A program made the translations under genes and the position numbers. The notes below the pieces were generated by a model. The model saw only the letters and a list, made by a program, of their open reading frames with translations. It did not search any database and had not been told where the DNA came from. DNA of 64,000 nt from an uncultured Halobacteriovorax sp. (GTDB taxonomy: Bacteria; Bdellovibrionota; Bacteriovoracia; Bacteriovoracales; Bacteriovoracaceae), in NCBI GenBank assembly GCA_913061265.1, contig CAJXVS010000001.1, positions 558,001-622,000 of the forward strand, given 5' to 3'. Positions 1 to 64,000 of this stretch are shown here, one piece after another (the first letter of the stretch is position 1; each line of letters begins with the position of its first letter).

Positions 1-765
1 ACCCCCTTTTCTATAAGAACCATGGAACTCTCCAAGGTAGTCAAATCAATCCTAAAAGACAGAGAGTTCAACCCAGAAGGAAAGACCATCTCCCATATAA
101 AAAGAAAGGGGAAGCTTCTCAACATGCACGTGGATGATAACCTCCACATCCTCTCTCATCTTGGCATGAGCGGATCATGGAGAATCTCAAAAACCAAAGT
201 CACAGAAAAACATACTCATGTTCAGTTTTGCGGAACAGATAAAAATAGGAACCCACTTTTTCTAGCCTATGTAGATCCAAGGCGATTTGGTTATATGTAC
301 TTTTTAAAAGAAGCCACCGCTCAGGTTCATCTTGATAAGCTTGGTGTTGATATAGCTTCAGATGAATTCACCGCCGATTATGTTTATGAAATTCTAAGAC
401 GCTATCCTAGTCGTCATTTGAAGGTTCATCTTCTTGATCAGAGTTTTTTCGCAGGTTGCGGAAACTATATAGCTTCAGAGATTTGTGCTCGCGCGGGGAT
501 TCGCCCTACTCGGCGCTCTGGTAAAGTGACTCGTAAAGAATGTGACGCCATTGTTCGCGCTACCGGTGAGGTCTTGAATCCTATTATGGAAAGTAATGGG
601 CTTACCTTTTCTGGGGGCTATTCTGATACTAATGGTGAGATTGGGGACGGGGTTAAGCACCTTGTGGTCTTCTGGCAGAAAGAATGTCAGATGTGCGGGG
701 GTGTTGTTAAGAAGATTGTCCTTGGGCAGAGAGGGACTTTTTATTGCCCAAGCTGCCAAAAGTAA
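1..765 (+). CDS. mutM: Fpg/Nei-type DNA glycosylase (5' end outside window)
   Basis: Base-excision repair glycosylase/AP lyase acting on oxidised bases. Seen: the HLGMSGSWRI segment, the YVDPRRFGYMYF segment, the helix-two-turn-helix region around GCGNYIASEICARAGI, and a C-terminal zinc finger of the form C-x2-C-x16-C-x2-C ending in CQK, exactly as in Fpg. The first ATG is at 22, but the frame is open to base 1. By comparison with the family about 30 residues, including the catalytic Pro-Glu N-terminus, are missing, so the true start lies left of the window. Fpg and Nei cannot be separated without that N-terminus; the zinc finger suits both. A hairpin with a T-tract follows the stop codon. 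Confidence 0.9.
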   Translation, partial: TPFSIRTMELSKVVKSILKDREFNPEGKTISHIKRKGKLLNMHVDDNLHILSHLGMSGSWRISKTKVTEKHTHVQFCGTDKNRNPLFLAYVDPRRFGYMYFLKEATAQVHLDKLGVDIASDEFTADYVYEILRRYPSRHLKVHLLDQSFFAGCGNYIASEICARAGIRPTRRSGKVTRKECDAIVRATGEVLNPIMESNGLTFSGGYSDTNGEIGDGVKHLVVFWQKECQMCGGVVKKIVLGQRGTFYCPSCQK

Positions 766-772
766 TTCACTC

Positions 773-820
773 GGGTTTGTAAATGACTAATATAAATAAA
801 TACATTAACAAACCCTTTTT
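773..820 (+). terminator. Putative Rho-independent terminator after the Fpg-like gene
   Basis: GGGTTTGT at 773-780 pairs perfectly with ACAAACCC at 808-815 and is followed at once by five T residues. The loop (27 bases, A/T only apart from a few) is longer than usual, so the call is moderate. Confidence 0.5.
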
Positions 821-863
821 CCCCCTAATTCCCTTCCTAAAAAAGTGATATTCTATCTTCACT

Positions 864-2246
864 ATGGAAGATAAAAAACCAAAATTCAATCGTCGTAAGA
901 TCCTCATTTTCTCTGCCCTCGCTGGTATTCCAGCTTTCTTTGGGCGGAACCTTTTTAAAGGCGGCGACACTATTCGCTCCATTGCCAATAAGGCCGCAAT
1001 TGATTTTAACAACCTCAGTTTTATAAAGGCCTATGACCCTCTTGAGTCTAAGACCTCTACTCGCTTTTTATTAAAATTAAGTAAGATTGTTTTTAAGAAG
1101 AAATACTCTAAGGGCCATAATACGCGCCAGTTCTCTGACCTTAGTGAGTACGCTCCTTCAGGGAAGCTTGATATTGATGGCTGGGAACTTGATAAGCTCT
1201 TAGAAAGTTCCATTGAAGAGCGTGAAAGAAATACGAAGAATTTTTATATTAGAACAGAGAAGCCTGATCAATTAGACTTTGAGTTAAAAACAATCAAAGT
1301 CTCTCTTGGAGACGATGAAGTTCAAGAGATAAAGATAAGCGCTGTTAAAGAGCGCGCCAAGGATCTTGGCATCTATATGCTTGAGTGCGCTGGTAATGAC
1401 CGCTACTCACGCTTTGGTCTTATGTCCGCTTCTAAATTCTCTGGGGTTACTATTGAAAACCTTATCGGAAACGGCGGTCTCCTTGAAAGCAATCAAAAGC
1501 ATACTCATGTTTTAATAGAAGGCTTTGATGATTCTAAAAACACTAATTGGAATCGCTTCCCGGGTCTGGTTGAATCCACTCCTGGAGCCTCTTGGATCTT
1601 TACTCTTGAAGAATTAAAGAAACATAAGGCCTTTCTTGCTACTAGCATGAATGGAAAAGATCTAACCTCTGATCATGGCTACCCTCTTCGCTTAGTCGTT
1701 CCTTGTTTTTACGGGTGCGCTTCTATTAAGTGGCTTAACAAGATTAGCTTCTTTACTCCTGATGAAAAGACGCCGACAGTGGCGCAGATGAGAGAGTTCT
1801 CTGATAGAACCAATCAAACGGGGGTTCCAAAACTTTATAAAGATCATAGGTCCCCTGTGATTGACCTGGCCTCCCTACCCGTTAAGGTAGAGCAGTGGCA
1901 TGATAATTCATCAAATCAAAAAGTCTTACGAATCATAGGTCTTACTTGGGGCGGGATAGATCATATCAATCCTAAGCTAAAGATTAAGATCACTAAAAGG
2001 TCTTGGATCTCAGTGAAGATGAACCGCCGAGGGAACTCAACGAGAAGAAAGAAGATCGAGAAAGTTGTTCTTGAAGAAGAGATTCAAATGGCAAACCGTA
2101 ATAATCCACTGTCCTTTTCTCATTGGACCCATTGGTGGAGTCCTCCTAAAAAGGGCCGCTACTTTGTTCAAATCCTTCCAGTGGATGAGAAAGTAGTAGC
2201 AAGACGTCTACATCGAAAATACTATCAAAGGATGATTAAGGTTTAG
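864..2246 (+). CDS. Sulfite-oxidase-family molybdopterin-dependent oxidoreductase, probably Tat-exported
   Basis: Seen: a twin arginine (R10-R11) followed by a hydrophobic stretch, fitting a Tat signal. The molybdopterin domain has the signature ECAGNDR around residue 175, where the cysteine is the expected molybdenum ligand, and the block HGYPLRLVVPCFYG followed by KWL near residues 271-291, diagnostic of the sulfite oxidase/MsrP fold. A C-terminal dimerisation-like region follows (GLTWGGIDHIN onward). The family oxidises sulfite or reduces sulfoxides in the periplasm; the substrate here is not readable. No haem or cytochrome partner is adjacent. The stop codon overlaps the stop of the convergent TPR gene by 4 bases. 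No obvious Shine-Dalgarno sequence precedes the ATG. Confidence 0.85.
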   Translation: MEDKKPKFNRRKILIFSALAGIPAFFGRNLFKGGDTIRSIANKAAIDFNNLSFIKAYDPLESKTSTRFLLKLSKIVFKKKYSKGHNTRQFSDLSEYAPSGKLDIDGWELDKLLESSIEERERNTKNFYIRTEKPDQLDFELKTIKVSLGDDEVQEIKISAVKERAKDLGIYMLECAGNDRYSRFGLMSASKFSGVTIENLIGNGGLLESNQKHTHVLIEGFDDSKNTNWNRFPGLVESTPGASWIFTLEELKKHKAFLATSMNGKDLTSDHGYPLRLVVPCFYGCASIKWLNKISFFTPDEKTPTVAQMREFSDRTNQTGVPKLYKDHRSPVIDLASLPVKVEQWHDNSSNQKVLRIIGLTWGGIDHINPKLKIKITKRSWISVKMNRRGNSTRRKKIEKVVLEEEIQMANRNNPLSFSHWTHWWSPPKKGRYFVQILPVDEKVVARRLHRKYYQRMIKV

Positions 2247-2752
2247 TTTTGAACCTTGTTAATATAGACCTGCAGTCTAATTAACTCATCCTGATTCTGG
2301 CAATTCAGTATGCCCTCAGAGATGACACTCAATGCCCTGCTGTAATCCTTTAAATACAAATAAAGCCTACCTAAGTGAAGATAGGCCCACATCTTCTCAG
2401 AGTGAACCTTTCTTAAGTAAGAATAAATCTTAATGGATTTCCTGTACTTCCCTAAGAAAGAATAAGCATCCCCGATCCCTAGCATCGCACTATAGTCACC
2501 ACTTCTCGCTTTTAGAGCAAGCCTATAATGAAAGAGAGAGTTCTCATATTTACCTGTCACTAGGTAAAGATAACCAAGTTTAATATTTGGCTCATATTCA
2601 TTTGGTGTTCGGTTATACTCCTCGACTAAAAGCTCACGGTGCTTTTGAGTTGAGTTTAAATTCTCTGCATAAAGATTTGATTGCCCTAAAGCGCCTATCA
2701 AACTAAAAGCTAAAATTAACAGAAAATGAAGTAAATTGACTTTGTCCTTCAT
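2243..2752 (-). CDS. Secreted tetratricopeptide-repeat protein, last gene of the PqqD/ATP-grasp operon
   Basis: An N-terminal signal peptide (KDKVNLLHFLLILAFSLIGALG) is followed by about three TPR units, seen in phrases such as IKLGYLYLVTGKYENSLFHYRLAL, YSAMLGIGDAYSFLGKYRKSIKIY and WAYLHLGRLYLYLKDYSRALSV. It is probably a periplasmic or outer-membrane-attached scaffold. The start is taken at the second Met (2752); an upstream Met at 2764 is possible. The gene begins inside the 3' end of the beta-barrel gene (overlap about 50 bases), so it is probably translationally coupled to it. No catalytic residues are visible. Confidence 0.8.
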   Translation of the reverse strand: MKDKVNLLHFLLILAFSLIGALGQSNLYAENLNSTQKHRELLVEEYNRTPNEYEPNIKLGYLYLVTGKYENSLFHYRLALKARSGDYSAMLGIGDAYSFLGKYRKSIKIYSYLRKVHSEKMWAYLHLGRLYLYLKDYSRALSVISEGILNCQNQDELIRLQVYINKVQN

Positions 2753-3575
2753 TGTTTCCTCCATATGTTTTAAGTTCGCTTTGTCCTACAGTGCCTTTGA
2801 GATAAAGATCCCCTAGTTTTAATCCACTGAAGAGCGAACTTTGTTCTGTGTATAGATCTGGTGAATTATTAACGATAAAACCATTGTTCTTAACAGCAAA
2901 CCTCTCCTGCCCGGCCGTATAAGAAGCGCCGAGGCTAAAACTGCCAAAATGAATTGTAGGAGTTGCTGTTAAGCTAAAGTAAGCTCCTCCGACTTGCTCA
3001 CTAATCTCATCGACTCCCCCCATCCCAGAGACCAGAATTCCTTTAGGATTTAAAGAAAAGGAGAAGTTCTTCCAATACCATTCTTGAAAGAATCCCAACT
3101 GATAGACCTGAAAGATATTGCTCGCCGGCGGAGTGTAGGAGCTATAACTTAACTGAACCCCTGTATAGCTATCATATCCGTAAAACATTCCGACCTTTCC
3201 ATTGACGATAAAGCCACTCCAGATATAGTCATCAGGTGAAGAGATAAAGTGAGCTGTAATTCCAGTGTTCCAGCCTTCTTCATCAATTCCATTAATGCCA
3301 AAGCTAAAATTACTTTGTTCAACGTTTTCTGCTCCAAAAACATTTGTCTTTATGGTTGTCTTCTCGGCTGACACGGCGAAAGTATCTTTGTCCGAGATAT
3401 AAGCGGCGTAAACTCCTTTAGAGTTCGCTGATATTTTATCCGATTGATTATCAAAGCTAACGTTGGTTAAGTTTGGTAAGACCGTAATGATTCCTTTCTC
3501 ATCACTAAATAAGGGACTTGAAGTTATGCTTAAAGCTAATATAAAGAATTTCAACTGACTCTTTTGAGTTCCCAT
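2703..3575 (-). CDS. Predicted outer-membrane beta-barrel protein
   Basis: A signal peptide (KSQLKFFILALSITSSPLFS) precedes a protein rich in alternating polar/aromatic segments such as FGSFSLGASYTAGQ, FSFSLNPKGILV and FTSFSVNFSF. It ends in an aromatic residue, as expected of a BAM-inserted beta-barrel. The start is placed at the Met of MGTQKSQ (3575); an upstream in-frame Met at 3608 lacks signal-peptide logic. It starts inside the 3' end of the urea transporter/M23 gene and overlaps the TPR gene. Inference: an outer-membrane channel or anchor for the same system. No closer family recognised. Confidence 0.7.
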   Translation of the reverse strand: MGTQKSQLKFFILALSITSSPLFSDEKGIITVLPNLTNVSFDNQSDKISANSKGVYAAYISDKDTFAVSAEKTTIKTNVFGAENVEQSNFSFGINGIDEEGWNTGITAHFISSPDDYIWSGFIVNGKVGMFYGYDSYTGVQLSYSSYTPPASNIFQVYQLGFFQEWYWKNFSFSLNPKGILVSGMGGVDEISEQVGGAYFSLTATPTIHFGSFSLGASYTAGQERFAVKNNGFIVNNSPDLYTEQSSLFSGLKLGDLYLKGTVGQSELKTYGGNNEGQSQFTSFSVNFSF

Positions 3576-5632
3576 CCATTTTCCTTTGCCATTTTGAATC
3601 CCCCACACGGATCCAGTTCTATTAAAATATTATTTTTTTTAGGTCCATCAACTAAGTACCCTTCAATAAGAAACTCTTCTTGAAACTTCCATCTGCCATG
3701 GATGGAGGAATGAAGAGAAAAAAGGGATCCGACGAGGCTTTTGAGAAGCCTATTGAGACCTTTGTTAAAGTAAGAATCGGGTAAGTCCTCAGTCCAAAAG
3801 AAGTGAGAAGACTTATAAAAAGGAATTTTAGGAATCAGCTTAAAGAGTCTTAGAAGAGCTGACTCTTTACTTCCTAGATAATCGAAGAAATAGAAGCTTT
3901 GATTATTCTTTGCAAAGAAAAGCTTATTTCCCTCTCCATCTTCAAAGTAGAAGGCACCAGAAAAAGGGCACATCTTAACCTCGAGCTCTACTTCCTTTTT
4001 TATTCCATTTAAAGATTCAATAAACCTTTGACGATCAGTTAAGTTAAAAGAAAGAATCCCCTCCAGTTCGAGATCAACTTCAAGGGCAGAAACTTTACTA
4101 TGAAGTAAAGGTAGCCCGTGGTTTATGAATTCATTTTCTTCAAAGTAATTCGTGAAGATAAACGGAAGCGTCTCCGCTCCTAAGATCGGAGACGCCTGTA
4201 CCTGGACATGAAGATGAGGCTCAGGAGAATAACCACTATTACCGCAGCTTCCTATGACTTCTCCCTCACTAACCCATTCACCAATAGATCTAGTGATTGA
4301 ATTTTTCTTGAGGTGGGCCAATAAGACATAAATACCATCGTTTGTCCGAATAAGAACAAAATTACCCCAGTTATTTAATGTATCAACTTTTCCAATGGGG
4401 TTATCGTTTAAAGTTCCTATTATAGAGTGAATATAACCAGAGACCGGCGCCATGACTTCTTTACCAAAACAAAAATAAGACTCAAGATGCACATCGGATC
4501 CGTGGCTTCTTTGCTCCTTATTAAGCGCATTAAAATCATACGCGTATTTCCAAAGACCTTGATGAGTCCAGTTTCCATCAAAACCTTGATAGACAGACCA
4601 CTCACCTTTAAAAGGCAGGCTTAATTGTATCTTTGAAGACTTAAATCTTGAGGTTTGATGATAGAAATACTCGCTAGATTCCTCTGGTGTTTCTTTTATA
4701 GAAAAAGGAAGCTCAGGGAATCGAACATGCTTTAAAGTAAAAACGACAAGAATAGTTGAGATATTAAATGGCAATGCAAAAACAGGAATACCAAGGCCTG
4801 AAAAAAGAGAAATGAAGGCATCAATCAAAAGCGTGTTAAGACTAATGCCTAAGATACCAATAAGAATCGAAGAAGGACCAGGAACCACAAAGATGCATGA
4901 TAAGGCCGCGGCGCTTAGAATATAGTTAAAGCTGTGCGGGATATGTTGGTTCATTGAAAAAGTACCAACAAAGAGAGATTCAGTATTAAGACCACAATAG
5001 AGACCTAACGCCATCATAAGGGGAAGAACTCTTGTTTTACAGCAAAGCAGAACTAGGATGCCTACCCCAAAGACAGTGGAGGGAATAAAAAGAATCCCCC
5101 CCACTGTTTGGCAAAGTAACACCAGTGGCGCTGGCAGGTGGGAATTAAGCCACTGATCTGGGTATGAATGATAGTTTTGAATATAAAAAAGTTTCCCATA
5201 ACTTTTTGTTGCTAAATATATAAAAACCGCCGCTATGGAGAAAGGTAGAGATAAAAGAGGTATCTCATAAGCAGCAAACATCTTTCTTAGGATCAAGGTT
5301 AATAAAAAGGTCATAAGGCTAGCGCAAAAGATTAAAAAGGCTACGGAGAGGTTTAGTTTAAAAGACACTCCAATTGCGAAGCCGACGAGGATGGGATTAT
5401 ATAAAAGAACTCCATCCTGAATCTCAAAGATATTCATCTTTAGTATTTTGATAAAGCTTATCGTAAAAAAAAGGGCAAGCACGCCACTAAGGGCAATATT
5501 TATGTTAAGACAAAAGCTTAAGATAAAGATCCCAAGGCCAATCCACCAAGACCTCATAAAAAAGATCTCAGAGTAAGACTTAAGGATAGGGCTTAAATAG
5601 GCCTCGAAGAAGAGCTTTAGTTTAGGCTTCAT
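3551..5632 (-). CDS. Urea-transporter-like channel fused to a periplasmic M23 peptidase
   Basis: Residues about 25-305 are a hydrophobic bundle with bacterial urea transporter (Yut/UT) features, including GVLLYNPILVGFAIG near 74-88 and a second repeat of helices. After a linker comes an LytM/M23 domain: H357 and D366 in THQGLWKYAYDF, the catalytic-site H440 in LLAHL, and H473-L-H475 in PEPHLHVQV, a full zinc set for the YAxDF subfamily. A further 200 residues (490-693) have no family I recognise. M23 enzymes cleave peptidoglycan peptide bridges; UT channels pass urea and similar small neutral solutes. The gene overlaps the decarboxylase by 11 bases upstream and the barrel gene downstream. The domain order implies a membrane-tethered peptidase outside the inner membrane. 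Confidence 0.85.
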   Translation of the reverse strand: MKPKLKLFFEAYLSPILKSYSEIFFMRSWWIGLGIFILSFCLNINIALSGVLALFFTISFIKILKMNIFEIQDGVLLYNPILVGFAIGVSFKLNLSVAFLIFCASLMTFLLTLILRKMFAAYEIPLLSLPFSIAAVFIYLATKSYGKLFYIQNYHSYPDQWLNSHLPAPLVLLCQTVGGILFIPSTVFGVGILVLLCCKTRVLPLMMALGLYCGLNTESLFVGTFSMNQHIPHSFNYILSAAALSCIFVVPGPSSILIGILGISLNTLLIDAFISLFSGLGIPVFALPFNISTILVVFTLKHVRFPELPFSIKETPEESSEYFYHQTSRFKSSKIQLSLPFKGEWSVYQGFDGNWTHQGLWKYAYDFNALNKEQRSHGSDVHLESYFCFGKEVMAPVSGYIHSIIGTLNDNPIGKVDTLNNWGNFVLIRTNDGIYVLLAHLKKNSITRSIGEWVSEGEVIGSCGNSGYSPEPHLHVQVQASPILGAETLPFIFTNYFEENEFINHGLPLLHSKVSALEVDLELEGILSFNLTDRQRFIESLNGIKKEVELEVKMCPFSGAFYFEDGEGNKLFFAKNNQSFYFFDYLGSKESALLRLFKLIPKIPFYKSSHFFWTEDLPDSYFNKGLNRLLKSLVGSLFSLHSSIHGRWKFQEEFLIEGYLVDGPKKNNILIELDPCGGFKMAKENGWELKRVS

Positions 5633-6980
5633 TCTTTAGCCTTAATCTTAAAGGTAGCTCTTCTGAAAACTCAACTGCTTCTAAATCTTCAGCCTTTTTT
5701 AAGACAAGAGTCTCCCCGTCTTCAGTTACTAAAACTGCCGCCGGACGGTACCTAATAAATTGCATGGATTGGGTTATATTATAAGCGCCCATTGGAGAGA
5801 GAAGAAGCTTTGTATTTCGCTCTAGCCTTGGAAGCATGATGAATTCATTGATCACATCAATATTCATACAAAGCGGACCATTAATGATTGAAGGCTCTGC
5901 TTTTCCTTCCACATCGCAGGAGGCCTCCATTTTAAAATTATACCAGGTTGCCGTGTACATAAGATTAACTCCAGCATCCATGACATAACTTCTTCTTCCA
6001 TCTGGCAGGAGCTTATCTGCGACCACAGAGGTAACAAGAGTCCCCCCTTCATCAATTAAGTGCCTTCCCGTTTCCATGATAAGCATAGGCGGGGTTTGTG
6101 ATTTAATATTCTTCATCTCATTGCAGATGATCTCTGCGTATTTCTCGACTGTAGGAATAGCAATCTCTGGCGGCTGATAGACTCCCTTTAGATGACTTAA
6201 ACTAGGAAGTCCCCCTCCCATGTCTAAATATTCAAGAGTCAGGTTAAACTCTTCTTCAACTTCGTTAAAGAAGCTCACCATCTTCTTCGTCGCTACTTGA
6301 TAAGCATGTGGGTCCATCATAAAAGTACCGATATGAGTATGAAGCCCCGTAAGATTCATTTCGGGCATTATAGCTAGCTGCTCAATCGCTTCTTTAGCTT
6401 GACCATTTTCAAGGTTAAAGCCAAAACGTGACCATTGATGAGTCGTTCCAGCATTAAGGTTAATTCTTATAGCAACTCTAGCGGGCTTTCCTACTTTCTG
6501 TGCCGCCTTCTTGATATCAAGAATTTCACCGAAGTTATCGATGTGAATTCTAGCTCCCTCTTCAATGGCAACGACTAAAGAATCAAACGGCTTATAAGGA
6601 CCATTATAAATGATGTCACTGCCTGGAATACCGAGAGCTCTTGCTTTTTCGTATTCAAAATCACTAACAACTTCTGCAATTGATCCCATCTTATGAAAGA
6701 GAGCACAAATACCTTTTAAATAATTAGTTTTATAGCTCCAAGCAAATTGCACATTCTCATACCTACTTGAAAAGGCCGCATAGGCATCATTATATTTTTC
6801 TTTAATCTTCTTCTCTGAGAAAACAAAGAGTGGTGATCCATGATTCTTTGTTAATTCATCGACGCTAACTCCATCGATATCTTCTTTTTTAGGAAGATTG
6901 TGTTTTGGTGAGACGCCTAATTTACTTGTACTTGCTGGGTCTATCTTATTGACGAGTGGTCTTTCATATTGCTTTGCCAT
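5622..6980 (-). CDS. Fold-type III PLP decarboxylase related to diaminopimelate decarboxylase
   Basis: Alanine-racemase-fold decarboxylase. Seen: the PLP lysine K84 in SYKTNYLKG, LHTHIGT (substrate/PLP histidine region), the phosphate-binding DMGGGLPS loop, the late motif GPLCMNIDVI carrying the Cys and Asp of DAP/ornithine-type enzymes, and MGAYNI near the C-terminus. Length (452 residues) is slightly above LysA because of a 40-residue N-terminal extension. The start is the ATG at 6980, which has an AAGGAG site. It begins inside the 3' end of the ATP-grasp gene (17-base overlap). The neighbours (ATP-grasp, PqqD-like) argue against simple lysine biosynthesis. Substrate unknown: a diamino acid, arginine or a ligated conjugate are all possible. 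Confidence 0.85.
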   Translation of the reverse strand: MAKQYERPLVNKIDPASTSKLGVSPKHNLPKKEDIDGVSVDELTKNHGSPLFVFSEKKIKEKYNDAYAAFSSRYENVQFAWSYKTNYLKGICALFHKMGSIAEVVSDFEYEKARALGIPGSDIIYNGPYKPFDSLVVAIEEGARIHIDNFGEILDIKKAAQKVGKPARVAIRINLNAGTTHQWSRFGFNLENGQAKEAIEQLAIMPEMNLTGLHTHIGTFMMDPHAYQVATKKMVSFFNEVEEEFNLTLEYLDMGGGLPSLSHLKGVYQPPEIAIPTVEKYAEIICNEMKNIKSQTPPMLIMETGRHLIDEGGTLVTSVVADKLLPDGRRSYVMDAGVNLMYTATWYNFKMEASCDVEGKAEPSIINGPLCMNIDVINEFIMLPRLERNTKLLLSPMGAYNITQSMQFIRYRPAAVLVTEDGETLVLKKAEDLEAVEFSEELPLRLRLKNEA

Positions 6981-7992
6981 TACTTTCTCCTTGCCATAAT
7001 TCTTTAGAGTCAAAATCAGTTATGATCTCTTCTGTATAACGAACAAATAATTTACCTGCTTCGTAATTCAAATCACTTTCGTTCACTCGTTTCCCACGTT
7101 GAGCGAAATCGATCATGCGTTGGGGCAGATTCACTCCAACTCCTGTCGCGAAATAAGTCCAAGCGGGAAAGCGCGGATTAATTTCGATCAAGGTTATGCC
7201 TTCATCATTAATTAAACATTCAAGTTCAAAGGGACCTCTCCACTTTGTAAAATCTAAAAACTTCTTTGTTAGTTTTAAAAGTTCGCTATTTTTGATAGTC
7301 ACGGCACTCCAGACTTTCCCAAGACTAGTGGTACTAAGTTTCTTAATCATCACAAGGCCTAAGTCGCTCCCTTCCCCGTCCCCCACTCCCACAATATTTA
7401 ACTCTTCTCCTAAGACAGGTTCTTGAAGGAGAATAGGAAAACCCCATTCAAGAGCAATCTTATTAGCGAGCTCTAGTGCCTGAGCTTGACTAAAACTTTG
7501 ATAGGCCTGGTAGTAGCGTCCTTTTACAAAAAGAGGGTAAGATAAACTCTCTTCGTAAATATCATTAAGAGAATTAATCACTGTTGTTTTTGGGTAATTA
7601 ATTTCCAGCTGCTTCGCTAGTTGAGTAAGCTCCGCTTTATCTCGAAGTTTAAACTGCGCTGGTGTTGGTAAAAAGGTCTCGATCCCAAGCCCCGCCAGCC
7701 TCTCTTGATTTTGAATATAAATTGGCAGTTCTGCATCGAGACAGGGGATGACAAAGTTCAGCCCCTTTTGCCCTTTCCTTTTAATAAGCTCATTTACAAT
7801 TCCTTCTTCTCCAAGAGTTGGATAAGGCAGAACTAAAGACTCATCAAAAGCAAAGGGCATATGATGACCGGGGTCAGAAAAGTTATAACTAAGTCCCAGA
7901 ACCTTGGCTCCATTCAACTTCAGACTACGTGCAACTCCATAGCCAGGTCCTGGGTTATCTGTAATATTGATTCCACTAATTGCGATTGTCAT
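6964..7992 (-). CDS. ATP-grasp ligase (carbamoyl-phosphate-synthase-like subfamily)
   Basis: Seen: a Rossmann-like pre-ATP-grasp N-terminus (AISGINITDNPGPGYGVARSLK), the ATP-binding lysine in YPLFVKGRY near residue 157, EPVLGEELNI near 191-200, ELECL at 257-260 and the metal-binding ECL...IEINPRF at 270-275. ATP-grasp enzymes activate a carboxylate as an acyl-phosphate and join it to an amine or other nucleophile. It lies two bases after the PqqD-like gene (TAA then ATG, with GGAG before the start) and overlaps the decarboxylase. Inference: it ligates an amino acid to a peptide, protein or small metabolite in a pathway shared with those two genes. Confidence 0.85.
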   Translation of the reverse strand: MTIAISGINITDNPGPGYGVARSLKLNGAKVLGLSYNFSDPGHHMPFAFDESLVLPYPTLGEEGIVNELIKRKGQKGLNFVIPCLDAELPIYIQNQERLAGLGIETFLPTPAQFKLRDKAELTQLAKQLEINYPKTTVINSLNDIYEESLSYPLFVKGRYYQAYQSFSQAQALELANKIALEWGFPILLQEPVLGEELNIVGVGDGEGSDLGLVMIKKLSTTSLGKVWSAVTIKNSELLKLTKKFLDFTKWRGPFELECLINDEGITLIEINPRFPAWTYFATGVGVNLPQRMIDFAQRGKRVNESDLNYEAGKLFVRYTEEIITDFDSKELWQGESNGKAI

Positions 7993-7994
7993 AA

Positions 7995-8231
7995 TTACTC
8001 CACGATTCCGAAGATTCTAAGTTTGGTAAAAAACTCAACCACATCAATATGAATTTCATCCTGACAGAGATCGTATTTCTCACTTAAAAGTCTTGAGATT
8101 TCATGAAGTGGCTTTCCTTCATTTAGAAGATCGATCAGTTCACAACCTACTTCGTTGATGTCATAGCTGTTTCCTGAAACTAAATCGAAAGCGTGCCCGT
8201 TAGGGTTAATGGCAAGTCTTGTTGTTTTCAT
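7995..8231 (-). CDS. PqqD-family small protein, first gene of the operon
   Basis: 78 residues with the PqqD/RRE-like layout: a short beta region (HAFDLVSGNSYDINEVGCELIDLL) followed by a winged-helix part (PLHEISRLLSEKYDL) and a final helix with FFTKLRIFGIVE. PqqD-like domains bind leader peptides for modifying enzymes in ribosomal peptide pathways; some stand-alone copies serve other carriers. A strong AGGAGG lies before the ATG. No radical-SAM gene and no obvious precursor peptide is seen in the 167-base leader upstream. Its place at the head of the ATP-grasp/decarboxylase operon suggests that it presents the substrate. Confidence 0.8.
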   Translation of the reverse strand: MKTTRLAINPNGHAFDLVSGNSYDINEVGCELIDLLNEGKPLHEISRLLSEKYDLCQDEIHIDVVEFFTKLRIFGIVE

Positions 8232-8296
8232 AGCTCCTCCTGCTTGGTCTTAAATTACCAGTGAAGGGGCATGCTTAGTTTTCGGTGGGCTTTCTG

Positions 8297-8316
8297 TTTG
8301 TAACGATTTGTAACGA
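8297..8316. promoter_or_regulatory. Tandem 10-bp direct repeat upstream of the PqqD operon
   Basis: TTTGTAACGA occurs twice back to back (8297-8306 and 8307-8316), one helical turn apart, 66-85 bases before the PqqD-like start. This is the spacing expected when two regulator subunits bind one DNA face. On the operon strand the repeat reads TCGTTACAAA and may overlap a -35 element. The neighbouring AraC/GyrI protein is one possible binder. Confidence 0.4.
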
Positions 8317-8327
8317 GCTCTTTAGAT

Positions 8328-8378
8328 ACAGGCGCCAAAAACCTAAGTAATCAGAATTACTAGTTAAATGGCACCTGT
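8328..8378. promoter_or_regulatory. Nested inverted repeats between the AraC-type gene and the PqqD operon
   Basis: Outer arms ACAGGCGCCA (8328-8337) and TGGCACCTGT (8369-8378) differ at one position. Between them lie inner arms around 8343-8351 and 8356-8363 (AGTAAT/ATTACT). A T-run follows on the plus strand only, so it is not a normal terminator for either minus-strand gene. It may be a cruciform operator or a structured leader of the operon mRNA. Confidence 0.4.
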
Positions 8379-8398
8379 TTTTTAAGCTTTAAGAAAGG

Positions 8399-9310
8399 TT
8401 ATTTTAGAAGGAATTGAGTTTCAACTTCGAGATCGGCCTTTGGGTCATCTTGATTAACATTTATATACCACTCAATAAGCGGGTAATCCCCAGGTTCAAA
8501 TCCATTATCAGAGAACCAGTTCTTATAAATATCAAGGTAAAGCTGAAGCAAGTCCTCACTGCTGCCTTTAAAGTAAAAACAGGCGTACTTTCCTTTAGGA
8601 AAAGACATTTGCTTCAAAGAAGCGGGCACTTCTTTAATTTCATCTTTAAGCACACAGGCATCATAGCGGCATTTCTCAAGTGGTGTGACTTGGGGGTTAT
8701 CATGTCCAACTCCATACTTGCCAAGTTCATCTACCGTATTACCCAGCTTTGAGAGCTTAGTTAAAAATTCATCCCATGTTTTGTACAACGACTCTTGAAC
8801 ATAACCGTTCTCACTCGTTACATACACAACCGCTCTTTCTTCAAATTCTTTTATTTCAAATTTCATCTCTCTCTCTCTGTTATTCAGACCATCATCGATC
8901 TTTTTAACAGGATAAAGCTCTTCAATTTTAAAATCTTTTCCATACTTGCTTTTGATTTTTCCTACCTTGCTTTTATCAGGCGCAACGCCTTTTTGAACTT
9001 GTCCTGGAGTAACTCCAAAGTAGGCCTTAAATGCTTTATTAAAGTTGGCCTGAGTAGAGTATCCACTTTCAAAAGCAAGCTCTTGAAGATCAACTTTTTT
9101 AGAGTAGGCCAAAAATGATATGGCACGTTCAAGCCTTTTTCGGATTATAAAATCTCTCGGCGTCTCCCCGACAAAGGATGAGAATATCCTATGAAAATGA
9201 TACTCACTAATAGCGCAGCTCTTTGAGATTTCTTGCCAATTTAATTCAGAAGACAAGTTCCTCTCAATGAATGATTTTGCTTTGTTAATTTTTTCTTCGT
9301 ATAAACTCAT
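8399..9310 (-). CDS. AraC-family regulator with C-terminal GyrI-like ligand domain (Rob/SoxS-like layout)
   Basis: Two helix-turn-helix motifs at the N-terminus (INKAKSFIERNLSSELNWQEIS with EYHFHRIFSSFVGETP, then LAFESGYSTQANFNKAFKAYFGVTPGQ) are those of the AraC DNA-binding domain. From about residue 145 onward is a GyrI-like effector domain (MKFEIKEFEERAVVYV through the KGKYACFYFKGS and YPLIEWYIN segments). Such proteins activate genes in response to small amphipathic ligands. The gene points the same way as the PqqD operon, 167 bases upstream, and could regulate it through the repeats in that gap. No strong ribosome site is seen. Confidence 0.88.
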   Translation of the reverse strand: MSLYEEKINKAKSFIERNLSSELNWQEISKSCAISEYHFHRIFSSFVGETPRDFIIRKRLERAISFLAYSKKVDLQELAFESGYSTQANFNKAFKAYFGVTPGQVQKGVAPDKSKVGKIKSKYGKDFKIEELYPVKKIDDGLNNREREMKFEIKEFEERAVVYVTSENGYVQESLYKTWDEFLTKLSKLGNTVDELGKYGVGHDNPQVTPLEKCRYDACVLKDEIKEVPASLKQMSFPKGKYACFYFKGSSEDLLQLYLDIYKNWFSDNGFEPGDYPLIEWYINVNQDDPKADLEVETQFLLK

Positions 9311-9371
9311 CGCTAGGATTATGCCATGATTGAGCTCTTCTGTTTATTCCTTACTTGCTTAAAAACTGCAC

Positions 9372-10178
9372 TTAAATTAAATCCATCCCGATAAAGTAAA
9401 TATCCTGAGCAGAATTACAAGAGCGGACTTCATTTTGAGCGCTTGCTACAAAGTCTTTGAAGATCTCTTTGATTCTATTTTTAGTCGCTTCATCGCAGGA
9501 AAAGGAGGCTGAGAGATGATAATCACTTGGATCATTGCCTCTCATACTAAGGTGATTAATCGTTTGTAAGCGCCAGTTAATGTGATTCTGCATAGACGCC
9601 GGGTGGGATTCATCTAAGTGAACATTACTTCGAAGCACTTTAATAAGAGCTCCTCTTCTTTCAATAATCTTCATCTCTGTTAACTTTTTTAACTCTGATT
9701 CCAGCTTTACTTCATTAACAAAGATCTTTTTACAGATGAGGGCAGGGTTCTCTCTGTATTTTGAAAGGGTCAGGAGCATATGAATCTTAGCGGTGATCGC
9801 CTCTCTATAATAAAGATCCACTTCTGATTGGGTTAATTCTGTAGTTTCTTTTTTAAATTTATTAACGAGCTTTGATTTATCTTTTTGAATCTTAGTAAGC
9901 CGCCCTTTAAGAAAGCCTTTATGCTCACTGTCCCCAGAGTTGTTGTACTCACCTAGAAGAAGCAAGAATTCTATCTCTTCTTGGGTTAGTTTTAGGTTAC
10001 GGCCGATGGCGTAGAGCTGCTCTTGAGAGAAGACAGCGGCCTCTTTCATGACTCTTGAGAAGTAGGATCCATGCATTCTGGCCGAGGAGGCCAAAGATTT
10101 GTAAGAAATACCCAAAGATTTGGATAAATTTTGGACCAGTGGTCTATAGTCTAAGTATTCGAAAATATTAGATTCCAT
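9372..10178 (-). CDS. TIGR02147-type regulator (DUF4423)
   Basis: The N-terminal third resembles a helix-turn-helix (ISYKSLASSARMHGSYFSRVMKEAAVFSQEQLYAIGRNLKLTQEEIEFLLLL). The C-terminal two-thirds have the DUF4423 layout, ending in a block with YHLSASFSCDEATKNRIKEI and YFIGMDLI. This family is abundant in Bdellovibrionota and Fibrobacteres and is treated as transcriptional regulators with no known ligand. It is transcribed divergently from the basic secreted protein at 10303, across an AT-rich gap with a 16-bp perfect palindrome, so it probably controls that promoter and its own. Confidence 0.8.
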   Translation of the reverse strand: MESNIFEYLDYRPLVQNLSKSLGISYKSLASSARMHGSYFSRVMKEAAVFSQEQLYAIGRNLKLTQEEIEFLLLLGEYNNSGDSEHKGFLKGRLTKIQKDKSKLVNKFKKETTELTQSEVDLYYREAITAKIHMLLTLSKYRENPALICKKIFVNEVKLESELKKLTEMKIIERRGALIKVLRSNVHLDESHPASMQNHINWRLQTINHLSMRGNDPSDYHLSASFSCDEATKNRIKEIFKDFVASAQNEVRSCNSAQDIYFIGMDLI

Positions 10179-10211
10179 CCATCAAGAATAGACTAAAAGT
10201 TAATTTAAATC

Positions 10212-10227
10212 AATAAATTAATTTATT
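10212..10227. promoter_or_regulatory. 16-bp perfect AT-only palindrome in a divergent promoter region
   Basis: AATAAATTAATTTATT is its own reverse complement and lies between the TIGR02147-type regulator and the divergent secreted-protein gene. It is a good operator candidate, though AT-only palindromes also arise by chance in such a base composition. Confidence 0.35.
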
Positions 10228-10302
10228 TTTAGTCGTATTTATACACCTCACCCTACATATTAGCCTTAACAACAAAAGGGCTACGGCCCATAGGAGAGAG
10301 AT

Positions 10303-10656
10303 ATGAAAAAGCTTTTAACGATTCTTGCAGTCTTAACTTTAACTTCAACAGTATTTGCTCACGAAGGTAAGCACCCAAGAAGACCAAACCAGGGTAAAAA
10401 GAAAATGAGTGTAACTGTAGTAAAAGGTAAAAGAGCCGCTGCTATCTTTAACGCTTTAGATGCTGACGTTATCACTAAAGACCGTCCTAAGTTTTCTGCT
10501 GACATCAAAAAAGTGGCTTCTCTAAGATGCGCTAAGCTTACTAAGAAAGCTGATACAACAGTTGTTAAGTACCGTTGTGCTCTTAAAGGTAAAAAGAAAA
10601 TGAGAAGAGGCGGACGCCGTGGACATGGTAGACGTGGACCTGGTCAACAATTATAA
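10303..10656 (+). CDS. Small secreted highly basic protein
   Basis: 117 residues with a cleavable signal peptide (MKKLLTILAVLTLTSTVFA, cut before HEGKH). The mature protein is strongly basic, with two cysteines (LRCAKL and YRCALKG) that could form one disulfide, and a C-terminal tail of Arg, Gly and Lys (MRRGGRRGHGRRG). The middle part (KRAAAIFNAL, SADIKKVASLRC) looks folded. Family not recognised. GGAGAG precedes the ATG, and a perfect hairpin terminator follows 30 bases after the stop. It may bind nucleic acid or anionic envelope polymers; this is inference from charge only. Confidence 0.8.
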   Translation: MKKLLTILAVLTLTSTVFAHEGKHPRRPNQGKKKMSVTVVKGKRAAAIFNALDADVITKDRPKFSADIKKVASLRCAKLTKKADTTVVKYRCALKGKKKMRRGGRRGHGRRGPGQQL

Positions 10657-10686
10657 GAAAAGACTAAGTTAAGTTATTGATATATT

Positions 10687-10720
10687 GGCGGTATCACATT
10701 GATACCGCCTCTGTATTTTT
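10687..10720 (+). terminator. Rho-independent terminator after the basic secreted protein
   Basis: GGCGGTATC (10687-10695) and GATACCGCC (10701-10709) form a perfect 9-bp stem with a 5-base loop, followed by a T-rich run ending in TTTTT. Confidence 0.85.
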
Positions 10721-10778
10721 AGCAATAAAGTGGATTTAAATTAGGTTTTGTTCTAAAAGACAGTGCGGGAGAGAGAAA

Positions 10779-12155
10779 TTGAAAAAGCTCATTTTAATTT
10801 TTACATCACTAGTTTCAATAAGCGGATACGCCCAAGGCCTAGTTGTAGCAAAACCTGATTTAGTTGTTACAAAACCGGATCTAACTTTATTTCCAGAGAC
10901 AGTTTTAGAGAGTCTAGAGCGTGCTAATCTTTTCGCGGAGGCCTTAAGTGCTGACGACGAAGGCGGCTGGTCTGGTAATGGTGGTGGTAGCCGAGATGAA
11001 TCCGATAATATTTGGTTTATTGGTGATTCCCCTATTAAGTATTGTTTTTCTAAAGCAAAAGATTACCCACTCAACGGGAATCAAATACATGCTCTTATAA
11101 AGACGAGTATCAAGAGCTGGGTTAGCTTCTTTGATTCTTACGGTCTTACTAATGTCAATCTTGCAGGAGGGTATCCTCATCCAAGATTAAACTCGCTTCA
11201 ATTCCCAAGTGGCGAAAATAAGAAATTAACGACTGAGTTCGCATACACAAATGACTGCTCAAAAGCGCGCCTTCAATTTCTTTTTGGAATTGAGAATAAA
11301 ATTATTAAAAACTATAAGAAGTTTGCCACTGATCATCCCTACGGATTAGCAGTTAGGCAAAAGTATGATCATAAGAACTTTGCCCACTCTGGAGTTGTTT
11401 GGATTGATAATTTTACTAAAGATAAAAAAGAAATAAGACATATGCTTCTTCATGAATTAGGTCACGTCTTTGGAATGGAGCATGACTCGGTTCCGGTTAT
11501 GGATGAAGACATGATGAAGTTCCTTGGAAGTAAGAGAGAGCTCCTTACTTCTTTTCTAGGAAAGATTGAATCTGACTCTTGGACTTATTCTCTTAAGGAG
11601 AATCATCCGATCGTCATGACTTCGACGAAAGGGAGAAGACCAAAAAGAAGAAATCACCCAACTCATGAACTAAAACAAGTTTGTGGAGGCGACCCTACTT
11701 TTACTCCTAATAGACAAATCCCAAGACCGGTCCTTCGCGGCTTTGGCCTTAGAAAACAAGATTGTCATAAATTAACTCTGACTTATCTAGGAAAGCTTGG
11801 ACAAGGGCGTAAAAGAAACCGCGCTTTTACATTAGAGATCGAAGAGCTCTTCTCAAAAAGAAAAGCGACCTTCAACGGAAGGCTTAAGCCTTCACAAGGT
11901 AGACGCCCTCAGATAACAGGTCCAGGAGTCGTAACAGAACTTAAGGTTGATCGCCCACTTGGGAAAAAGCAAAAAGTTTTTAAGAAGCTGACTTTAGAGA
12001 AGAGCCCAAACATGCTTCCACTCACTGGGACTTTTTCTCTTGGACAGGAGAAGTTTGCTGCTAAGATGACTTCTTATAAAGGGCTTGTGATTGAGTTGTT
12101 TGTGCCTGAGGCTAAGGCGTGGTGGACTTTCAAGACTCATTACAACCAAAATTAA
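10779..12155 (+). CDS. Secreted metzincin-type zinc metallopeptidase
   Basis: The zinc site HELGHVFGMEHD (H225, E226, H229, H235) is the metzincin/matrixin consensus HExxHxxGxxH, with a plausible Met-turn just after it (VPVMDEDMM). A signal peptide is present (KKLILIFTSLVSISGYAQG). Residues about 60-245 make up the catalytic part and a 200-residue C-terminal region (from about 285) has no recognised fold. The start codon is TTG with GGGAGAGAG upstream; no in-frame ATG fits the signal peptide. It stands alone after a terminator. Probable extracellular or periplasmic protein digestion, possibly of prey or host. Confidence 0.85.
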   Translation: MKKLILIFTSLVSISGYAQGLVVAKPDLVVTKPDLTLFPETVLESLERANLFAEALSADDEGGWSGNGGGSRDESDNIWFIGDSPIKYCFSKAKDYPLNGNQIHALIKTSIKSWVSFFDSYGLTNVNLAGGYPHPRLNSLQFPSGENKKLTTEFAYTNDCSKARLQFLFGIENKIIKNYKKFATDHPYGLAVRQKYDHKNFAHSGVVWIDNFTKDKKEIRHMLLHELGHVFGMEHDSVPVMDEDMMKFLGSKRELLTSFLGKIESDSWTYSLKENHPIVMTSTKGRRPKRRNHPTHELKQVCGGDPTFTPNRQIPRPVLRGFGLRKQDCHKLTLTYLGKLGQGRKRNRAFTLEIEELFSKRKATFNGRLKPSQGRRPQITGPGVVTELKVDRPLGKKQKVFKKLTLEKSPNMLPLTGTFSLGQEKFAAKMTSYKGLVIELFVPEAKAWWTFKTHYNQN

Positions 12156-12236
12156 AAACTTATCTAACTGACGCAGTTTAGCAAAAGAGTTCTAAAAAAC
12201 TTGTCTGGTCCTATGAGTCACGGTTAGAATGACCGA

Positions 12237-12773
12237 ATGATAGATATAAGCCAATCCGTCGCTATTCTCATAGACGGTAACAATATTGAGAGAAGCATTC
12301 ACGAAATCAGTGATGCAACCATGTTAAATTTTGAAGTGATTATCCCTAAGCTCGTCGTTGATCGTCAGTTAAACCGTTTGGTTTACTTTCGTGAAGGAAA
12401 GCAGATTTCGGATAAGTTAACAGAGAGACTACAGCAGCATTATCATGGCAGCGTTCGCGCTTGTCATAAGAGTGCTGATATCCCCTTAAGTATTAAGGCG
12501 ACTCAGCTAGCTTCTAAAGTCGATACCATCATCATCATGAGTGGTGATAGTGATTATATTGAACTCGTGCGCCACTTAAAGGCCATGGGAGTTCGTGTAG
12601 AGATCGCTTCAGTTAAACAGACGACGTCGGCCCTTCTTTTAGAAGAAGCCGATCACTTTTATGCTTTAACAAAAGAGGACTTCTTTAAACTGCCTGGTCA
12701 AAAACAAGGTCAGAGAAGAACAAGTTCTCATCAAAAGAAATCAACAAAGAAAAAGGTAACTAAGAAGAGCTAG
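12237..12773 (+). CDS. NYN-domain protein (LabA/DUF88 family, PIN-like putative RNase)
   Basis: PIN-like acidic residues are placed as in NYN domains: VAILIDGNNIE at residues 8-18 and IIMSGDSDYIELV near 98-110, with a final GVRVEIASV strand. The last 20 residues are a lysine-rich tail. NYN proteins are thought to be metal-dependent RNases. It ends 2 bases before the carbonic anhydrase start, so the two are likely co-transcribed. Confidence 0.85.
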   Translation: MIDISQSVAILIDGNNIERSIHEISDATMLNFEVIIPKLVVDRQLNRLVYFREGKQISDKLTERLQQHYHGSVRACHKSADIPLSIKATQLASKVDTIIIMSGDSDYIELVRHLKAMGVRVEIASVKQTTSALLLEEADHFYALTKEDFFKLPGQKQGQRRTSSHQKKSTKKKVTKKS

Positions 12774-12775
12774 CT

Positions 12776-13402
12776 ATGAACATTTCAGATGTCTTTAAAA
12801 ACAACGAAAAGTGGATTCAGAAAAAACTCGATGTAGACCCTGATTTCTTTAATAAGATCTCGCAAGGTCAAAACCCCGATCTTCTTTATATTGGTTGCTC
12901 TGATAGTAGAGTGACTGCCGAAGATATGATGGGGGTAGGCCCTGGTGAAGCCTTTGTTCACAGAAATGTGGCGAACATGGTTATCAGCACTGACTTAAAT
13001 GTTATGACTGTTCTTAACTACGCAGTTAATCAACTTGAAGTTGATCACGTGGTTGTTTGTGGACACTACGGTTGTGGTGGAATTCAAGCTGCTCTACAGA
13101 GTGAAGACCTAGGAATTCTAAACCCTTGGCTTAGAAATATTCGTGACGTCTACCGCCTTCACCGTAGTACATTAGATAAGATTTCAGATAAAGAAGAAAA
13201 GTATAAGAAACTCGTGGAACTAAATGTTCAAGAGCAATGTATCAATGTAATTAAAACCGCAGCAGTTCAAAAAGCATCTAAATCAAGAGATATAAAAGTC
13301 CATGGTTGGGTCTTTGATATTCATACCGGTAAACTGATAGATCTTAAGATAGATTTCGAGAAAATCCTTAAGGATATTATGGAAATCTACCAATTAGATT
13401 GA
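12776..13402 (+). CDS. can: Beta-class carbonic anhydrase
   Basis: Interconverts carbon dioxide and bicarbonate in the cytoplasm. Seen: the zinc ligands C41 in CSDSR (with the D43-R45 dyad) and H97/C100 in GHYGCGG, the usual order and spacing of beta carbonic anhydrases. Length (208) is normal. It follows the NYN gene by 2 bases. No transporter or carboxylase sits beside it. Confidence 0.95.
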   Translation: MNISDVFKNNEKWIQKKLDVDPDFFNKISQGQNPDLLYIGCSDSRVTAEDMMGVGPGEAFVHRNVANMVISTDLNVMTVLNYAVNQLEVDHVVVCGHYGCGGIQAALQSEDLGILNPWLRNIRDVYRLHRSTLDKISDKEEKYKKLVELNVQEQCINVIKTAAVQKASKSRDIKVHGWVFDIHTGKLIDLKIDFEKILKDIMEIYQLD

Positions 13403-13475
13403 TGCTCTCCTAATAACCTGATCTGAATCAATGTTTTATTTTATAAAATGACGGATAATACTCCTAGGAGTCTAT

Positions 13476-13988
13476 ATGTCATTTTTTATCGTAATAGATG
13501 GTCATAGAACTGAACATCATTTTGAATACTTAACTAAGGCCAGTGGTCGCAGGCTCGAGGCAACGGTTGTTCCTTCCTCTAACAAAAGCAAAAAGCCTCT
13601 CCCTGCTGATTCTAATACCTATGCCATTGAGGTTATGAGTAAATCCATAGAATCTCTCGACCAAGATAGTTCTGTTGAAGAATCGCTAAAGCTCTTTAAA
13701 GAAAAAAATATTCACCACCTTCCCATAACTAGAGATGGAGTTTTAAAAGGCCTTGTTAGTGACCGCGATGTTTTGTGGTTAAAGAAGTTTGATCTAACCA
13801 AGCATTCAAAACTCTCTCAATTCATGAGCCGAACTATTCTTTGCTGTGAAGAAGAAACACCGATAAATTTTTTAGCGAAGGTTATGGTCAATGAGCATAT
13901 TTCAGCTCTACCTGTCGTTGATAAAAAGGCAAACCTTGTAGGGATTGTAACCCACCATGATATTTTAAGATGGATCTACGATTTCTAA
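13476..13988 (+). CDS. Tandem CBS-domain protein
   Basis: After about 45 variable residues come two CBS units: residues about 48-105 (DSSVEESLKLFKEKNIHHLPITRDGVLKGLVSDRDVL) and about 112-168 (ETPINFLAKVMVNEHISALPVVDKKANLVGIVTHHDIL). CBS pairs bind adenosine nucleotides and usually sense energy state. No enzymatic domain is attached, so the target is unknown. The gene converges on yebC with a 9-base gap. Confidence 0.88.
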   Translation: MSFFIVIDGHRTEHHFEYLTKASGRRLEATVVPSSNKSKKPLPADSNTYAIEVMSKSIESLDQDSSVEESLKLFKEKNIHHLPITRDGVLKGLVSDRDVLWLKKFDLTKHSKLSQFMSRTILCCEEETPINFLAKVMVNEHISALPVVDKKANLVGIVTHHDILRWIYDF

Positions 13989-13997
13989 GTTTAGAAA

Positions 13998-14723
13998 CTA
14001 CTCTTCTTCGTCTTCCACCATATTGTGATAAACCTTCACAACATCGTCGTCATCTTCAAGAAGACCGATGAGTTTTTCGATTTGATCATAGGTATCGTCG
14101 TCATCAACTTCTTTTAAGTTAAGCGGGATTCTTACAAGGGAAGCTTCTTCTGGAGTTATATTGATCTCTTGAAGTTTTTCTTGGATAGTTCCAAATGAAT
14201 CCATAGGTCCTAGGATCTTAAAGAACTCACCTTCATTCTCAACTTCTTCGGCTCCACCATCAATCATATGAAGAGTAAAATCATCCTCATCAACACCTTC
14301 AGTTGGAATTGTGAATTGGGCCTTATGATCAAAAACAAATTCAAGAGAACCTGTTACGCCGAGGGAGCCTAAGCATTTCTTAAAAAAGCTTCTGACGTTG
14401 GCCACTGTTCGAGTGGCATTATTAGTTGAGGCTTCAACAAAGATGGCCACGCCACCTGGGCCATAGCCTTCGTAATTGATATCTTCATAACCAACGCCAT
14501 CAGAGCCTTGGCCTTTTTTAATCGCTCTATCAATATTATCTTTGGGGACATTGAACTTCTTACAGCGCTCTACAGCCACTTTTAAAAGGAAGTTAGTATC
14601 GACATCAGGTCCGCCACTTTTAGACGCTATAAACACATCCTTTAAGGCCCTACCGTACATCTGCGCTCTGGCGCGGTCGCCTTTTTCTTTCTTAACGGCG
14701 ATCTTTGCTGATTTTCTTCCCAC
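13998..14723 (-). CDS. yebC: YebC/PmpR/TACO1-family protein
   Basis: Near-full match to the YebC fold: a basic N-terminus that lacks the usual MAGHSKW but retains the KGDRARAQMYGRALKDV region, then NVPKDNIDRAIKKGQG, YEGYGPGGVAIFVEASTNNATRTVANVRSFF, a GSLEFVFDH segment and an acidic C-terminal tail. Members act in translation of difficult sequences or as transcription regulators. The start is GTG at 14723 with a modest AGG upstream. It is the second gene after the HAD phosphatase (61-base gap). Confidence 0.93.
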   Translation of the reverse strand: MGRKSAKIAVKKEKGDRARAQMYGRALKDVFIASKSGGPDVDTNFLLKVAVERCKKFNVPKDNIDRAIKKGQGSDGVGYEDINYEGYGPGGVAIFVEASTNNATRTVANVRSFFKKCLGSLGVTGSLEFVFDHKAQFTIPTEGVDEDDFTLHMIDGGAEEVENEGEFFKILGPMDSFGTIQEKLQEINITPEEASLVRIPLNLKEVDDDDTYDQIEKLIGLLEDDDDVVKVYHNMVEDEEE

Positions 14724-14784
14724 TTTATACCTGCTTATTAGATTTTGTTTTGACCATTTTTATTGAAAAAAAGGGGATCGTAAA

Positions 14785-15396
14785 TTAATTAAATTCTGAA
14801 TAGATCTCTTTAGCAGATAAATCGACCTTTAAGACCTGCATTCCGGCCTTTAGTGCCCCATTTAGCCCTGCGTCTCCGTCATCGAAGAAGAGGCATGTTG
14901 AAGGATCGATCCCCATCTTTTGTGCGGCCAATAAAAATGGAGCCGGAGTGTCTTTTCCATCCAACGTATCTTCTGCACAAATAACAACCGGGAAATGCTC
15001 GATCATTTTAAATTTCTTTAGCACCATAGCGACAGTTTCTCGCTCACCGCCAGTAACGATAGAAACCTTCTTAGTTCTTCCATACTTAATCGCCAAGTCT
15101 AGAACCTGCTGTGCCAATTGGACCTCTTCGAAACGCTCTTTAAAGATGGCTTCTTTTTCATCGGAGATTTCTTGTGGGTGAAGATTAAGTCCATGCTTAA
15201 TATTAAGCCTTTCAACGATCTTCACACTTGAGATGCCAGCATAAAACATAAGCTCTTGAGTGGAGCTTATTAGCCCATGCTTTTCTAAGGTTTCAAGCCA
15301 AGCCTTATTATGAATGGGCATTGAGTCAATTAAAGTTCCATCAAGATCGAAGACCAGCCCTTCAAAGGACTCTAAGTCTTTATTTTTTATAAGCAC
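14785..15396 (-). CDS. HAD-superfamily hydrolase, beta-phosphoglucomutase/phosphatase-like
   Basis: HAD motif I FDLDGTLIDSMPIH, a cap domain of about 65 residues, motif II VSIVTGG, and motif III/IV ending in LFFDDGDAGLNGALKAGM are all present. The family dephosphorylates or isomerises sugar phosphates. I place the start at a GTG at 15396 because AGGAG lies just before it; an ATG at 15438 would add 14 residues but has no ribosome site. It is divergent from the porin gene. Confidence 0.85.
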   Translation of the reverse strand: MLIKNKDLESFEGLVFDLDGTLIDSMPIHNKAWLETLEKHGLISSTQELMFYAGISSVKIVERLNIKHGLNLHPQEISDEKEAIFKERFEEVQLAQQVLDLAIKYGRTKKVSIVTGGERETVAMVLKKFKMIEHFPVVICAEDTLDGKDTPAPFLLAAQKMGIDPSTCLFFDDGDAGLNGALKAGMQVLKVDLSAKEIYSEFN

Positions 15397-15539
15397 AAGC
15401 TCTCCTGAAGTGAGTTTCGCATTTATGACTTCATACATTAGAGGAGGCTCAAATACAATTCTAACAAAAAGCCCTTAATTCCTAGCACGATCTTAAAAAA
15501 TAAGTTCTAGTGTTCAGGAAAACTTTTTAAGGAGAGATC

Positions 15540-16562
15540 ATGCAAACAGCACTATTTTTAGTCTTTACAGTTATTTTGGCAGCTAATGCCTGGGGGATGG
15601 AAGCTCCAGAATGGGGAGGAGATCTCCGTTATAGAAATGAGAGGATCGATGAAGATTCTAAAGACGCCCGTTTTAGAAATAGAATTAGGGCGCGACTAAC
15701 GGCAAAGGGTAAGGTTCAAGAAGAGCTCTCATACTCTTTTAGATTAGCAAGTGGATCAACTGATCCGGTTTCAACAAACCAGTCTTTTGACTCTGGTTTT
15801 TCAACAAAAGGAATCAATCTTGATCTTGCTTACCTAACTTATAAAACAAAGATGGCCAAGGTGATGGCCGGTAAAATGAAGAACCCATTTTATAAGCCAG
15901 GAAAGACAGAATTAATTTGGGATGGAGACCTTTCACCAGAGGGTATGGCCGTTCATATTCCTTTTCATATGTTTTTTGTAAACTTGGGTTACTTTTTTAC
16001 GGAAGAAAGAAGCACGGCACCGGATTCTACTCTTCATGGGGCTCAAATTGGTCTTGATCATAAAGGTGATTTTCTTGGTGTTATCTTTGGTCTCTCTTAC
16101 TATGACTATTTAAGACTTAGAGGAGAATCCCCTCTTTTTGATACAACAGATTCTTTTGGTAACTCTACTGTCGGTGGAAACTATAAAAATGACTTTAATT
16201 TATTTGAAGCTTTTTTAGAAGTAACTCTAAAAACAAAACTTCCTCTTAGCTTTTTTGCTGATTTTGTTAAGAACACTGAAGGCGGAAATGATGATACTGG
16301 TTACCTTGCTGGTTTTAGCGTTGGTAAGAAAATCAAGTTTTCATATAACTACAGAAAAGTAGAGAAAGACGCCGTTCTTGGGGCTTTTACTGATTCAGAT
16401 TTCGCTGGTGGCGGTACTGATGGAAAAGGTCATGAGCTTGGGCTTTCTTACAGCCCTACAAAAATGACCAAGTTTGGATTTAGTCACTTTATGAATAAAA
16501 CTCTTGTGACTAGTGGTAAAGACTATCAAAGAAGCATGTTAGACTTTTCCTTGAAGTTCTAA
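15540..16562 (+). CDS. Porin_5-type outer-membrane porin
   Basis: A signal peptide (MQTALFLVFTVILAANAWG) is followed by the opening GDLRYRNERIDEDSKDARFR-type strand, RIRARL, and repeated beta-strand patterns, ending in a terminal Phe (SMLDFSLKF). These are features of PF16930-like putative porins. AAGGAG precedes the ATG and a hairpin follows the stop. The next strong cluster downstream is the Pst/Pho module on the other strand, so a role in phosphate or other anion uptake is plausible but not shown. I could not find a convincing Pho box before it. Confidence 0.8.
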   Translation: MQTALFLVFTVILAANAWGMEAPEWGGDLRYRNERIDEDSKDARFRNRIRARLTAKGKVQEELSYSFRLASGSTDPVSTNQSFDSGFSTKGINLDLAYLTYKTKMAKVMAGKMKNPFYKPGKTELIWDGDLSPEGMAVHIPFHMFFVNLGYFFTEERSTAPDSTLHGAQIGLDHKGDFLGVIFGLSYYDYLRLRGESPLFDTTDSFGNSTVGGNYKNDFNLFEAFLEVTLKTKLPLSFFADFVKNTEGGNDDTGYLAGFSVGKKIKFSYNYRKVEKDAVLGAFTDSDFAGGGTDGKGHELGLSYSPTKMTKFGFSHFMNKTLVTSGKDYQRSMLDFSLKF

Positions 16563-16574
16563 TAAGTAAATACT

Positions 16575-16605
16575 GAGGTGGCCATTATTATGGTCACCTC
16601 TTTCA
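16575..16605 (+). terminator. Hairpin terminator after the porin
   Basis: GAGGTGGCCAT at 16575-16585 pairs with ATGGTCACCTC ending at 16600 with one mismatch and a short AT loop, and is followed by TTTCATT. Confidence 0.65.
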
Positions 16606-16767
16606 TTAAGGATAAAAAATTAAAGATTCAGTCACTCTTGCATCCCCTAAACTTTCATTTCCAAAAGGAAGAAATTCAAAATCAAAATCCTCTCGTTCCA
16701 TAAATGTCATATAGGTTAAGTAAAAGAGATTCGCTATAAATCCAAAGAGTAGGCTTAAAAACTTCAT
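16606..16767 (-). CDS. Small predicted membrane protein (53 residues)
   Basis: ATG at 16767 with GGGAGG five bases upstream opens a 53-codon frame to TAA. It starts MKFLSLLFGFIANLFYLTYM, a single hydrophobic helix, and continues with an acidic tail (MEREDFDFEFLPFG). The good ribosome site and signal-anchor composition support a real gene. It lies between the porin (opposite strand) and phoU (same strand, upstream). Function unknown. Confidence 0.5.
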   Translation of the reverse strand: MKFLSLLFGFIANLFYLTYMTFMEREDFDFEFLPFGNESLGDARVTESLIFYP

Positions 16768-16818
16768 GATTACCTCCCATGAGTAATTCCTAAGCCTAGT
16801 TTAGCAAAATCAACCTTC

Positions 16819-16836
16819 AAAAAGAGTGAGACTCTT
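16819..16836 (-). terminator. Weak terminator after phoU
   Basis: On the minus strand AAGAGT (complement of 16831-16836) and ACTCTT (complement of 16822-16827) form a 6-bp stem with a 3-base loop followed by three T residues. It lies 12 bases beyond the phoU stop and would end the pst-pho transcript. Confidence 0.45.
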
Positions 16837-16848
16837 ATTAGAAATAAG

Positions 16849-17523
16849 TTAAGAATCCCAGCCTTGAAAGTCAGGGTCATGTCTAACAATCTTTCCGCAC
16901 ACCATATAAATAACATCTTCAGCGATATTGGTGGTGTAATCGGCGATTCTCTCTAGGCAACGGGAGATAGCGAGGTATTGAATAAGGCATTCAACATCTT
17001 GAGGAGATTCTTTAATTCTCTTAAAGACCATGGTGTACATTTCTTTATTGATGGCGTCGACTTCTTGGTCATCTAAAATGATCTGTTGAGCGGCTTCGTC
17101 ATCCATATTTATTAAAGCGTCTATGGCCCTTTTAAGCATGGAGTGAGTCTTTGCGGCCATTGTTTTAAAGTCAAAAGGAGCGCTAATCTCAGGTCTCTTA
17201 GTCAGATAGTAGCCTCTTTCAGCAATATTAACAGAGAGGTCGCCTATCCTTTCTAAATCATTATTCATCTTGAGAGCGCCAACAAGGTAGCGCAAATCAA
17301 TGGCCACAGGCTGATGAAGGGCAAATATCTTCAAACAATCCTCTTCAATCTCAACTTCTAACTCATCAATAAGATGATCTTGCTCAAAGGCCTGTTTGGC
17401 CAACGCTTTATCGCGAGTTTCAAATGAGCGCATGGCCTTCTCTAAACCTTCTTCCACCATCCCTGTTAAGGATAATAGTTTTGATTTAAGTTTTTCCATT
17501 TCAACATCAAGATGCTTACTCAT
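16849..17523 (-). CDS. phoU: Phosphate-specific transport regulator PhoU
   Basis: All-alpha protein of 224 residues with two PhoU repeats. Metal-binding acidic helices are seen in DLRYLVGALKMNNDLERIGDLSVNIAE and again in CLIQYLAISRCLERIADYTTNIAEDVIYM. PhoU links the PstSCAB transporter to PhoR, damping the response when phosphate is plentiful. It is the last gene of the cluster, 8 bases after pstB, with AGGAG before its ATG. Confidence 0.97.
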   Translation of the reverse strand: MSKHLDVEMEKLKSKLLSLTGMVEEGLEKAMRSFETRDKALAKQAFEQDHLIDELEVEIEEDCLKIFALHQPVAIDLRYLVGALKMNNDLERIGDLSVNIAERGYYLTKRPEISAPFDFKTMAAKTHSMLKRAIDALINMDDEAAQQIILDDQEVDAINKEMYTMVFKRIKESPQDVECLIQYLAISRCLERIADYTTNIAEDVIYMVCGKIVRHDPDFQGWDS

Positions 17524-17531
17524 AAATTCTC

Positions 17532-18281
17532 CTAACCAAATCGACCAGTAATATAGTCTTCAGTTCTTTTCTCTTTTGGGTTTGTAAAGATTCCATCTGT
17601 GACACCATACTCAATGAGCTCTCCTTCATAAAAGAAAGCTGTATAATCACTGACCCTGGCAGCTTGCTGCATATTATGGGTTACAATCGCGATTGAATAT
17701 TCTTCACGTAAATCATTAATAAGATCTTCAATTCTTATGGTTGACCTAGGATCTAGTGCCGAGCAGGGCTCATCCATTAGAATCACTTCCGGCTTCATAG
17801 CCACAGTTCTTGCAATACATAATCTCTGCTGTTGTCCACCAGAGAGGTCGAGGGCCGAATCATGAAGCCGGTCCTTTACTTCATCCCAAAGAGCAGCTGA
17901 ACGAAGAGAGGATTCAACTAGTTCATCGTAATTTACTTTATGCCCGTGAATCTTTGGTCCCCAAATAATATTATTATAGATTGATTTAGGAAATGGATTA
18001 GGTTTTTGAAAAACCATTCCGATCCTTGTTCTCACTTCCATCGGGTCAGACTTCAGGACATCACGGCCGTCAAAGTTGATTTCACCGTTCATACTAAAGC
18101 TTGGAACAAAGTCATTCATCCTATTTAAAGATCTAAGAAGAGTAGACTTCCCACAACCAGAGGGTCCAATAATCGCAGTTACTTTATTTTTTAATATATC
18201 TAAATTGACATCAAAGACTGCTTGTTTTTCTCCATAGAAGATATTTACATTCCGGCATGTCATGACAGTTTCTTGATTCAT
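17532..18281 (-). CDS. pstB: Phosphate ABC transporter ATP-binding protein PstB
   Basis: Walker [11 protein letters not shown]-loop [16 protein letters not shown], signature [16 protein letters not shown], Walker [14 protein letters not shown] and switch VTHNMQQA are all in order, with the PstB-specific length of about 250. It energises phosphate import across the inner membrane. The start overlaps the end of pstA by 4 bases. Confidence 0.98.
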
Positions 18282-19138
18282 AATTTTACCTTTTTACTAG
18301 CTCGCTGGCGTATCATGACCGCAATAAAGTTCATGCTCATCATGACAGCTAAAAGAACGATAATTCCTCCGGCTGCTAAGTAATGAAACTCTTCATTAGG
18401 CCTGCTGGCCCAGTTATAGATCTGAAGAGGAAGGACAGTAAACTCGTCCATAACCGACTCAGGAGTATAAGAAATATAAGTAAGGGCCCCAATAATGATT
18501 AATGGTGCCGTCTCGCCAATAGCGCGAGAGAGGGCCAGGATAACTCCCGTTAAAATACCAGGAAGAGCGATAGGAAGAACATGCCCAAAAACGACTTGGT
18601 ATTTACTGGCACCAAGTGCGTAGGCCCCAAAGCGGATGGCATCAGGAACCGCCTTAATGGCCTCTCTACTTGAAACTATAATCACCGGCATAATCAATAA
18701 TGAGAGTGTCATAGCTCCAGATAATAAGCTTCTATCAAATCCACAGTATCTAACAAAAATAGTTAACCCTAACAGTCCATAAACGATCGAGGGAACACCA
18801 GCTAAGTTAGCGACATTGATCTCAATAACTTTTCCTAGCTTACCTCTAATTTTATATTCTTCTAGAAAAAGAGCTGACAGCACACCAATAGGAATAGAGA
18901 TGCAGGCGGTTATAGAGATAAGCCAAATGGTTCCCCAAATACCGGCCTTGATTCCGGCCTTGTGAGGAAAACGAGAAGGCCAATTTGTAAGGAATTCCCA
19001 GCTTAAGTATTTATGCCCGGTCATGGTTATATGAAAAAGAAGAACCACTAAAATAAGCACGGAGAAAAAAGTGAGACCAAAACAAGCGGCCCTAAAAATC
19101 TTCTCGGTTCTTTTTCTGCTCTTAAATTTATCAATCAT
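18278..19138 (-). CDS. pstA: Phosphate ABC transporter permease PstA
   Basis: Six predicted membrane helices with the permease EAA loop ([38 protein letters not shown]). The [20 protein letters not shown] block typical of PstA follows. It overlaps pstC and pstB by 4 bases each, so translation is coupled. Confidence 0.97.
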
Positions 19139-20022
19139 TTACTGCTCCTTCTGTAGCGAAAGAGAATCGACTGCCCGACTACATTCATAGTGAGAGTAAT
19201 TAAAAAGAGAAGTGAGCCTACAGCAAAACATGTTTTATATTCGATTCCACCTTGTGGAGTATCTCCAAGACTGACTTGAACAATATAGGCCGTCATGGTT
19301 TGAATTGATTGAAGTGGACTAAAAGTAAATTGAGCATTAGCACCAGAAGCTAGAGTCACTGCCATCGTCTCCCCTATCGCGCGAGATAGGGCCAAAATAA
19401 AAGCGGCCAGGATACGGCTCGCTGAATGAGGAATAATAACTTGTCCGATCACTTCAAAGGAAGTAGCGCCAAGGGCATAGCCTCCCTCTTTAAGGGCTTT
19501 AGGCACAGACTGAAAAGCATCATCGCAAAGAGATGCCACCATAGGAAGAACCATGATTCCTACAACAATAGCGCCTGAGGCTGCATTAAAGACTTCAGTT
19601 TGAGGAAAGATAATCTTTAAGATGGGAGTTATAAATGTTAGGGCAAAGTAGCCATAAACAATAGTTGGAATCCCGGCTAAGACTTCAAGCACCGGTTTAA
19701 TAACGGCGCGCATTTTTAAAGAACTAAACTCACTCAAATAAACGGCGGTAGTTATACCAACCGGAAGAGCAATAAAGGCAGACCCAAGCATGATCATCCC
19801 GGTACCACTGACAAGAGGAAGAACCCCGAAAGATTTCGGCTCTAAAAGAGGTGTCCATCTTGTGCCAAATAAAAAGTCTGTGATTGAGACTTCTTCAAAA
19901 AAAGGAATCGTCTCACTGCCTAAGACAAGAACTATCCCGATAGTCGTTATCAAAGTAACAAGGGCACATATACCTAATGCGCCCCTGACTAAAAATTCAA
20001 TTATCTTTACTTTTTTTGTCAT
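19135..20022 (-). CDS. pstC: Phosphate ABC transporter permease PstC
   Basis: The N-terminal helix is followed by LGSETIPFFEEV and FLFGTRWTP, typical of PstC. The EAA loop (DDAFQSVPKALKEGGYALGATSFEVIGQVIIPHSASRIL) and RAIGETMAVTLASG are also present. It starts 3 bases after pstS ends and overlaps pstA by 4 bases. Confidence 0.97.
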   Translation of the reverse strand: MTKKVKIIEFLVRGALGICALVTLITTIGIVLVLGSETIPFFEEVSITDFLFGTRWTPLLEPKSFGVLPLVSGTGMIMLGSAFIALPVGITTAVYLSEFSSLKMRAVIKPVLEVLAGIPTIVYGYFALTFITPILKIIFPQTEVFNAASGAIVVGIMVLPMVASLCDDAFQSVPKALKEGGYALGATSFEVIGQVIIPHSASRILAAFILALSRAIGETMAVTLASGANAQFTFSPLQSIQTMTAYIVQVSLGDTPQGGIEYKTCFAVGSLLFLITLTMNVVGQSILFRYRRSSK

Positions 20023-20025
20023 TGA

Positions 20026-20904
20026 TTAAAACTTTTTAAATTGTTCTTTATACAGTTCATCAGTTAGTGGAACATAACCAACTTCGCTAACTAAACTAGA
20101 GGCTTTATTGATATAAAAATCAACAAAGGCCTTAACTTCAGCTCGCTTATAAGAAGCTTTATTTACATAAATAAAGATCGGTCTTGATAGGGGTTTATAG
20201 TTACCATTATTAATTGTTTTCATATCAGGAGCTACTCCATCGATGGCAACAGCTTGAAGCTTTGTTTTGTTTTCTTTGTAATACGCGTAGCCAAAGAAAC
20301 CAATGGCATCGATATCACCAGCCACACCACTTACTAGAACATTATCATCTTCAGATTTCATAAAATCAAAACGACACTTTCCAGACTTTCCATTGATCGC
20401 TTTAGTAAAGTAGTCAAAGGTTCCTGAATCTGTTCCTGGTCCATATAATTTGATCTTTCTGTCAGGCCAAGCAGGGTTTAGTTGTTTCCATGTTTTAATC
20501 TTAGATCCGGCATCCCATAATCTTCTAAGATCATTCTTGGTCATGTTCTTTGCCCAAGTATTTTTATTATTAATAACAACAGTAATTCCATCATATGCAA
20601 CTGCTATAATGGCGTAATCAATTTTATTTTCTTTAGCTTTTTCTATTTCTTTGTCTTTAATTGACCGGCTTGCATTATTAATATCGATCTCTCCAGTTGT
20701 GAATTTTTTGAATCCACCACCAGTTCCTGAAACACCAATATTGACACGCACTCTCGGATATTCAGCTCTGAACTCTTCAGCCACTGCTTCAGTAATGGGA
20801 AATACTGTCGATGATCCATCGATTGATACTTTGCCCTTCATTTTTGACGCTGCGAATGAATCTACGGCCAACATTAATGAGATAATAAGGAATACATTTT
20901 TCAT
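20026..20904 (-). CDS. pstS: Phosphate-binding periplasmic protein PstS
   Basis: A signal peptide ([20 protein letters not shown]) is followed by [19 protein letters not shown], where the Ser/Thr residues contact phosphate, then [21 protein letters not shown] and [12 protein letters not shown]. The C-terminal half has the second lobe with FVDFYIN. GGAGAG precedes the ATG. It is first of the transporter genes, after a 101-base gap holding Pho-box-like repeats, so it may have its own phosphate-controlled promoter. Confidence 0.96.
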
Positions 20905-20969
20905 ATTTGCTCTCCAAAAGCTAATTCTTAAACTGCCGCAGTTATACCAAATAAGGCCTTTTGATCCAC

Positions 20970-20994
20970 GTTAGGAAATTGTTAGGACGGTTAG
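20970..20994 (-). promoter_or_regulatory. Pho-box-like direct repeats upstream of pstS
   Basis: On the minus strand CTAAC occurs three times: CTAAC-cgtc-CTAAC-aatttc-CTAAC. The last two copies are 11 bases apart, the PhoB spacing, in the arrangement 7-4-7 (CCTAACA, ATTT, CCTAACG). They lie 66-90 bases before the pstS start, between phoR and pstS. PhoB is encoded three genes upstream in the same cluster. Confidence 0.5.
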
Positions 20995-21005
20995 AAATCC
21001 GCGAG

Positions 21006-22760
21006 TTAGATGATAATCGAGAAGGTTGAACCCTCTCCTGGGCTAGAGATAACGGCCTCTCTACCGCCGTGGGCACGGGCAATATGCTTGACGATGGCAA
21101 GACCTATACCAGAGCCCCCAAGGTCCTTAGAACGGGCTTTATCAACGGAATAGAAGCGTTCAAAGAGTCGGTCTAGGTGCTCTTCAGCGATCCCTGGCCC
21201 TTGGTCTTTGACCTCAATGCTAATGCCATCTTCAAGCTTCTGAGCGCTCACTAAAATGGATGAATTTTCAGGAGAATACTTGATGGCATTGTCTATAAGA
21301 TTTACAAGGGCCTGCTGTAATAGGCTCTGATTAAGCTTGGCCGAGAGGCTCTTTTCTACTTCTACCACTATTTTAATGCTCTTTTTCTCGGCCCTTTCCT
21401 TACAAATATCCACTGCACTAAGGACCAAGGGACGAACCTCTTGCCATTCAAACTCAAGGTTTCCTGTCTCTATTTGAGAGAGCTTTAAAAGATCTTCCAC
21501 AATATGGCTTAGGCGAGCGGCCTGTTTATTAATGATTCCCATAAATTTATCTCGGGTTTCATCATCTTCAACCTTACCGTCACAAATAGTTTCTAAGTAG
21601 CCCTGAATGGCCGTTATAGGGGTTCGAAGTTCATGTGAAATGTTTGAGACAAACTCTTTTCTGTAGCGCTCTAAAGTTTTGATCTCTGTTAGATCGTGAA
21701 AAACTAAAAAAGCTCCTAATAACTTTTCATCATTTGAATAGAGAGGCCCTCCCGTTACAATAAAAAAACGGTCCCCTCCAATAGAGAATTGTTCATTGAT
21801 AAATGTTTTTTCTTTTAAAATTAATTCAATGTATTCATTTATTTTTGGAATTCTGAAGACTTCGACCAGGCTTTTACCGCGCAAGATGGATTCTAGGCTA
21901 AGTCCCGTAAAGTTTCTCATGGCCAAGTTTACTTGAAGGATCTTTTTTTCCGGATTAACTGATAAAACTCCGTCGGCCATGGCCTTTAGAACAGCTTGCT
22001 GCTCTGATTCTCTCTCTTCAAGCATCACGAGGTTCTCTTTTAGCTGAGCCCCCATACGTGAAACATACTTACTTAATCCTTGGACCTCTTCAGACTCCAG
22101 CATCGATAGAGGGACTTTAATATCAAGATCACCTTTTGAGATGGCCCTCGCTGCTTTTAAAATACTCCCAAGAGGAATACTGACTTTAAGAGCTGACCAA
22201 AAAAAGAAAAAGAACCCTGTCATAGAAACTAGAACTGCAATGATTAAGGATCGTAGTTTAATCTTATTTAAGTCTTTCTTAACAAACTCTTCTTTAATCC
22301 CTACTCGCAATATCCCATAGATGACATCGCCACTTTTAAGAGGATGAGCTAAAATAAAAGTGGGTTTTAAACTATGGCTAGCTTCACGAAAATCTGAAGC
22401 ATCCTCGCCGCGCATGGCCTCGATGACTTCGGGTTTATTATCTTCTAAGACCTCTTCTTTAAGATCCACTTCTGAGTCTGAGAGGATTCTCCCTTTTTCA
22501 TTAAGAACTGTGATCCATAAATTCCCTCGGCTTTTAAGTTTTTCAACTTCAGTATCAAGTTTTTCAAAGTTACCAGAAACAATGGCGACAGAGATGGGAT
22601 CTGCAAGGTAGTGAGTTTTTTCTTTAAGTTCTTTAAAGACACCTTCTTTAAAGGTTTCGAGAAGGAAGTAGGAAAAGACAAAGTAGATACAAACAAAAGT
22701 TATACTTAAGTAAAGTAAGGCTGTTGGAAATAATTTCCATATTAGTTTTTTAGGTTTCAT
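21006..22760 (-). CDS. phoR: Phosphate-regulon sensor histidine kinase PhoR
   Basis: Domains in order: membrane helix (residues 9-33), extracytoplasmic PAS-like region, second membrane helix (about 170-195), HAMP-like linker, cytoplasmic PAS (QQAVLKAMADGVLSVNPE on), HisKA with the phosphoacceptor in SNISHELRTPITAI, and HATPase with NLIDNAIKYSPENS, DQGPGI and GGSGIGLAIVKHI. It phosphorylates PhoB and is 10 bases after phoB. The large periplasmic part is longer than in E. coli PhoR but is usual in many bacteria. Confidence 0.95.
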   Translation of the reverse strand: MKPKKLIWKLFPTALLYLSITFVCIYFVFSYFLLETFKEGVFKELKEKTHYLADPISVAIVSGNFEKLDTEVEKLKSRGNLWITVLNEKGRILSDSEVDLKEEVLEDNKPEVIEAMRGEDASDFREASHSLKPTFILAHPLKSGDVIYGILRVGIKEEFVKKDLNKIKLRSLIIAVLVSMTGFFFFFWSALKVSIPLGSILKAARAISKGDLDIKVPLSMLESEEVQGLSKYVSRMGAQLKENLVMLEERESEQQAVLKAMADGVLSVNPEKKILQVNLAMRNFTGLSLESILRGKSLVEVFRIPKINEYIELILKEKTFINEQFSIGGDRFFIVTGGPLYSNDEKLLGAFLVFHDLTEIKTLERYRKEFVSNISHELRTPITAIQGYLETICDGKVEDDETRDKFMGIINKQAARLSHIVEDLLKLSQIETGNLEFEWQEVRPLVLSAVDICKERAEKKSIKIVVEVEKSLSAKLNQSLLQQALVNLIDNAIKYSPENSSILVSAQKLEDGISIEVKDQGPGIAEEHLDRLFERFYSVDKARSKDLGGSGIGLAIVKHIARAHGGREAVISSPGEGSTFSIII

Positions 22761-22770
22761 CTTGTCCTAG

Positions 22771-23472
22771 CTAGTCGGCGGTTTCCTTAAAGCGATAGCC
22801 AACTCCACGGACAGTCTCAATAAGGTCTCCCTTATCCTCTAGTTTCTTTCTAAGCCCAACAATTTGCACGTCGACGCTTCTGTCTGTAACAGCATGGTTA
22901 TCTCCTCTTACAGTATCTACAATCTGACTTCTTGTAAAAACCCAACCTGCCTTCATAGATAAAAGCGATAGGATCTGAAACTCAGTGAAAGTTAATGAAA
23001 TCTCTTTGTCGTCGATAAAGACTTTACGCTTTGGTCCATCGATCTTGATGCCATATATTTCAAAGATGGGCTCTATAGAGGGCTGATCCTTTACTCTTCT
23101 TCTAAGAACAGCGTTAACTCTTGCGATGACTACTTTAGGAGAGAAGGGCTTAACGATATAATCATCTGCTCCAAGCTCTAACCCCTTAACAATATCTTCT
23201 TCATCACCTTTAGCTGTTAGGATAACAATTCCTGTATTATCAAAATTACGATCGGCGCGAATAAGGCGGCAAACTTCAAGTCCATCCATCTCAGGCATCA
23301 TAATATCTAAGAGCATTAGATCTGGTCTAATTTGCTTAGCTTTCTCTAGAGCTTCCGCCCCATTTGACGCTGTTTCAACACTAAATTTTTCTTTAAAAAG
23401 ATTAAAGTGAATGAGCTCTCTAATATCTTCTTCGTCTTCAGCAATAAGAATTTTGATTTTTGATGGATCCAT
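22771..23472 (-). CDS. phoB: Phosphate-regulon response regulator PhoB
   Basis: Receiver domain with the acidic pair IAEDEED, the phosphoacceptor Asp in PDLMLLDIMMPEMDGLEV, VILTAKGD and YIVKPFSP, then an OmpR-type winged helix ending in VRGVGYRF. The start is the ATG of MDPSK (23472); a TTG seven codons upstream is less likely. PhoB activates the phosphate-starvation genes, including probably the pst genes next to it. Confidence 0.95.
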   Translation of the reverse strand: MDPSKIKILIAEDEEDIRELIHFNLFKEKFSVETASNGAEALEKAKQIRPDLMLLDIMMPEMDGLEVCRLIRADRNFDNTGIVILTAKGDEEDIVKGLELGADDYIVKPFSPKVVIARVNAVLRRRVKDQPSIEPIFEIYGIKIDGPKRKVFIDDKEISLTFTEFQILSLLSMKAGWVFTRSQIVDTVRGDNHAVTDRSVDVQIVGLRKKLEDKGDLIETVRGVGYRFKETAD

Positions 23473-23539
23473 ACTTCTAGATAATAGCCTCAAGGGACCT
23501 TTTGCAAGGAGAAACGGCGTTTAAACATAAAACTAACAA

Positions 23540-24205
23540 TTAGAAATCAATAACTAAGATCCCTTTAGCTGGGTCTTGCTCTGATTTTATTCTTTCATTA
23601 AAGCGCTCACGCACTTCTTTATAACGATTATAGGCCTCGTCCCCTAAGAGCTTTCTCAGGCGGTCATAATACTCATCAAGGACTTTCTTCTCGAAGATCT
23701 TCTCATCTTCACTAGGACGATAAGCATAGTTCTCTCCATGCTTGGCCACCATCTGCTCGTGATACTCTTGAAAAGCCGCTAGCTTCTCTTCCTCAAAGCC
23801 TTCACGAAGATCTTCATATTGATCCATAGTCTCGCTTGATAACTGAAGCTCATTCTTAAAGAGTTGTTTTAATTGATCGGCCCAATCTTCTTCAATCTTC
23901 TCGAAATACTCTTCAAGCTCTTCCATCTCTTCTTCAGTTAGGGCCATTGTATTTGGGGCCTTATCACCATCTAACTTAGAGAGGGGCTTATTATCAGATG
24001 CTTCTTTTTTGGAAGGTTTATCTTCTTTAGATTCGTCTTTAACAAAAGGATCTCTAATGGAATCTTCTTTTACAAAGGGTGATGCCTCTTTTTCTAAAGG
24101 CTCGCTCTTAACAGAAGTAGAGCTCTCTTCTTCGCTAGATACTTGTCCTAATATATAGATGCCAATCCCGATAAGGACTACGGCTGCTGTAATTGCCCAT
24201 TTCAT
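23540..24205 (-). CDS. Signal-anchored, charged coiled-coil-like protein of unknown function
   Basis: Residues 1-20 form a signal or anchor helix (MKWAITAAVVLIGIGIYILG). The next 70 are a low-complexity Ser/Glu/Lys/Asp linker with repeats of the type PFVKED and PFVKDES, and the rest (about 95-205) is helical and highly charged (EEEMEELEEYFEKIEEDWADQL through EVRERFNERIKSEQ). The composition resembles a heat-shock or periplasmic chaperone-like helical protein, but I recognise no family. It begins 16 bases beyond the terminator of the upstream gene, leaving almost no room for a promoter. Confidence 0.7.
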   Translation of the reverse strand: MKWAITAAVVLIGIGIYILGQVSSEEESSTSVKSEPLEKEASPFVKEDSIRDPFVKDESKEDKPSKKEASDNKPLSKLDGDKAPNTMALTEEEMEELEEYFEKIEEDWADQLKQLFKNELQLSSETMDQYEDLREGFEEEKLAAFQEYHEQMVAKHGENYAYRPSEDEKIFEKKVLDEYYDRLRKLLGDEAYNRYKEVRERFNERIKSEQDPAKGILVIDF

Positions 24206-24221
24206 AGGTAAAGTCTACGCC

Positions 24222-24250
24222 AACAAAAAGGCCTCGTATAGAACGAGGCC
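24222..24250 (-). terminator. Terminator after the NRP-repeat protein
   Basis: GGCCTCGT and ACGAGGCC (24230-24237 with 24243-24250) form a perfect 8-bp stem with a 5-base loop. On the minus strand it is followed by TTTTT, 30 bases after the repeat-protein stop. Confidence 0.8.
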
Positions 24251-24280
24251 AGATTTTATTCTTTAATTTATGCGTAGCTA

Positions 24281-25624
24281 CTAATAATCCCAATCATCTT
24301 CCCAACCAAAGTCATCTTCATAACCGTCGTTAGAGTTGTTGTGATCGGTTACGTAATCGTCGTAATCATTATGACTACCAAAGTCATAATCATCATACTC
24401 ATTTGATCCGTAATCTTCAGTTTCATTAGCATCTGACCAGAAGTCATTTGAATAATCCCAATTGTAGTTGTGATTATTATCTCTGCTAAATTTCTCTGAA
24501 CAGAAGTAACGATAATTAGACTCATAACGGTTCATACGATCTCTTACGTCTGAACACATGTCGTATCCAGTTGAACAAGAGTAGGAATGAAATGTTCTCT
24601 CAGTAGTATTGTTACGACCGTCAACTAGCTCGTAGTTACAGTTATCAGATTGTGAGTATCTGTGACGGTAACCATTGTAGATGAAGTATGGGTACCCATC
24701 ATGCCAATAGTAACCGTTGTTTCTTTGATGTCTTACACGTACCCAGCTATTCCAATAGATATGATTATAAGAAATTGAGTAATGGTAATACATAGATCGT
24801 GCCCATCTGTTGTGATGGTGAGCATTGTATCTATAAGGAACATGCGAGTAGTGAGTGTAAGTTACACTTGGTAGCCACCATAGTGGTCTATGCGCATGTC
24901 TATTATGTCTTCTCCAACCCCATGAAACATCCCAAGTTGTTCTTCTCACTGGTCTTCTATAACGAGGACGAGTTGGTCTTGGATGATGTCTAGTGTAGTC
25001 AGGACGATTTGGTCTATGAGGACGATTTACATGTCCATTACCTGGTCTGTTAGGACGGTTAGGTCTGTTGACTCCACCGTTTCCGTTACCTGGACGGTTT
25101 GGACGATTAACGCCGCCGTTTCCGTTACCTGGTCTGTTCGGACGATTTGGTCTGTTGACTCCGCCGTTTCCATTTCCTGGACGGTTTGGACGGTTAACGC
25201 CGCCGTTTCCATTTCCTGGACGATTTGGACGGTTAGGTCTGTTGACTCCACCGTTTCCATTTCCTGGTCTGTTAGGACGGTTAGGTCTATTGACTCCACC
25301 GTTTCCGTTTCCTGGTCTGTTTGGACGGTTTGGTCTGTTGACTCCACCATTTCCGTTTCCTGGTCTGTTAGGACGATTTGGTCTATTGACTCCACCGTTA
25401 CCATTACCTGGTCTGTTAGGACGGTTAGGTCTATTGACTCCACCGTTACCTGGTCTGTTTGGACGATTTGGACGTGTTTGTCCGCCGCCGTTTCCACCGC
25501 GGTTACCACAGCCATTTGGCCGTCGACATTTTTCAACAGAGTCATCTGCTCTTGCACTTTCAAAGCTAAAGTCACCCATACATAGGGCCGCTAAAGCTAG
25601 AAGTGATACACTAAATAATTTCAT
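24281..25624 (-). CDS. Secreted Asn-Arg-Pro/Gly repeat protein with Tyr/His-rich and acidic C-terminal regions
   Basis: A signal peptide (MKLFSVSLLALAALCMG) is followed by a glycine-rich lead with two cysteines. Residues 51-199 are ten tandem copies of the unit NRPNRPNRPGNGNGGV, two of which lack one NRP. Then comes an Arg/His/Trp/Tyr-rich stretch (RYRRPVRRTTWDVSWGWRR, KYHYS-type aromatics). The last 130 residues contain four cysteines and end in a strongly acidic Asp/Tyr tail. Charge is thus split, basic in the middle and acidic at the end. GGGGAGAG precedes the ATG. No family recognised; a structural surface, adhesive or condensate-forming protein is inferred from composition only. Confidence 0.8.
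   Translation of the reverse strand: MKLFSVSLLALAALCMGDFSFESARADDSVEKCRRPNGCGNRGGNGGGQTRPNRPNRPGNGGVNRPNRPNRPGNGNGGVNRPNRPNRPGNGNGGVNRPNRPNRPGNGNGGVNRPNRPNRPGNGNGGVNRPNRPNRPGNGNGGVNRPNRPGNGNGGVNRPNRPNRPGNGNGGVNRPNRPGNGNGGVNRPNRPNRPGNGHVNRPHRPNRPDYTRHHPRPTRPRYRRPVRRTTWDVSWGWRRHNRHAHRPLWWLPSVTYTHYSHVPYRYNAHHHNRWARSMYYHYSISYNHIYWNSWVRVRHQRNNGYYWHDGYPYFIYNGYRHRYSQSDNCNYELVDGRNNTTERTFHSYSCSTGYDMCSDVRDRMNRYESNYRYFCSEKFSRDNNHNYNWDYSNDFWSDANETEDYGSNEYDDYDFGSHNDYDDYVTDHNNSNDGYEDDFGWEDDWDY
25028..25474 (-). repeat. In-frame tandem repeat, 48-base unit (39-base variants)
   Basis: Ten copies encode NRPNRPNRPGNGNGGV; two copies are 9 bases shorter by loss of one NRP. Unit DNA differs mainly at third codon positions (CCT/CCG, GGA/GGT), so the repeats are old enough to have drifted yet still in frame. 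Slippage could change copy number. Confidence 0.9.
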
Positions 25625-25877
25625 GGTCTCTCTCCCCTTTACGAAATTAAGATTGTTTTTGGCGCGTTATTTACTAACCTCTAAGAAATATCGTGCACTA
25701 GGCCTAGATGCAAAATAAAATTGCGTCGTGCTTCTAGTGACGAAGAATCTTACAATTTTGATTCAGTATTCCATAGGAAGAACCCTAATACTTTCAAAGA
25801 GATTGCGCAACGCAGCGCCAAAAATCAAGAAAATGATGACATTATTTTTTTTTGATGTGGTTCAAAATGACCCTTAT

Positions 25878-26612
25878 TTAAGAGGGATCGAAACCCTCAA
25901 AGATGATATTTGAGACTTCTAAAGGGAGCTTCTCAGCCTCAGATTTAGAGGTAATACACCAAGCGATAATGGGAATCTTAAAGAGCTTCCGGGCCAAGCG
26001 GACCGTGGGGTACCAAAGGCAGTTTGATTCCATTCCAATATAATGAGGCTTAATTAGAAAAAGCATAACGAAACTTTTAAGAATGAATTTCTCTATAAAG
26101 GTTAATTTTGAATCAATATAACTACCGGAGAGAAAACCGCGAGTGATTTGCGGGGCAAACCTTTTAAACCATAAAAGTGTATAGGGATTAAAAGATTGAA
26201 TGCAATAAGGTCCATGATAGGCCCTTAGCATATTATAAACCTGATGCTCTAAACGCCCATCATGCTGAAGGCACTTTAGTTCGATGACCAAAGGAACTTG
26301 TCCGTCTACTAGTTCTAAAACATCTTGCAGGGTGGGGATCTTCTCATTTGAGTTTAAAAGCTTGAGGTTCGCCACTTCAGAGTAAGTCGCAACATAGATA
26401 TCTTTAGGATAGCCCGTCATCCTTTCAAAAGTATCGTCGTGAAAAACGAGGGCGGTACCATCAGAGATAATATGCACATCTAGTTCAATGGGAAGTTTCT
26501 TTTCTATGCAGGCCCTAAAGGACGCAAGTGAGTTCTCGGGAGTGTTATCATCATAATGATAACCCCTATGGGCAATCGGAAATTTTAAATACCAGTCACT
26601 TCCCCAGTTCAT
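25878..26612 (-). CDS. Glycerophosphodiester phosphodiesterase (UgpQ-like)
   Basis: GDPD core: HRGYHYDDNTPENSLASF (first metal/catalytic His), ELDVHIISDGTALVFHDDTFERMTG (ELDV and HD) and VIELK near residue 125. The protein is cytoplasmic, with no signal peptide when the start is placed at MNWGSDWYLKF (26612). A longer frame begins at 26702 but would run deep into the upstream gene. It overlaps the end of the DUF1338 gene by 17 bases, so they are probably translated together. Confidence 0.88.
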   Translation of the reverse strand: MNWGSDWYLKFPIAHRGYHYDDNTPENSLASFRACIEKKLPIELDVHIISDGTALVFHDDTFERMTGYPKDIYVATYSEVANLKLLNSNEKIPTLQDVLELVDGQVPLVIELKCLQHDGRLEHQVYNMLRAYHGPYCIQSFNPYTLLWFKRFAPQITRGFLSGSYIDSKLTFIEKFILKSFVMLFLIKPHYIGMESNCLWYPTVRLARKLFKIPIIAWCITSKSEAEKLPLEVSNIIFEGFDPS

Positions 26613-27396
26613 TTGTACTCTCAAAGATCTTATCGGCCGAGGCCGCAATGAATCCTTCGTAAAGCTGACCATCTTCTTTAAAAAAACGCTCAGCAAATTC
26701 ATAATAACAGGAAGGTACTTCCTTTATTCCATCTTTAAATTCTACCATGGACCTATCCGCCATAATAGAAGATTGCTGTAATAATTGTTCCGAGCTGCCT
26801 TTTATCTCTCCACCAGATTGGTTTAAGAGAAAGCCTTTTTCTTTAAGAAACTCATTGAGCTTCTCTAAGTTTGAATAGTGATTGAGTTTATTGACTAGGA
26901 TAGTAAAGTGATTTGGCCTAAAGCCCCAAGCGGCCAGCCAAGCGCCGTATTCAGTTTGAGAGCTTAGGTATTCATAGTCTTCAAAAGATATCTTCCAAGT
27001 TTTCTCTAACTTGAAGAGCTCTGAGATAGAAGTCTTCTCAGGAATAGTTGAGAGAAGCGTTTCTAAGATATTTTTAGTTCTCTCATTCATCTTGTCTAAG
27101 AGAAGCTCGCTTATAAAAACTTTTGGGTATCCCTTCTTTTCAAAATGATAGGCCTTTAACTTCTTTTGAGGAAAGTCGTACTCTCCTTTTTGTTCATAGC
27201 CTTGAGCAGTAAAGAACTCTCCCATCTCTAAAGCGCTTAGTCCTTTTGTCTTAAAAGTTCTAAGAGCTATATGATCATTGATGATCTCTTCTCCAGCATT
27301 AGTGAGAAATTGATTGATCTTTAAAACACTTGGAGTGTTTTCACAGTACTTTTTAAAAGCAGTTTCAAAGTAGTTATTTAATTCTTGATGCTTCAA
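26596..27396 (-). CDS. DUF1338-family 2-oxoadipate dioxygenase/decarboxylase (HglS-like)
   Basis: Vicinal-oxygen-chelate-fold enzyme converting 2-oxoadipate to 2-hydroxyglutarate in the HglS subfamily. Seen: DHIALRTF (first metal His), ISELLL, LAAWGFRPNHFTI (second His), SGGEIKGSSEQLLQQSS and VPSCYYEFAERF with the third ligand Glu. The start is assigned to TTG at 27396, one base after the oxidase stop (TAATTTG), with AAGAGG upstream; an ATG at 27453 lies inside the upstream gene and gives a Cys/Arg-rich leader foreign to the family. It is paired with a DAO-type oxidase, which supports a lysine/2-aminoadipate breakdown role. Confidence 0.85.
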   Translation of the reverse strand: MKHQELNNYFETAFKKYCENTPSVLKINQFLTNAGEEIINDHIALRTFKTKGLSALEMGEFFTAQGYEQKGEYDFPQKKLKAYHFEKKGYPKVFISELLLDKMNERTKNILETLLSTIPEKTSISELFKLEKTWKISFEDYEYLSSQTEYGAWLAAWGFRPNHFTILVNKLNHYSNLEKLNEFLKEKGFLLNQSGGEIKGSSEQLLQQSSIMADRSMVEFKDGIKEVPSCYYEFAERFFKEDGQLYEGFIAASADKIFESTNELGK

Positions 27397-27397
27397 A

Positions 27398-28582
27398 TTA
27401 AGCAAGCCTCTTAGCTGAGATCCACGCCGGCACGGGGCGGTCAAACATAGCATCCACTAAGGTCTTCCCCGCATTAAAAGCAAGTCCTACTCCATGAGCG
27501 GTAAAACCCCCTACAAAGTAGAGCTGCGGATCAGTTGGAAGGGCTCCCACCATCGGTTGTCCGTCTACACTAAAGCCCATGATCCCACTCCAGCGGTGAG
27601 TGATTGAAGCAGGTCTTACGGGCGGAATATGAGTTTGAAGAAACTCTTCAAGAGCCTTTTGAATTGTTTCAGTAGTCTGATCGCTATAGCCGGTTTCAAC
27701 ATCTTTTTGAAGTTGGCGAAAGCCCCCTATTAAAAGCTCACCGGTTGGAAGTTGTCTAAAGTAATCGAGAACGAAGTTAGCGTAGCAAGCAGCTTCCATA
27801 AAAGGCGGAACCTTCTCCGTCATAAGAATCTGCCCTCTTGTGGGAAAGATCTTATCTTTAAAGAAGTCATCAAGAAGTGGTGAGTAACCGTTCGTGGCGT
27901 AGACAACAATAGGCGCTTCGATTCTGTTTTTCTTAGTATGAACAACCTTGTTTCCATTTTCAGTTTCGATTCTTGAGACTTCATGATTTTCAAAGAACTC
28001 AATATGATTCTTTTCATGCTGCTCAATCTTCGTGCGCATCATCCTAAGCATCTTCAAAGGGTTCACTGTAGCGTCGTCAATATACTTAATCCCGCCGACA
28101 AAGCCTTCAGCTCCAAGGCGTTTTTTAATATCTTCTTCATCAACCTTCTCCACGTTGATATCAAAGCTCTTCATAAGATTGCTGGCTTCTGTTAACTCTT
28201 TAAACTCTGTATCCGTTGAAGCTAGTGAGAAAGAGCCATTATGCTCAAAGAGAAGTTCATCTTCAGAGCCTTTAATAATATGTTCCTTTAATAAATTAAG
28301 GTTGGTTTCACTAAAGCCCCAGATCAGAGCCGCTTCTTCTCTTCCATGCTTTTCAACTAGGCGGTTAAAATGCTCAACTGAACCACAAGTAATAAAGCCC
28401 GCGTTTCTTCCAGAGGCGCCGTCCCCTATTTCATACTTCTCAACTAAAGCGATCTCTAAAGTAGGATCTTCCTGTTGCAGCCAATAGGCCGTAGAAAGAC
28501 CAGCCAGGCCGCCACCAATGATGACGATGTCTTTTTGTATTCGATTACTTGATCCACTATCCTGCCAAAAAGAAACACTCAT
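27398..28582 (-). CDS. FAD-dependent DAO-family amine/amino-acid oxidase
   Basis: Glycine-rich FAD loop IIGGGLAGLSTAYWLQ near residue 20, EKYEIGDGASGRNAGF and a C-terminal VGGFTAHGVGLAFNAGKTLVDAM, the pattern of the DadA/PuuB/OrdL group. This group oxidises amines or secondary amino acids such as sarcosine, glutamylputrescine and L-pipecolate. Adjacent HglS-like DUF1338 favours pipecolate or another lysine-derived amine as substrate, but this is inferred. It follows the GNAT gene by 17 bases. Confidence 0.88.
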   Translation of the reverse strand: MSVSFWQDSGSSNRIQKDIVIIGGGLAGLSTAYWLQQEDPTLEIALVEKYEIGDGASGRNAGFITCGSVEHFNRLVEKHGREEAALIWGFSETNLNLLKEHIIKGSEDELLFEHNGSFSLASTDTEFKELTEASNLMKSFDINVEKVDEEDIKKRLGAEGFVGGIKYIDDATVNPLKMLRMMRTKIEQHEKNHIEFFENHEVSRIETENGNKVVHTKKNRIEAPIVVYATNGYSPLLDDFFKDKIFPTRGQILMTEKVPPFMEAACYANFVLDYFRQLPTGELLIGGFRQLQKDVETGYSDQTTETIQKALEEFLQTHIPPVRPASITHRWSGIMGFSVDGQPMVGALPTDPQLYFVGGFTAHGVGLAFNAGKTLVDAMFDRPVPAWISAKRLA

Positions 28583-28599
28583 ACTAACTCCGTTTTGTC

Positions 28600-29142
28600 T
28601 TAAAGATACTTAATCATCTCAACACCAACACAGATGCATTTACCAGGGGAGCAGCGGATGCATTCATAAGGGATGTCATACCAAAATCTTTCATGGTGAG
28701 CGACGGGTTCAAAGCCCATATTCTGTAAATATATTTGAGAACTATTTCCGGGAGACTCAAGCCAAGAGTGACAAAGGATCCCCTTCGCTCCTAAGTTCTT
28801 TAAGACTTCGATGCTTTTATTACTTAAGCTTTTACCAATACCCATCTTTTGAAATTCTGAACTGACAAAGAGGCTTTTAAAATAAGCGATCTCTCCTCTT
28901 TGAATCTTCCATTTTTCAGGAGTCACTTGCGAGTACTCTTCTAACCAATCCCCAGGAGCGTGAGTCAGGCGTACACCAGCGATGGCCTCGCCTACCCTTG
29001 CTACAAAGCTAGCGCCTTTAGAGCGCTTCACAATGCTTTGCATCTCAGGACGTTTGTAATAGTTCTTCCCGCTCCACTTATCAAAAAAGGAAATCACTTC
29101 GTCGATATCATCTTCAGTAAGTGGGGAGAAAATAGGCTTCAT
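28600..29142 (-). CDS. GNAT-family N-acetyltransferase
   Basis: GNAT core with a beta-strand YFKSLFVSSEFQKMGIGKSLSNKSIEVL; the acetyl-CoA loop Q-x-x-G-x-G is seen as QKMGIGKSLS. After that come GAKGILCHSW and YLQNMGFE. The C-terminus has a cluster of cysteines (CIRCSPGKCICVG), unusual for a GNAT and perhaps metal- or Fe-S-binding. The ATG overlaps the YajQ stop by one base (TAATG). Substrate unknown. Confidence 0.8.
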   Translation of the reverse strand: MKPIFSPLTEDDIDEVISFFDKWSGKNYYKRPEMQSIVKRSKGASFVARVGEAIAGVRLTHAPGDWLEEYSQVTPEKWKIQRGEIAYFKSLFVSSEFQKMGIGKSLSNKSIEVLKNLGAKGILCHSWLESPGNSSQIYLQNMGFEPVAHHERFWYDIPYECIRCSPGKCICVGVEMIKYL

Positions 29143-29630
29143 TAGCTTTTCATGTTTTCCATGCGAACTTCACAGTTTACATCTTCATGATTTCTAATCA
29201 ATTGAAAGGCCTCTTGAAGATCATCGATCTTCTTTCCAGTGAGGCGGATCTTTTCATCAAGGTAAGCGGAGGTTACTTTCATGCCTGAATTCTTAACGAT
29301 CTTATTGATCTTCTTTCCAAGCTCTTTATCAATTCCACTTTTAAAAAGGATGTTTTGTTTTAAGGATTGATTGCCAGCAGGACTAACATCCCCTGGTTCG
29401 ATGGCCTTTTGCCCAAGCCCACGTTTACCCATGTTCTTTCTAAAGATCTCAAGGGCGGCGCCAATCTTATAATCATCAGGGGCCCTAAGTTCTATAAGTC
29501 CTTCTTTTAATTCAAAATCAATCTTCGCACCTTTAAAGTCGTAGCGGCTTCCCACTTCTTTAACTGTAAGGGCGATGACGTTCTTAAGCTCCATAAGATC
29601 GAGCTTTGAAACCAAGTCAAATGATGGCAT
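29142..29630 (-). CDS. yajQ: YajQ-family cyclic-di-GMP/nucleotide-binding protein
   Basis: Conserved MPSFDLVSKLDLMELKNVI start, SRYDFKG, LRAPDDYKI, GDVSPAGNQSLKQ and VTSAYLDEKIRLTGKKIDDLQ cover the whole 162-residue family length. YajQ proteins bind c-di-GMP in some species and affect virulence gene expression or phage activity. GAGGTG precedes the ATG. It is the first gene of the YajQ-GNAT-DAO-DUF1338-GDPD string. Confidence 0.95.
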   Translation of the reverse strand: MPSFDLVSKLDLMELKNVIALTVKEVGSRYDFKGAKIDFELKEGLIELRAPDDYKIGAALEIFRKNMGKRGLGQKAIEPGDVSPAGNQSLKQNILFKSGIDKELGKKINKIVKNSGMKVTSAYLDEKIRLTGKKIDDLQEAFQLIRNHEDVNCEVRMENMKS

Positions 29631-29698
29631 GAGTCACCTCGTTAATGCTGTTGTTTAACAAGGTGTAATTAGACTGAACTTAGAGGGTTTCGTCAACG

Positions 29699-30520
29699 TT
29701 ACTGCAGCACAGAACCTGGAACATGACCCGTAGAATTCATATCATCCACTGCACTTATAACGAATAATGGAATGTCTCCACCGTACTTTTCATCATCTAA
29801 GATCTTAGCGATCTTACGGAGTGAATCTTTCTGAAGCCTTAAGATCTCTCTTCTTCCCTGCTCATTAACTGACTCAGAAAGATTATAATAGAGGTTACTC
29901 TTAGGACCAGTTTGCTGATCAGTTTTAATAAAATTAGCGACTGACTGAAAGTTCTTAATAAAGAGCTTATGATCAAGACTAAAGCCAACGATCTTTGCGT
30001 GGTAATGAACTTGCCCGCGCTCTATCTTCTCTTCTAGAAGGTCTTCTTTTTTAAGTGAATAGATCTTCTCTTCACCAACAAGACCAAAGAGTTCTCTGAC
30101 TTTTGATTGGGCAAGACCACATCTGTTGGCGGCCATTTTATAGATAAGGTACGAAGTCTCATCAACAAGAACTTCATTTAATTTTTGGTTATAAACATAA
30201 TCTAGTTCTTCAGCTTCAAAGATTGAGAATCCTTCTGAGAGAACGTCAGCTAATGGGCCTGGGTACATGGCCGCTAACTTTCTAATACAAGGCTCTTTAT
30301 TAATAGTGCTTAAGATATCAACGACAGTCGTAAGAGTCGGAGCCGTCTTAACCTGACCGTGCATGATTCTTCTTAGAGTTGGTTCACTAACCGTACAACG
30401 TTTAGAGAGTCCGTTAAGAGAGATACGTGAATGTTTATCAAGGTAGCCCCTAATCACAGCTTGAAGCTCTGATATCACGGTTCTTTTCTCTGTACCTTGC
30501 TCAGTCATTATTTCTGACAT
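29699..30520 (-). CDS. Predicted helix-turn-helix regulator, family not resolved
   Basis: 273 residues. Residues about 33-75 look like an HTH (ISLNGLSKRCTVSEPTLRRIMHGQ, TLTTVVDILSTI). The rest is a helical domain with a positively charged middle part and a final segment DIPLFVISAVDDM. The layout (N-terminal HTH plus 200 residues) is like the TIGR02147 group in this window, but I do not see its C-terminal motif. It starts inside the end of the GSG-repeat gene (13-base overlap, TAATG at the second Met), so it is probably co-translated with a secreted protein. Confidence 0.6.
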   Translation of the reverse strand: MSEIMTEQGTEKRTVISELQAVIRGYLDKHSRISLNGLSKRCTVSEPTLRRIMHGQVKTAPTLTTVVDILSTINKEPCIRKLAAMYPGPLADVLSEGFSIFEAEELDYVYNQKLNEVLVDETSYLIYKMAANRCGLAQSKVRELFGLVGEEKIYSLKKEDLLEEKIERGQVHYHAKIVGFSLDHKLFIKNFQSVANFIKTDQQTGPKSNLYYNLSESVNEQGRREILRLQKDSLRKIAKILDDEKYGGDIPLFVISAVDDMNSTGHVPGSVLQ

Positions 30521-31476
30521 TTTACCCCCATAACACTTCTTGGTATTAGTGATTCCCCAGTTAAATATCTCGCCATATGTGGACGCAGCCCTAACTGTCT
30601 TTCCACGAGATTTGGGTATAAACGAAGAGAGGAAATTCTCTCTGGTGTTATATTTACTCTTGTTAAAACTCTTCCTGATCCAGATCCTTCACCGCCGAGG
30701 CGACCAGAGCCAGATCCTTCTCCACCGAGATGACCAGAGCCAGATCCTTCACCACCAAGGTGACCAGAGCCAGATCCTTCACCACCAAGATGACCAGAGC
30801 CTGAACCTTCACCGCCAAGCATTCCAGAGCCGGAGCCTTCGCCGCCCATTCTAAAGAATTCAGCTTCGTTAAATCCGCCTTCACCAATAACTTCGCCGGA
30901 ACGACAATTTGGTGAATCATAATGAATCATTATTGATCTAAGACGATCTCCATCGCCTCCCCAGTTTCCGCCAGTGGCCTGCTTAGGAGAGATGGTTTCA
31001 TTTGTAATGACTTTAATTCCTTCCTGATAAAGAACGCCGTAAAAAAGCTTCTCTTGAAGAGTGGCCCTTCTCGTTACACGAACAGGATGTGGATCAGCAT
31101 TGAGTTCTTCAGCACAAATGGGGAAGCTTCTTTTAGAAACATACTTATCTCTATAGTAACGAACAAATTTTCTATCGTTTCCAAGGTTTAATGATTCTTT
31201 TAAATACATATGACGCCCAAGAACTTCACGGACGACATACTCGTCTTCGCATTCTTCAACACTTTGGCGACCATTAGGACCTATGATATCGCAGAAAACT
31301 CTAAGCGCTTTCTCTACAGACTTAGGCCTTATATAACCGTTGTCCACACAGTGATTATCCACTCTTGTTTTCACGTAAGTTCCATCACCTGATTTATAGA
31401 TAATATAGTCGTCTCTGTTAGCAAAAGCAGAGGTGCTCACGAGGCATATTAATAGGAAGGTCTTTAAGTTTTTCAT
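30508..31476 (-). CDS. Secreted protein with six GGEGSGSG(H/R/M)L repeats
   Basis: A signal peptide (MKNLKTFLLICLVSTSAFA) precedes about 190 residues of globular part with several cysteines (NHCVDN, VFCDII, VEECEDE, FPICAEE, SPNCRSG). Residues 211-270 are six copies of a 10-residue unit GGEGSGSGxL, and 50 residues follow. The start is placed at MKNLKT (31476). No family recognised. The repeat could be a flexible linker or a calcium-friendly Gly/Glu spacer. Its co-transcribed regulator is the next gene. Confidence 0.72.
   Translation of the reverse strand: MKNLKTFLLICLVSTSAFANRDDYIIYKSGDGTYVKTRVDNHCVDNGYIRPKSVEKALRVFCDIIGPNGRQSVEECEDEYVVREVLGRHMYLKESLNLGNDRKFVRYYRDKYVSKRSFPICAEELNADPHPVRVTRRATLQEKLFYGVLYQEGIKVITNETISPKQATGGNWGGDGDRLRSIMIHYDSPNCRSGEVIGEGGFNEAEFFRMGGEGSGSGMLGGEGSGSGHLGGEGSGSGHLGGEGSGSGHLGGEGSGSGRLGGEGSGSGRVLTRVNITPERISSLRLYPNLVERQLGLRPHMARYLTGESLIPRSVMGVKCQK
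30667..30846 (-). repeat. Six in-frame 30-base repeats
   Basis: Each unit encodes GGEGSGSG followed by M/H/R and L or V. The units are nearly identical at the DNA level, indicating recent expansion and possible copy-number change. Confidence 0.9.
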
Positions 31477-31540
31477 GTTCTTATGTTGTAGTGGTTTTTG
31501 ACGCACGGTTCAACTGACTGGGTAATTAGCCTGTAATTTT

Positions 31541-31577
31541 GTTCGTCGTGTCAGGATTCTAACACTCCATGACGAAC
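31541..31577. promoter_or_regulatory. Inverted repeat in intergenic DNA
   Basis: GTTCGTC (31541-31547) and GACGAAC (31571-31577) are perfect arms, with an inner GTGT/ACAC pair extending the stem around a bulge. It sits between the divergent GSG-repeat gene and the small secreted-ORF. Operator or small-RNA element; no T-tract. Confidence 0.35.
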
Positions 31578-31718
31578 ATAAGTAACTGAAATCACAGCAT
31601 AGGTATCAAGTATAATTATTGTAAAAGAAGACGACTAAATAACGGAAAGTTAACAAAGCTCTGACAACGGCTTATGCCTGAAATTCTATTCTTTAATTAA
31701 CCAAGAACCGGAGGACAA

Positions 31719-31985
31719 ATGCTTAAGTCTCTGTTGTTAGTCATATTTTTAAGTATTTTAGTACTCGGTCCTAACTGGGCTTATTCGGGGGTCTCGACTC
31801 CAACACACTCTCCCTCTCTAATTGGGACTCCCGAAGCAGGCCCTAGCCCCTTAGCTTTTGAAAATCTCGAAGCCGAAAGAAAAGGCTTAGGTTTATGGCG
31901 TTTGAAAATGAGAACGCTCCATAGACTAAGCACACCCACCCCACACCTTGCAAAAGGTCCTTCCCAAAACTCAATCCTAAAATAG
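31719..31985 (+). CDS. Small ORF with signal peptide, overlapping the transporter gene antisense
   Basis: The ATG at 31719 has a strong GGAGG site 5 bases before it. The product (88 residues) begins with a clear signal peptide (MLKSLLLVIFLSILVLGPNWAYSG) and has a Pro/Ser/Thr-rich mature part. The last 143 bases overlap the 3' end of the oppositely oriented BASS gene, which is unusual. Either it is a real secreted peptide or the 5' end of a gene cut short by the neighbour. The upstream half looks genuine. Confidence 0.4.
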   Translation: MLKSLLLVIFLSILVLGPNWAYSGVSTPTHSPSLIGTPEAGPSPLAFENLEAERKGLGLWRLKMRTLHRLSTPTPHLAKGPSQNSILK

Positions 31986-32718
31986 CAAAGGCCAAGGGGG
32001 CATTTTGTATTCCAACCTCTAGGGAGATGCTTCTAGCATCTTCCTTAGAGCACTTAAAGATCTTCGCCATTAAAAGCCCGAGCATCATTCCTAAGAAGCA
32101 TAAAAGATAGATAGCTCCATAAGTTTTGATATTACTAAGATCAATAGCGTTCTTTAATTTAGGAATCCAGATAGCCACCATGATAAGGATCATCAAGTGC
32201 CCAAAGCGGTTGGCCCAGAGTTCTGCGAATTTCGCTTTTGAAGAATACTTATGTCTTAAGAACATGCCTAAAAGAATAGGAAGAAGTGAAGCCCCAAGAG
32301 CCCCGAACATCTTAACAAAAGGAATTTGCACCCTTGCTGTTTCAAAGTCTAAGTAGAGCCAGAGCATAATGGGCATTAAGAGAACACAGAGGAAGGTTGT
32401 CGTCACTGTTAAGCAAACACTTAAGACTACGTTCCCTTTTGAGAAGAAACTAAAGAGATTCGAAGTCGATCCCCCAGGAGCACAGCAAACGAGGATAAGG
32501 GCAAGGCCAATTTCAAAGCTTAGGCCAAAGCTCTTATAAATAAGAAAGCCAAGCAGTGGCATCAGTATAAACTGAGAAAAAACACCTACAAGATAACTCT
32601 TAGGCTGTTTAAGTTCTTTATTAAAATCTTTAAAGTTAAGAGAGCAGCCCACAGCAAACATCAAGCTAAAGATCATGATGCCCATCAGGGCCTGTTCAAT
32701 TAAGGTGAATTCAGACAT
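31843..32718 (-). CDS. Bile acid:sodium symporter family (BASS/SBF) transporter
   Basis: About ten hydrophobic helices in 291 residues, with the BASS-family phrases IMIFSLMFAVGCSLNFKDF near the start, CCAPGGSTSNLFSFFSKGNVVLSV (the Na+ site region) and EVGIQNAPLAFAIL. These proteins move organic anions with sodium. It follows the two-haem protein by 9 bases on the same strand. Substrate unknown. Confidence 0.9.
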   Translation of the reverse strand: MSEFTLIEQALMGIMIFSLMFAVGCSLNFKDFNKELKQPKSYLVGVFSQFILMPLLGFLIYKSFGLSFEIGLALILVCCAPGGSTSNLFSFFSKGNVVLSVCLTVTTTFLCVLLMPIMLWLYLDFETARVQIPFVKMFGALGASLLPILLGMFLRHKYSSKAKFAELWANRFGHLMILIMVAIWIPKLKNAIDLSNIKTYGAIYLLCFLGMMLGLLMAKIFKCSKEDARSISLEVGIQNAPLAFAILGLSFGKDLLQGVGWVCLVYGAFSFSNAINLSLFFRLRDFQKLRG

Positions 32719-32727
32719 AGAAAAATT

Positions 32728-34398
32728 CTATAGGGTCTTTAGGAACATGATAAGTTCTTTCTTCTCTACCGGAGAGAACTTCTCTGATCCATCAGCATTT
32801 AAGAACATTCTTGAATGCCCCTTATTTGAAAGCCCTTTACGGCGCGTATCAAACTTAGCTTCTTTATCTTGATACCAAGATTCAGGAATATCTCGTCCTG
32901 TAGGATAACCCACGCATTCAGAGTCAAAATCAGTCTCAGGATCATCCGCTGGTCCTTGATAAAAGATCACGGTTCTCTCACTAGGTTTAGTCAGGACGTC
33001 ACATAAACTTGGGGCTGAGTTATTATGAAAATAAGGGTAGCGTGACCATACTCCAACAAGTGGTGGCGGGACATATCCTTTTTGCGGAACAACCTTTGTC
33101 TCCATCCATTTTGAAATAGCTAAACGGTTTAGATCTTCAGAGAAATGCTTCATCCCTTGCCATCTTAAAGGATCAGTTCCTACGTCTTTTACTTTTGTTT
33201 TCTTGGCGTACTTAACTTTAGTCGTCTTAAGTTTTTCTTCTAAAGTTAACTCTTCTGCATTTGGAAGATCCCAAGCTTTTTCATAACCACCATGGCATTT
33301 AACACAGGAAGTTTTAAAATGCGCCTGCCCTCTTTTGGCAGCTTCAAGATCTAATGAATCAGCTGGAAAGAAGTCCGTCCATCTAGGGGCTTCAATTGAG
33401 AAGACCGCTGCCGTTAATTCTTTAATGATCTTAGAGTTATTCTTCATCCATTTTTCTAAGTCTTTTAGATCTGTTCCTCTTCCGATTTCATTCCATAAGA
33501 AATTGGTAAGGATAGGATTTCCACTCACGATAGAGCCATCTCTTAACCAACGGGTCTTATACTTAAGATTCCACCAAACCCCTGGTTTTGAATCTGCCGG
33601 CGTATGAGAGAGAGCGTTAGGACGAGGTCTTTTTTGAAGCTTTTTATTATGAGTGGCGTATTCATCTTGATTTCTTTTTGAAAGAGAAAGAGCCACCTGA
33701 GCGAGAGAAGTATCAAGCCCTAAGACTAGGGGCGAGACAGCGCCTATGGCCATTAGGTTCTTTTGAAAGCTTCGGTACATCTTCATCTCGCCTTTAGTGG
33801 CGCCAGTTCCTAGTTTAAAGATAGTAGCAGGAACCTTAGGAGCGTACTTTTGCCCCATAAGAAAGAAGTCATTTGCTTTAGTTCTTTTATTAGAAAGCCC
33901 TAAGACAGTTTTTCCAAAGAGCTGAGTTGAATGGCAAGCGGTGCAACCAAAGGTTAGCCCCTTGGCCCCGTGACGTTCAATAAAAGTCACGCCCATAGGA
34001 AAGTCTGGCTTATCTTCTGTTGGGTATGGAATCTTAAAGACACCTGTGGCATCTTCTTCATTATAAGGACTAAGCCCTACCCAGTTGTACATATCATCCA
34101 TAGAAGTAAAACCAAGAACCTTTTGTCCTAATTTATAAAGCCATCTTTTAATGGGGTTCTTACTATCTGCTTCAATAGCTCGCCTTGAAGCTTCGTAAGG
34201 AAGAAGAACTCCTGTGATAGAGACGGGATAACTACTGGTATGAATCTTACCTTGATGAATAACTTCTTTATGCTCGTCCCCTACTAACTCATAAATATTT
34301 CCGCGGTGACCGACTTCAGGAAGACGGGCATTTTCAGACCAATCTGGGGTCTCAGCGAATAGGGAGATTGAATAAAAAATAATGAGAAACTTGATCAT
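32728..34398 (-). CDS. Secreted two-haem c-type cytochrome (RoxA-like)
   Basis: Signal peptide, then two CxxCH haem sites: CTACH near residue 152 and CVKCH near residue 365. The C-terminal part has YVPPPLVGVWSRYPYFHNNSAPSLCDVL, close to the phrase found in RoxA/RoxB rubber oxygenases and related di-haem proteins. Length about 556 is shorter than RoxA. The start is at 34398 (AGGA upstream), just after the end of the previous gene; a longer frame starts at 34467. Function: electron transfer or peroxidase/dioxygenase in the periplasm. Real rubber cleavage is not implied. Confidence 0.8.
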   Translation of the reverse strand: MIKFLIIFYSISLFAETPDWSENARLPEVGHRGNIYELVGDEHKEVIHQGKIHTSSYPVSITGVLLPYEASRRAIEADSKNPIKRWLYKLGQKVLGFTSMDDMYNWVGLSPYNEEDATGVFKIPYPTEDKPDFPMGVTFIERHGAKGLTFGCTACHSTQLFGKTVLGLSNKRTKANDFFLMGQKYAPKVPATIFKLGTGATKGEMKMYRSFQKNLMAIGAVSPLVLGLDTSLAQVALSLSKRNQDEYATHNKKLQKRPRPNALSHTPADSKPGVWWNLKYKTRWLRDGSIVSGNPILTNFLWNEIGRGTDLKDLEKWMKNNSKIIKELTAAVFSIEAPRWTDFFPADSLDLEAAKRGQAHFKTSCVKCHGGYEKAWDLPNAEELTLEEKLKTTKVKYAKKTKVKDVGTDPLRWQGMKHFSEDLNRLAISKWMETKVVPQKGYVPPPLVGVWSRYPYFHNNSAPSLCDVLTKPSERTVIFYQGPADDPETDFDSECVGYPTGRDIPESWYQDKEAKFDTRRKGLSNKGHSRMFLNADGSEKFSPVEKKELIMFLKTL

Positions 34399-34420
34399 GC
34401 CTGACATCCTGCCAAATAAC

Positions 34421-35809
34421 CTATTGGTTAATACTAGTTCTTCTTGAGAAGTAATAGATCTGATCAAATATTATTCTATTTAAACTGAAAATACCAACCG
34501 CCTTAATCAAAGCGGCCCTAGGGTTCATCGCTCCCATACAGAGGGTGTTATAAATGTATAAAGAAACAAAGGTGTCTTTAGGAAGAAGCAGAGCTCCATA
34601 GGCTGCATGAAAGGTGAAGCGATCTGATCCGACATTGCCCGTCGCAATAAGATCACCTTTTTGCTCATCATACATCTGCGAGACAATCGAAGTTAAAAGA
34701 AGGTTTTGAATCTCATCATCTTCTAGGTCTTCAGTTGTTAAAGCGTCCCAATTAATTGTGTTACCACTAATAGCTTCAGTAATATTTCCGTCGCCCTTGT
34801 CTTCTATAGCAACACCGCTTTCTTTTAAATTCTTCACCTTTTCAATAAAACTCTCTTTAAATTTTTGATAAAGGTTCTTTTGGTCCATAAACTGGCGGAG
34901 CTTTTCAATCTCGGCCCTGCGGTTAGGATCTTTCATTATGTTCTCTAGCCTCTCTTTAGCATCATCATTAGAGATGCCAAAAAGTGATCCGTAAGCAAAC
35001 ATATCGACAAGCCCTGTTCCTCGGCTAAAAAAGTATTTCTTAAGAGCTAAGGCCACGGGCGAATTTTCAGGATTAGAGACTATCTTTGAGGACACAAGAC
35101 CAACAAGAACTCCTGCCGTTAACTCATAACCTAAACGCCCAATCCACTTTGCGTCGATATCTCTGTCATAGTTTTGATAAGTATAGGCGCCTATTGAAGA
35201 GGCCAGACCAATACCAATAGTGAACTTCTTAAAGGTATTCCCTGCGGCTTTTCTCTCAGGAGTCCATTTCGTTGAGCGGCAGCCATAGGCCAAGCGCTCA
35301 TACTTTTGCATATAGATATCCATCTCTTTAGAGACCTTAACTTTAACTTCTTTACTTGAGAGACCAGGGTTTTCTTCAATGATCTTCTTAGTTAACTTCT
35401 TTCCTTCATTAGATTCTTCTTTAACAATAAGTTTTTGAATCTTCCTATGCCTCTTCATTAAAGATGAAGAGTACTCAGGGTTTGAGATCTCACTGAGCTC
35501 ATCAACAAACTTAAGCCTATTTTTATCGCGGATAATATCTAGGAAATGAAGAAATGAAGTGAATTCTTTCTTGCTTGGCTTTTTCTCTAAAGTAGCTAGT
35601 TTTTTTTCTAAGGCCTTAAGAGTTTCTTCTTTGAGTTCTAACTTAGAAGCTTCTTTCATGGCCCATGAATCAAAACCACTTGGCTTAGATTGAACTTGCC
35701 CGGCTTTAAGAAAACCGCCCATTAGTTCTACACAAGAACTAGCATAGGCCTTTGGCATATTGACCCATAGAACCATGACGATAATGAACCTAGTCATAAC
35801 TGCTAACAT
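34421..35809 (-). CDS. Secreted or membrane protein of unknown function
   Basis: 462 residues with a signal peptide (TRFIIVMVLWVNMPKAYASS), a helical lysine/glutamate-rich first half, two short hydrophobic patches (FTIGIGLASSIGAYTY; LTAGVLVGLVSSKIV) and a final region with AAYGALLLPKDTFVSLYIYN. No catalytic motif or named family recognised. AAGGGG before the ATG at 35809 supports the start. It lies 22 bases before the two-haem protein on the same strand, so the pair plus the BASS transporter form one transcript. Confidence 0.7.
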   Translation of the reverse strand: MLAVMTRFIIVMVLWVNMPKAYASSCVELMGGFLKAGQVQSKPSGFDSWAMKEASKLELKEETLKALEKKLATLEKKPSKKEFTSFLHFLDIIRDKNRLKFVDELSEISNPEYSSSLMKRHRKIQKLIVKEESNEGKKLTKKIIEENPGLSSKEVKVKVSKEMDIYMQKYERLAYGCRSTKWTPERKAAGNTFKKFTIGIGLASSIGAYTYQNYDRDIDAKWIGRLGYELTAGVLVGLVSSKIVSNPENSPVALALKKYFFSRGTGLVDMFAYGSLFGISNDDAKERLENIMKDPNRRAEIEKLRQFMDQKNLYQKFKESFIEKVKNLKESGVAIEDKGDGNITEAISGNTINWDALTTEDLEDDEIQNLLLTSIVSQMYDEQKGDLIATGNVGSDRFTFHAAYGALLLPKDTFVSLYIYNTLCMGAMNPRAALIKAVGIFSLNRIIFDQIYYFSRRTSINQ

Positions 35810-36060
35810 TGAAACCCCTTCCCAAAGATTTAAGGGAATCTATCAGAATCTGAGAAATACCGAAGAGGTTCAGGAATTATTATAGGTACGCGGCGCGTCC
35901 ATACTAAGGAAGAGCTCTTAAAGCCAAGAGACTATCAATAAAAAGTAAGATAACATACTGAAAACACATCCATAACACCACCATTAAACTTACCATTTAA
36001 TTTATTTATAGAAAGAATGACCCTATTATCCTCACCTCAAAGACTTGATAAAATAGTCAG

Positions 36061-36612
36061 ATGAAAACACTCACACTCTTAATGACACTTTTTACAATGA
36101 ACTCTCTTTACGCTGCCGGGGCTAAGGGGAACCTTCAAATATCCCCTCTTTATGGCTTTGAGAGAGTGCAAAAACTCTCCCCTGAAGTTAGGACAAAGAA
36201 TAGAACCTTTGTCGGCGTCAGGTTAGTTTATGGTCCCCCGCTTTTATCTTTTGAATCAGAGGTCACAAGAAGTAACGATACTGAAGAGCTTCCAGCAAGA
36301 AGCCTGGTTGAAGATGAAGAATCATACGCCGCAAAAGTAGGCCTAAGATCAAGTTTTAACCTTGTTCTTTTCCGTTGGTACGTTAGGGCCGGAGGACACG
36401 CTAGAAAAAGCACTTACTCGAGAGTAGAAAATGGAGTTAGCTCTACTAGAGAGCCCGCCATTAATATTAGTCCTTATGCAGGAACTGGTTTTAAGTTTAA
36501 TCTTGCTTCAAACTTTTTCGTAAGCGGCGGGGTGACGGCCATCTTTACAGGAAAACCAAGAGGTAGTGATAGAGACTATCAAACCACCTTTGCTTTTGGC
36601 ATGAGGCTATAG
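36061..36612 (+). CDS. Small outer-membrane beta-barrel protein
   Basis: 183 residues with a signal peptide (MKTLTLLMTLFTMNSLYAAG) and eight or so alternating amphipathic strands (TFVGVRLVYG, YAAKVGLRSSFNLVLFRWYVRAGGHA, FFVSGGVTAIFTG, TTFAFGMRL), an OmpW/OmpA-like size. No closer family. It converges on the next gene, overlapping by 6 bases at the stop. Confidence 0.7.
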   Translation: MKTLTLLMTLFTMNSLYAAGAKGNLQISPLYGFERVQKLSPEVRTKNRTFVGVRLVYGPPLLSFESEVTRSNDTEELPARSLVEDEESYAAKVGLRSSFNLVLFRWYVRAGGHARKSTYSRVENGVSSTREPAINISPYAGTGFKFNLASNFFVSGGVTAIFTGKPRGSDRDYQTTFAFGMRL

Positions 36613-37137
36613 GCTTAAGTACTTACTAAAGCCTTCTCTCTCAGCGATCTCGATAAAGACTTCTTCAAAGTTCTCCTTATCTTTTGCATAATAATGCTGA
36701 AGTTCAGAAGAAATATTAATCGCTCCTAATAAAAGATCAACCTTAATAAACTCAGTCCCTGTTGCCCTTCCAAAATTAAAGATCGCCCAGTTCGGACAGT
36801 CATCTTGGTAGGCCTTATAATCAAATTTTAAATTGGTATAACTTAGAAAGGCAGAGAAGCCTCCCCCTTTCGCCCACTGAAGGACTTGTCTAAGCTCTTC
36901 TTCCGTATGAGGGGGTATATACTCACCTTCTTCCTCTTCAGTAGAGGAGCCGGTTGTATTATAGAGATGAAAACCTTTCGCCATCTTAAACAGATAAGCG
37001 TCGTCTTTTCCTTTTGCCTCTAATTTTAAAAGAAGATTCATCTGATGAGTCTTTAAATCAAACTGAGAAAAGTCGACCTTAGCAAAAGCAGATTTAAAGA
37101 TTAAAAGTGCAAGTAAAGCGATTAGACAATGTTTCAC
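36607..37137 (-). CDS. Secreted protein of unknown function
   Basis: GTG start at 37137 with GGGAG upstream; signal peptide KHCLIALLALLIFKSAFA. 176 residues, with a segment YQDDCPNWAIFNFGRATGTEFIKVDLLLGA. No motif recognised. Confidence 0.65.
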   Translation of the reverse strand: MKHCLIALLALLIFKSAFAKVDFSQFDLKTHQMNLLLKLEAKGKDDAYLFKMAKGFHLYNTTGSSTEEEEGEYIPPHTEEELRQVLQWAKGGGFSAFLSYTNLKFDYKAYQDDCPNWAIFNFGRATGTEFIKVDLLLGAINISSELQHYYAKDKENFEEVFIEIAEREGFSKYLSL

Positions 37138-37250
37138 GTTAGACTCCCTATTGAAGGCAACTTACATTACTTAGTCTCAAGCATTGATAGTTCATTAGAA
37201 TTTACTGAGTTAGGTTCGTCATGGAAGGAGGATTAAGCTCGTGACGGAAA

Positions 37251-38987
37251 TTAGATTTTGTAGTCGTCACAAGCCTTGAGGTCATCTGACTTCTTTAGTT
37301 TCGCCTTACAGCTTAGGAATGAGTACCCTCTTGCAAAAGAGAGGTACTGCTTAATCTTTTTTGATCTTTTCTCGGCTTTAGCTTTATGACAGCCGATGGT
37401 CTCTGCCGTACAGGACTCTGTCTCTTTTTTATAGTTTGCATTGAAGAATTTAAGAGCCTTTTTCTGAGCTTCAGTTCCTGTGCTTGCCATCTTTTTTAAA
37501 CAGCTGTTCACTGTGCTTGTTAATATATCATAAGTAGAACCCGCTCTAGAGCCTAGCCCGTATTTGGCTCCACGTTTATGGAGGCTAATCTTCAGATTGC
37601 CTTTAATTCTTTTTGTTTGAAAGATAGTTTGTTCACGCCTTAAACGGAAGAGATCTTTTACATCAATGAGAATTTTTTTAGAATTAAACCCTGAGGCGCA
37701 AGCTCTGGCTTTTCGAGAAATTTGATCTTCCTCTTCAGACTTTAACTCATCACTAGGAGGATCATAAACTGCTCTACATAAAGTAAGTGCCATTTTTTTA
37801 GCAGCATCGGTGGTTGAGTAAAGATGAGAACTTCTCGCCTTTCCAGGTGATAAAGAACAGCCCTTCTCTTTCATAATATCGGGATGCCCCATTAACTTTG
37901 ATTCTTCCATTGCTAAAGGAGCCATTTTGTCGATTTCGTTTTTATCTTCTTCTATTAACTCATCTAATTTTTGACTAAGCTCACTTGAATCTGGAACTTT
38001 TGATTTATCAACACCAGCAACCGTTGCTAATACCTCTTTATCAACCTCTCCATCAAAGCGAAGCCTAGTTACTACCTTTCGAACAGTTTCAATTTCAGCA
38101 TCTCTTGTAATGTTTAACATCGGAACATATTCCTGACAGATGGGATTGATTTTTTTTGAGGTTTCTTTAGTGTATGATCCATAATTCACTTGATTCTGAT
38201 CACCGCAGCCTGAGATTTGGTTAGTATCATTATAAACTTTCTGAAGAATTGTCTTTCCTTCTTTATAATCAATATTTACTAACTTCACCTCTTGATTTAC
38301 AAGCATATCTAAATGAAGATCACTCATACTTGAACCTTTCTTTTCTTTCATTTTATCAAAAGTATCATGAATAAAATCAGCACCCGCCGAGTTAAAAGCA
38401 CTTGTAGACGTCATCACACAACCAAGCCCCTTAAATACAGAAGTTGAGGCCCCGCTTTTACAAGAGTGATCGAAAATTGCTAGTTTTGGAAACTCACAAC
38501 CAGGATCCCTCCCTTTTTGCTTCTTTAAAATATTCGCAAACTCATCTGCATATATTCTTCGTTTACTATAGGAACCATCTGATGATTTTTTTACGCCATT
38601 AACAGAATGACGAGGAATAGATTTTTTAGTCTTCGGGTCTTTCCCGTTTCTAGAACCATGAGCGACAAAATTAATCATTAGTTGTCTTGGTCTTTCACTA
38701 CATGGCTTTGAATAAACCATCCCTAACCTTTTCTGAACACCTTCCAAAGTAAAAGGTTTTGTATAACTCTTTGTGGCCTTGCCAAATTCTTTGGCCTTTG
38801 TATCATCGCCAAAAAAGCTACTAACTTTATAACCACTTTCAATCAAAGCTTTACGAGCATGAATATTTTGTTCTTTAACAAATTGAGCTCCACCCTCGTG
38901 ATCAGCTCCCATGGTTATGGCCAACTTCTCTTGAGCAAAAACTCCAAATGAAAAAAGAGAGAATATGGTTATGAATATTATTTGCAA
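37251..38987 (-). CDS. Secreted caspase-like (clan CD) cysteine peptidase candidate
   Basis: Signal peptide (IIFITIFSLFSFGVFA). Then a hydrophobic strand ending in a catalytic-type His-Gly (LMINFVAHGSRNG, H110) and, 66 residues on, a strand ending in a catalytic-type Cys (LAIFDHSCKSGAS, C176). This is the diagnostic two-block pattern of clan CD peptidases (caspases, legumains, gingipains). Roughly 300 further residues are helical, lysine-rich, with several cysteines. TTG start at 38987 with GAGG upstream. It overlaps the end of the upstream small secreted protein by 10 bases. Substrate specificity not readable. Confidence 0.7.
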   Translation of the reverse strand: MQIIFITIFSLFSFGVFAQEKLAITMGADHEGGAQFVKEQNIHARKALIESGYKVSSFFGDDTKAKEFGKATKSYTKPFTLEGVQKRLGMVYSKPCSERPRQLMINFVAHGSRNGKDPKTKKSIPRHSVNGVKKSSDGSYSKRRIYADEFANILKKQKGRDPGCEFPKLAIFDHSCKSGASTSVFKGLGCVMTSTSAFNSAGADFIHDTFDKMKEKKGSSMSDLHLDMLVNQEVKLVNIDYKEGKTILQKVYNDTNQISGCGDQNQVNYGSYTKETSKKINPICQEYVPMLNITRDAEIETVRKVVTRLRFDGEVDKEVLATVAGVDKSKVPDSSELSQKLDELIEEDKNEIDKMAPLAMEESKLMGHPDIMKEKGCSLSPGKARSSHLYSTTDAAKKMALTLCRAVYDPPSDELKSEEEDQISRKARACASGFNSKKILIDVKDLFRLRREQTIFQTKRIKGNLKISLHKRGAKYGLGSRAGSTYDILTSTVNSCLKKMASTGTEAQKKALKFFNANYKKETESCTAETIGCHKAKAEKRSKKIKQYLSFARGYSFLSCKAKLKKSDDLKACDDYKI

Positions 38988-39325
38988 GATGCTGCCTCTT
39001 TTAGTTCCATGCCAGCCTTCTTAATTGCGCCGAATTGCTGAATAGGGGTTTTAAGGGCCCGCCCTTTAAAACCATCTTTAAGCTTTAAAAGCTCTATCTC
39101 TACTTTAATATAATAACCACTAAAGTAAGAAAGGTTCTTTCCATTAGATGCAAGTTCTATCACTAATTTCGATAACTTAGACTCTCCAACTAGGAGCTGG
39201 CATACATCAACCTTGTGGCAATAAATCTTGGCAAACGCTTGATATTTCCCGCACTTTAAGGGCCTTTGATCACTATCAAAAGCCAAGAGCGAAGTGGAAT
39301 AGAGAAGTAAAAACAGTAGCTTCAT
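38978..39325 (-). CDS. Small secreted protein, partner of the caspase-like gene
   Basis: Signal peptide (MKLLFLLLYSTSLLAFD) and about 95 mature residues with four cysteines (LKCGKY, IYCHKVDVCQ, ASCK), probably disulfide-bonded. The start is placed at MKLLF; an upstream frame from 39352 is less likely. Overlap of 10 bases with the peptidase suggests a coupled pair, for instance a propeptide-like inhibitor or cofactor, but this is a guess. Confidence 0.6.
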   Translation of the reverse strand: MKLLFLLLYSTSLLAFDSDQRPLKCGKYQAFAKIYCHKVDVCQLLVGESKLSKLVIELASNGKNLSYFSGYYIKVEIELLKLKDGFKGRALKTPIQQFGAIKKAGMELKEAASCK

Positions 39326-39419
39326 AGATGCTTTTCGGAATTCTTGGAACAATCTTGACTCAAATATGTTAATGACCCTTAAGAGTAGGTGGTTTCTCCT
39401 CTGACCGGAAAATTAAAAA

Positions 39420-40463
39420 CTAAGCTTGCCTTTCAGCCTTAGTCTCATAAAAGCCGTGGGAACTTAGATTGTATCTTTTCTTCATCTCGATATAATCATC
39501 CTGCTCTCCCATGGCGATAATGCAATCGCCATTTTCAAAAAGATATTTTCCCCTTGGGGAGAAGACAAATGATTTATCTTGTTTTCTAACCCCTACAATA
39601 ATTAATTTTTCAATAAAAGGACCAATCTCACCAATAGACTTTCCGACGATATCAGACTCTGGTGTTATATGAAGATCACCTAGATGAACTGAGCCTTCAT
39701 TTTGAAACTCTTCTAAGCTCAAGAACTCTTCGACTGCGGGGTTGATTACGCTTTCAGCAACTCTCAATCCACTCATGACAAACGGAAGAACAACTTTATT
39801 AGCTCCGGCTCTAAGAATTCTTTTCTTGGCATTTTGCTCATTAGCTCGAGCAATTATATGTAGTTTAGGATTATAGGAGCGAGCAGCAAGTGTTACATAA
39901 AGCCCATCGGAATCACTATCAATTACTGAGACGAGAACCTTTGCTTTTTTGATAGAAGCCTTTAACAATGTTTCATCATTAGAGGCATCTCCTTCGATAA
40001 AGTTATATTGAGCTTTTTCAAGCATTCGTATGAGATCTTCTCTTTTTTCAATCACAACAAAAGGAACACCTTCAGAACTGAGCTTCTTACAAATGACTTC
40101 CCCCATTCGGCCATAGCCACAGACAATGGTGTGATTCTCAAAGTCGCTTATTTTCTTTTCCATTTTCTCTCTCCGCCTCATTGTGAAGTCTATGCTAAAG
40201 ATATATGTGATTAGTGATGATATCGAAAAAGTAACAATCCCCATTCCTATAAGGAGTAAGAACATGGTGAAGATCTTCCCTCTCATTGAAAGCGGAATAA
40301 CTTCTCCAAAACCGGTTGTGGTTAAAGTGATGACTGTCATATAAACAGCGTCTAGAACCGTATAATCTTCAATAAGGTAATAACCTAGGCTTCCTAGGAA
40401 AACGATAAAAAGGATAAAGAGAATTGTTCCCAATATCTTGAATAAAACAGTATCTTTTTTCAC
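39420..40463 (-). CDS. Two-helix potassium channel with RCK/TrkA gating domain
   Basis: Residues 9-85 are two membrane helices around a pore loop with the filter TTTGFGE (residues 48-54), a variant of TVGYG. From about residue 110 is a TrkA-N Rossmann domain (NHTIVCGYGRMGEVICKKL), then a TrkA-C domain. This is the MthK/Kch layout: potassium passage gated by a bound ligand. Standalone gene. Confidence 0.92.
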   Translation of the reverse strand: MKKDTVLFKILGTILFILFIVFLGSLGYYLIEDYTVLDAVYMTVITLTTTGFGEVIPLSMRGKIFTMFLLLIGMGIVTFSISSLITYIFSIDFTMRRREKMEKKISDFENHTIVCGYGRMGEVICKKLSSEGVPFVVIEKREDLIRMLEKAQYNFIEGDASNDETLLKASIKKAKVLVSVIDSDSDGLYVTLAARSYNPKLHIIARANEQNAKKRILRAGANKVVLPFVMSGLRVAESVINPAVEEFLSLEEFQNEGSVHLGDLHITPESDIVGKSIGEIGPFIEKLIIVGVRKQDKSFVFSPRGKYLFENGDCIIAMGEQDDYIEMKKRYNLSSHGFYETKAERQA

Positions 40464-40548
40464 ACTTACTATTCGGATTAATAGATTAAGAAACTCAATT
40501 TTTAAGGTGATTTCAGAGGGACTGGAAATTAATTCCTTTTACTAAAGA

Positions 40549-40932
40549 CTATCTAGCTTTTAAAGGGATATGTAAGGGTAGCCCTTTTAAGATCTTACGA
40601 ACTTCACTCGCTGAAGGGCGCCAAAGATAGCGTTCTAAATCAACAGCTCCCTTTTCAACAATAACTTTCTCAGACTCTAAGGCGCGTTTTTGTTCAAAGA
40701 AGCCGCTTCCCACTTTTAAAGAAATGCATCCCTTAGCATTAAGCACTCGCTGCCATGGTAGGTCATGTTTAGACGATGATGAACTTAAGATAAAGCTGAC
40801 ATGACGGGCGCAGCCTGGGGCCTTGATAAGATTTGAAATCTCTGAGTAAGTTGAGACATATCCAAGAGGGATCGCTTTTATCAAAGCGATCGATCTTAGA
40901 AAAAGGGCTGTGGGTTTCTTTTGAGTTGTAAT
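40549..40932 (-). CDS. Alkyltransferase-like (MGMT C-terminal domain) protein, non-AUG start
   Basis: Matches the methylguanine-DNA methyltransferase DNA-binding domain: IPLGYVSTYSEISNL, GCARHVSFIL, then PWQRVLNAKGCISLKVGS. The catalytic PCHR cysteine is replaced by PWQR, the mark of alkyltransferase-like (ATL) proteins, which flag lesions for excision repair instead of repairing them. A TTG at 40884 cuts into the conserved N-terminal helix; the family pattern continues upstream through FLRSIALIKA. The best start is an ATT at 40932 preceded by AGGGA. An ATT start is rare, so the end chosen here is provisional. Confidence 0.72.
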   Translation of the reverse strand: MTTQKKPTALFLRSIALIKAIPLGYVSTYSEISNLIKAPGCARHVSFILSSSSSKHDLPWQRVLNAKGCISLKVGSGFFEQKRALESEKVIVEKGAVDLERYLWRPSASEVRKILKGLPLHIPLKAR

Positions 40933-40956
40933 TATAATTCCCTAGATAAACCTGTC

Positions 40957-41598
40957 TTAGAGGCAATCCTGTGTTGGCTGAAGCCTTGATGCAACAGGAA
41001 GTGATCCATATTGGCTATTAGAAATATATCCAAAGATAATATCGCCAGAATTAATTCTTCCGGGGCACTTAACTTTGTTAGGAACATTTAAATCAACGGT
41101 TATAGTACTACCAACTGTTGGCGATCCTTGTTGCATTAAATTATCAATTGAAGCGTCCCCTGTTAAACAAAGAGAAAGAATCATTTGGATATTATTATTT
41201 CCATGATCTCTAATCATGGCCTTATCACCAGTATCAGGATCAATTCCTATATAGGTGGCGAAGACTTCAGAGCCATTAACCGCTGCGGGAACCAATTGAC
41301 CATTTTTATAATCAAAAATTCTTTGAACTGGACTAGCACAGCTATTACTTTCTCCGTTATTAAAACTAAAAGGATTAACAGGACTCATAGCCTCAACAAC
41401 TTTCATATTACTATCTAAAGACTCACCGATTTCTTCTGCATGAGATTCAATTGAAGAGCCACTACAAGTTTCAGATCCGGTGCTTGCTACAGTTCTTGAA
41501 CCAGAATCATTACAAACAATGTTCTTATCATTTTGGTTGAAACTAAAAAGGCTAAAGAAGCCTAAAGTAAAAACAATTCCTAAACGAACACTCATCAT
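40957..41598 (-). CDS. Secreted protein of unknown function
   Basis: 213 residues with an N-terminal signal sequence (MMSVRLGIVFTLGFFSLFSF), six cysteines, and a Ser/Asn-rich first half. The C-terminal half is beta-like (IQMILSLCLTGDAS, STITVDLNVPNKVKCPGRINSGDIIFGYI). GAGGG precedes the ATG. No family recognised. Confidence 0.65.
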   Translation of the reverse strand: MMSVRLGIVFTLGFFSLFSFNQNDKNIVCNDSGSRTVASTGSETCSGSSIESHAEEIGESLDSNMKVVEAMSPVNPFSFNNGESNSCASPVQRIFDYKNGQLVPAAVNGSEVFATYIGIDPDTGDKAMIRDHGNNNIQMILSLCLTGDASIDNLMQQGSPTVGSTITVDLNVPNKVKCPGRINSGDIIFGYISNSQYGSLPVASRLQPTQDCL

Positions 41599-41714
41599 AT
41601 TAATCCCTCTTTTAAAGTTTTATTCTCTTAAGAAGTGCAATCTGAATGCCAATAGATGTATGTAATTCAGGATAGTTAAGCTAAGAGAATCGTCAATTAA
41701 TCTGGTAGTGTTAG

Positions 41715-42488
41715 TTATTTAACAGTGAGGCGAAGTAATAGACTCTTACCTCTAAAGCCAAGAATCAAGCTTTCCCCACGAAAGATCTTTGAATAAGTTT
41801 CTTCCATTTTAAGGGATGTGATCTTTTGATTAACCTGATCTTTGATCTGAAAATTACTCCAAGTCTTAATAAGATTGATGAACTGATCTTGACTCATCTC
41901 AATCTCGTGTTCATAAAGAATCTCTTTAGCTATACTAAGATCAGTCTTCTTAAGGATTTCAGAAGTGGGATAGCCTTCTCTTCTACTAGCGGCGGGGAGG
42001 TACTGATCAAAGAGAGCGTTATGCGCCTCTTGTTCAGAGTCAATCTTTGATATCACTCCGCAAAAGCCATAGGAATCAATATTAAGATAACCATTAGGCT
42101 TTAGAAGACGCTTGGCCTCATTTAAGAACTTCTCTTGCTCTAACCAATGAAAGCCCATAGAGATATTGATTAGATCAAAGCTAGAGTCTTCAAAGGGAAG
42201 CCTCTCTCCAGGGGATTGAATAAACTCTAGGTCATAGTTCTTTCTTGCCTCGGCAAGCATGGTTTTTGAAAGATCACAGCCAATTACTTTCTCGGCTATC
42301 TTTGATAAAGCGAAGGTAGAATGCCCAGTACCGCAAGCCACGTCTAAGGCGCAGGTAATCTCAGTATTTAAGAATTCTTTAATTCTTTGAAAAGGAAGGT
42401 GATGATACATAGGCCGGTAGCTTTGATAACGGCTGGCCTCATCTTTATTTTCAAAGGGATTCTTAACTTCCATCATTGTCTCTATCAT
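41715..42488 (-). CDS. Class I SAM-dependent methyltransferase
   Basis: SAM-binding motif ALDVACGTGHSTFAL, acidic ribose contact GCDLSKTML, motif DLINISMGFHWLE and LKPNGYLNID, as in the Methyltransf_11 group. Substrate unknown. It begins inside the end of ndh (26-base overlap) with AGGA upstream, so it is in the ALDH-gltX-ndh transcript. Confidence 0.88.
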   Translation of the reverse strand: MIETMMEVKNPFENKDEASRYQSYRPMYHHLPFQRIKEFLNTEITCALDVACGTGHSTFALSKIAEKVIGCDLSKTMLAEARKNYDLEFIQSPGERLPFEDSSFDLINISMGFHWLEQEKFLNEAKRLLKPNGYLNIDSYGFCGVISKIDSEQEAHNALFDQYLPAASRREGYPTSEILKKTDLSIAKEILYEHEIEMSQDQFINLIKTWSNFQIKDQVNQKITSLKMEETYSKIFRGESLILGFRGKSLLLRLTVK

Positions 42489-43692
42489 TGATGATCCTGA
42501 CCCCTCTTTTTGAAAAAAGAAAGGTTAAAGTCCACTGAGTGAAGACCACTAGCTTATTTCTAAAGTCGATTAAGAAAAGAATATGAATAAAACTCCATGC
42601 AAGCCAGGCGATCAGACCTGAGATTCTAATGGGTCCCTTTTGGAGCACGGCCTTAAACTTTCCGATAGTGGCCATAGAGCCTTTATCAAAATACTTAAAG
42701 GGCTTCTCTGATCCGCTACGAAGAGACTTCGCGAGGTACCTTCCTTGCTGAGTCGCTACAGGGGCAAGACCAGGAAGAGGCTTTCCTGCATCATCTTTAA
42801 AATGAGCGGCGTCTCCGATGACAAAGATATTCTTATGAGACAAGGTTGAGAGGTTTGGGTTAACCAGGGCCCTTCCAGCATTATCTAATTCAGAATTAAG
42901 TTGAGTTAAAAGAGGAGAGGCCTTATTACCAGCAGCCCAAATAATATTCTTTGTTTCAATGACTTGATCACTAGTTTCTACAGTGTTCTTAGTAATTTTT
43001 TTAACAAATGATTTTAGAAGAACCCTGACACCTAGTTTTTCTAGATCCTTTTGAGCTTTTAAGGAAAGACTTGCTGAGTACATTCCCAAAATCTGAGGAG
43101 CACCTTCTACTAAATAAATGACTGTTTTAGAGGAATCAATATTTCTAAAATCATTAACAAGAGTCTCTTTAGTAATCTCAGCTAAAGCCCCGGCCATTTC
43201 AACGCCGGTTGGCCCTCCGCCTACAACCACAAGATTGATCTCTTCACCATACTTGGCGGTCTTCTCAGCTTCTTCAAAGGTTTTTAAAAGCTGGTTTCTA
43301 ATATTTAAGGCATCCCCTAGAGTCTTTAACCCAGGAGCATGTTCTTCCCATTCAGGGTTAGCAAAGTAACTATGACGGGCGCCTACCGCGAGGATTAAAT
43401 AATCATAATCAAAAGACTTTCCTGATTCAGTTTGAATCTGATTCTTTGCGGGATCAATGTTCTTGATCCCATCCATCAAGACTTTTATGTTTTTATATTT
43501 TGAAACTACTTCTCTAATAGGAACGGCAATGTCTGCTGGAGATAAGGCAGCCGAAGCGACCTGATAAAGAAGAGGCTGAAAAAGATGATGATTTGATTTA
43601 TCAAAGAGGGTCACTTCAAATGAGGAACCTCCCAGACCCTTAGCAGCGCTAAGACCTCCGAAGCCTCCTCCAATGATGATGACCTTCTTCAT
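42463..43692 (-). CDS. ndh: Type II NADH:quinone dehydrogenase
   Basis: FAD loop IIGGGFGGLSAAKGLG, KSNHHLFQPLLYQVA, NADH loop LVVVGGGPTGVEMAGALAEI and VIGDAAHF; C-terminal amphipathic membrane-anchor (SGLIAWLAWSFIHILFLIDFRNKLVV). Feeds electrons from NADH to quinone without proton pumping. ATG follows the gltX stop directly. Confidence 0.92.
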   Translation of the reverse strand: MKKVIIIGGGFGGLSAAKGLGGSSFEVTLFDKSNHHLFQPLLYQVASAALSPADIAVPIREVVSKYKNIKVLMDGIKNIDPAKNQIQTESGKSFDYDYLILAVGARHSYFANPEWEEHAPGLKTLGDALNIRNQLLKTFEEAEKTAKYGEEINLVVVGGGPTGVEMAGALAEITKETLVNDFRNIDSSKTVIYLVEGAPQILGMYSASLSLKAQKDLEKLGVRVLLKSFVKKITKNTVETSDQVIETKNIIWAAGNKASPLLTQLNSELDNAGRALVNPNLSTLSHKNIFVIGDAAHFKDDAGKPLPGLAPVATQQGRYLAKSLRSGSEKPFKYFDKGSMATIGKFKAVLQKGPIRISGLIAWLAWSFIHILFLIDFRNKLVVFTQWTLTFLFSKRGVRIINDRDNDGS

Positions 43693-45126
43693 TTAAAACC
43701 TACTTAAGAGAATCTCAAGCGGAGTAAGGGCAACAATTCCTTTGAGATCAGGTCCATGGGCCTGACCTGTAAGACAAGCTCTCGCTCCCATAAAAAGCGG
43801 CTTACCTTTGATGCCTAATTCTTTCTTAAGATAGTTCATCCACTCTCCCACTAACTCTTCAGTGGCAAAGGGTGTTCCGGCAGAGCTTAGTTTTTGAAGT
43901 TCTGCTTTTATATATTCTTGAATCTTAGGAGTAGTCTCCCAGCTCATGGCCTCTTTATAATCTTCTTCATCTGAGGCACCCTCTTTAAAGAGAACCGCCG
44001 TTAACTCATCAAGCTCAGTGATCAACTGCATCTTTTCTTTAAAAACTGAGAGGCATTTATTTTGCCACTCAAGAGGCTGATTTCTAAATTTTGATTCTTC
44101 TGGTAATGCTTCAAGAGCATGGGCCAAAAGATCTTCTTCACTTAGAGCGCGCAGGTGCTGCTCGTTAAAGAAGTTTAGTTTTTGAATATCATAGAGGGCC
44201 GGTGACTTATTAAATCTTGAAGCGTCAAAGCCTTCCACTAAATCAAAGACATTAAAGATGTCTTGTTCTTTTGGATGAGACCAACCAAGAAGGCATAAGT
44301 AATTTAAAAGGGCCGCTGGTAAGTAATGCTGATCTTTATACTGACGAACCGAAGTGGCGCCGTGGCGCTTTGATAATTTCTTTCTATCTTCACCTACAAG
44401 CATAGAGAGATGAGCAAAGGTAGGCATCTTTGCATTAAAGGCTTCGTAGAGAAGAATTTGTCTAAGAGAGTTATTAAGATGCTCTTCCGATCTAAAGGCA
44501 TGAGTGATCTCCATCTTCCAATCATCGACGACGCAGCAAAAGTTATAAACAGGAAATCCATTGGCGCGAAGAATAACAAAGTCTCCGACCATATCAGGAA
44601 AGAACTTAACTTCCCCTCTTACCATATCTGTGAACTTAACTTCTTTTTGTGGGTTTCTAAAACGAATTACATACTCGTCCCCTTTATCCATACGAGCTTT
44701 CGCTTCAGCCGGATCTAGAGATGCGTACTTATCATGATAAGCGTGAGGAGCCTTCTTCTCTCCTTCTGCTTTTGCCGTTAACTCTTCAAGCTCCGCGCTT
44801 GAGAGAAAACAAGGGTAGGCCTTATTCTCACTTACTAATTGCATAGCAAGTTCTTTATAAAGATCAATCCTTTCAGACTGGCGGTAAGGTCCATGATTCT
44901 TTGGCTTATGCGGGCCTTCATCAAATTCAAGACCAAGCCATTTGAAATCCTCTAACATTGATTCTTCGTACTCAAGCTTTGATCTTTCTTGATCCGTATC
45001 TTCAATTCTTAAAACAAATTCTCCACCAAGAGACTTTGCAAAGATTAAATCGTAAAGAGCTGTACGAGCGCCACCGATATGTTGGTGACCTGTAGGACTT
45101 GGAGCGTAACGAACACGAACTGTCAT
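43693..45126 (-). CDS. gltX: Glutamyl-tRNA synthetase
   Basis: HIGH-type motif in VRYAPSPTGHQHIGGARTAL near residue 10, the class-defining KLSKRHG near residue 254, and EGFDASRFNKSPALYDIQKLN. Length (477) fits bacterial GltX. It is 10 bases after the aldehyde dehydrogenase gene and adjacent to ndh. Confidence 0.97.
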   Translation of the reverse strand: MTVRVRYAPSPTGHQHIGGARTALYDLIFAKSLGGEFVLRIEDTDQERSKLEYEESMLEDFKWLGLEFDEGPHKPKNHGPYRQSERIDLYKELAMQLVSENKAYPCFLSSAELEELTAKAEGEKKAPHAYHDKYASLDPAEAKARMDKGDEYVIRFRNPQKEVKFTDMVRGEVKFFPDMVGDFVILRANGFPVYNFCCVVDDWKMEITHAFRSEEHLNNSLRQILLYEAFNAKMPTFAHLSMLVGEDRKKLSKRHGATSVRQYKDQHYLPAALLNYLCLLGWSHPKEQDIFNVFDLVEGFDASRFNKSPALYDIQKLNFFNEQHLRALSEEDLLAHALEALPEESKFRNQPLEWQNKCLSVFKEKMQLITELDELTAVLFKEGASDEEDYKEAMSWETTPKIQEYIKAELQKLSSAGTPFATEELVGEWMNYLKKELGIKGKPLFMGARACLTGQAHGPDLKGIVALTPLEILLSRF

Positions 45127-45136
45127 AATATTTCCT

Positions 45137-46507
45137 TTAATAAACTAATAGTTTTGATTCAGTCAAATCCTGCATGGCGTACTTAATTCCTTCTCGCCCA
45201 AAGCCGCTTTCCTTGACTCCCCCATAAGGCATAGAGTCCACTCTAAAGCCTGGGATATTATTGATCATTACCGCGCCCACTTCAAGATCACTGAAGGCCT
45301 TCTTCATATGATCTAGGCGGTTAGTAAAGACACCGGCCTGAAGGCCATAAACTGATGCGTTCACTTCTTCAACAGCGTGAGAGAAGTGGCTAAATTTTTC
45401 TATGATAGCAATGGGTCCAAAGACCTCATCGCAAACTACTTTTAAATCTTTAGAGGCGTTTGAAATAAGAGTGGGCCTATAAAGATTATGTTCTTCATCA
45501 AAGGCCTCTCCCCCGCAAAGGATTTGTGCTTTTGAATTCCGGGCCTCTTCAACCCAGGCCTCTACTCTTGAATAATGATGATCATCGATAATAGGACCGA
45601 CTAAAACATTCTCATCATGGGGGTCCCCAATCTTAAGCGCTTCAGTCTTCTCAACAAGCATATTGATAAAGCGGTTATAGATTTCATCTTGCACGTAGAT
45701 TCTTTGCGTCGAGATACAGATCTGACCGGCGTATAAAAAAGCGCCTTTAGCGATTAAGTCTGAGGCCTTCTCTAAATCAGCGGTTTGATCCACGATGACC
45801 GCTGCGTTTCCACCAAGCTCTAGAGTGACTTTCTTCTTAGGTACCTTTGCTTTTAATTCCCAGCCAACTTTTGGGGAACCAGTGAAAGAAAAGTACGTGA
45901 CTCTTTCATCTTTAAGCATCTTCTCGCATTGATCGTTATCACAAAGGGCGACTTGAAAGCTTCCCTCTGGAAAGCCTGCTTCCGTGCATAACTCTTCTAA
46001 CGCTAAAGCAGTTAGAGGTGTAAAGAAGGAAGGCTTTATAATCAAAGGCGCTCCTACGGCAAAGGCCGGAGCTAACTTATGTAGGATTAGATTCAAGGGA
46101 AAATTAAAAGGAGAAATTCCTAGAACCACTCCCGTACTAAAACGCTGAGTATAGGCTTCTCTTCCCGCGCCCGCTCCAAAATCAACAGGAACAACCTCGC
46201 CAGAAAAGCTTAAGCATTCATGAACGGCAAAGTTAAGAGTCATAACGGAGCGCTCAACTTCAGCTCTGGCATATGAGAGAGGCTTGCCCGCTTCAGCAGC
46301 AATAAGGCCTGCGAAGCGTTCACTATGAGTTTCTAAAAGACGGCTAAGGTTCTTTAAAAGATTCGCTCTCTCGCCGCTTGAAGTTAATTTAAGATTGGAA
46401 AATGATTTATGGGCTTTTGATAAAAGTTTTTCAACTTCACTATCACTTAGCAATTCTAGTGAGCCAAGCTCACTTCTTGAATACTTGTCGAAGACTTTAA
46501 ATCCCAT
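45137..46507 (-). CDS. NAD(P)-dependent aldehyde dehydrogenase
   Basis: Full ALDH fold: N-linked motif GISPFNFPLNLILHKLAPA, VTLELGGNAAVI with the general-base Glu, catalytic Cys in FLYAGQICISTQR, and EVFGPIA plus the C-terminal GGVKESGFGREG. Length (456) is slightly short for the family. It resembles the succinate-semialdehyde, lactaldehyde or phosphonoacetaldehyde branch; the substrate is unresolved. It might also serve the lysine-derived aldehydes implied by the DAO/HglS pair at 26-28 kb, but they are not linked. Confidence 0.92.
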   Translation of the reverse strand: MGFKVFDKYSRSELGSLELLSDSEVEKLLSKAHKSFSNLKLTSSGERANLLKNLSRLLETHSERFAGLIAAEAGKPLSYARAEVERSVMTLNFAVHECLSFSGEVVPVDFGAGAGREAYTQRFSTGVVLGISPFNFPLNLILHKLAPAFAVGAPLIIKPSFFTPLTALALEELCTEAGFPEGSFQVALCDNDQCEKMLKDERVTYFSFTGSPKVGWELKAKVPKKKVTLELGGNAAVIVDQTADLEKASDLIAKGAFLYAGQICISTQRIYVQDEIYNRFINMLVEKTEALKIGDPHDENVLVGPIIDDHHYSRVEAWVEEARNSKAQILCGGEAFDEEHNLYRPTLISNASKDLKVVCDEVFGPIAIIEKFSHFSHAVEEVNASVYGLQAGVFTNRLDHMKKAFSDLEVGAVMINNIPGFRVDSMPYGGVKESGFGREGIKYAMQDLTESKLLVY

Positions 46508-46527
46508 AAGGGGCTTATATCAAAGGG

Positions 46528-46758
46528 CTAACCGTAAGAAAAGAAGCGATTATTGCTCACCATTTTATTGGCGAGTATAAGGTTACTCTGCAAAAAACGA
46601 TGCTCCCCCACGCGGAAGAGTTCTATATCGTGTATGCGGCATAATGTTATTTTCGCCACTCCATCTCTATACACTTGATACAGCCGGTTCTTATAAAGGT
46701 TTGAATCCTTGTTCTTAAAAACATAATTTTGCCCATCGGCACGGCACGCATCACACAT
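46528..46758 (-). CDS. Small zinc-binding-type protein (76 residues)
   Basis: GAGGAG lies before the ATG. Cysteines pair as CxxC at residues 2-5 and CxxH at 40-43 (MCDAC and TLCRIH), a plausible zinc knuckle. The middle has LYKNRLYQVYRDG. It starts the string ahead of the aldehyde dehydrogenase (20-base gap). Family not recognised. Confidence 0.65.
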   Translation of the reverse strand: MCDACRADGQNYVFKNKDSNLYKNRLYQVYRDGVAKITLCRIHDIELFRVGEHRFLQSNLILANKMVSNNRFFSYG

Positions 46759-46952
46759 TGTTCTCTCCTCACAATTTATTTAATAACCTATCGGAAGACT
46801 CGGATAAAACTTTAGCCTCTAAACCCCTGTAAACATAAAGCTCAAACTAAATTTATCTATTAGGTCAACCTTCTAGTTATGATTAGTCGTTTCTTTCCAG
46901 AGAGGTTCTAAAAAGGATAGGATGTCACCGTAAACCACTCCGGAGATTAATT

Positions 46953-48965
46953 ATGAGCGACCAGCCCTTGGCCACACTAGAACCTTTAAAGATTCCCAAC
47001 AAACTAGCCCCGAACCCGACTTCTGAGCCACGTTTTAAAGTTGAATGTAAAAACGCAGCTGGGGAATCAGAAGTTCTTGGTGATCCAAAAGCAACCCGCG
47101 CTCTAGTCGCTCTTATGAATCAGCACGCTGTAATAGGAGGCGCCGCTTGCCATTGGGGCGGACCCGCAGCCTTCGCTGAAATGATGGCCTCAGTTCATAC
47201 CATCATGTTTAGAAAACCAGTTTGGCACGAAGCTTATAATTTCGTGAACGATGCCGGTCACGCAGAGAACGGAATCTACGCTCTTCGCGCGAACTACGGT
47301 TTTGATAAAATGAACCTAGATTCTTTAAGAGGCTTTCGCTCTATTGAATCAAAGCTAACCGGTCACGGTGAAGCTCACTTAAATCCTGAAGGTGTCTTTC
47401 TCTCTAACGGTCCTCTAGGCTCTGGTCTTCCTGGCGCTCAAGGACTCGCTCTTGGAGATAAGATCATCGGTAACGATAGAACAACCATCATCTCAATTAG
47501 TGACGGGGCCTCAATGGAAGGCGAGGCCAAAGAGGCCATGTGCGCGATTCCTGGCATGGCCAAGAAGGGTCAGTTAAACCCTTTTGTTATGCTTGTCTCT
47601 TTTAACAATACAAAACTCTCCGGTCGAATCGAAGATGACTCCTTTGATATGACTCCTACCTTTAAGTCTCTTGAGACTTTAGGCTGGAAGCTTATCTGGG
47701 TTAAAGAAGGCCATGATTTAAATAAAGTTCACCCAACAATTGATAAGGCCATTGAAGAAGCTAAGGCCAATCCATTGCAGCCAGTTGCTGTGGTTTTTGA
47801 AACTATTAAAGGCTACGGAATCAAGGCGACTGAAGAAGCCCCAAGTGGCGGTCATGGTTATCCTCTAAAGGCCTATGATGCAAAACTCCCTGAGTTCATC
47901 TCTGAGATCTATCATGGTGAAGCTCCAGCAGAGCTTACTAAATGGGCCGAAGAACTAGTGGCTTCAAAGCCAGAAGCAATAGAGAAAAAAGCTGACGCCA
48001 TCAAGAAAGAAAAAGTTCAACCAGGTTTTGCGAGAGCTGCTATCAATGCTGCAAAAGCAGGCCTTCCGGTTTTCTCAGTAACAGCAGATCTTCAAGGATC
48101 AACTGGGATCGCGGGCTTTCATAAAGAATTTCCAAACAACTACGTCGACGTTGGAGTTGCCGAAAGTAATATGATCTCAACGGCCGTGGGTCTTTCTAAG
48201 CAGGGCCTCATTCCTATCGTTGATACTTTCGCTCAGTTCGCTATCTCTAAAGGAAACCTTCCTCTAATCATGGCAGGACTTTCTCAAGGACCAGTCATTG
48301 GTCTCTTTAGCCATACTGGTTTTCAAGACGCGGCCGACGGCGCTAGCCATCAGGCCACGACTTACCTAGCCGCTACAAACGCTCTTCCTCATACAACAAC
48401 TATTACTTGTGCTTGTTCTAAAGAAGCAGAAGCCTATATGACTGAAGCGATCAACCGCTTTAAGAAATCTAGAGAGTCAGGAAAAGATCCTGAATCATAC
48501 CTCTTCTACTTTGGGCGCGAGAATCACCCAGAGTATTATAAAGAAGGACTTAACTACGAATGGGGTAAGGCGCAAGTATTAGAGAGCGGATCAGACGTTG
48601 TTATCGCAACCGGTGGTCCTCTTGTCGCAAAGGCCCTATTAGCGGCAGAGCAATTAAAAGAAGAAGGCATAAACGCCACAGTGATCAATAACTGCTTTGT
48701 TAACAAAGTAGACGTTGAAACCTTTAAGACTGAACTTGCTAAAAACGGCGGCCGCTTAGTTACTGTTGAAGATCATCAGTTAATCGGCGGAATGGGAGCG
48801 ACTTTATCTCACGCCCTATCAATGGCAGGAGTAGATTTTAAACTTAAGTCTCTCGCTATCGATGGTCAGTTTGGTCAATCAGCTTACTTAGCCGATCATT
48901 TATATAAAGTTCATAAGATGGACGAGGTCGCTATTGTCGCCTCCGTTAAAGAGCTCATGAAATGA
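46953..48965 (+). CDS. tkt: Transketolase
   Basis: ThDP enzyme of the pentose phosphate pathway. Seen: GEAHLNPEGVFLSNGPLGSGLPGAQG, SDGASMEGEAKEAM, the PP-binding pyrimidine-domain NYVDVGVAESNMISTAVGLS and SHTGFQDAADGASHQ. Length (670) is normal. The N-terminal sequence NQHAVIGGAACHWGGPAAFAEMM differs from E. coli Tkt, suggesting the other transketolase branch. CGGAGA precedes the ATG. It overlaps the next gene by 4 bases. Confidence 0.93.
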   Translation: MSDQPLATLEPLKIPNKLAPNPTSEPRFKVECKNAAGESEVLGDPKATRALVALMNQHAVIGGAACHWGGPAAFAEMMASVHTIMFRKPVWHEAYNFVNDAGHAENGIYALRANYGFDKMNLDSLRGFRSIESKLTGHGEAHLNPEGVFLSNGPLGSGLPGAQGLALGDKIIGNDRTTIISISDGASMEGEAKEAMCAIPGMAKKGQLNPFVMLVSFNNTKLSGRIEDDSFDMTPTFKSLETLGWKLIWVKEGHDLNKVHPTIDKAIEEAKANPLQPVAVVFETIKGYGIKATEEAPSGGHGYPLKAYDAKLPEFISEIYHGEAPAELTKWAEELVASKPEAIEKKADAIKKEKVQPGFARAAINAAKAGLPVFSVTADLQGSTGIAGFHKEFPNNYVDVGVAESNMISTAVGLSKQGLIPIVDTFAQFAISKGNLPLIMAGLSQGPVIGLFSHTGFQDAADGASHQATTYLAATNALPHTTTITCACSKEAEAYMTEAINRFKKSRESGKDPESYLFYFGRENHPEYYKEGLNYEWGKAQVLESGSDVVIATGGPLVAKALLAAEQLKEEGINATVINNCFVNKVDVETFKTELAKNGGRLVTVEDHQLIGGMGATLSHALSMAGVDFKLKSLAIDGQFGQSAYLADHLYKVHKMDEVAIVASVKELMK

Positions 48966-49951
48966 AACTAGCTTTTCTTTTTTTAATACTTATTTCTTCT
49001 TGCGCGCATCCTTATAAAGACAAGACCATTATCGCCCATAGGGGCGCTAGTGGTTATCTTCCGGAGCATACTCTTGAAGCCGCGGCCCTGGCCCATGGCT
49101 TTAACCCGGATTTTATCGAACCAGATATTGTCATCACTAAAGACAACCGCGCCATCATCCTTCACGATATTCATCTTGAAGGAAATACTGATGTAGAAAA
49201 AAAGTACCCAAGAAAGAAGAGAGCGGACGGTCGTTGGTACCCTATCGACTTTACCTTAAAACAAATCAAAACCTTAAACGTCCACGAAAGGGCCAAGGGA
49301 GACCAGCCGGTTTTCTCTGGTCGTTTTCCTTATGGAAGAAGCCGCTTCAAGGTTCCGACTCTTGAAGAGTACATCGAATTGATTCAAGGCCTAAATCATA
49401 GCCGCCAGAAAAACATCGGTATTTACCCAGAGATCAAGGCCCCCTCTTTTCATAAGAAGCACGGTAAAGACGCCCTTGGTATTGTGATGAAGATTCTAAC
49501 GGACTACGGCTATAATAGGCCTGGCGCTCCTATCTACCTTCAGTGCTTTGACCCAGATCTTCTTATTGAATTTAGAAAACGTTTTCCAACTTCACCTATA
49601 AAGCTAGTTCAGCTTATAGCTGATGATTCTTGGGGAGAGAGCAAGCATAGTTATTCCGCTATGATGAGCGAAGAAGGAATGAAAAATATCTCAACCTATG
49701 CTGATGGAATTGGCCCTTGGACTCCTTTTATTTTAAAGCCGAGCTTAAATAAGAAATCCTATTCAGAAACAAACCTAATAAGACTCGCCCATAAATATAA
49801 CCTTGTTGTTCACCCCTACACTTTAAGAGATGATTCTCTTCCTTCATACGCCAAGGACTCAAAAAGCTTTTTAACAAAGCTTTTTAAGGCCGGGGCTGAT
49901 GGCATATTCACGGATTTTCCTGAGACAACTGTAAAGCACCTGAGGGACTAG
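48962..49951 (+). CDS. Lipoprotein glycerophosphodiester phosphodiesterase (GlpQ-like)
   Basis: Lipobox LILISSCAH near residue 14 gives a lipid-anchored periplasmic enzyme. GDPD core: HRGASGYLPEHTLEAAALA, EPDIVITKDNRAIILHD, and YPEIKAP; end KAGADGIFTDFPE. It releases glycerol-3-phosphate from phospholipid headgroups. Overlaps tkt by 4 bases (ATGA). This is the second GDPD in the window. Confidence 0.92.
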   Translation: MKLAFLFLILISSCAHPYKDKTIIAHRGASGYLPEHTLEAAALAHGFNPDFIEPDIVITKDNRAIILHDIHLEGNTDVEKKYPRKKRADGRWYPIDFTLKQIKTLNVHERAKGDQPVFSGRFPYGRSRFKVPTLEEYIELIQGLNHSRQKNIGIYPEIKAPSFHKKHGKDALGIVMKILTDYGYNRPGAPIYLQCFDPDLLIEFRKRFPTSPIKLVQLIADDSWGESKHSYSAMMSEEGMKNISTYADGIGPWTPFILKPSLNKKSYSETNLIRLAHKYNLVVHPYTLRDDSLPSYAKDSKSFLTKLFKAGADGIFTDFPETTVKHLRD

Positions 49952-50133
49952 GCTCCCTCACCGCCAATATCTTCCCAATAGGCCTGGAATATATGCTGGG
50001 CCATGACCTCTTTAGGGCAGCTTCCCTCTTCAGGACAACTAACTTCTTCATGAAACCTATCTATATAACGAATTAAGCGCTCGTCCATTCTGTAGAACTC
50101 TAGGATGTCATTTAGATCTTCTCTGTTTTTCAT
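49948..50133 (-). CDS. Small conserved-looking protein (61 residues)
   Basis: GGAG lies 6 bases before the ATG. Sequence contains two Cys in SCPEEGSCPKEV and is otherwise helical (LNDILEFYRMDERLIRYIDRF). It converges with the GlpQ-like gene, overlapping by 4 bases. Family not recognised. Confidence 0.6.
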   Translation of the reverse strand: MKNREDLNDILEFYRMDERLIRYIDRFHEEVSCPEEGSCPKEVMAQHIFQAYWEDIGGEGA

Positions 50134-50260
50134 AAAAACTCCAGGCTAAAGTTAGTCTTCATTATAAACAATAGATCCTCATTCTTTTCATCGATAATTT
50201 CAATGTATCTAATTCTTATTATGAATTTGTTTAAATTTCACTTTTCTATATTATGGAGAC

Positions 50261-50371
50261 ATGGAAATACTACTTATAACAATTCTCGCTATCCCTGTTC
50301 TCTTTATGAAGGTCTTAATCCTTTCATGCTTTATTCCAGGTAGAAGCAGCGCCTTTGACTCTCTCCCTTAA
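50261..50371 (+). CDS. Possible small membrane peptide (36 residues)
   Basis: MEILLITILAIPVLFMKVLI is one hydrophobic helix, and a short polar tail with SCFIPGRSS follows. GGAG is close to the ATG (2-base gap), so the site is not ideal. Together with the next small ORF it occupies an otherwise empty 516-base gap (50134-50649), in which I see no other feature. Confidence 0.35.
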   Translation: MEILLITILAIPVLFMKVLILSCFIPGRSSAFDSLP

Positions 50372-50474
50372 ATATTACACATTCATTTAATCAATACATC
50401 TCTTCGAGATTATACCTTTTAAACAAAGCATAATATTTTATATGTTTCATTCATAACTTTTAAAGGAGTTTTAT

Positions 50475-50573
50475 ATGAATGAATTAATGATTGTACTTGC
50501 AAGTTTTTCTCCCCTAGGTATTTACTTTGCTATTCAGTACGCCCTAGAACCTGCATTGATTAAATCGAACTAG
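50475..50573 (+). CDS. Possible small membrane peptide (32 residues)
   Basis: AAGGAG lies 6 bases before the ATG, the best ribosome site in the gap. The product MNELMIVLASFSPLGIYFAI continues with QYALEPALIKSN; a single membrane segment with a short polar end. Small size and strong site make it a credible toxin-like or regulator-type peptide, but its role is unknown. Confidence 0.45.
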   Translation: MNELMIVLASFSPLGIYFAIQYALEPALIKSN

Positions 50574-50649
50574 TTCTATTTAATTATGTATTTTATCAAA
50601 TTTTAAATAACCGATAAGCTTTTATCACAACAAACCACGGAGGTAAGAA

Positions 50650-50943
50650 TTGAAGAACTTAGATTTAGAATTAGAAAACCTTATTCACAATGAACTAGAG
50701 AAACTCCAACGCAAAAAACCTTTTATAGAAAACGTGGAGATTTCTTATGAACATAAAGAAAGTGGACTCTTTTATTCTAAGATTAAAGCTAAAACGAGAA
50801 ACAAAACGATCAACCTACTCCAAGAGAGTAGGTGTGCCTCAACGGCAATAAGGAAATTATTCAAAAACTTGAGAAGAACACTAAACAAGAAGACTTACCT
50901 TAGGCCCAAAAGGATGGCCTTTAATCTCGAGGAGGCAGCATGA
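50650..50943 (+). CDS. HPF/RaiA-like small protein (ribosome hibernation factor candidate)
   Basis: TTG start with GGAGG 7 bases upstream. Residues 25-88 (FIENVEISYEHKESGLFYSKIKAKTRNKTINL, then STAIRKLFKNLRRTLNKKTY) resemble the beta-alpha core of HPF/RaiA, where a strand pair is followed by a basic helix. The first 22 residues differ. Such factors bind idle ribosomes. It overlaps the DksA-like gene by 4 bases, so both may act in starvation. Confidence 0.55.
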   Translation: MKNLDLELENLIHNELEKLQRKKPFIENVEISYEHKESGLFYSKIKAKTRNKTINLLQESRCASTAIRKLFKNLRRTLNKKTYLRPKRMAFNLEEAA

Positions 50944-51278
50944 CTTACCAAAGACAAGATATCTTAAAAAAGTGCGAAGCGAAGTTAAAAAAACTAAGCC
51001 AGCAATATAAAAACACACTTGAGAGACCTATAGATACCGAGACCTCAGGTTGTGAGATAATTGACATGGCCTTTCGTGAGCAGCACCTTCAGCACTCTAA
51101 TTTCTTTAGAGAGAGGATGAGGTCCCTACTCCCAGAGATTCAAGAAGCTCTGATGAGGATTAAAAGGGGGACCTATGGCTTTTGTATCTTCACCGGCGAA
51201 GAAATCGAGGCTAATCGATTAGTCGCTGTGCCATGGACCCAAATCAGCATTACAGCTCTTCAAAAAGAGGCTAGCTAA
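50940..51278 (+). CDS. DksA/TraR-family protein with a degenerate zinc finger
   Basis: The C-terminal phrase RIKRGTYGFCIFTGEEIEANRLVAVPWTQISI follows the DksA/TraR plan (GTYGxCxxCGxxIxxxRLxAxPxxxxCxxC). However, only one of the four zinc cysteines remains, the others being Thr, Ser or Ala. The N-terminal part is a coiled coil (ILKKCEAKLKKLSQQYKNTL). DksA proteins bind RNA polymerase near the secondary channel. Overlaps the HPF-like gene by 4 bases. A terminator with two competing hairpins follows. Confidence 0.75.
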   Translation: MTYQRQDILKKCEAKLKKLSQQYKNTLERPIDTETSGCEIIDMAFREQHLQHSNFFRERMRSLLPEIQEALMRIKRGTYGFCIFTGEEIEANRLVAVPWTQISITALQKEAS

Positions 51279-51305
51279 TTTATCCCCAGCTAGCCTATCA
51301 ATTCT

Positions 51306-51340
51306 GAGGCTAGGGTTAAGCTACCCTAGTCTCATTTTTT
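51306..51340 (+). terminator. Rho-independent terminator after the DksA-like gene
   Basis: GAGGCTAGGGT (51306-51316) pairs with ACCCTAGTCTC (51323-51333) with one G-T pair, a 6-base loop, and is followed by ATTTTTT. It overlaps the last codons of the convergent LysR gene. A second perfect hairpin at 51268-51296 spans the DksA-like stop. Confidence 0.8.
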
Positions 51341-52220
51341 CAAAATCTTGTTTTAAAATTAACTCTAAGGCAGGATTTTCGATAATTCTTTTACTATAAA
51401 TCAAAAAGTACTCACAGTAGACCTCTTCAAGTTTCCCAATCTTCACAAGCTTTTGATTTTGAACAAGCTCTTTAGTCGTAAAGTTAGGAAGAAAGACCAC
51501 TCCATCCCCTTTAGAGGCCAAGATCTTTTGAAGGGCAGTATCTTGAGTTTCAGCAATCATCTTAGGTTTAATGGAATTAGTCTCAAAATAATGCTCAATA
51601 TCCCCTCTAATTTTAGAGTGGCTCGTAGGAACAATTATAGGCTGCCCTTCAAGAGACTCAGGAAACTTCTTTTTAAGGTGAGCAAACTTAGGCGAGGCAT
51701 AGGCAAACAAAGGCCTCTTAACAATCCTCTTAGAAAAGATCTTTTTATTACTAAGACTTGCGAGTTCATGATCAGAGATAATAACCTCTATCTGATGGGC
51801 CATAAGTTCTCTGAGAAGGTCCTCACTGGAGTTTTCATAGATAGATAAGAAGCAGCCCGTTTTCTTATGAGCCAAGTCTACAATGTCGCAAATAAGATGC
51901 TTGGGAACAGAGTCAAGGGCGCCTACGCTTAGATGAAGCTTTTCCTCATCAAACATCTTATCGTCTATAACCTGGATAAGCTCTTGTCCTAAAGAGCCAA
52001 TCTTCTTGGCGTACTCTAAAGTCACCTTCCCGGACTCAGTTAAAAAGAGCTTTCTATTTCGCCTTTCAAAGAGCTGAATGCCTAGGTATTCCTCTAAGCT
52101 TTTAAGCTGAGAGCTTAAGGCAGGCTGCCCAACTTTCAACACTTCAGAGGCCTTAGAGATACTCCCTTGGGCCGCTATTTCTTTAAAATATATTAGGTGA
52201 TGATAATTGATCCATTTCAT
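51321..52220 (-). CDS. LysR-family regulator (NhaR-like)
   Basis: Starts MKWINYHHLIYFKEIAAQGS, matching the NhaR subgroup (WLNYHHLxYF), with the LysR HTH SISKASEVLKVGQPALSSQLKSLEEYL. The ligand-binding half follows (residues about 90-290). NhaR controls the sodium/proton antiporter in E. coli; no antiporter is adjacent here, so the target is unknown. AAGG precedes the ATG at 52220; a longer frame starts at 52250. Confidence 0.88.
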   Translation of the reverse strand: MKWINYHHLIYFKEIAAQGSISKASEVLKVGQPALSSQLKSLEEYLGIQLFERRNRKLFLTESGKVTLEYAKKIGSLGQELIQVIDDKMFDEEKLHLSVGALDSVPKHLICDIVDLAHKKTGCFLSIYENSSEDLLRELMAHQIEVIISDHELASLSNKKIFSKRIVKRPLFAYASPKFAHLKKKFPESLEGQPIIVPTSHSKIRGDIEHYFETNSIKPKMIAETQDTALQKILASKGDGVVFLPNFTTKELVQNQKLVKIGKLEEVYCEYFLIYSKRIIENPALELILKQDFEKMRLG

Positions 52221-52490
52221 AGTGCCTTCCCAATCCATCGCTTTAACCAATGGTTTTAAAGATTTCTATTCATTTAATTAATAATTCTAAATAAGGTATC
52301 GAACAATAACAACTGAACTTGATAAGGCCTTGTCTAAGAATGAAGGGGTCATTAGGCCCCACCCCTTTCGTGAATACATCTACTTCACGCAGCGCACGAA
52401 GCCCTTTAGACCCTAAAAAACAGGCATCTAATTTGCAACTACCCTAAGTGAACTTTTAAATTGAGACAAAAAGGCACCAACGGGATCGCT

Positions 52491-52598
52491 ATGAAAAGAC
52501 TTGAGAGGTCGCTGAAATTTTTTAAGAACTTCCACATCATGATGCTCATGATTGGCTTCGCTATACTTGCTGTTTTGGTGAATATTACTTCGCCTTGA
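52491..52598 (+). CDS. Possible small membrane peptide (35 residues)
   Basis: MKRLERSLKFFKNFHIMMLM and then IGFAILAVLVNITSP give a basic start and one hydrophobic helix. The ribosome site (GGGA) is weak. It is the only coding-like signal in the 460 bases between the LysR gene and the lipoprotein at 52683, where there is also a 7-bp inverted repeat (52343-52349 with 52361-52367). Confidence 0.28.
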   Translation: MKRLERSLKFFKNFHIMMLMIGFAILAVLVNITSP

Positions 52599-52682
52599 TT
52601 TTTCTATGTCCAGCACAGGTCTGCTGGCACCTTATCCAATAGACTAGCAAAAATACATATCCGTTTTATAAAAAGAAACACC

Positions 52683-53360
52683 CTACCGAGCTCGAAGCTC
52701 CTGCTCCACAAACTTAACAGAACCATCATCACATGAACGGGCCTGGGCTCTAGTATGAGCGACCCCATGATATCTTCTATTAGTTGTGCTCGCTTTGGTA
52801 TGAATGAGGGCGCCGTCCATGAGGTAGGCTTCGAAGATGCCATCGTCGTTGGGATAGAACCATGCGGCTTCGAGTTTAATCATGCCGGAGGTTTTTAAGA
52901 TTCTAGCTTCGATCTTTTTTCCGCCAACTTCTTGGATGATTTCTGTTACTTCGTCGTTGAGGAGTTTTTCGCAGTAGTGAGAGAAAAAGCCGTGATCGTC
53001 GGTTAGGATCTCATCTATATAGCGGAAGAAGCTGCTGTTGAAATGAATGGGGCCTCGGCTTGGGACTTGGAGCCTGGCGGTGAAGTTTCCAAGGGAGGTG
53101 GCCCTTCTGCCGCAGACTTGCTCCTTTCCTTTGAAATCGAAGACGAGTTTATTGTTTTCAAAGCGGGAGAGGTATTCTCTTTTATCTCGTAAGAGTTCGC
53201 AGGCCTCGACGCCTATGAGTCTTTCTGGTTCAGTGAGAACTCTGTTGGTACTGAGGGCGTTACCGAAGGATAGTCCCTTCTCTTTATCGTCGTCGGCCTT
53301 ATTTTTTCCGCATGAAAAAAGGCTAACGAGAAGTAGGCAAAGAAGAGCTTTAGTCATCAT
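52683..53360 (-). CDS. Lipoprotein of unknown function
   Basis: Lipobox LLLVSLFSCGKNK near residue 17 marks a lipoprotein; about 205 mature residues have four cysteines (EACEL, EQVCGR, HYCEKL, RSCDDG). AGGA lies before the ATG. No family recognised. Confidence 0.75.
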   Translation of the reverse strand: MMTKALLCLLLVSLFSCGKNKADDDKEKGLSFGNALSTNRVLTEPERLIGVEACELLRDKREYLSRFENNKLVFDFKGKEQVCGRRATSLGNFTARLQVPSRGPIHFNSSFFRYIDEILTDDHGFFSHYCEKLLNDEVTEIIQEVGGKKIEARILKTSGMIKLEAAWFYPNDDGIFEAYLMDGALIHTKASTTNRRYHGVAHTRAQARSCDDGSVKFVEQELRAR

Positions 53361-53437
53361 GACAGATCCTTTAAGGGTTTTCTTTATTATAATAAAAGCT
53401 TAAATGGATCGGCAAATGCCCTAGAGCCCTATGGATA

Positions 53438-54040
53438 CTAGCGTTTTAAATCCGAGCGAAAGTGTTTGATTCTTTTTTTATTGTCTACGTACCAGATATC
53501 AAAAGAAGGGTCATCGTCTACTTGCCCGATGGCGTAGAAGCGGAAGCTTCCTTTCTTAAGGCATTTTTGTTTTTCAAATGATTTTCCAATTTTTTTCTCA
53601 ACGAGAACAACTCTTTCATAAACCCCGTGAAGGTTCAGAGTATTGGTTGGTGAGTTCTTGGCGATAAGATGCTTACAACTCTCTGGCACGCCAAAGTAAT
53701 AGAAATAAGACTCTTTCTTTCCTTGTTTGAAAATCTTGCGAAGATCGACTTCGTAGGATCCCGACTTCTTTTTTGATTTTACTAAGGCCTTGTATATTTT
53801 CTTAAGACCCTCTTTGGCGCCTTCAGTTCTTTTGGCGTAATCCGCTAGAGCCGCTTCTTTATTACAAAATCTCTGATTGGTGGGCTTCTTACAAAAATCT
53901 AAAAAAGTTCCCGCTACGCAGGCCGACTTTTCTTTTTCATTTCCTATATTGGCGCACTTTCTATTCACTTCTTTCATGAAGGCCTTCTCGCTAGAGAAAG
54001 CTATTAGAGGAAGTAATATCAAAGCTAGAAATAATTTCAT
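53438..54040 (-). CDS. Secreted cysteine-containing protein of unknown function
   Basis: Signal peptide (MKLFLALILLPLIAFSS). The mature part has a run of cysteines spaced NRKCANIGNEKEKSACVAGTFLDFCKK and RFCNKE, then a lysine-rich helix, then KIFKQGKKESYFYYFGVP. The ATG overlaps the stop of the PNK-phosphatase-like gene by one base (TAATG), so start 54040 is preferred over 54091. Confidence 0.65.
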   Translation of the reverse strand: MKLFLALILLPLIAFSSEKAFMKEVNRKCANIGNEKEKSACVAGTFLDFCKKPTNQRFCNKEAALADYAKRTEGAKEGLKKIYKALVKSKKKSGSYEVDLRKIFKQGKKESYFYYFGVPESCKHLIAKNSPTNTLNLHGVYERVVLVEKKIGKSFEKQKCLKKGSFRFYAIGQVDDDPSFDIWYVDNKKRIKHFRSDLKR

Positions 54041-54480
54041 TAAAAATCTCCTACGTCGCATTGAAGGCAAACAAGCCCTATCTCTCGCCACATCTTTACA
54101 ACCGAAGCTCTATCTTCAACGACAAAGAGAACTTCATACTTATCTTTTATCTGATCAACATAGATCTCTTTTTTAACATCAGAGTCTTCTCTACGATCAC
54201 TTTTTGGTCTCATAAAAAGTTCATCGACCTCAATTTTATGTTTTTTCATCCACTCGAGAGTTTCAGTTCTATAAGACTCTCCCCTTCCTGTGATGAAGAC
54301 TGTCTTATAACCTTTGTCTTTCATGGCGAGGATAAGATCCCTGCACCAAAGATTCAACTCATCATGGACCATGCCTTCATTAAAAGCTTTCCAGTCTTTT
54401 GTTTGAGCTTGAACGTGGTGAACCCTGTGATTCACGTCTGCTAAGGTTCCATCTATGTCGACTAGGATTGCTTTTTGCAT
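54040..54480 (-). CDS. HAD phosphatase like the 3'-phosphatase domain of T4 polynucleotide kinase
   Basis: Catalytic aspartates in ILVDIDGTLADVNHR, then VFITGRGESYRTETLEWM, ELFMRPKSDRREDSDVKKEIY and VEDRASVVKMWREIGLVCLQCDVGDF; this order and wording are those of the T4 Pnkp phosphatase family. The kinase half is absent (146 residues in total). Role: removal of 3'-phosphates from RNA or DNA ends, if the similarity holds. It shares TGATG with the PPC gene upstream, so the two are coupled. Confidence 0.85.
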   Translation of the reverse strand: MQKAILVDIDGTLADVNHRVHHVQAQTKDWKAFNEGMVHDELNLWCRDLILAMKDKGYKTVFITGRGESYRTETLEWMKKHKIEVDELFMRPKSDRREDSDVKKEIYVDQIKDKYEVLFVVEDRASVVKMWREIGLVCLQCDVGDF

Positions 54481-54914
54481 CAGTGTCCTGCTTTACAAAA
54501 ACTTAAAAGGTTTAGACCAATCTCTTTGTTAGGTAGGCGTTCTATATCAGCATTGAAAGGACGAAAGTTAATCTCGCAAGTAACGGCGACCTTAGCGCTA
54601 AAAAGATGACCGCCATAGGCGCGAAAGTCTTCTCCACCAAGAACTGTATGAATATGAAAGAAAGGTTTTCCTTCGAAGAAGGAAAGGTTTCCATCGAGGC
54701 TTAAAAGTTCTGCTTCGTCTTTGAACATCTTTCTGTCGTAGTGTTTGTTTGCTAGATGATAAAAGCCTAGCTCGCAGTCTTTTAAGGCGCCAATCCCTGA
54801 CATATGCCCGGACTTTAGGCCTTCTTTTGCGGCCCATTCTTCTAGGGTGCTAAAAAGATCTTCATCTTTATCTAAACGTAAAAACCAATTATCACCGTCT
54901 TTAAGTGCTTCCAT
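54480..54914 (-). CDS. PPC/DUF296-domain protein (AT-hook-associated domain)
   Basis: Segments LFSTLEEWAAKEGLKSGHMSGIGALKDCELGFYHL, LSLDGNLSFFEGKPFFHIHTVLG and YGGHLFSAKVAVTCE match the PPC fold. The start is at 54914 with GGAGG four bases upstream. Bacterial PPC proteins form trimers; function unproven, although plant ones bind DNA. It is followed directly by the PNK-phosphatase-like gene. Confidence 0.88.
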   Translation of the reverse strand: MEALKDGDNWFLRLDKDEDLFSTLEEWAAKEGLKSGHMSGIGALKDCELGFYHLANKHYDRKMFKDEAELLSLDGNLSFFEGKPFFHIHTVLGGEDFRAYGGHLFSAKVAVTCEINFRPFNADIERLPNKEIGLNLLSFCKAGH

Positions 54915-54939
54915 GAATCCTCCAAAATATGAGAATAGG

Positions 54940-55752
54940 TTACGGTGAGTAGGCCTTAATGTCATCTAAGCATTGAGAGCCGTAGAGGGTTTTATTGCCC
55001 TCTGTGACGAGGCCTTGGATAAACTGGAGAAGGTCTTGATTTCCTTCGTTCTGCCAGTACATAACGCAGTCAGAATTAGAACAGTGAGCCCCGTGAGCTT
55101 GGTCATGATGCTCGGTGACAGCGTCGACACCGTTAGCAACAACTCCTAAGGCGTGTCCCATTTCATGGACTAAGGTGGCCTGCTCACCGAATTTTACCAC
55201 AAGAGATTCATCACTAGGTCCAAGTTGTCTGATGGCGTCTTTAAAGATGGCGATGATAGTCGTTCCCGTGATGCTTACTCCAAGAACAGAGTTTGAGATT
55301 TGATCCCCTGAATTGTAAGCGCCCTTTAAGAACATGATGGTAAAGAAACTTGATGCCTCATCCGTAGGTGGAACTCCTAGGGTTTGTGCAAATTGAACAA
55401 TCTCCCCCGGTGTCCAGCTGTCTTTCTCTTGGGCAGTCACAAGGTTCATTTCATTCAATTCTTTAGGCACATTGACTTGGGTGTTTTGCGTTCTTACTTC
55501 GAAGATCTTCTTTAAGTTCTCTTCAAGTAATCCCCAAACTGGCTGGTCTCGGTTGTTCTTTCCAGCATATGGTTCTGCATTAGGTTCGTAGAAGACCCTA
55601 ACGTAGAGGTGTCTCATATTAGCGCCATAAAACTTATTAAGATTCTCTGGGGTTTGACTCTTATTGATCACCGAAGCAGAGGTAGGAACAAAGTCCGAAT
55701 CTCCACAGCTGATAATAAGAAAACTGAATATTAGGTAATAGAGGAATCTCAC
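54940..55752 (-). CDS. Lipoprotein zinc metallopeptidase candidate
   Basis: Lipobox LIFSFLIISCGDS. Zinc motif TLVHEMGHALGV near residue 195, then conserved His/Cys tail HGAHCSNSDCVMYW, reminiscent of archaemetzincin-type proteins (HExGHxxG with CxNxxCVM). GTG start at 55752. It lies 25 bases from the MFS-acyltransferase fusion on the same strand. Substrate unknown. Confidence 0.78.
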   Translation of the reverse strand: MRFLYYLIFSFLIISCGDSDFVPTSASVINKSQTPENLNKFYGANMRHLYVRVFYEPNAEPYAGKNNRDQPVWGLLEENLKKIFEVRTQNTQVNVPKELNEMNLVTAQEKDSWTPGEIVQFAQTLGVPPTDEASSFFTIMFLKGAYNSGDQISNSVLGVSITGTTIIAIFKDAIRQLGPSDESLVVKFGEQATLVHEMGHALGVVANGVDAVTEHHDQAHGAHCSNSDCVMYWQNEGNQDLLQFIQGLVTEGNKTLYGSQCLDDIKAYSP

Positions 55753-55776
55753 CCCATCTTATCGACAGATTAGGCC

Positions 55777-57678
55777 TTATTCTTGACCTGAAGGGGCATC
55801 TAATTGACCATTGTTTCGATAGTCTGAAACGCCTGAAATCATTATCTTTTCGGCCATCTTAGAAGTGTAGTCCTCAGGCTTTATGGGAGGATGAAAGGTG
55901 ACCTTAACGGATCTTCTCTTAAAGAGGTTTGGCATCTTAAAGACAACTTTTCCTCCGTGATAGCTAAAGATTGAGCCCCATAAACCATCAAGGCTAACAA
56001 GAACCACGGGAACTTTATTTTCTTTTAGGATCTTAAGGATGCCTGGTTGAAACTTTCTCATCTTTCCATCACGAGTAATCCAGCCTTCAGGGAAGATGCC
56101 AAGAGTCGCCCCTTCCCTAAGATGATCGCCAATCTTATCAAAGGCCTTCTTTAAAACTTCCGGGTCTTCTTTCTTAGTCGCGATAGGAACAAGCTTTGCT
56201 TGGCTAAACCAGAAGGGCCCAGTTGGAAGATAATAATAATTATAATCAATCACAAATCTAATAGGCTCTTTTAAAGTTCCCATCAAGATAACCCAATCAA
56301 CAAAACTAATATGATTACTGGCCAAGATAAAAGGACCAGCGGGAACATGCTCTTGTCCTACAACTTCAACTTTATAAAAAACTTTCGAGAGGATCTTCAT
56401 CCAAAAACGAGCGGCGTATTCTGAGTAGAACCAATAAACAATATAGCTAACAATAATATGAAGGATTCCTAGGACTAAACAAACAAAAGGAATTCCTTGA
56501 GGCACTAAAAGCATGACAACCACAGAGGCCGATACCATAAATAAAGCGTTCCAAATATTGTTTCCAGCAATGGTTCTTGCAAGGACTCCGGGGTCAGAGA
56601 TTTCTTGCACGTAAGTCATCTGAGGTACCGTGTACATGCCACCAAAGACAGAGATCATAAAGAGGTCAAAGACAGCTCTAAAGGCTGCGGGTTGAGTAAA
56701 GAATTCGGAGAGGCCTACAAGCTCTGTGGGCTTAATATAGCCTCTTGGCATAAAATAAAGATCGATCAAAAAGATCCCCATAAGCACACCGGCCGTAGGA
56801 ACAACTCCAATTTCAACTTTCTTATCAGAGATCTTGGCCACGATAAAAGAGCCAACTCCCATACCAACTGTAAAAAGCGCCAAGAAAAGTGTGGCCACTG
56901 TTTTATCCCCGCCTAGAACATCCTTACTTAAGGTAGGAAGGATTGAGAGGATAGCGGCCCCCATAAACCAAAACCAAGAAATACCAAGAACCGTTTTGAA
57001 GATCTTCTTATCCTTAGTGGTGATCTTGAGGATCTCCCAAGTGGGGCGAAAGAAGGTATAATCAACCTTAATTTCAGGATAAATAACCCCGACTTTATTA
57101 ATAAATTGAGAAGTTAAGATACCAACACCACTAAAGAAACTAAGCCCGATAGCGATAGGAACGACAAAGTTCTCAAGAGGAATACTTCCCCCCATGATAG
57201 TTCCGACTAAGATAGCGATAAAGGTTCCGGTGCTTACAAAGGCATTCGCTAGGACTAGTTCTTTATCTTTAATAAGAGCGGGAATGATTCCGTATTTTAG
57301 AGGCCCAAAGAAGGCCGACTGAGTTCCCATACAAAAGAGAACGAAGAAAAGCATTTGAAAGTTTTCTAAATAAAACCCAAGAGAGGCCACGCACATGATC
57401 AGAAATTCTGTGATCTTTGTGACCTTAATGACTGTGGCCTTTTCATACTTGTCGGCAATCTGTCCTGCCGTTGCTGAGAATAAAAAGAAAGGCAGGATAA
57501 AGATACCACCGGCCGCCGGGACTAACATGGCCGCGTCTAGGCCCCAAAGTGAGACACCTTGGTAGGCAATAAGAATGACCATAGCATTCTTAAAGAAGTT
57601 ATCATTCAAGGCCCCAAAGAATTGAGTCCAGAATAAGGGCCAAAAGCGCCTGTCGTTTGTTATGTAGTTTAAGCTCAC
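55777..57678 (-). CDS. MFS transporter fused to PlsC-type acyltransferase
   Basis: Residues 1-420: twelve predicted helices of an MFS exporter like LplT (FWTQFFGALNDNFFKNAMVI, QSAFFGPLKYGIIPALI). Residues about 430-620: glycerolphosphate acyltransferase with the HX4D block SNHISFVDWVILMG and FPEGWITRDGKMRKF. This LplT-PlsC/Aas-like layout imports lysophospholipid and re-acylates it. The usual acyl-ACP synthetase part is absent. GTG start. Confidence 0.9.
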   Translation of the reverse strand: MSLNYITNDRRFWPLFWTQFFGALNDNFFKNAMVILIAYQGVSLWGLDAAMLVPAAGGIFILPFFLFSATAGQIADKYEKATVIKVTKITEFLIMCVASLGFYLENFQMLFFVLFCMGTQSAFFGPLKYGIIPALIKDKELVLANAFVSTGTFIAILVGTIMGGSIPLENFVVPIAIGLSFFSGVGILTSQFINKVGVIYPEIKVDYTFFRPTWEILKITTKDKKIFKTVLGISWFWFMGAAILSILPTLSKDVLGGDKTVATLFLALFTVGMGVGSFIVAKISDKKVEIGVVPTAGVLMGIFLIDLYFMPRGYIKPTELVGLSEFFTQPAAFRAVFDLFMISVFGGMYTVPQMTYVQEISDPGVLARTIAGNNIWNALFMVSASVVVMLLVPQGIPFVCLVLGILHIIVSYIVYWFYSEYAARFWMKILSKVFYKVEVVGQEHVPAGPFILASNHISFVDWVILMGTLKEPIRFVIDYNYYYLPTGPFWFSQAKLVPIATKKEDPEVLKKAFDKIGDHLREGATLGIFPEGWITRDGKMRKFQPGILKILKENKVPVVLVSLDGLWGSIFSYHGGKVVFKMPNLFKRRSVKVTFHPPIKPEDYTSKMAEKIMISGVSDYRNNGQLDAPSGQE

Positions 57679-57764
57679 TGAATTATTTTAAGGGTATTCT
57701 CTTGAATGTGCCAAATTCCTTTTTAGCCATCAGCTTAAAACGCGATGCCCAAAAAGATATATGC

Positions 57765-58268
57765 TTATTTGTATTCTACGTCTTTGATTCCAACCACTCC
57801 GAGGAAGGCAACTTTCTTCACGATGAAGTTCATCTTAGTGATGGCCCTCCCACGGCTGAAAAGCTTCCACTTCGTGCCATCAAAATCAACCTTGATCTGG
57901 CTGCTAATTCTTTTTCCGGTAGCACCGTTATAAAGCATATCGAGAGTAAAGTGACCTCCACGGTCGACTTCAAAGTCATTACTTCTTAAGACGATGACTT
58001 TGTACTTTCCTTCCTTTTCTTCTTTGAGAACGACTCCATTTTCACCGAGTTCCTCTACGAGAAAGTTCTTACTAGAATTATCGGCATGATCAAAGAGCCT
58101 CATCCCAGTCGCCTTCCCTTCATCGTCTAAGATTAAGAAAAGTCTTCCATTAAGAGCGTCGTGATTGTTCGTCACCTTTGCTAGAAGAACTTCAGCGCCC
58201 ATGGCCTGCCCTGCCATCATTCCTAGAGCCAAACAAATTACTGCTGCTGAACGAACCATCCTATTCAT
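57765..58268 (-). CDS. Secreted protein of unknown function
   Basis: Signal peptide (MNRMVRSAAVICLALGMMAGQAMG) with GGAGG before the ATG at 58268; the earlier frame from 58307 lacks a site. Mature protein about 145 residues, beta-rich (FTLDMLYNGATGKRISSQIKVDF, KMNFIVKKVAFLGVVGI). Function not recognised. Confidence 0.7.
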   Translation of the reverse strand: MNRMVRSAAVICLALGMMAGQAMGAEVLLAKVTNNHDALNGRLFLILDDEGKATGMRLFDHADNSSKNFLVEELGENGVVLKEEKEGKYKVIVLRSNDFEVDRGGHFTLDMLYNGATGKRISSQIKVDFDGTKWKLFSRGRAITKMNFIVKKVAFLGVVGIKDVEYK

Positions 58269-58430
58269 ACTTAACCTCCGTAAAGTAATAGAGCTCGAGA
58301 TTCCCAAGAAGCCTTCACTATGGACAGGAATTGGTAAGGATTACACGGTCCTGTATTTTCTCAAACTTAACGTAACGCAGCAGCGCTATCTCCTTGAAGT
58401 TTTGTATCATCAGTTTTAATACTTTCTTAC

Positions 58431-59066
58431 ATGTATAAGCTCTACCACTATGTCCATTGTCCTTTTTGCGTTCGAGTTAGAATGGCGGCCGGTTTTCTGG
58501 CCCTTTCTTTTGAAAGCATCGTGCTTCCTTATAATGACGAGGCCACTCCCCTTTCTTTAATGAATAAAAAGATGCTTCCCATCTTTGAGTTTGCTGAGGG
58601 GGATTTAAGTAATGAAAGCTTAGATATTATTAAACGCTTGGATGTTAATGACCTTCTTCAAAATAATAAATCTTCAGAAGAGGAGCTCGATTCTCTTCTA
58701 GCAAAGATAGGAAGTGATCTTCATTCTCTTTGCATGCCCTACTGGATGTTTACGCCAGAGTTTAATAGTGAAAGCCGAGAGTATTTTCAAACAAAGAAAG
58801 AAGTTAAAAGAGGGCCTTTTAAAAAGCTTATTCAAGATAAAGAAATTTATCTATTAGGCTTAGAAAAAACCCTTTTAGAAGTAGAGACTAAGCTGACTCC
58901 TTTTTATAAAGGAGATAAACTCACCATCACCGATATCATGCTTGCCTCTCATCTTTGGGGGATGTACATCTTTCCTGAATTTCAGTTCTCCACAAAGATG
59001 CATTCCTATCTTCAGGAAGTGAAGAAGCAAACGAGCTTTGAATATCATGAAGACTTCTGGAACTAA
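58431..59066 (+). CDS. grxB: Glutaredoxin 2
   Basis: Active site CPFC at residues 9-13 (HCPFCVRVRMAA), cis-proline region KMLPIFEF and the C-terminal GST-like helical domain. Length 211 is normal for GrxB. It reduces protein disulfides with glutathione. It is divergent from the secreted-protein gene to its left. Confidence 0.93.
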   Translation: MYKLYHYVHCPFCVRVRMAAGFLALSFESIVLPYNDEATPLSLMNKKMLPIFEFAEGDLSNESLDIIKRLDVNDLLQNNKSSEEELDSLLAKIGSDLHSLCMPYWMFTPEFNSESREYFQTKKEVKRGPFKKLIQDKEIYLLGLEKTLLEVETKLTPFYKGDKLTITDIMLASHLWGMYIFPEFQFSTKMHSYLQEVKKQTSFEYHEDFWN

Positions 59067-59068
59067 TC

Positions 59069-59947
59069 CTAGAAGATTAAGAAGTTCATTCCAAAAGCAA
59101 AAAAGATCAGGGATACCAATAAGTACTTAGAGGGAAATTTCTTCTCCACTAAGCATTCAACAATATTTGAAAAGATCGTCCCGGTAATAGCGACTCCAGC
59201 AAGAGAGGCTAAGTGCGCCTTTTGAACTGCGTGAAGATAAAGCGCTAGGGAGAGATAGGTTCCAAGGAAGCCCCCAAGGATCACCATAAAACGGTTCTTT
59301 AAATTAAGTTCTTTAAATTGATTGAGAATATTATATGGCCTGACTCTAGAGAGGAACAAAAAGAAAACCACAGCGCCTAAACAGCGGTAGAAGTTCCCTT
59401 CCAAGGAAGAAATCTCAGGATTATTGTCAAAGGTATAACGGGTGATGATAAGCCCTGTGGCATCAAGTAAAATCCCACCAAGGGCCAAAGCGATTCCAGT
59501 TGCCTGCCATTTCTTATCTTTCTTAAAGCCTTCTAGTGAAGTGATAGCCACGCAAAGAATAAAGAAAAAGATGGCAAGGAACTTTCTAGAATCAAGCATT
59601 TGATCAAAGGCAAAGTAGCTCATGATCCCAAGGATTAAGGGCTGAAAAGAAAAAAGGATTAAGGTTCTCCCAGCTCCTAGAGCGCTAAAGGCCTTGAGAA
59701 GAAGGATGTCTCCGATCCCGAGTCCAATAGTTCCAGAGAGAAGAAAAAGGCAGACCCATGAGAATTGAATATCATGCCACATACCAGTTAGGCTGATAGT
59801 CAGCCCAAATCCAATAAGCCCTACGATGGCCTTAAAGAAGTTCATCCAAGTACTAGAGAACCTTCTTGCATAGTGTGTGAATATCTGTGAGCCAAAGGCA
59901 AAACTTAAGTTTGCACCTAGGGCCAGGTATAATACCGTTGGTTCCAA
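59069..59947 (-). CDS. EamA/DMT-superfamily transporter
   Basis: Ten hydrophobic helices in two five-helix halves; loop LALGANLSFAFGSQIFTHY and LSGTIGLGIGDILLLKAFSALGAGRT. TTG start with AAGGGA upstream. DMT members export metabolites or drugs. Substrate unknown. Confidence 0.88.
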   Translation of the reverse strand: MEPTVLYLALGANLSFAFGSQIFTHYARRFSSTWMNFFKAIVGLIGFGLTISLTGMWHDIQFSWVCLFLLSGTIGLGIGDILLLKAFSALGAGRTLILFSFQPLILGIMSYFAFDQMLDSRKFLAIFFFILCVAITSLEGFKKDKKWQATGIALALGGILLDATGLIITRYTFDNNPEISSLEGNFYRCLGAVVFFLFLSRVRPYNILNQFKELNLKNRFMVILGGFLGTYLSLALYLHAVQKAHLASLAGVAITGTIFSNIVECLVEKKFPSKYLLVSLIFFAFGMNFLIF

Positions 59948-59992
59948 TTATCTTCCCTTGAATTCTTCTTTAATCATTACCATAATCTCTCT

Positions 59993-60595
59993 ATGGATAT
60001 CGATAAAAATCTAAAAAAGATTCGCCCCTTTACGGCGCCCCCAAAGCAGGACTATGTAAATTTTGTTGTTCCTAAGCTACCTCTAGACATAGAAATTGGT
60101 TGTGGGGTGGGATTGCACCCCATTCTTTATCAAGGGCAGCATCCTGAGCGCTGCTTGGTTGCTTTAGAGCATACCAAGGAAAAGTTTGATAAGTTCTACA
60201 GAAGATTTATCAATCATGGATCTCCAGAGAACCTAATCCCTGTCCACGCCAACGGGATCTCATGGGTTAGTCAGCAGCTTCCAAATGAATCAGTGGATCA
60301 GTTCTTCTTTCTCTATCCAAATCCAAACCCAAAACCTGGGGATCTTAATAAGCGTTGGTATGCCATGCCTTTTATGCAAAGGGTGCTTGAGGTTCTCAAG
60401 AAGGATGGAAAGATTACATTAGCGACTAACGAGGGTTTTTATAAAGACGAGGCCTTGGATTATTTTATAAACCATTGGAAGTTAAAACTTGTTGAAAAGA
60501 TCCACTTAGATTCAAGCTTCAAGCCACGAACTCATTTTGAAAAGAAATACTTAGCACGAGGAGAGGCCTGTTTTAATTTAGTTTTTTCTAAATAA
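59993..60595 (+). CDS. TrmB-like SAM-dependent methyltransferase, variant motif
   Basis: SAM-binding DIEIGCGVGLHPILY and a LPNESVDQFFFLYPNPNPKPGDLNKRWYAMPFMQRVLEV block, as in tRNA (guanine-N7) methyltransferase. The canonical FPDPWPKKRH is changed to YPNPNPKPGDLNKR, so either a paralogue or a different substrate. Its stop overlaps the stop of the receiver gene by 8 bases. Confidence 0.75.
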   Translation: MDIDKNLKKIRPFTAPPKQDYVNFVVPKLPLDIEIGCGVGLHPILYQGQHPERCLVALEHTKEKFDKFYRRFINHGSPENLIPVHANGISWVSQQLPNESVDQFFFLYPNPNPKPGDLNKRWYAMPFMQRVLEVLKKDGKITLATNEGFYKDEALDYFINHWKLKLVEKIHLDSSFKPRTHFEKKYLARGEACFNLVFSK

Positions 60596-60953
60596 ACTTT
60601 TGCTCTACCATTTGAACAACTTCGCTAATATCGAAAGGCTTAAAAATAATCGCTTCTATACCTAAGACCTTAAGCTCATTGCCCGTGTAGTCGGCAAAAC
60701 CAGTAATTAAATAGATGGGTATATTTGATTTAGTATCTTTTATACTTTTAACTAACTCTACGCCGTCACCGTCAGGCATGCGAATATCAGATATAACGGC
60801 ATCGACTCCACCTTTCTTAAAAAGCTCAATCGCTTTATTGCCACTTTCAGCTTCTATTACAGTGGCGCCATTATCCATGAACTCTTCTTTAAAGAGCTCT
60901 CTGATTCCTTCTTCATCGTCTACGACTAGAATTGTCTTTCCTGTTAAGGACAT
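60588..60953 (-). CDS. Single-domain response regulator (CheY-like receiver)
   Basis: Acidic pair VDDEEGI, phosphoacceptor Asp in AVISDIRMPDGDGVEL, Thr/Lys partners in YLITGF and FKPFD. No output domain. GAGGTG precedes the ATG. No kinase is adjacent, so it works with a remote histidine kinase. Confidence 0.93.
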   Translation of the reverse strand: MSLTGKTILVVDDEEGIRELFKEEFMDNGATVIEAESGNKAIELFKKGGVDAVISDIRMPDGDGVELVKSIKDTKSNIPIYLITGFADYTGNELKVLGIEAIIFKPFDISEVVQMVEQKFI

Positions 60954-61078
60954 TTATTCACCTCTTAAATAGCTTTTCTTTATTATACGCATGAATTCCA
61001 CTTCTCCAAACTCTTTATAACTCAGTATTTTAGTCAGGTTTCATAATAAGGCAATGCTGCAAATCTTGCTCTCTGCCC

Positions 61079-61100
61079 TTTTCTCAGGGTTCTGAGAAAA
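61079..61100. promoter_or_regulatory. Perfect 9-bp hairpin upstream of the 3D-domain gene
   Basis: TTTTCTCAG (61079-61087) and CTGAGAAAA (61092-61100) with a GGTT loop, ending 31 bases before the ATG. There is no T-tract beyond it on either strand. Operator or mRNA leader hairpin candidate. Confidence 0.4.
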
Positions 61101-61131
61101 TAGAAGAAAGTTAATTTTTGCCGGAGTTCAT

Positions 61132-61848
61132 ATGAGATCACTAATCGTTGCTATCTTCCTTATCCTCTTAGTTCAATTTCAGGCGCAAGCAAACTCTAGA
61201 GTTCATTTGAAGTCACGAGATATGATCGAACTCCCAAAGCTTCTCCCTACCACTTATCATATTGCTAACGAAGAGAAGACCAACTGCAAAGGTAAGTACC
61301 GCTCGAGAAGATATAGTGGATCTGAGAGGACTAATATCCTAACTCCTAGAGGAACAAAGATAGCAAGGGTCTGCTCTCGCTTTGCTGCAGTCTTGGCCAT
61401 GGAAGGAACTGGAATTCTCTCTAGCGCCAATGGTGGACATACTGTGAACTGGGCCTCGAACTACCGTTATAAAGTCATGAAGAAATGTAAGTATGGTCTT
61501 GGAGTAAAAGGGCTTTGCCTACTACCTTTTCATACTATTGCCGCTGATAATAAAGTCCACCGCGCAGGAGATATAATCTATATTCCTTTTGTAAAACAGG
61601 CCAATATCACTCTTCCCGATGGAAGCATTCATAGCGGGCTCTTTCAAGTGAGAGATACAGGCGGCGCCTTTCAAGGGGTGGGAGCAAAACGAGTTGACCT
61701 CTTTGTTCATACTCAAAATGATCAAGAGAATATCTTCTTAAAAAAGAACATCCATAAGCCCAATTCATTTCAGGCTTTTAAGCTAATAGATGAGTCAAAA
61801 GATCAGGCCATCACTTATTTAAAAGAGAAATTCCCCGACATCTACTAA
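61132..61848 (+). CDS. Secreted 3D-domain protein (MltA-C-terminal-type double-psi barrel)
   Basis: Signal peptide (MRSLIVAIFLILLVQFQAQA). The C-terminal HSGLFQVRDTGGAFQGVGAKRVDLFVHTQ contains the three aspartates (RDTGG, RVDLF) of the 3D domain, known from lytic transglycosylase MltA and spore proteins. Cysteines KTNCKGK and VCSRF may be linked. Inference: peptidoglycan binding or cleavage. GGAG precedes the ATG. Confidence 0.8.
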   Translation: MRSLIVAIFLILLVQFQAQANSRVHLKSRDMIELPKLLPTTYHIANEEKTNCKGKYRSRRYSGSERTNILTPRGTKIARVCSRFAAVLAMEGTGILSSANGGHTVNWASNYRYKVMKKCKYGLGVKGLCLLPFHTIAADNKVHRAGDIIYIPFVKQANITLPDGSIHSGLFQVRDTGGAFQGVGAKRVDLFVHTQNDQENIFLKKNIHKPNSFQAFKLIDESKDQAITYLKEKFPDIY

Positions 61849-61962
61849 AGATTCGGGAAATTATTTCCCTTTTTGGAGGTACCAATGGTCCTCATTCCTC
61901 AAGCCCGCCCTTCTTACCGAAAAGTAATAGTACAGACAAATTCAACTCTTACTGAGGTTTTT

Positions 61963-62832
61963 ATGAAAATCGGAATTCTAACGATAGCTAGCTTTATTAT
62001 TTCTCTAAGCATGCCCGTGGCATTTTCTGGGACTCAATTAGAGTTTGATAAGGTCGATCTAAAAAACTTCACTCTTGATTATAGAGATTCTAAGGGAGTT
62101 GCATCCTTTGAAAAGCTTGAGGCTCAAGTGGGAGACTTCTCACTCTCCTTTAAAGACTATCAAATTGACCTACAAAAAGAGGAAGGTAAGATTCTTTTTC
62201 AAAAAGAAGATACTTCTTTATTGATCGATCAGATTCAAGGCTCGGTTCTTGATTCAGTAACAATCCTTTCCCTAAATAATGCAAGCCTTTATGTAGAACC
62301 TGAAGCTCGCTTTAAGTTCCATATGGATGGAGGTGAGTTTGAATTAGGAGATGGTGTTCAATCTCTTGGTCAGGTGAGCATGGAGTGTAAGAGTGAGAGA
62401 GGAAGAAATGGAGACGTTCTAAGTTTTCTTCGCCCTTGTTTTACTCTAGGTCAGCTCTCAATCCCCTATTTAAATATCTCTGACTTCTCAAAAGGCACAA
62501 TGGCCGAGGTCTTTCCCATTGAAGAGATTGAGAACCAAGACTTTAAAGAAGAGATCAAGAAGTTAAAAGGTCCCGATTCGCTTAAAGAAATTAAATTATT
62601 TGTTGCTAATAATAGATACAAGCTAAGCTTAAAGACTAAGTTTATCCTCAATCTTAAGTTAAAGATGGAAGGTAAGGCTGAGTATCAAGAGGAACAAAAT
62701 AGGATTGTCTTTACAGTAGAAAAAGCAAAGATAGGATTCTTTAGCGTAAGAAAAAGAATCCTAAAAGAAATTCAAAAAGCTGGCATCAAGAATGTTCAGG
62801 TCTTTGGTTATAATATTATTATAAACCTTTAA
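61963..62832 (+). CDS. Secreted beta-rich protein of unknown function
   Basis: Signal peptide (MKIGILTIASFIISLSMPVAFSG) with GAGG five bases before this ATG; a longer frame from TTG at 61873 is unlikely. About 265 mature residues with alternating beta segments (FTLDYRDSKGV, FSLSFKDYQIDL, FKFHMDGGEFELGD), possibly LptA/AsmA-like. Converges with the ApaH-like gene, overlapping 14 bases. Confidence 0.68.
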   Translation: MKIGILTIASFIISLSMPVAFSGTQLEFDKVDLKNFTLDYRDSKGVASFEKLEAQVGDFSLSFKDYQIDLQKEEGKILFQKEDTSLLIDQIQGSVLDSVTILSLNNASLYVEPEARFKFHMDGGEFELGDGVQSLGQVSMECKSERGRNGDVLSFLRPCFTLGQLSIPYLNISDFSKGTMAEVFPIEEIENQDFKEEIKKLKGPDSLKEIKLFVANNRYKLSLKTKFILNLKLKMEGKAEYQEEQNRIVFTVEKAKIGFFSVRKRILKEIQKAGIKNVQVFGYNIIINL

Positions 62833-63496
62833 GTTCCTTTTTAAGGTCATAGTAAGCTGATTTCGCTTTAACCTGATGAACCTCTTTGGTTTCTAAGTGA
62901 ATGAGGCTTAACTCTCCACCCCAAGCACAACCAGTATCAATACCAATGGTCGTCTCTTTTACATTAAGACCTTCATCGGCCCAGTGTCCATAGATGACAA
63001 GTTTCTTATCATGGTAGAACTCATACCAGCCGGGATGATCTTTCTTTCCAAGACCTTCTTTACCTAAGTTCCAAGTTCTAATACGTGTTAAGAGTTCTGC
63101 CGGACTGTCCTCTAGCTTCTTGCCAGGAACTATGCCTCCGTGAACAGCAATAAAGTCTTCTTCTTCAATATAAAGCGGGAAAGTTTTAAACCACTCTGCC
63201 CACTCATTTTCCTTCCCTTTCATCTGCGAAATAAGAAGTTCAAATTTCTTTTTCTTTTCTTCGGAGTCTTCTAGATAATCTAAGAAACCTAGCTCATGAT
63301 TGCCGAGGATAACTTCACTACCTTCTTTTTTAACCCACTCTAATACTTCTATTGAAGCTGGGCCTTTATTGATTAAGTCCCCTAAAAAGATGAGGCGGTC
63401 TTCTTTTTTAGAATAATTAACCATTTCAAGGAGCTCCATAAGCTCGTTAAAACATCCGTGGACATCGCCCACAATAAGGGTCCTTTTCTTAGCCAT
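62819..63496 (-). CDS. ApaH/PrpA-like metallophosphoesterase
   Basis: Metal-binding motifs VGDVHGCFNELMELL, FLGDLINKGPASIEVL, ILGNHE and AVHGGI in the order of the diadenosine tetraphosphatase/serine-threonine phosphatase group. Length 225 is short for ApaH (about 280), closer to PrpA. It hydrolyses phosphoesters with two metals. Substrate not resolved. Confidence 0.9.
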   Translation of the reverse strand: MAKKRTLIVGDVHGCFNELMELLEMVNYSKKEDRLIFLGDLINKGPASIEVLEWVKKEGSEVILGNHELGFLDYLEDSEEKKKKFELLISQMKGKENEWAEWFKTFPLYIEEEDFIAVHGGIVPGKKLEDSPAELLTRIRTWNLGKEGLGKKDHPGWYEFYHDKKLVIYGHWADEGLNVKETTIGIDTGCAWGGELSLIHLETKEVHQVKAKSAYYDLKKELKGL

Positions 63497-63619
63497 AACG
63501 CTTCTCTGTGTAATTGTTTTAGAACTGTCTAATAAGTTAACAGATTAAGGATACCATAGTCCATTTAAGAGGCTGTTATTACGAGGAAATTTTGGCCATA
63601 TCTTTGCAATTCTAAAGCT

Positions 63620-64000
63620 ATGAATATGCGACGAGCAGGACTCTTACTGCTAACCCTCATTTTCCTTAGTTCTTGTGGCCTTCCAATCGGAAGGGACCTG
63701 GTTGTGAAGAATAAGGGTGAAGTTCGCCAATTTGAATCAAGTAATCCCCTCTTTTCAAGCATTGTGACTCAATTTGAGCAAGCTGGTAAACAATATTCAG
63801 GTAATGCTAATTTCTCGGCTGGTCATGTCCCAGTAAACTTCGGTGATACGGAAAATGAGTCTTTTGAGGGTGTTTGCTTTAGTTATCCCGACGGAACAAC
63901 TGAGGTTATCATCAAAGAAGCTTGGTGGAACTCTGCTTCACAATCCCTAAAAGAATCCCTTCTTTTTCATGAACTTGGGCATTGTGTCCTTAATAGAGAC
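63620..64000 (+). CDS. Lipoprotein with HELGHC zincin motif (3' end outside window)
   Basis: ATG at 63620 opens a frame that is still open at the last base (127 codons seen). Lipobox LIFLSSCGL near residue 19; KESLLFHELGHCVLNRD at the right edge is a zinc-peptidase-type HExxH. The upstream 123 bases (63497-63619) hold no other gene. The full domain cannot be judged. Confidence 0.75.
   Translation, partial: MNMRRAGLLLLTLIFLSSCGLPIGRDLVVKNKGEVRQFESSNPLFSSIVTQFEQAGKQYSGNANFSAGHVPVNFGDTENESFEGVCFSYPDGTTEVIIKEAWWNSASQSLKESLLFHELGHCVLNRD

Follow-up and report, generated by a model that had tools for sequence, protein, structure and literature searches.

A pair of overlapping genes in the window, the 64,000-nucleotide stretch of uncultured Halobacteriovorax sp. 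DNA that was analyzed, encodes what is almost certainly a peptidase of clan CD and, immediately upstream of it, a small protein that is very probably its functional partner. We read the pair as a two-gene module in which a secreted peptidase is accompanied by a cognate, co-exported partner that would act as its inhibitor or safety catch, and we consider this reading, taken whole, to be evenly poised between right and wrong. The main addition to the preliminary description of this locus concerns the small partner, which belongs to a real, conserved, phylum-wide family that is unnamed in the libraries searched. Predatory bacteria have to carry digestive or lytic proteases and release them without damage to themselves, by means that are poorly understood. 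The pair provides a concrete phylum-wide candidate, in the form of secreted peptidases of the caspase/legumain type that are almost always accompanied by a small partner. If the partner does inhibit the enzyme, then it would represent a clan CD inhibitor of a new kind.

The two genes are encoded on the minus strand, a detail that the preliminary description did not give. Its account of the gene layout agrees with what we find: the reading frame of the peptidase comprises 578 residues, and its TTG start falls within the end of the upstream small gene (Table 1). The resulting 10-nt overlap suggests translational coupling. Two other Halobacteriovorax genomes have the identical TTG start and 10-nt overlap, with GGAG or GAGG before the start. 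By inspection, the N-terminus of the peptidase (LQIIFITIFSLFSFGVFAQ) is signal-peptide-like, as had been proposed. The N-terminus of the small protein has the same character, and this feature together with its four Cys residues fits the earlier view of a small secreted protein of the disulfide type. These sequences suggest that both proteins are exported. The aligned relatives of the peptidase likewise begin with signal-peptide-like stretches, a result that leans toward hydrophobic starts because hydrophobicity was used to choose them. Promoter and terminator scans at the locus gave results near the shuffled expectation, and we draw no support from them.

Table 1. Features of the peptidase–partner locus, in window coordinates. 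Fractions give conservation in the 82-protein alignment.
Feature	Position	Strand	Details
Peptidase ORF	37251–38987	−	578 aa, TTG start; predicted exported clan CD (caspase/legumain-like) cysteine peptidase
Small partner, predicted exported	38978–39325	−	115 aa, ATG start, four Cys
Gene overlap	38978–38987	−	10 nt, TTGCAAATAA; peptidase start inside partner end
AGAGG, ribosome-binding-like	38995–38999	−	Precedes TTG start; from sequence
Putative signal peptide of peptidase	38931–38987	−	Residues 1–19, cleavage near VFA-Q; by inspection
His110 codon	38658–38660	−	Predicted catalytic His, HG motif; 82/82, invariant
Cys176 codon	38460–38462	−	Predicted catalytic Cys, DHSCKSG; 82/82, invariant
Cys190 codon	38418–38420	−	Non-catalytic, start of strand after catalytic loop; 82/82
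Cys284 codon	38136–38138	−	Conserved, non-catalytic; 78/82
C-terminal tail CDDYKI	37254–37271	−	Includes Cys573 (codon 37271–37269), 82/82

The two-strand pattern ending in HG and in Cys, on which the preliminary description had based its assignment, is present as described, with H110 located within INFVAHGSRN and C176 within LAIFDHSCKSG. The alignment used to assess these residues contains 82 relatives that are mostly only 12–19% identical to the window protein, and because both residues are invariant at such low identity, we do not attribute them to chance. D173 and G111 are each found in 81 of the 82 proteins, and residue 175 is always S or T.

Some distant relatives score above the cut-offs of known families. 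One (L012) scores above the cut-off of PF00656, the model for family C14 (25.6 versus 21.4), and two others (L110 and L108) score above that of PF01650, the model for family C13 (32.2 and 25.5 versus 22.8), as do two proteins encountered as neighbors of the partner (L147 and L141). In all, PF01650 is matched by 8 of the 82 relatives at E ≤ 0.01. The window protein itself matches neither PF01650 nor PF00656, nor does it reach any other Pfam cut-off, and the Pfam model for C25 (gingipain) was matched by no member scanned, the window protein included. Profile–profile comparison of three C13 proteins from the phylum with the peptidase family yielded a match (probability 94.7, E = 6.3e-8) in which HG is placed on HG and catalytic Cys on catalytic Cys. 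The window's own three-sequence profile gave no significant match to the C13 profile (probability 1.8), and a comparison of profile A2 with profile A1 was uninformative because sequences are common to both. Single-protein searches with the window proteins against Pfam, NCBIfam, PHROGs, PADLOC, PDB sequences, plasmids, and Rfam returned nothing useful, and a scan of viral contigs found no relatives. When the peptidase family profile was compared with PDB sequences, the matches were mostly to coiled coils and involved the helical part of the protein. Two further matches, to a metacaspase (6w8s, E = 0.72) and to GSU0716 (3bij, E = 0.2), fell short of a usable level.

Structure prediction had been proposed in the preliminary description as a check on the caspase fold. 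The AlphaFold2 model of the enzyme was made from three sequences only and is of low confidence (pLDDT 44.8), although several ten-residue blocks of residues 81–170 reach pLDDT 71–84. The best PDB match to this low-confidence model is caspase-1 p20 (probability 0.97, E = 0.047). Predicted strands stop just before H110 and C176, which corresponds to the clan CD arrangement wherein the His follows strand 3 and the Cys follows strand 4. The predicted α/β catalytic domain covers about residues 20–250, and beyond it lies a variable, predicted helical part that closes with a short conserved tail and its invariant Cys. The first β-strand of the low-confidence model spans residues 21–26. Because the putative signal cleavage site lies about three residues before this strand, there appears to be no space for an N-terminal propeptide, and therefore something else must silence the enzyme.

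The relatives above the C13 and C14 cut-offs, the profile match, and the predicted topology thus uphold the earlier placement in clan CD, and we conclude that the enzyme is nearest to family C13 within that clan. Like legumain and the bacterial C13 enzymes, whose HG and Cys motifs align with those of the window family, it has a large region C-terminal to the catalytic domain. However, besides the failure of the window protein to reach the PF01650 cut-off, the family differs in having a conserved C-terminal Cys tail and an obligatory small partner, neither of which we found described for C13 in the literature searched. Resemblance to C14 (caspases, metacaspases, and orthocaspases) is seen in the relative above the PF00656 cut-off and in the caspase-1 fold match, and the HG...xSCxSG pattern of the window family resembles the metacaspase motif DSCHSG. 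Metacaspases carry an acidic S1 residue, an Asp located two residues before the catalytic Cys, whereas the Asp of the window family is located three before it (DxSC), and position 174 is occupied by F, L, G, M, A, H, and other residues among the 82 relatives. The signal-peptide-like start is a further difference from C14. Of the secreted caspase-fold enzymes to which the protein had been compared, the general class stands, but the enzyme is closer to C13 and C14 than to the gingipains: these are also exported clan CD enzymes, but the window family shows no C25 match in the members scanned and appears to have no space for an N-terminal propeptide.

Of the 369 phylum genomes covered by whole-genome searches, 77 contain relatives of the enzyme, as do 38 of the 129 genomes of the family; beyond the phylum, the scope was one exact-pattern genome scan. 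The window's own genome has a single enzyme match, which adjoins a single partner match. According to an HMM built from the upstream small protein, the partner adjoins 83 of 93 near-complete enzymes, or 87 if four diverged versions recognized by eye are counted, and about six have no visible partner. The partner is upstream of the enzyme in 37 of these 83 cases and downstream in 46, with gaps mostly between −28 and +20 nt, the commonest being −4 and −10. Gene order has switched at least eight times on the enzyme tree, with five switches forced by strongly supported branches, although this count is approximate because the tree is quick and its branches are long. Throughout these five to eight or more switches, the pair was not separated.

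A search that began with the partner yielded 111 places in 74 of the 369 phylum genomes. Twenty-seven of these places, which had no known enzyme or a weak one, were fetched, and 24 of them adjoin an HG...C clan-CD-like protein; of the remaining three, one is at a contig edge and two have no HG...C neighbor. The partner is useful as a marker in this respect, as searching with it uncovered diverged clan CD proteins that had been missed or scored weakly by the enzyme profile. The distance matrices of enzymes and partners are correlated (r = 0.74), and none of 1000 within-genome shuffles of partner paralogues reached this value (maximum 0.57). Note that the joint duplication of neighboring genes gives co-divergence anyway, and therefore the correlation demonstrates that the pairing is stable and not that the two proteins are in contact. 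The view that the two proteins are real partners, as first suggested from the window alone, is strongly supported by adjacency in both gene orders, by the partner-first searches, and by this co-divergence.

The partner family is absent from Pfam and NCBIfam, and none of the family libraries searched contains the enzyme–partner pairing. The partner has no Pfam or PDB sequence match and shows no similarity to known inhibitors that we could detect, and no description of it was found in the literature searched, which covered few subscription journals. Among the four Cys residues of the window's partner are C25 and C114, the pair that is family-wide. Both Cys are absent together in three diverged partners (L104, L114, and L141), which favors a disulfide inside the partner, and the protein is probably β-rich and disulfide-closed. 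In the low-confidence partner model (pLDDT 46.9), likewise made from three sequences, the strands are ordered β-β-β-α-β, an order that would suggest an OB-like fold. A fold search with this model gave no significant match, and the weak ones include OB-type folds, potempin A among them.

Several secreted bacterial cysteine proteases are known to have small β-sheet inhibitors that are encoded upstream or downstream and co-transcribed; partners of the staphostatin, Bfi, and Bti type are predicted to be β-rich, comprise 116–138 residues, and have genes on either side of the protease gene (PMC3462683). A small co-expressed protein silences, or is thought to silence, the enzyme in the case of staphopains, SpeB, the C10 proteases of Bacteroides, and KLIKK proteases (PMC3462683, PMC7296668), and each KLIKK protease gene of Tannerella forsythia adjoins the gene for a small exported inhibitor, or potempin (PMC7296668). 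The locus described here has the form of such a protease–inhibitor gene pair, in that a small, apparently exported protein is encoded beside a cysteine protease and is coupled with it. However, staphopains and the C10 enzymes have the papain fold (C47 and C10) and not that of clan CD, no sequence similarity was found between the window partner and staphostatin, Bfi, or Bti, and the potempins are lipoproteins that have no established homology to the window partner. The KLIKK enzymes are not known to be members of clan CD.

Because the gene arrangement closely fits the solution of a small co-expressed inhibitor, we favor an inhibitor, followed by a chaperone or subunit and then by a substrate. 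If the two proteins are indeed partners, then we lean slightly toward inhibition as the role of the smaller one. Under this proposal, the first gene would yield a small exported protein that is co-translated with the enzyme, and the second would yield a Sec-exported clan CD cysteine endopeptidase with a His110–Cys176 dyad. The partner would bind the enzyme in the periplasm of the predator itself and hold it silent, perhaps serving as a folding helper as well, and the enzyme would be freed of this restraint after its release from the cell, in prey for instance, or once the complex is dismantled. The preliminary description had suggested that the enzyme could act on prey or on the predator's own envelope, and either target may apply. 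The sequences themselves show the conservation, the motif, the profile homology, the adjacency in both orders, and the co-divergence, whereas enzymatic activity, location, inhibition, and biological target are inferred.

A possible, though rather unlikely, alternative is that the partner serves as a dedicated chaperone or as a permanent subunit, on which the peptidase depends for its folding, stability, or secretion, with any latency coming from the C-terminal region or tail of the enzyme. This would be consistent with the apparent export of both proteins and with their nearly obligatory pairing, and the long C-terminal part of the enzyme with its invariant end offers a candidate for the silencing element, given that in legumain the C-terminal domain stabilizes the enzyme and is able to silence it alone (PMC4357240). 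A folding role has been suggested for staphostatin also (PMC3462683). However, the C-terminal part of the enzyme is poorly conserved apart from its end, and rough NG86 estimates of dN/dS are 0.3–0.42 for the partner versus 0.13 for the enzyme, for which dS is near saturation. By these estimates the partner evolves faster than the enzyme, which gives no hint of an obligate and intimate subunit, although such a subunit might still evolve in this way.

We think it improbable that the partner is a substrate or activating ligand that is cut at a fixed site, with the pair forming a signaling or effector cassette. Strict gene pairing also occurs for protease–substrate pairs, and semi-conserved PDPL and APYxD motifs are present in the partner family, but both motifs are missing from the window's own partner and from those of its congeners. 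Moreover, Cys residues conserved at both ends of the partner suggest one stable, disulfide-closed domain, and their joint loss from diverged partners is as expected for an internal disulfide. Predators need secreted proteases, and gene overlap by itself is common in bacteria, so the locus might be thought to hold an ordinary digestive peptidase with an unrelated overlapping neighbor. This reading is contradicted by the adjacency statistics and can be given very little credence: the pairing holds over many families of the phylum in both orders, the partner-first search finds the enzyme, and in the window genus the wider neighborhood is not conserved, with a weak methyltransferase-like match being the only other nearby feature common to the congeners.

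In addition to possible control by an inhibitory partner, the enzyme has conserved Cys residues that might regulate it. Four core Cys residues are kept by nearly all members, namely the catalytic one, two in the fold, and one near the C-terminus, and these are retained even in the diverged proteins L132, L133, and L135. In 87 of 92 enzymes, the final Cys lies exactly six residues from the C-terminus and the tail that it opens conforms to C-x-x-[FIY]-x-[LFI] (typically CxxFxL). Exactly four Cys residues follow residue 30 in 40 of the 92 enzymes and an even number does so in 71, although these are not independent events because the four-Cys core is inherited. In an exported enzyme whose catalytic thiol is free and whose other Cys residues are all disulfide-bonded, the count should be odd. 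Even counts thus leave one thiol to be accounted for, and therefore a disulfide between the catalytic and tail Cys residues is possible, as are two free thiols or a homodimer. A redox latch of this kind, in which a disulfide between the leftover and catalytic Cys residues would lock the enzyme when oxidized and free it when reduced, seems doubtful to us. If present, it would be unlocked in a reducing compartment such as the prey cytoplasm, and the partner would add a second safeguard. We also considered, and rejected, a mixed disulfide joining the tail Cys of the enzyme to the partner: partners L104 and L114 are without both Cys residues, and the adjoining enzymes retain theirs.

Several other observations were made at these loci. 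A second, diverged set of exported proteins (L132, L133, L135, L136, L137, L139–L149, and L151) carries HG...HCFxGG-type motifs, adjoins the partner, and deserves a separate family model. Within one genus, many pairs (L008, L009, L011, L013, L024, L025, and L034) are directly downstream of a gene that, as judged by eye, is fructose-bisphosphate-aldolase-like. Tandem pairs in the order enzyme–partner–partner–enzyme occur at L020 and L089 (G108:C498), and such an arrangement is a possible intermediate for changes in gene order. At L155 (G112:C22) and at G089:C31, the enzyme copy beside a partner is disrupted by in-frame stops or frameshifts, which suggests turnover of paralogues. Downstream of the pair in the window are genes for a small outer-membrane-barrel-like protein (36061–36612, plus strand; weak PF13505 match) and for a signal-peptide-like protein of 176 residues that has no matches (36607–37137, minus strand); counterparts of these two proteins were not found near the pair in two congeners. 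The window also encodes a 579-residue protein (32728–34467, minus strand) with a RoxA-like cytochrome c domain (PF21419, 42.8 bits), which is related to dihaem enzymes of the rubber-oxygenase type.
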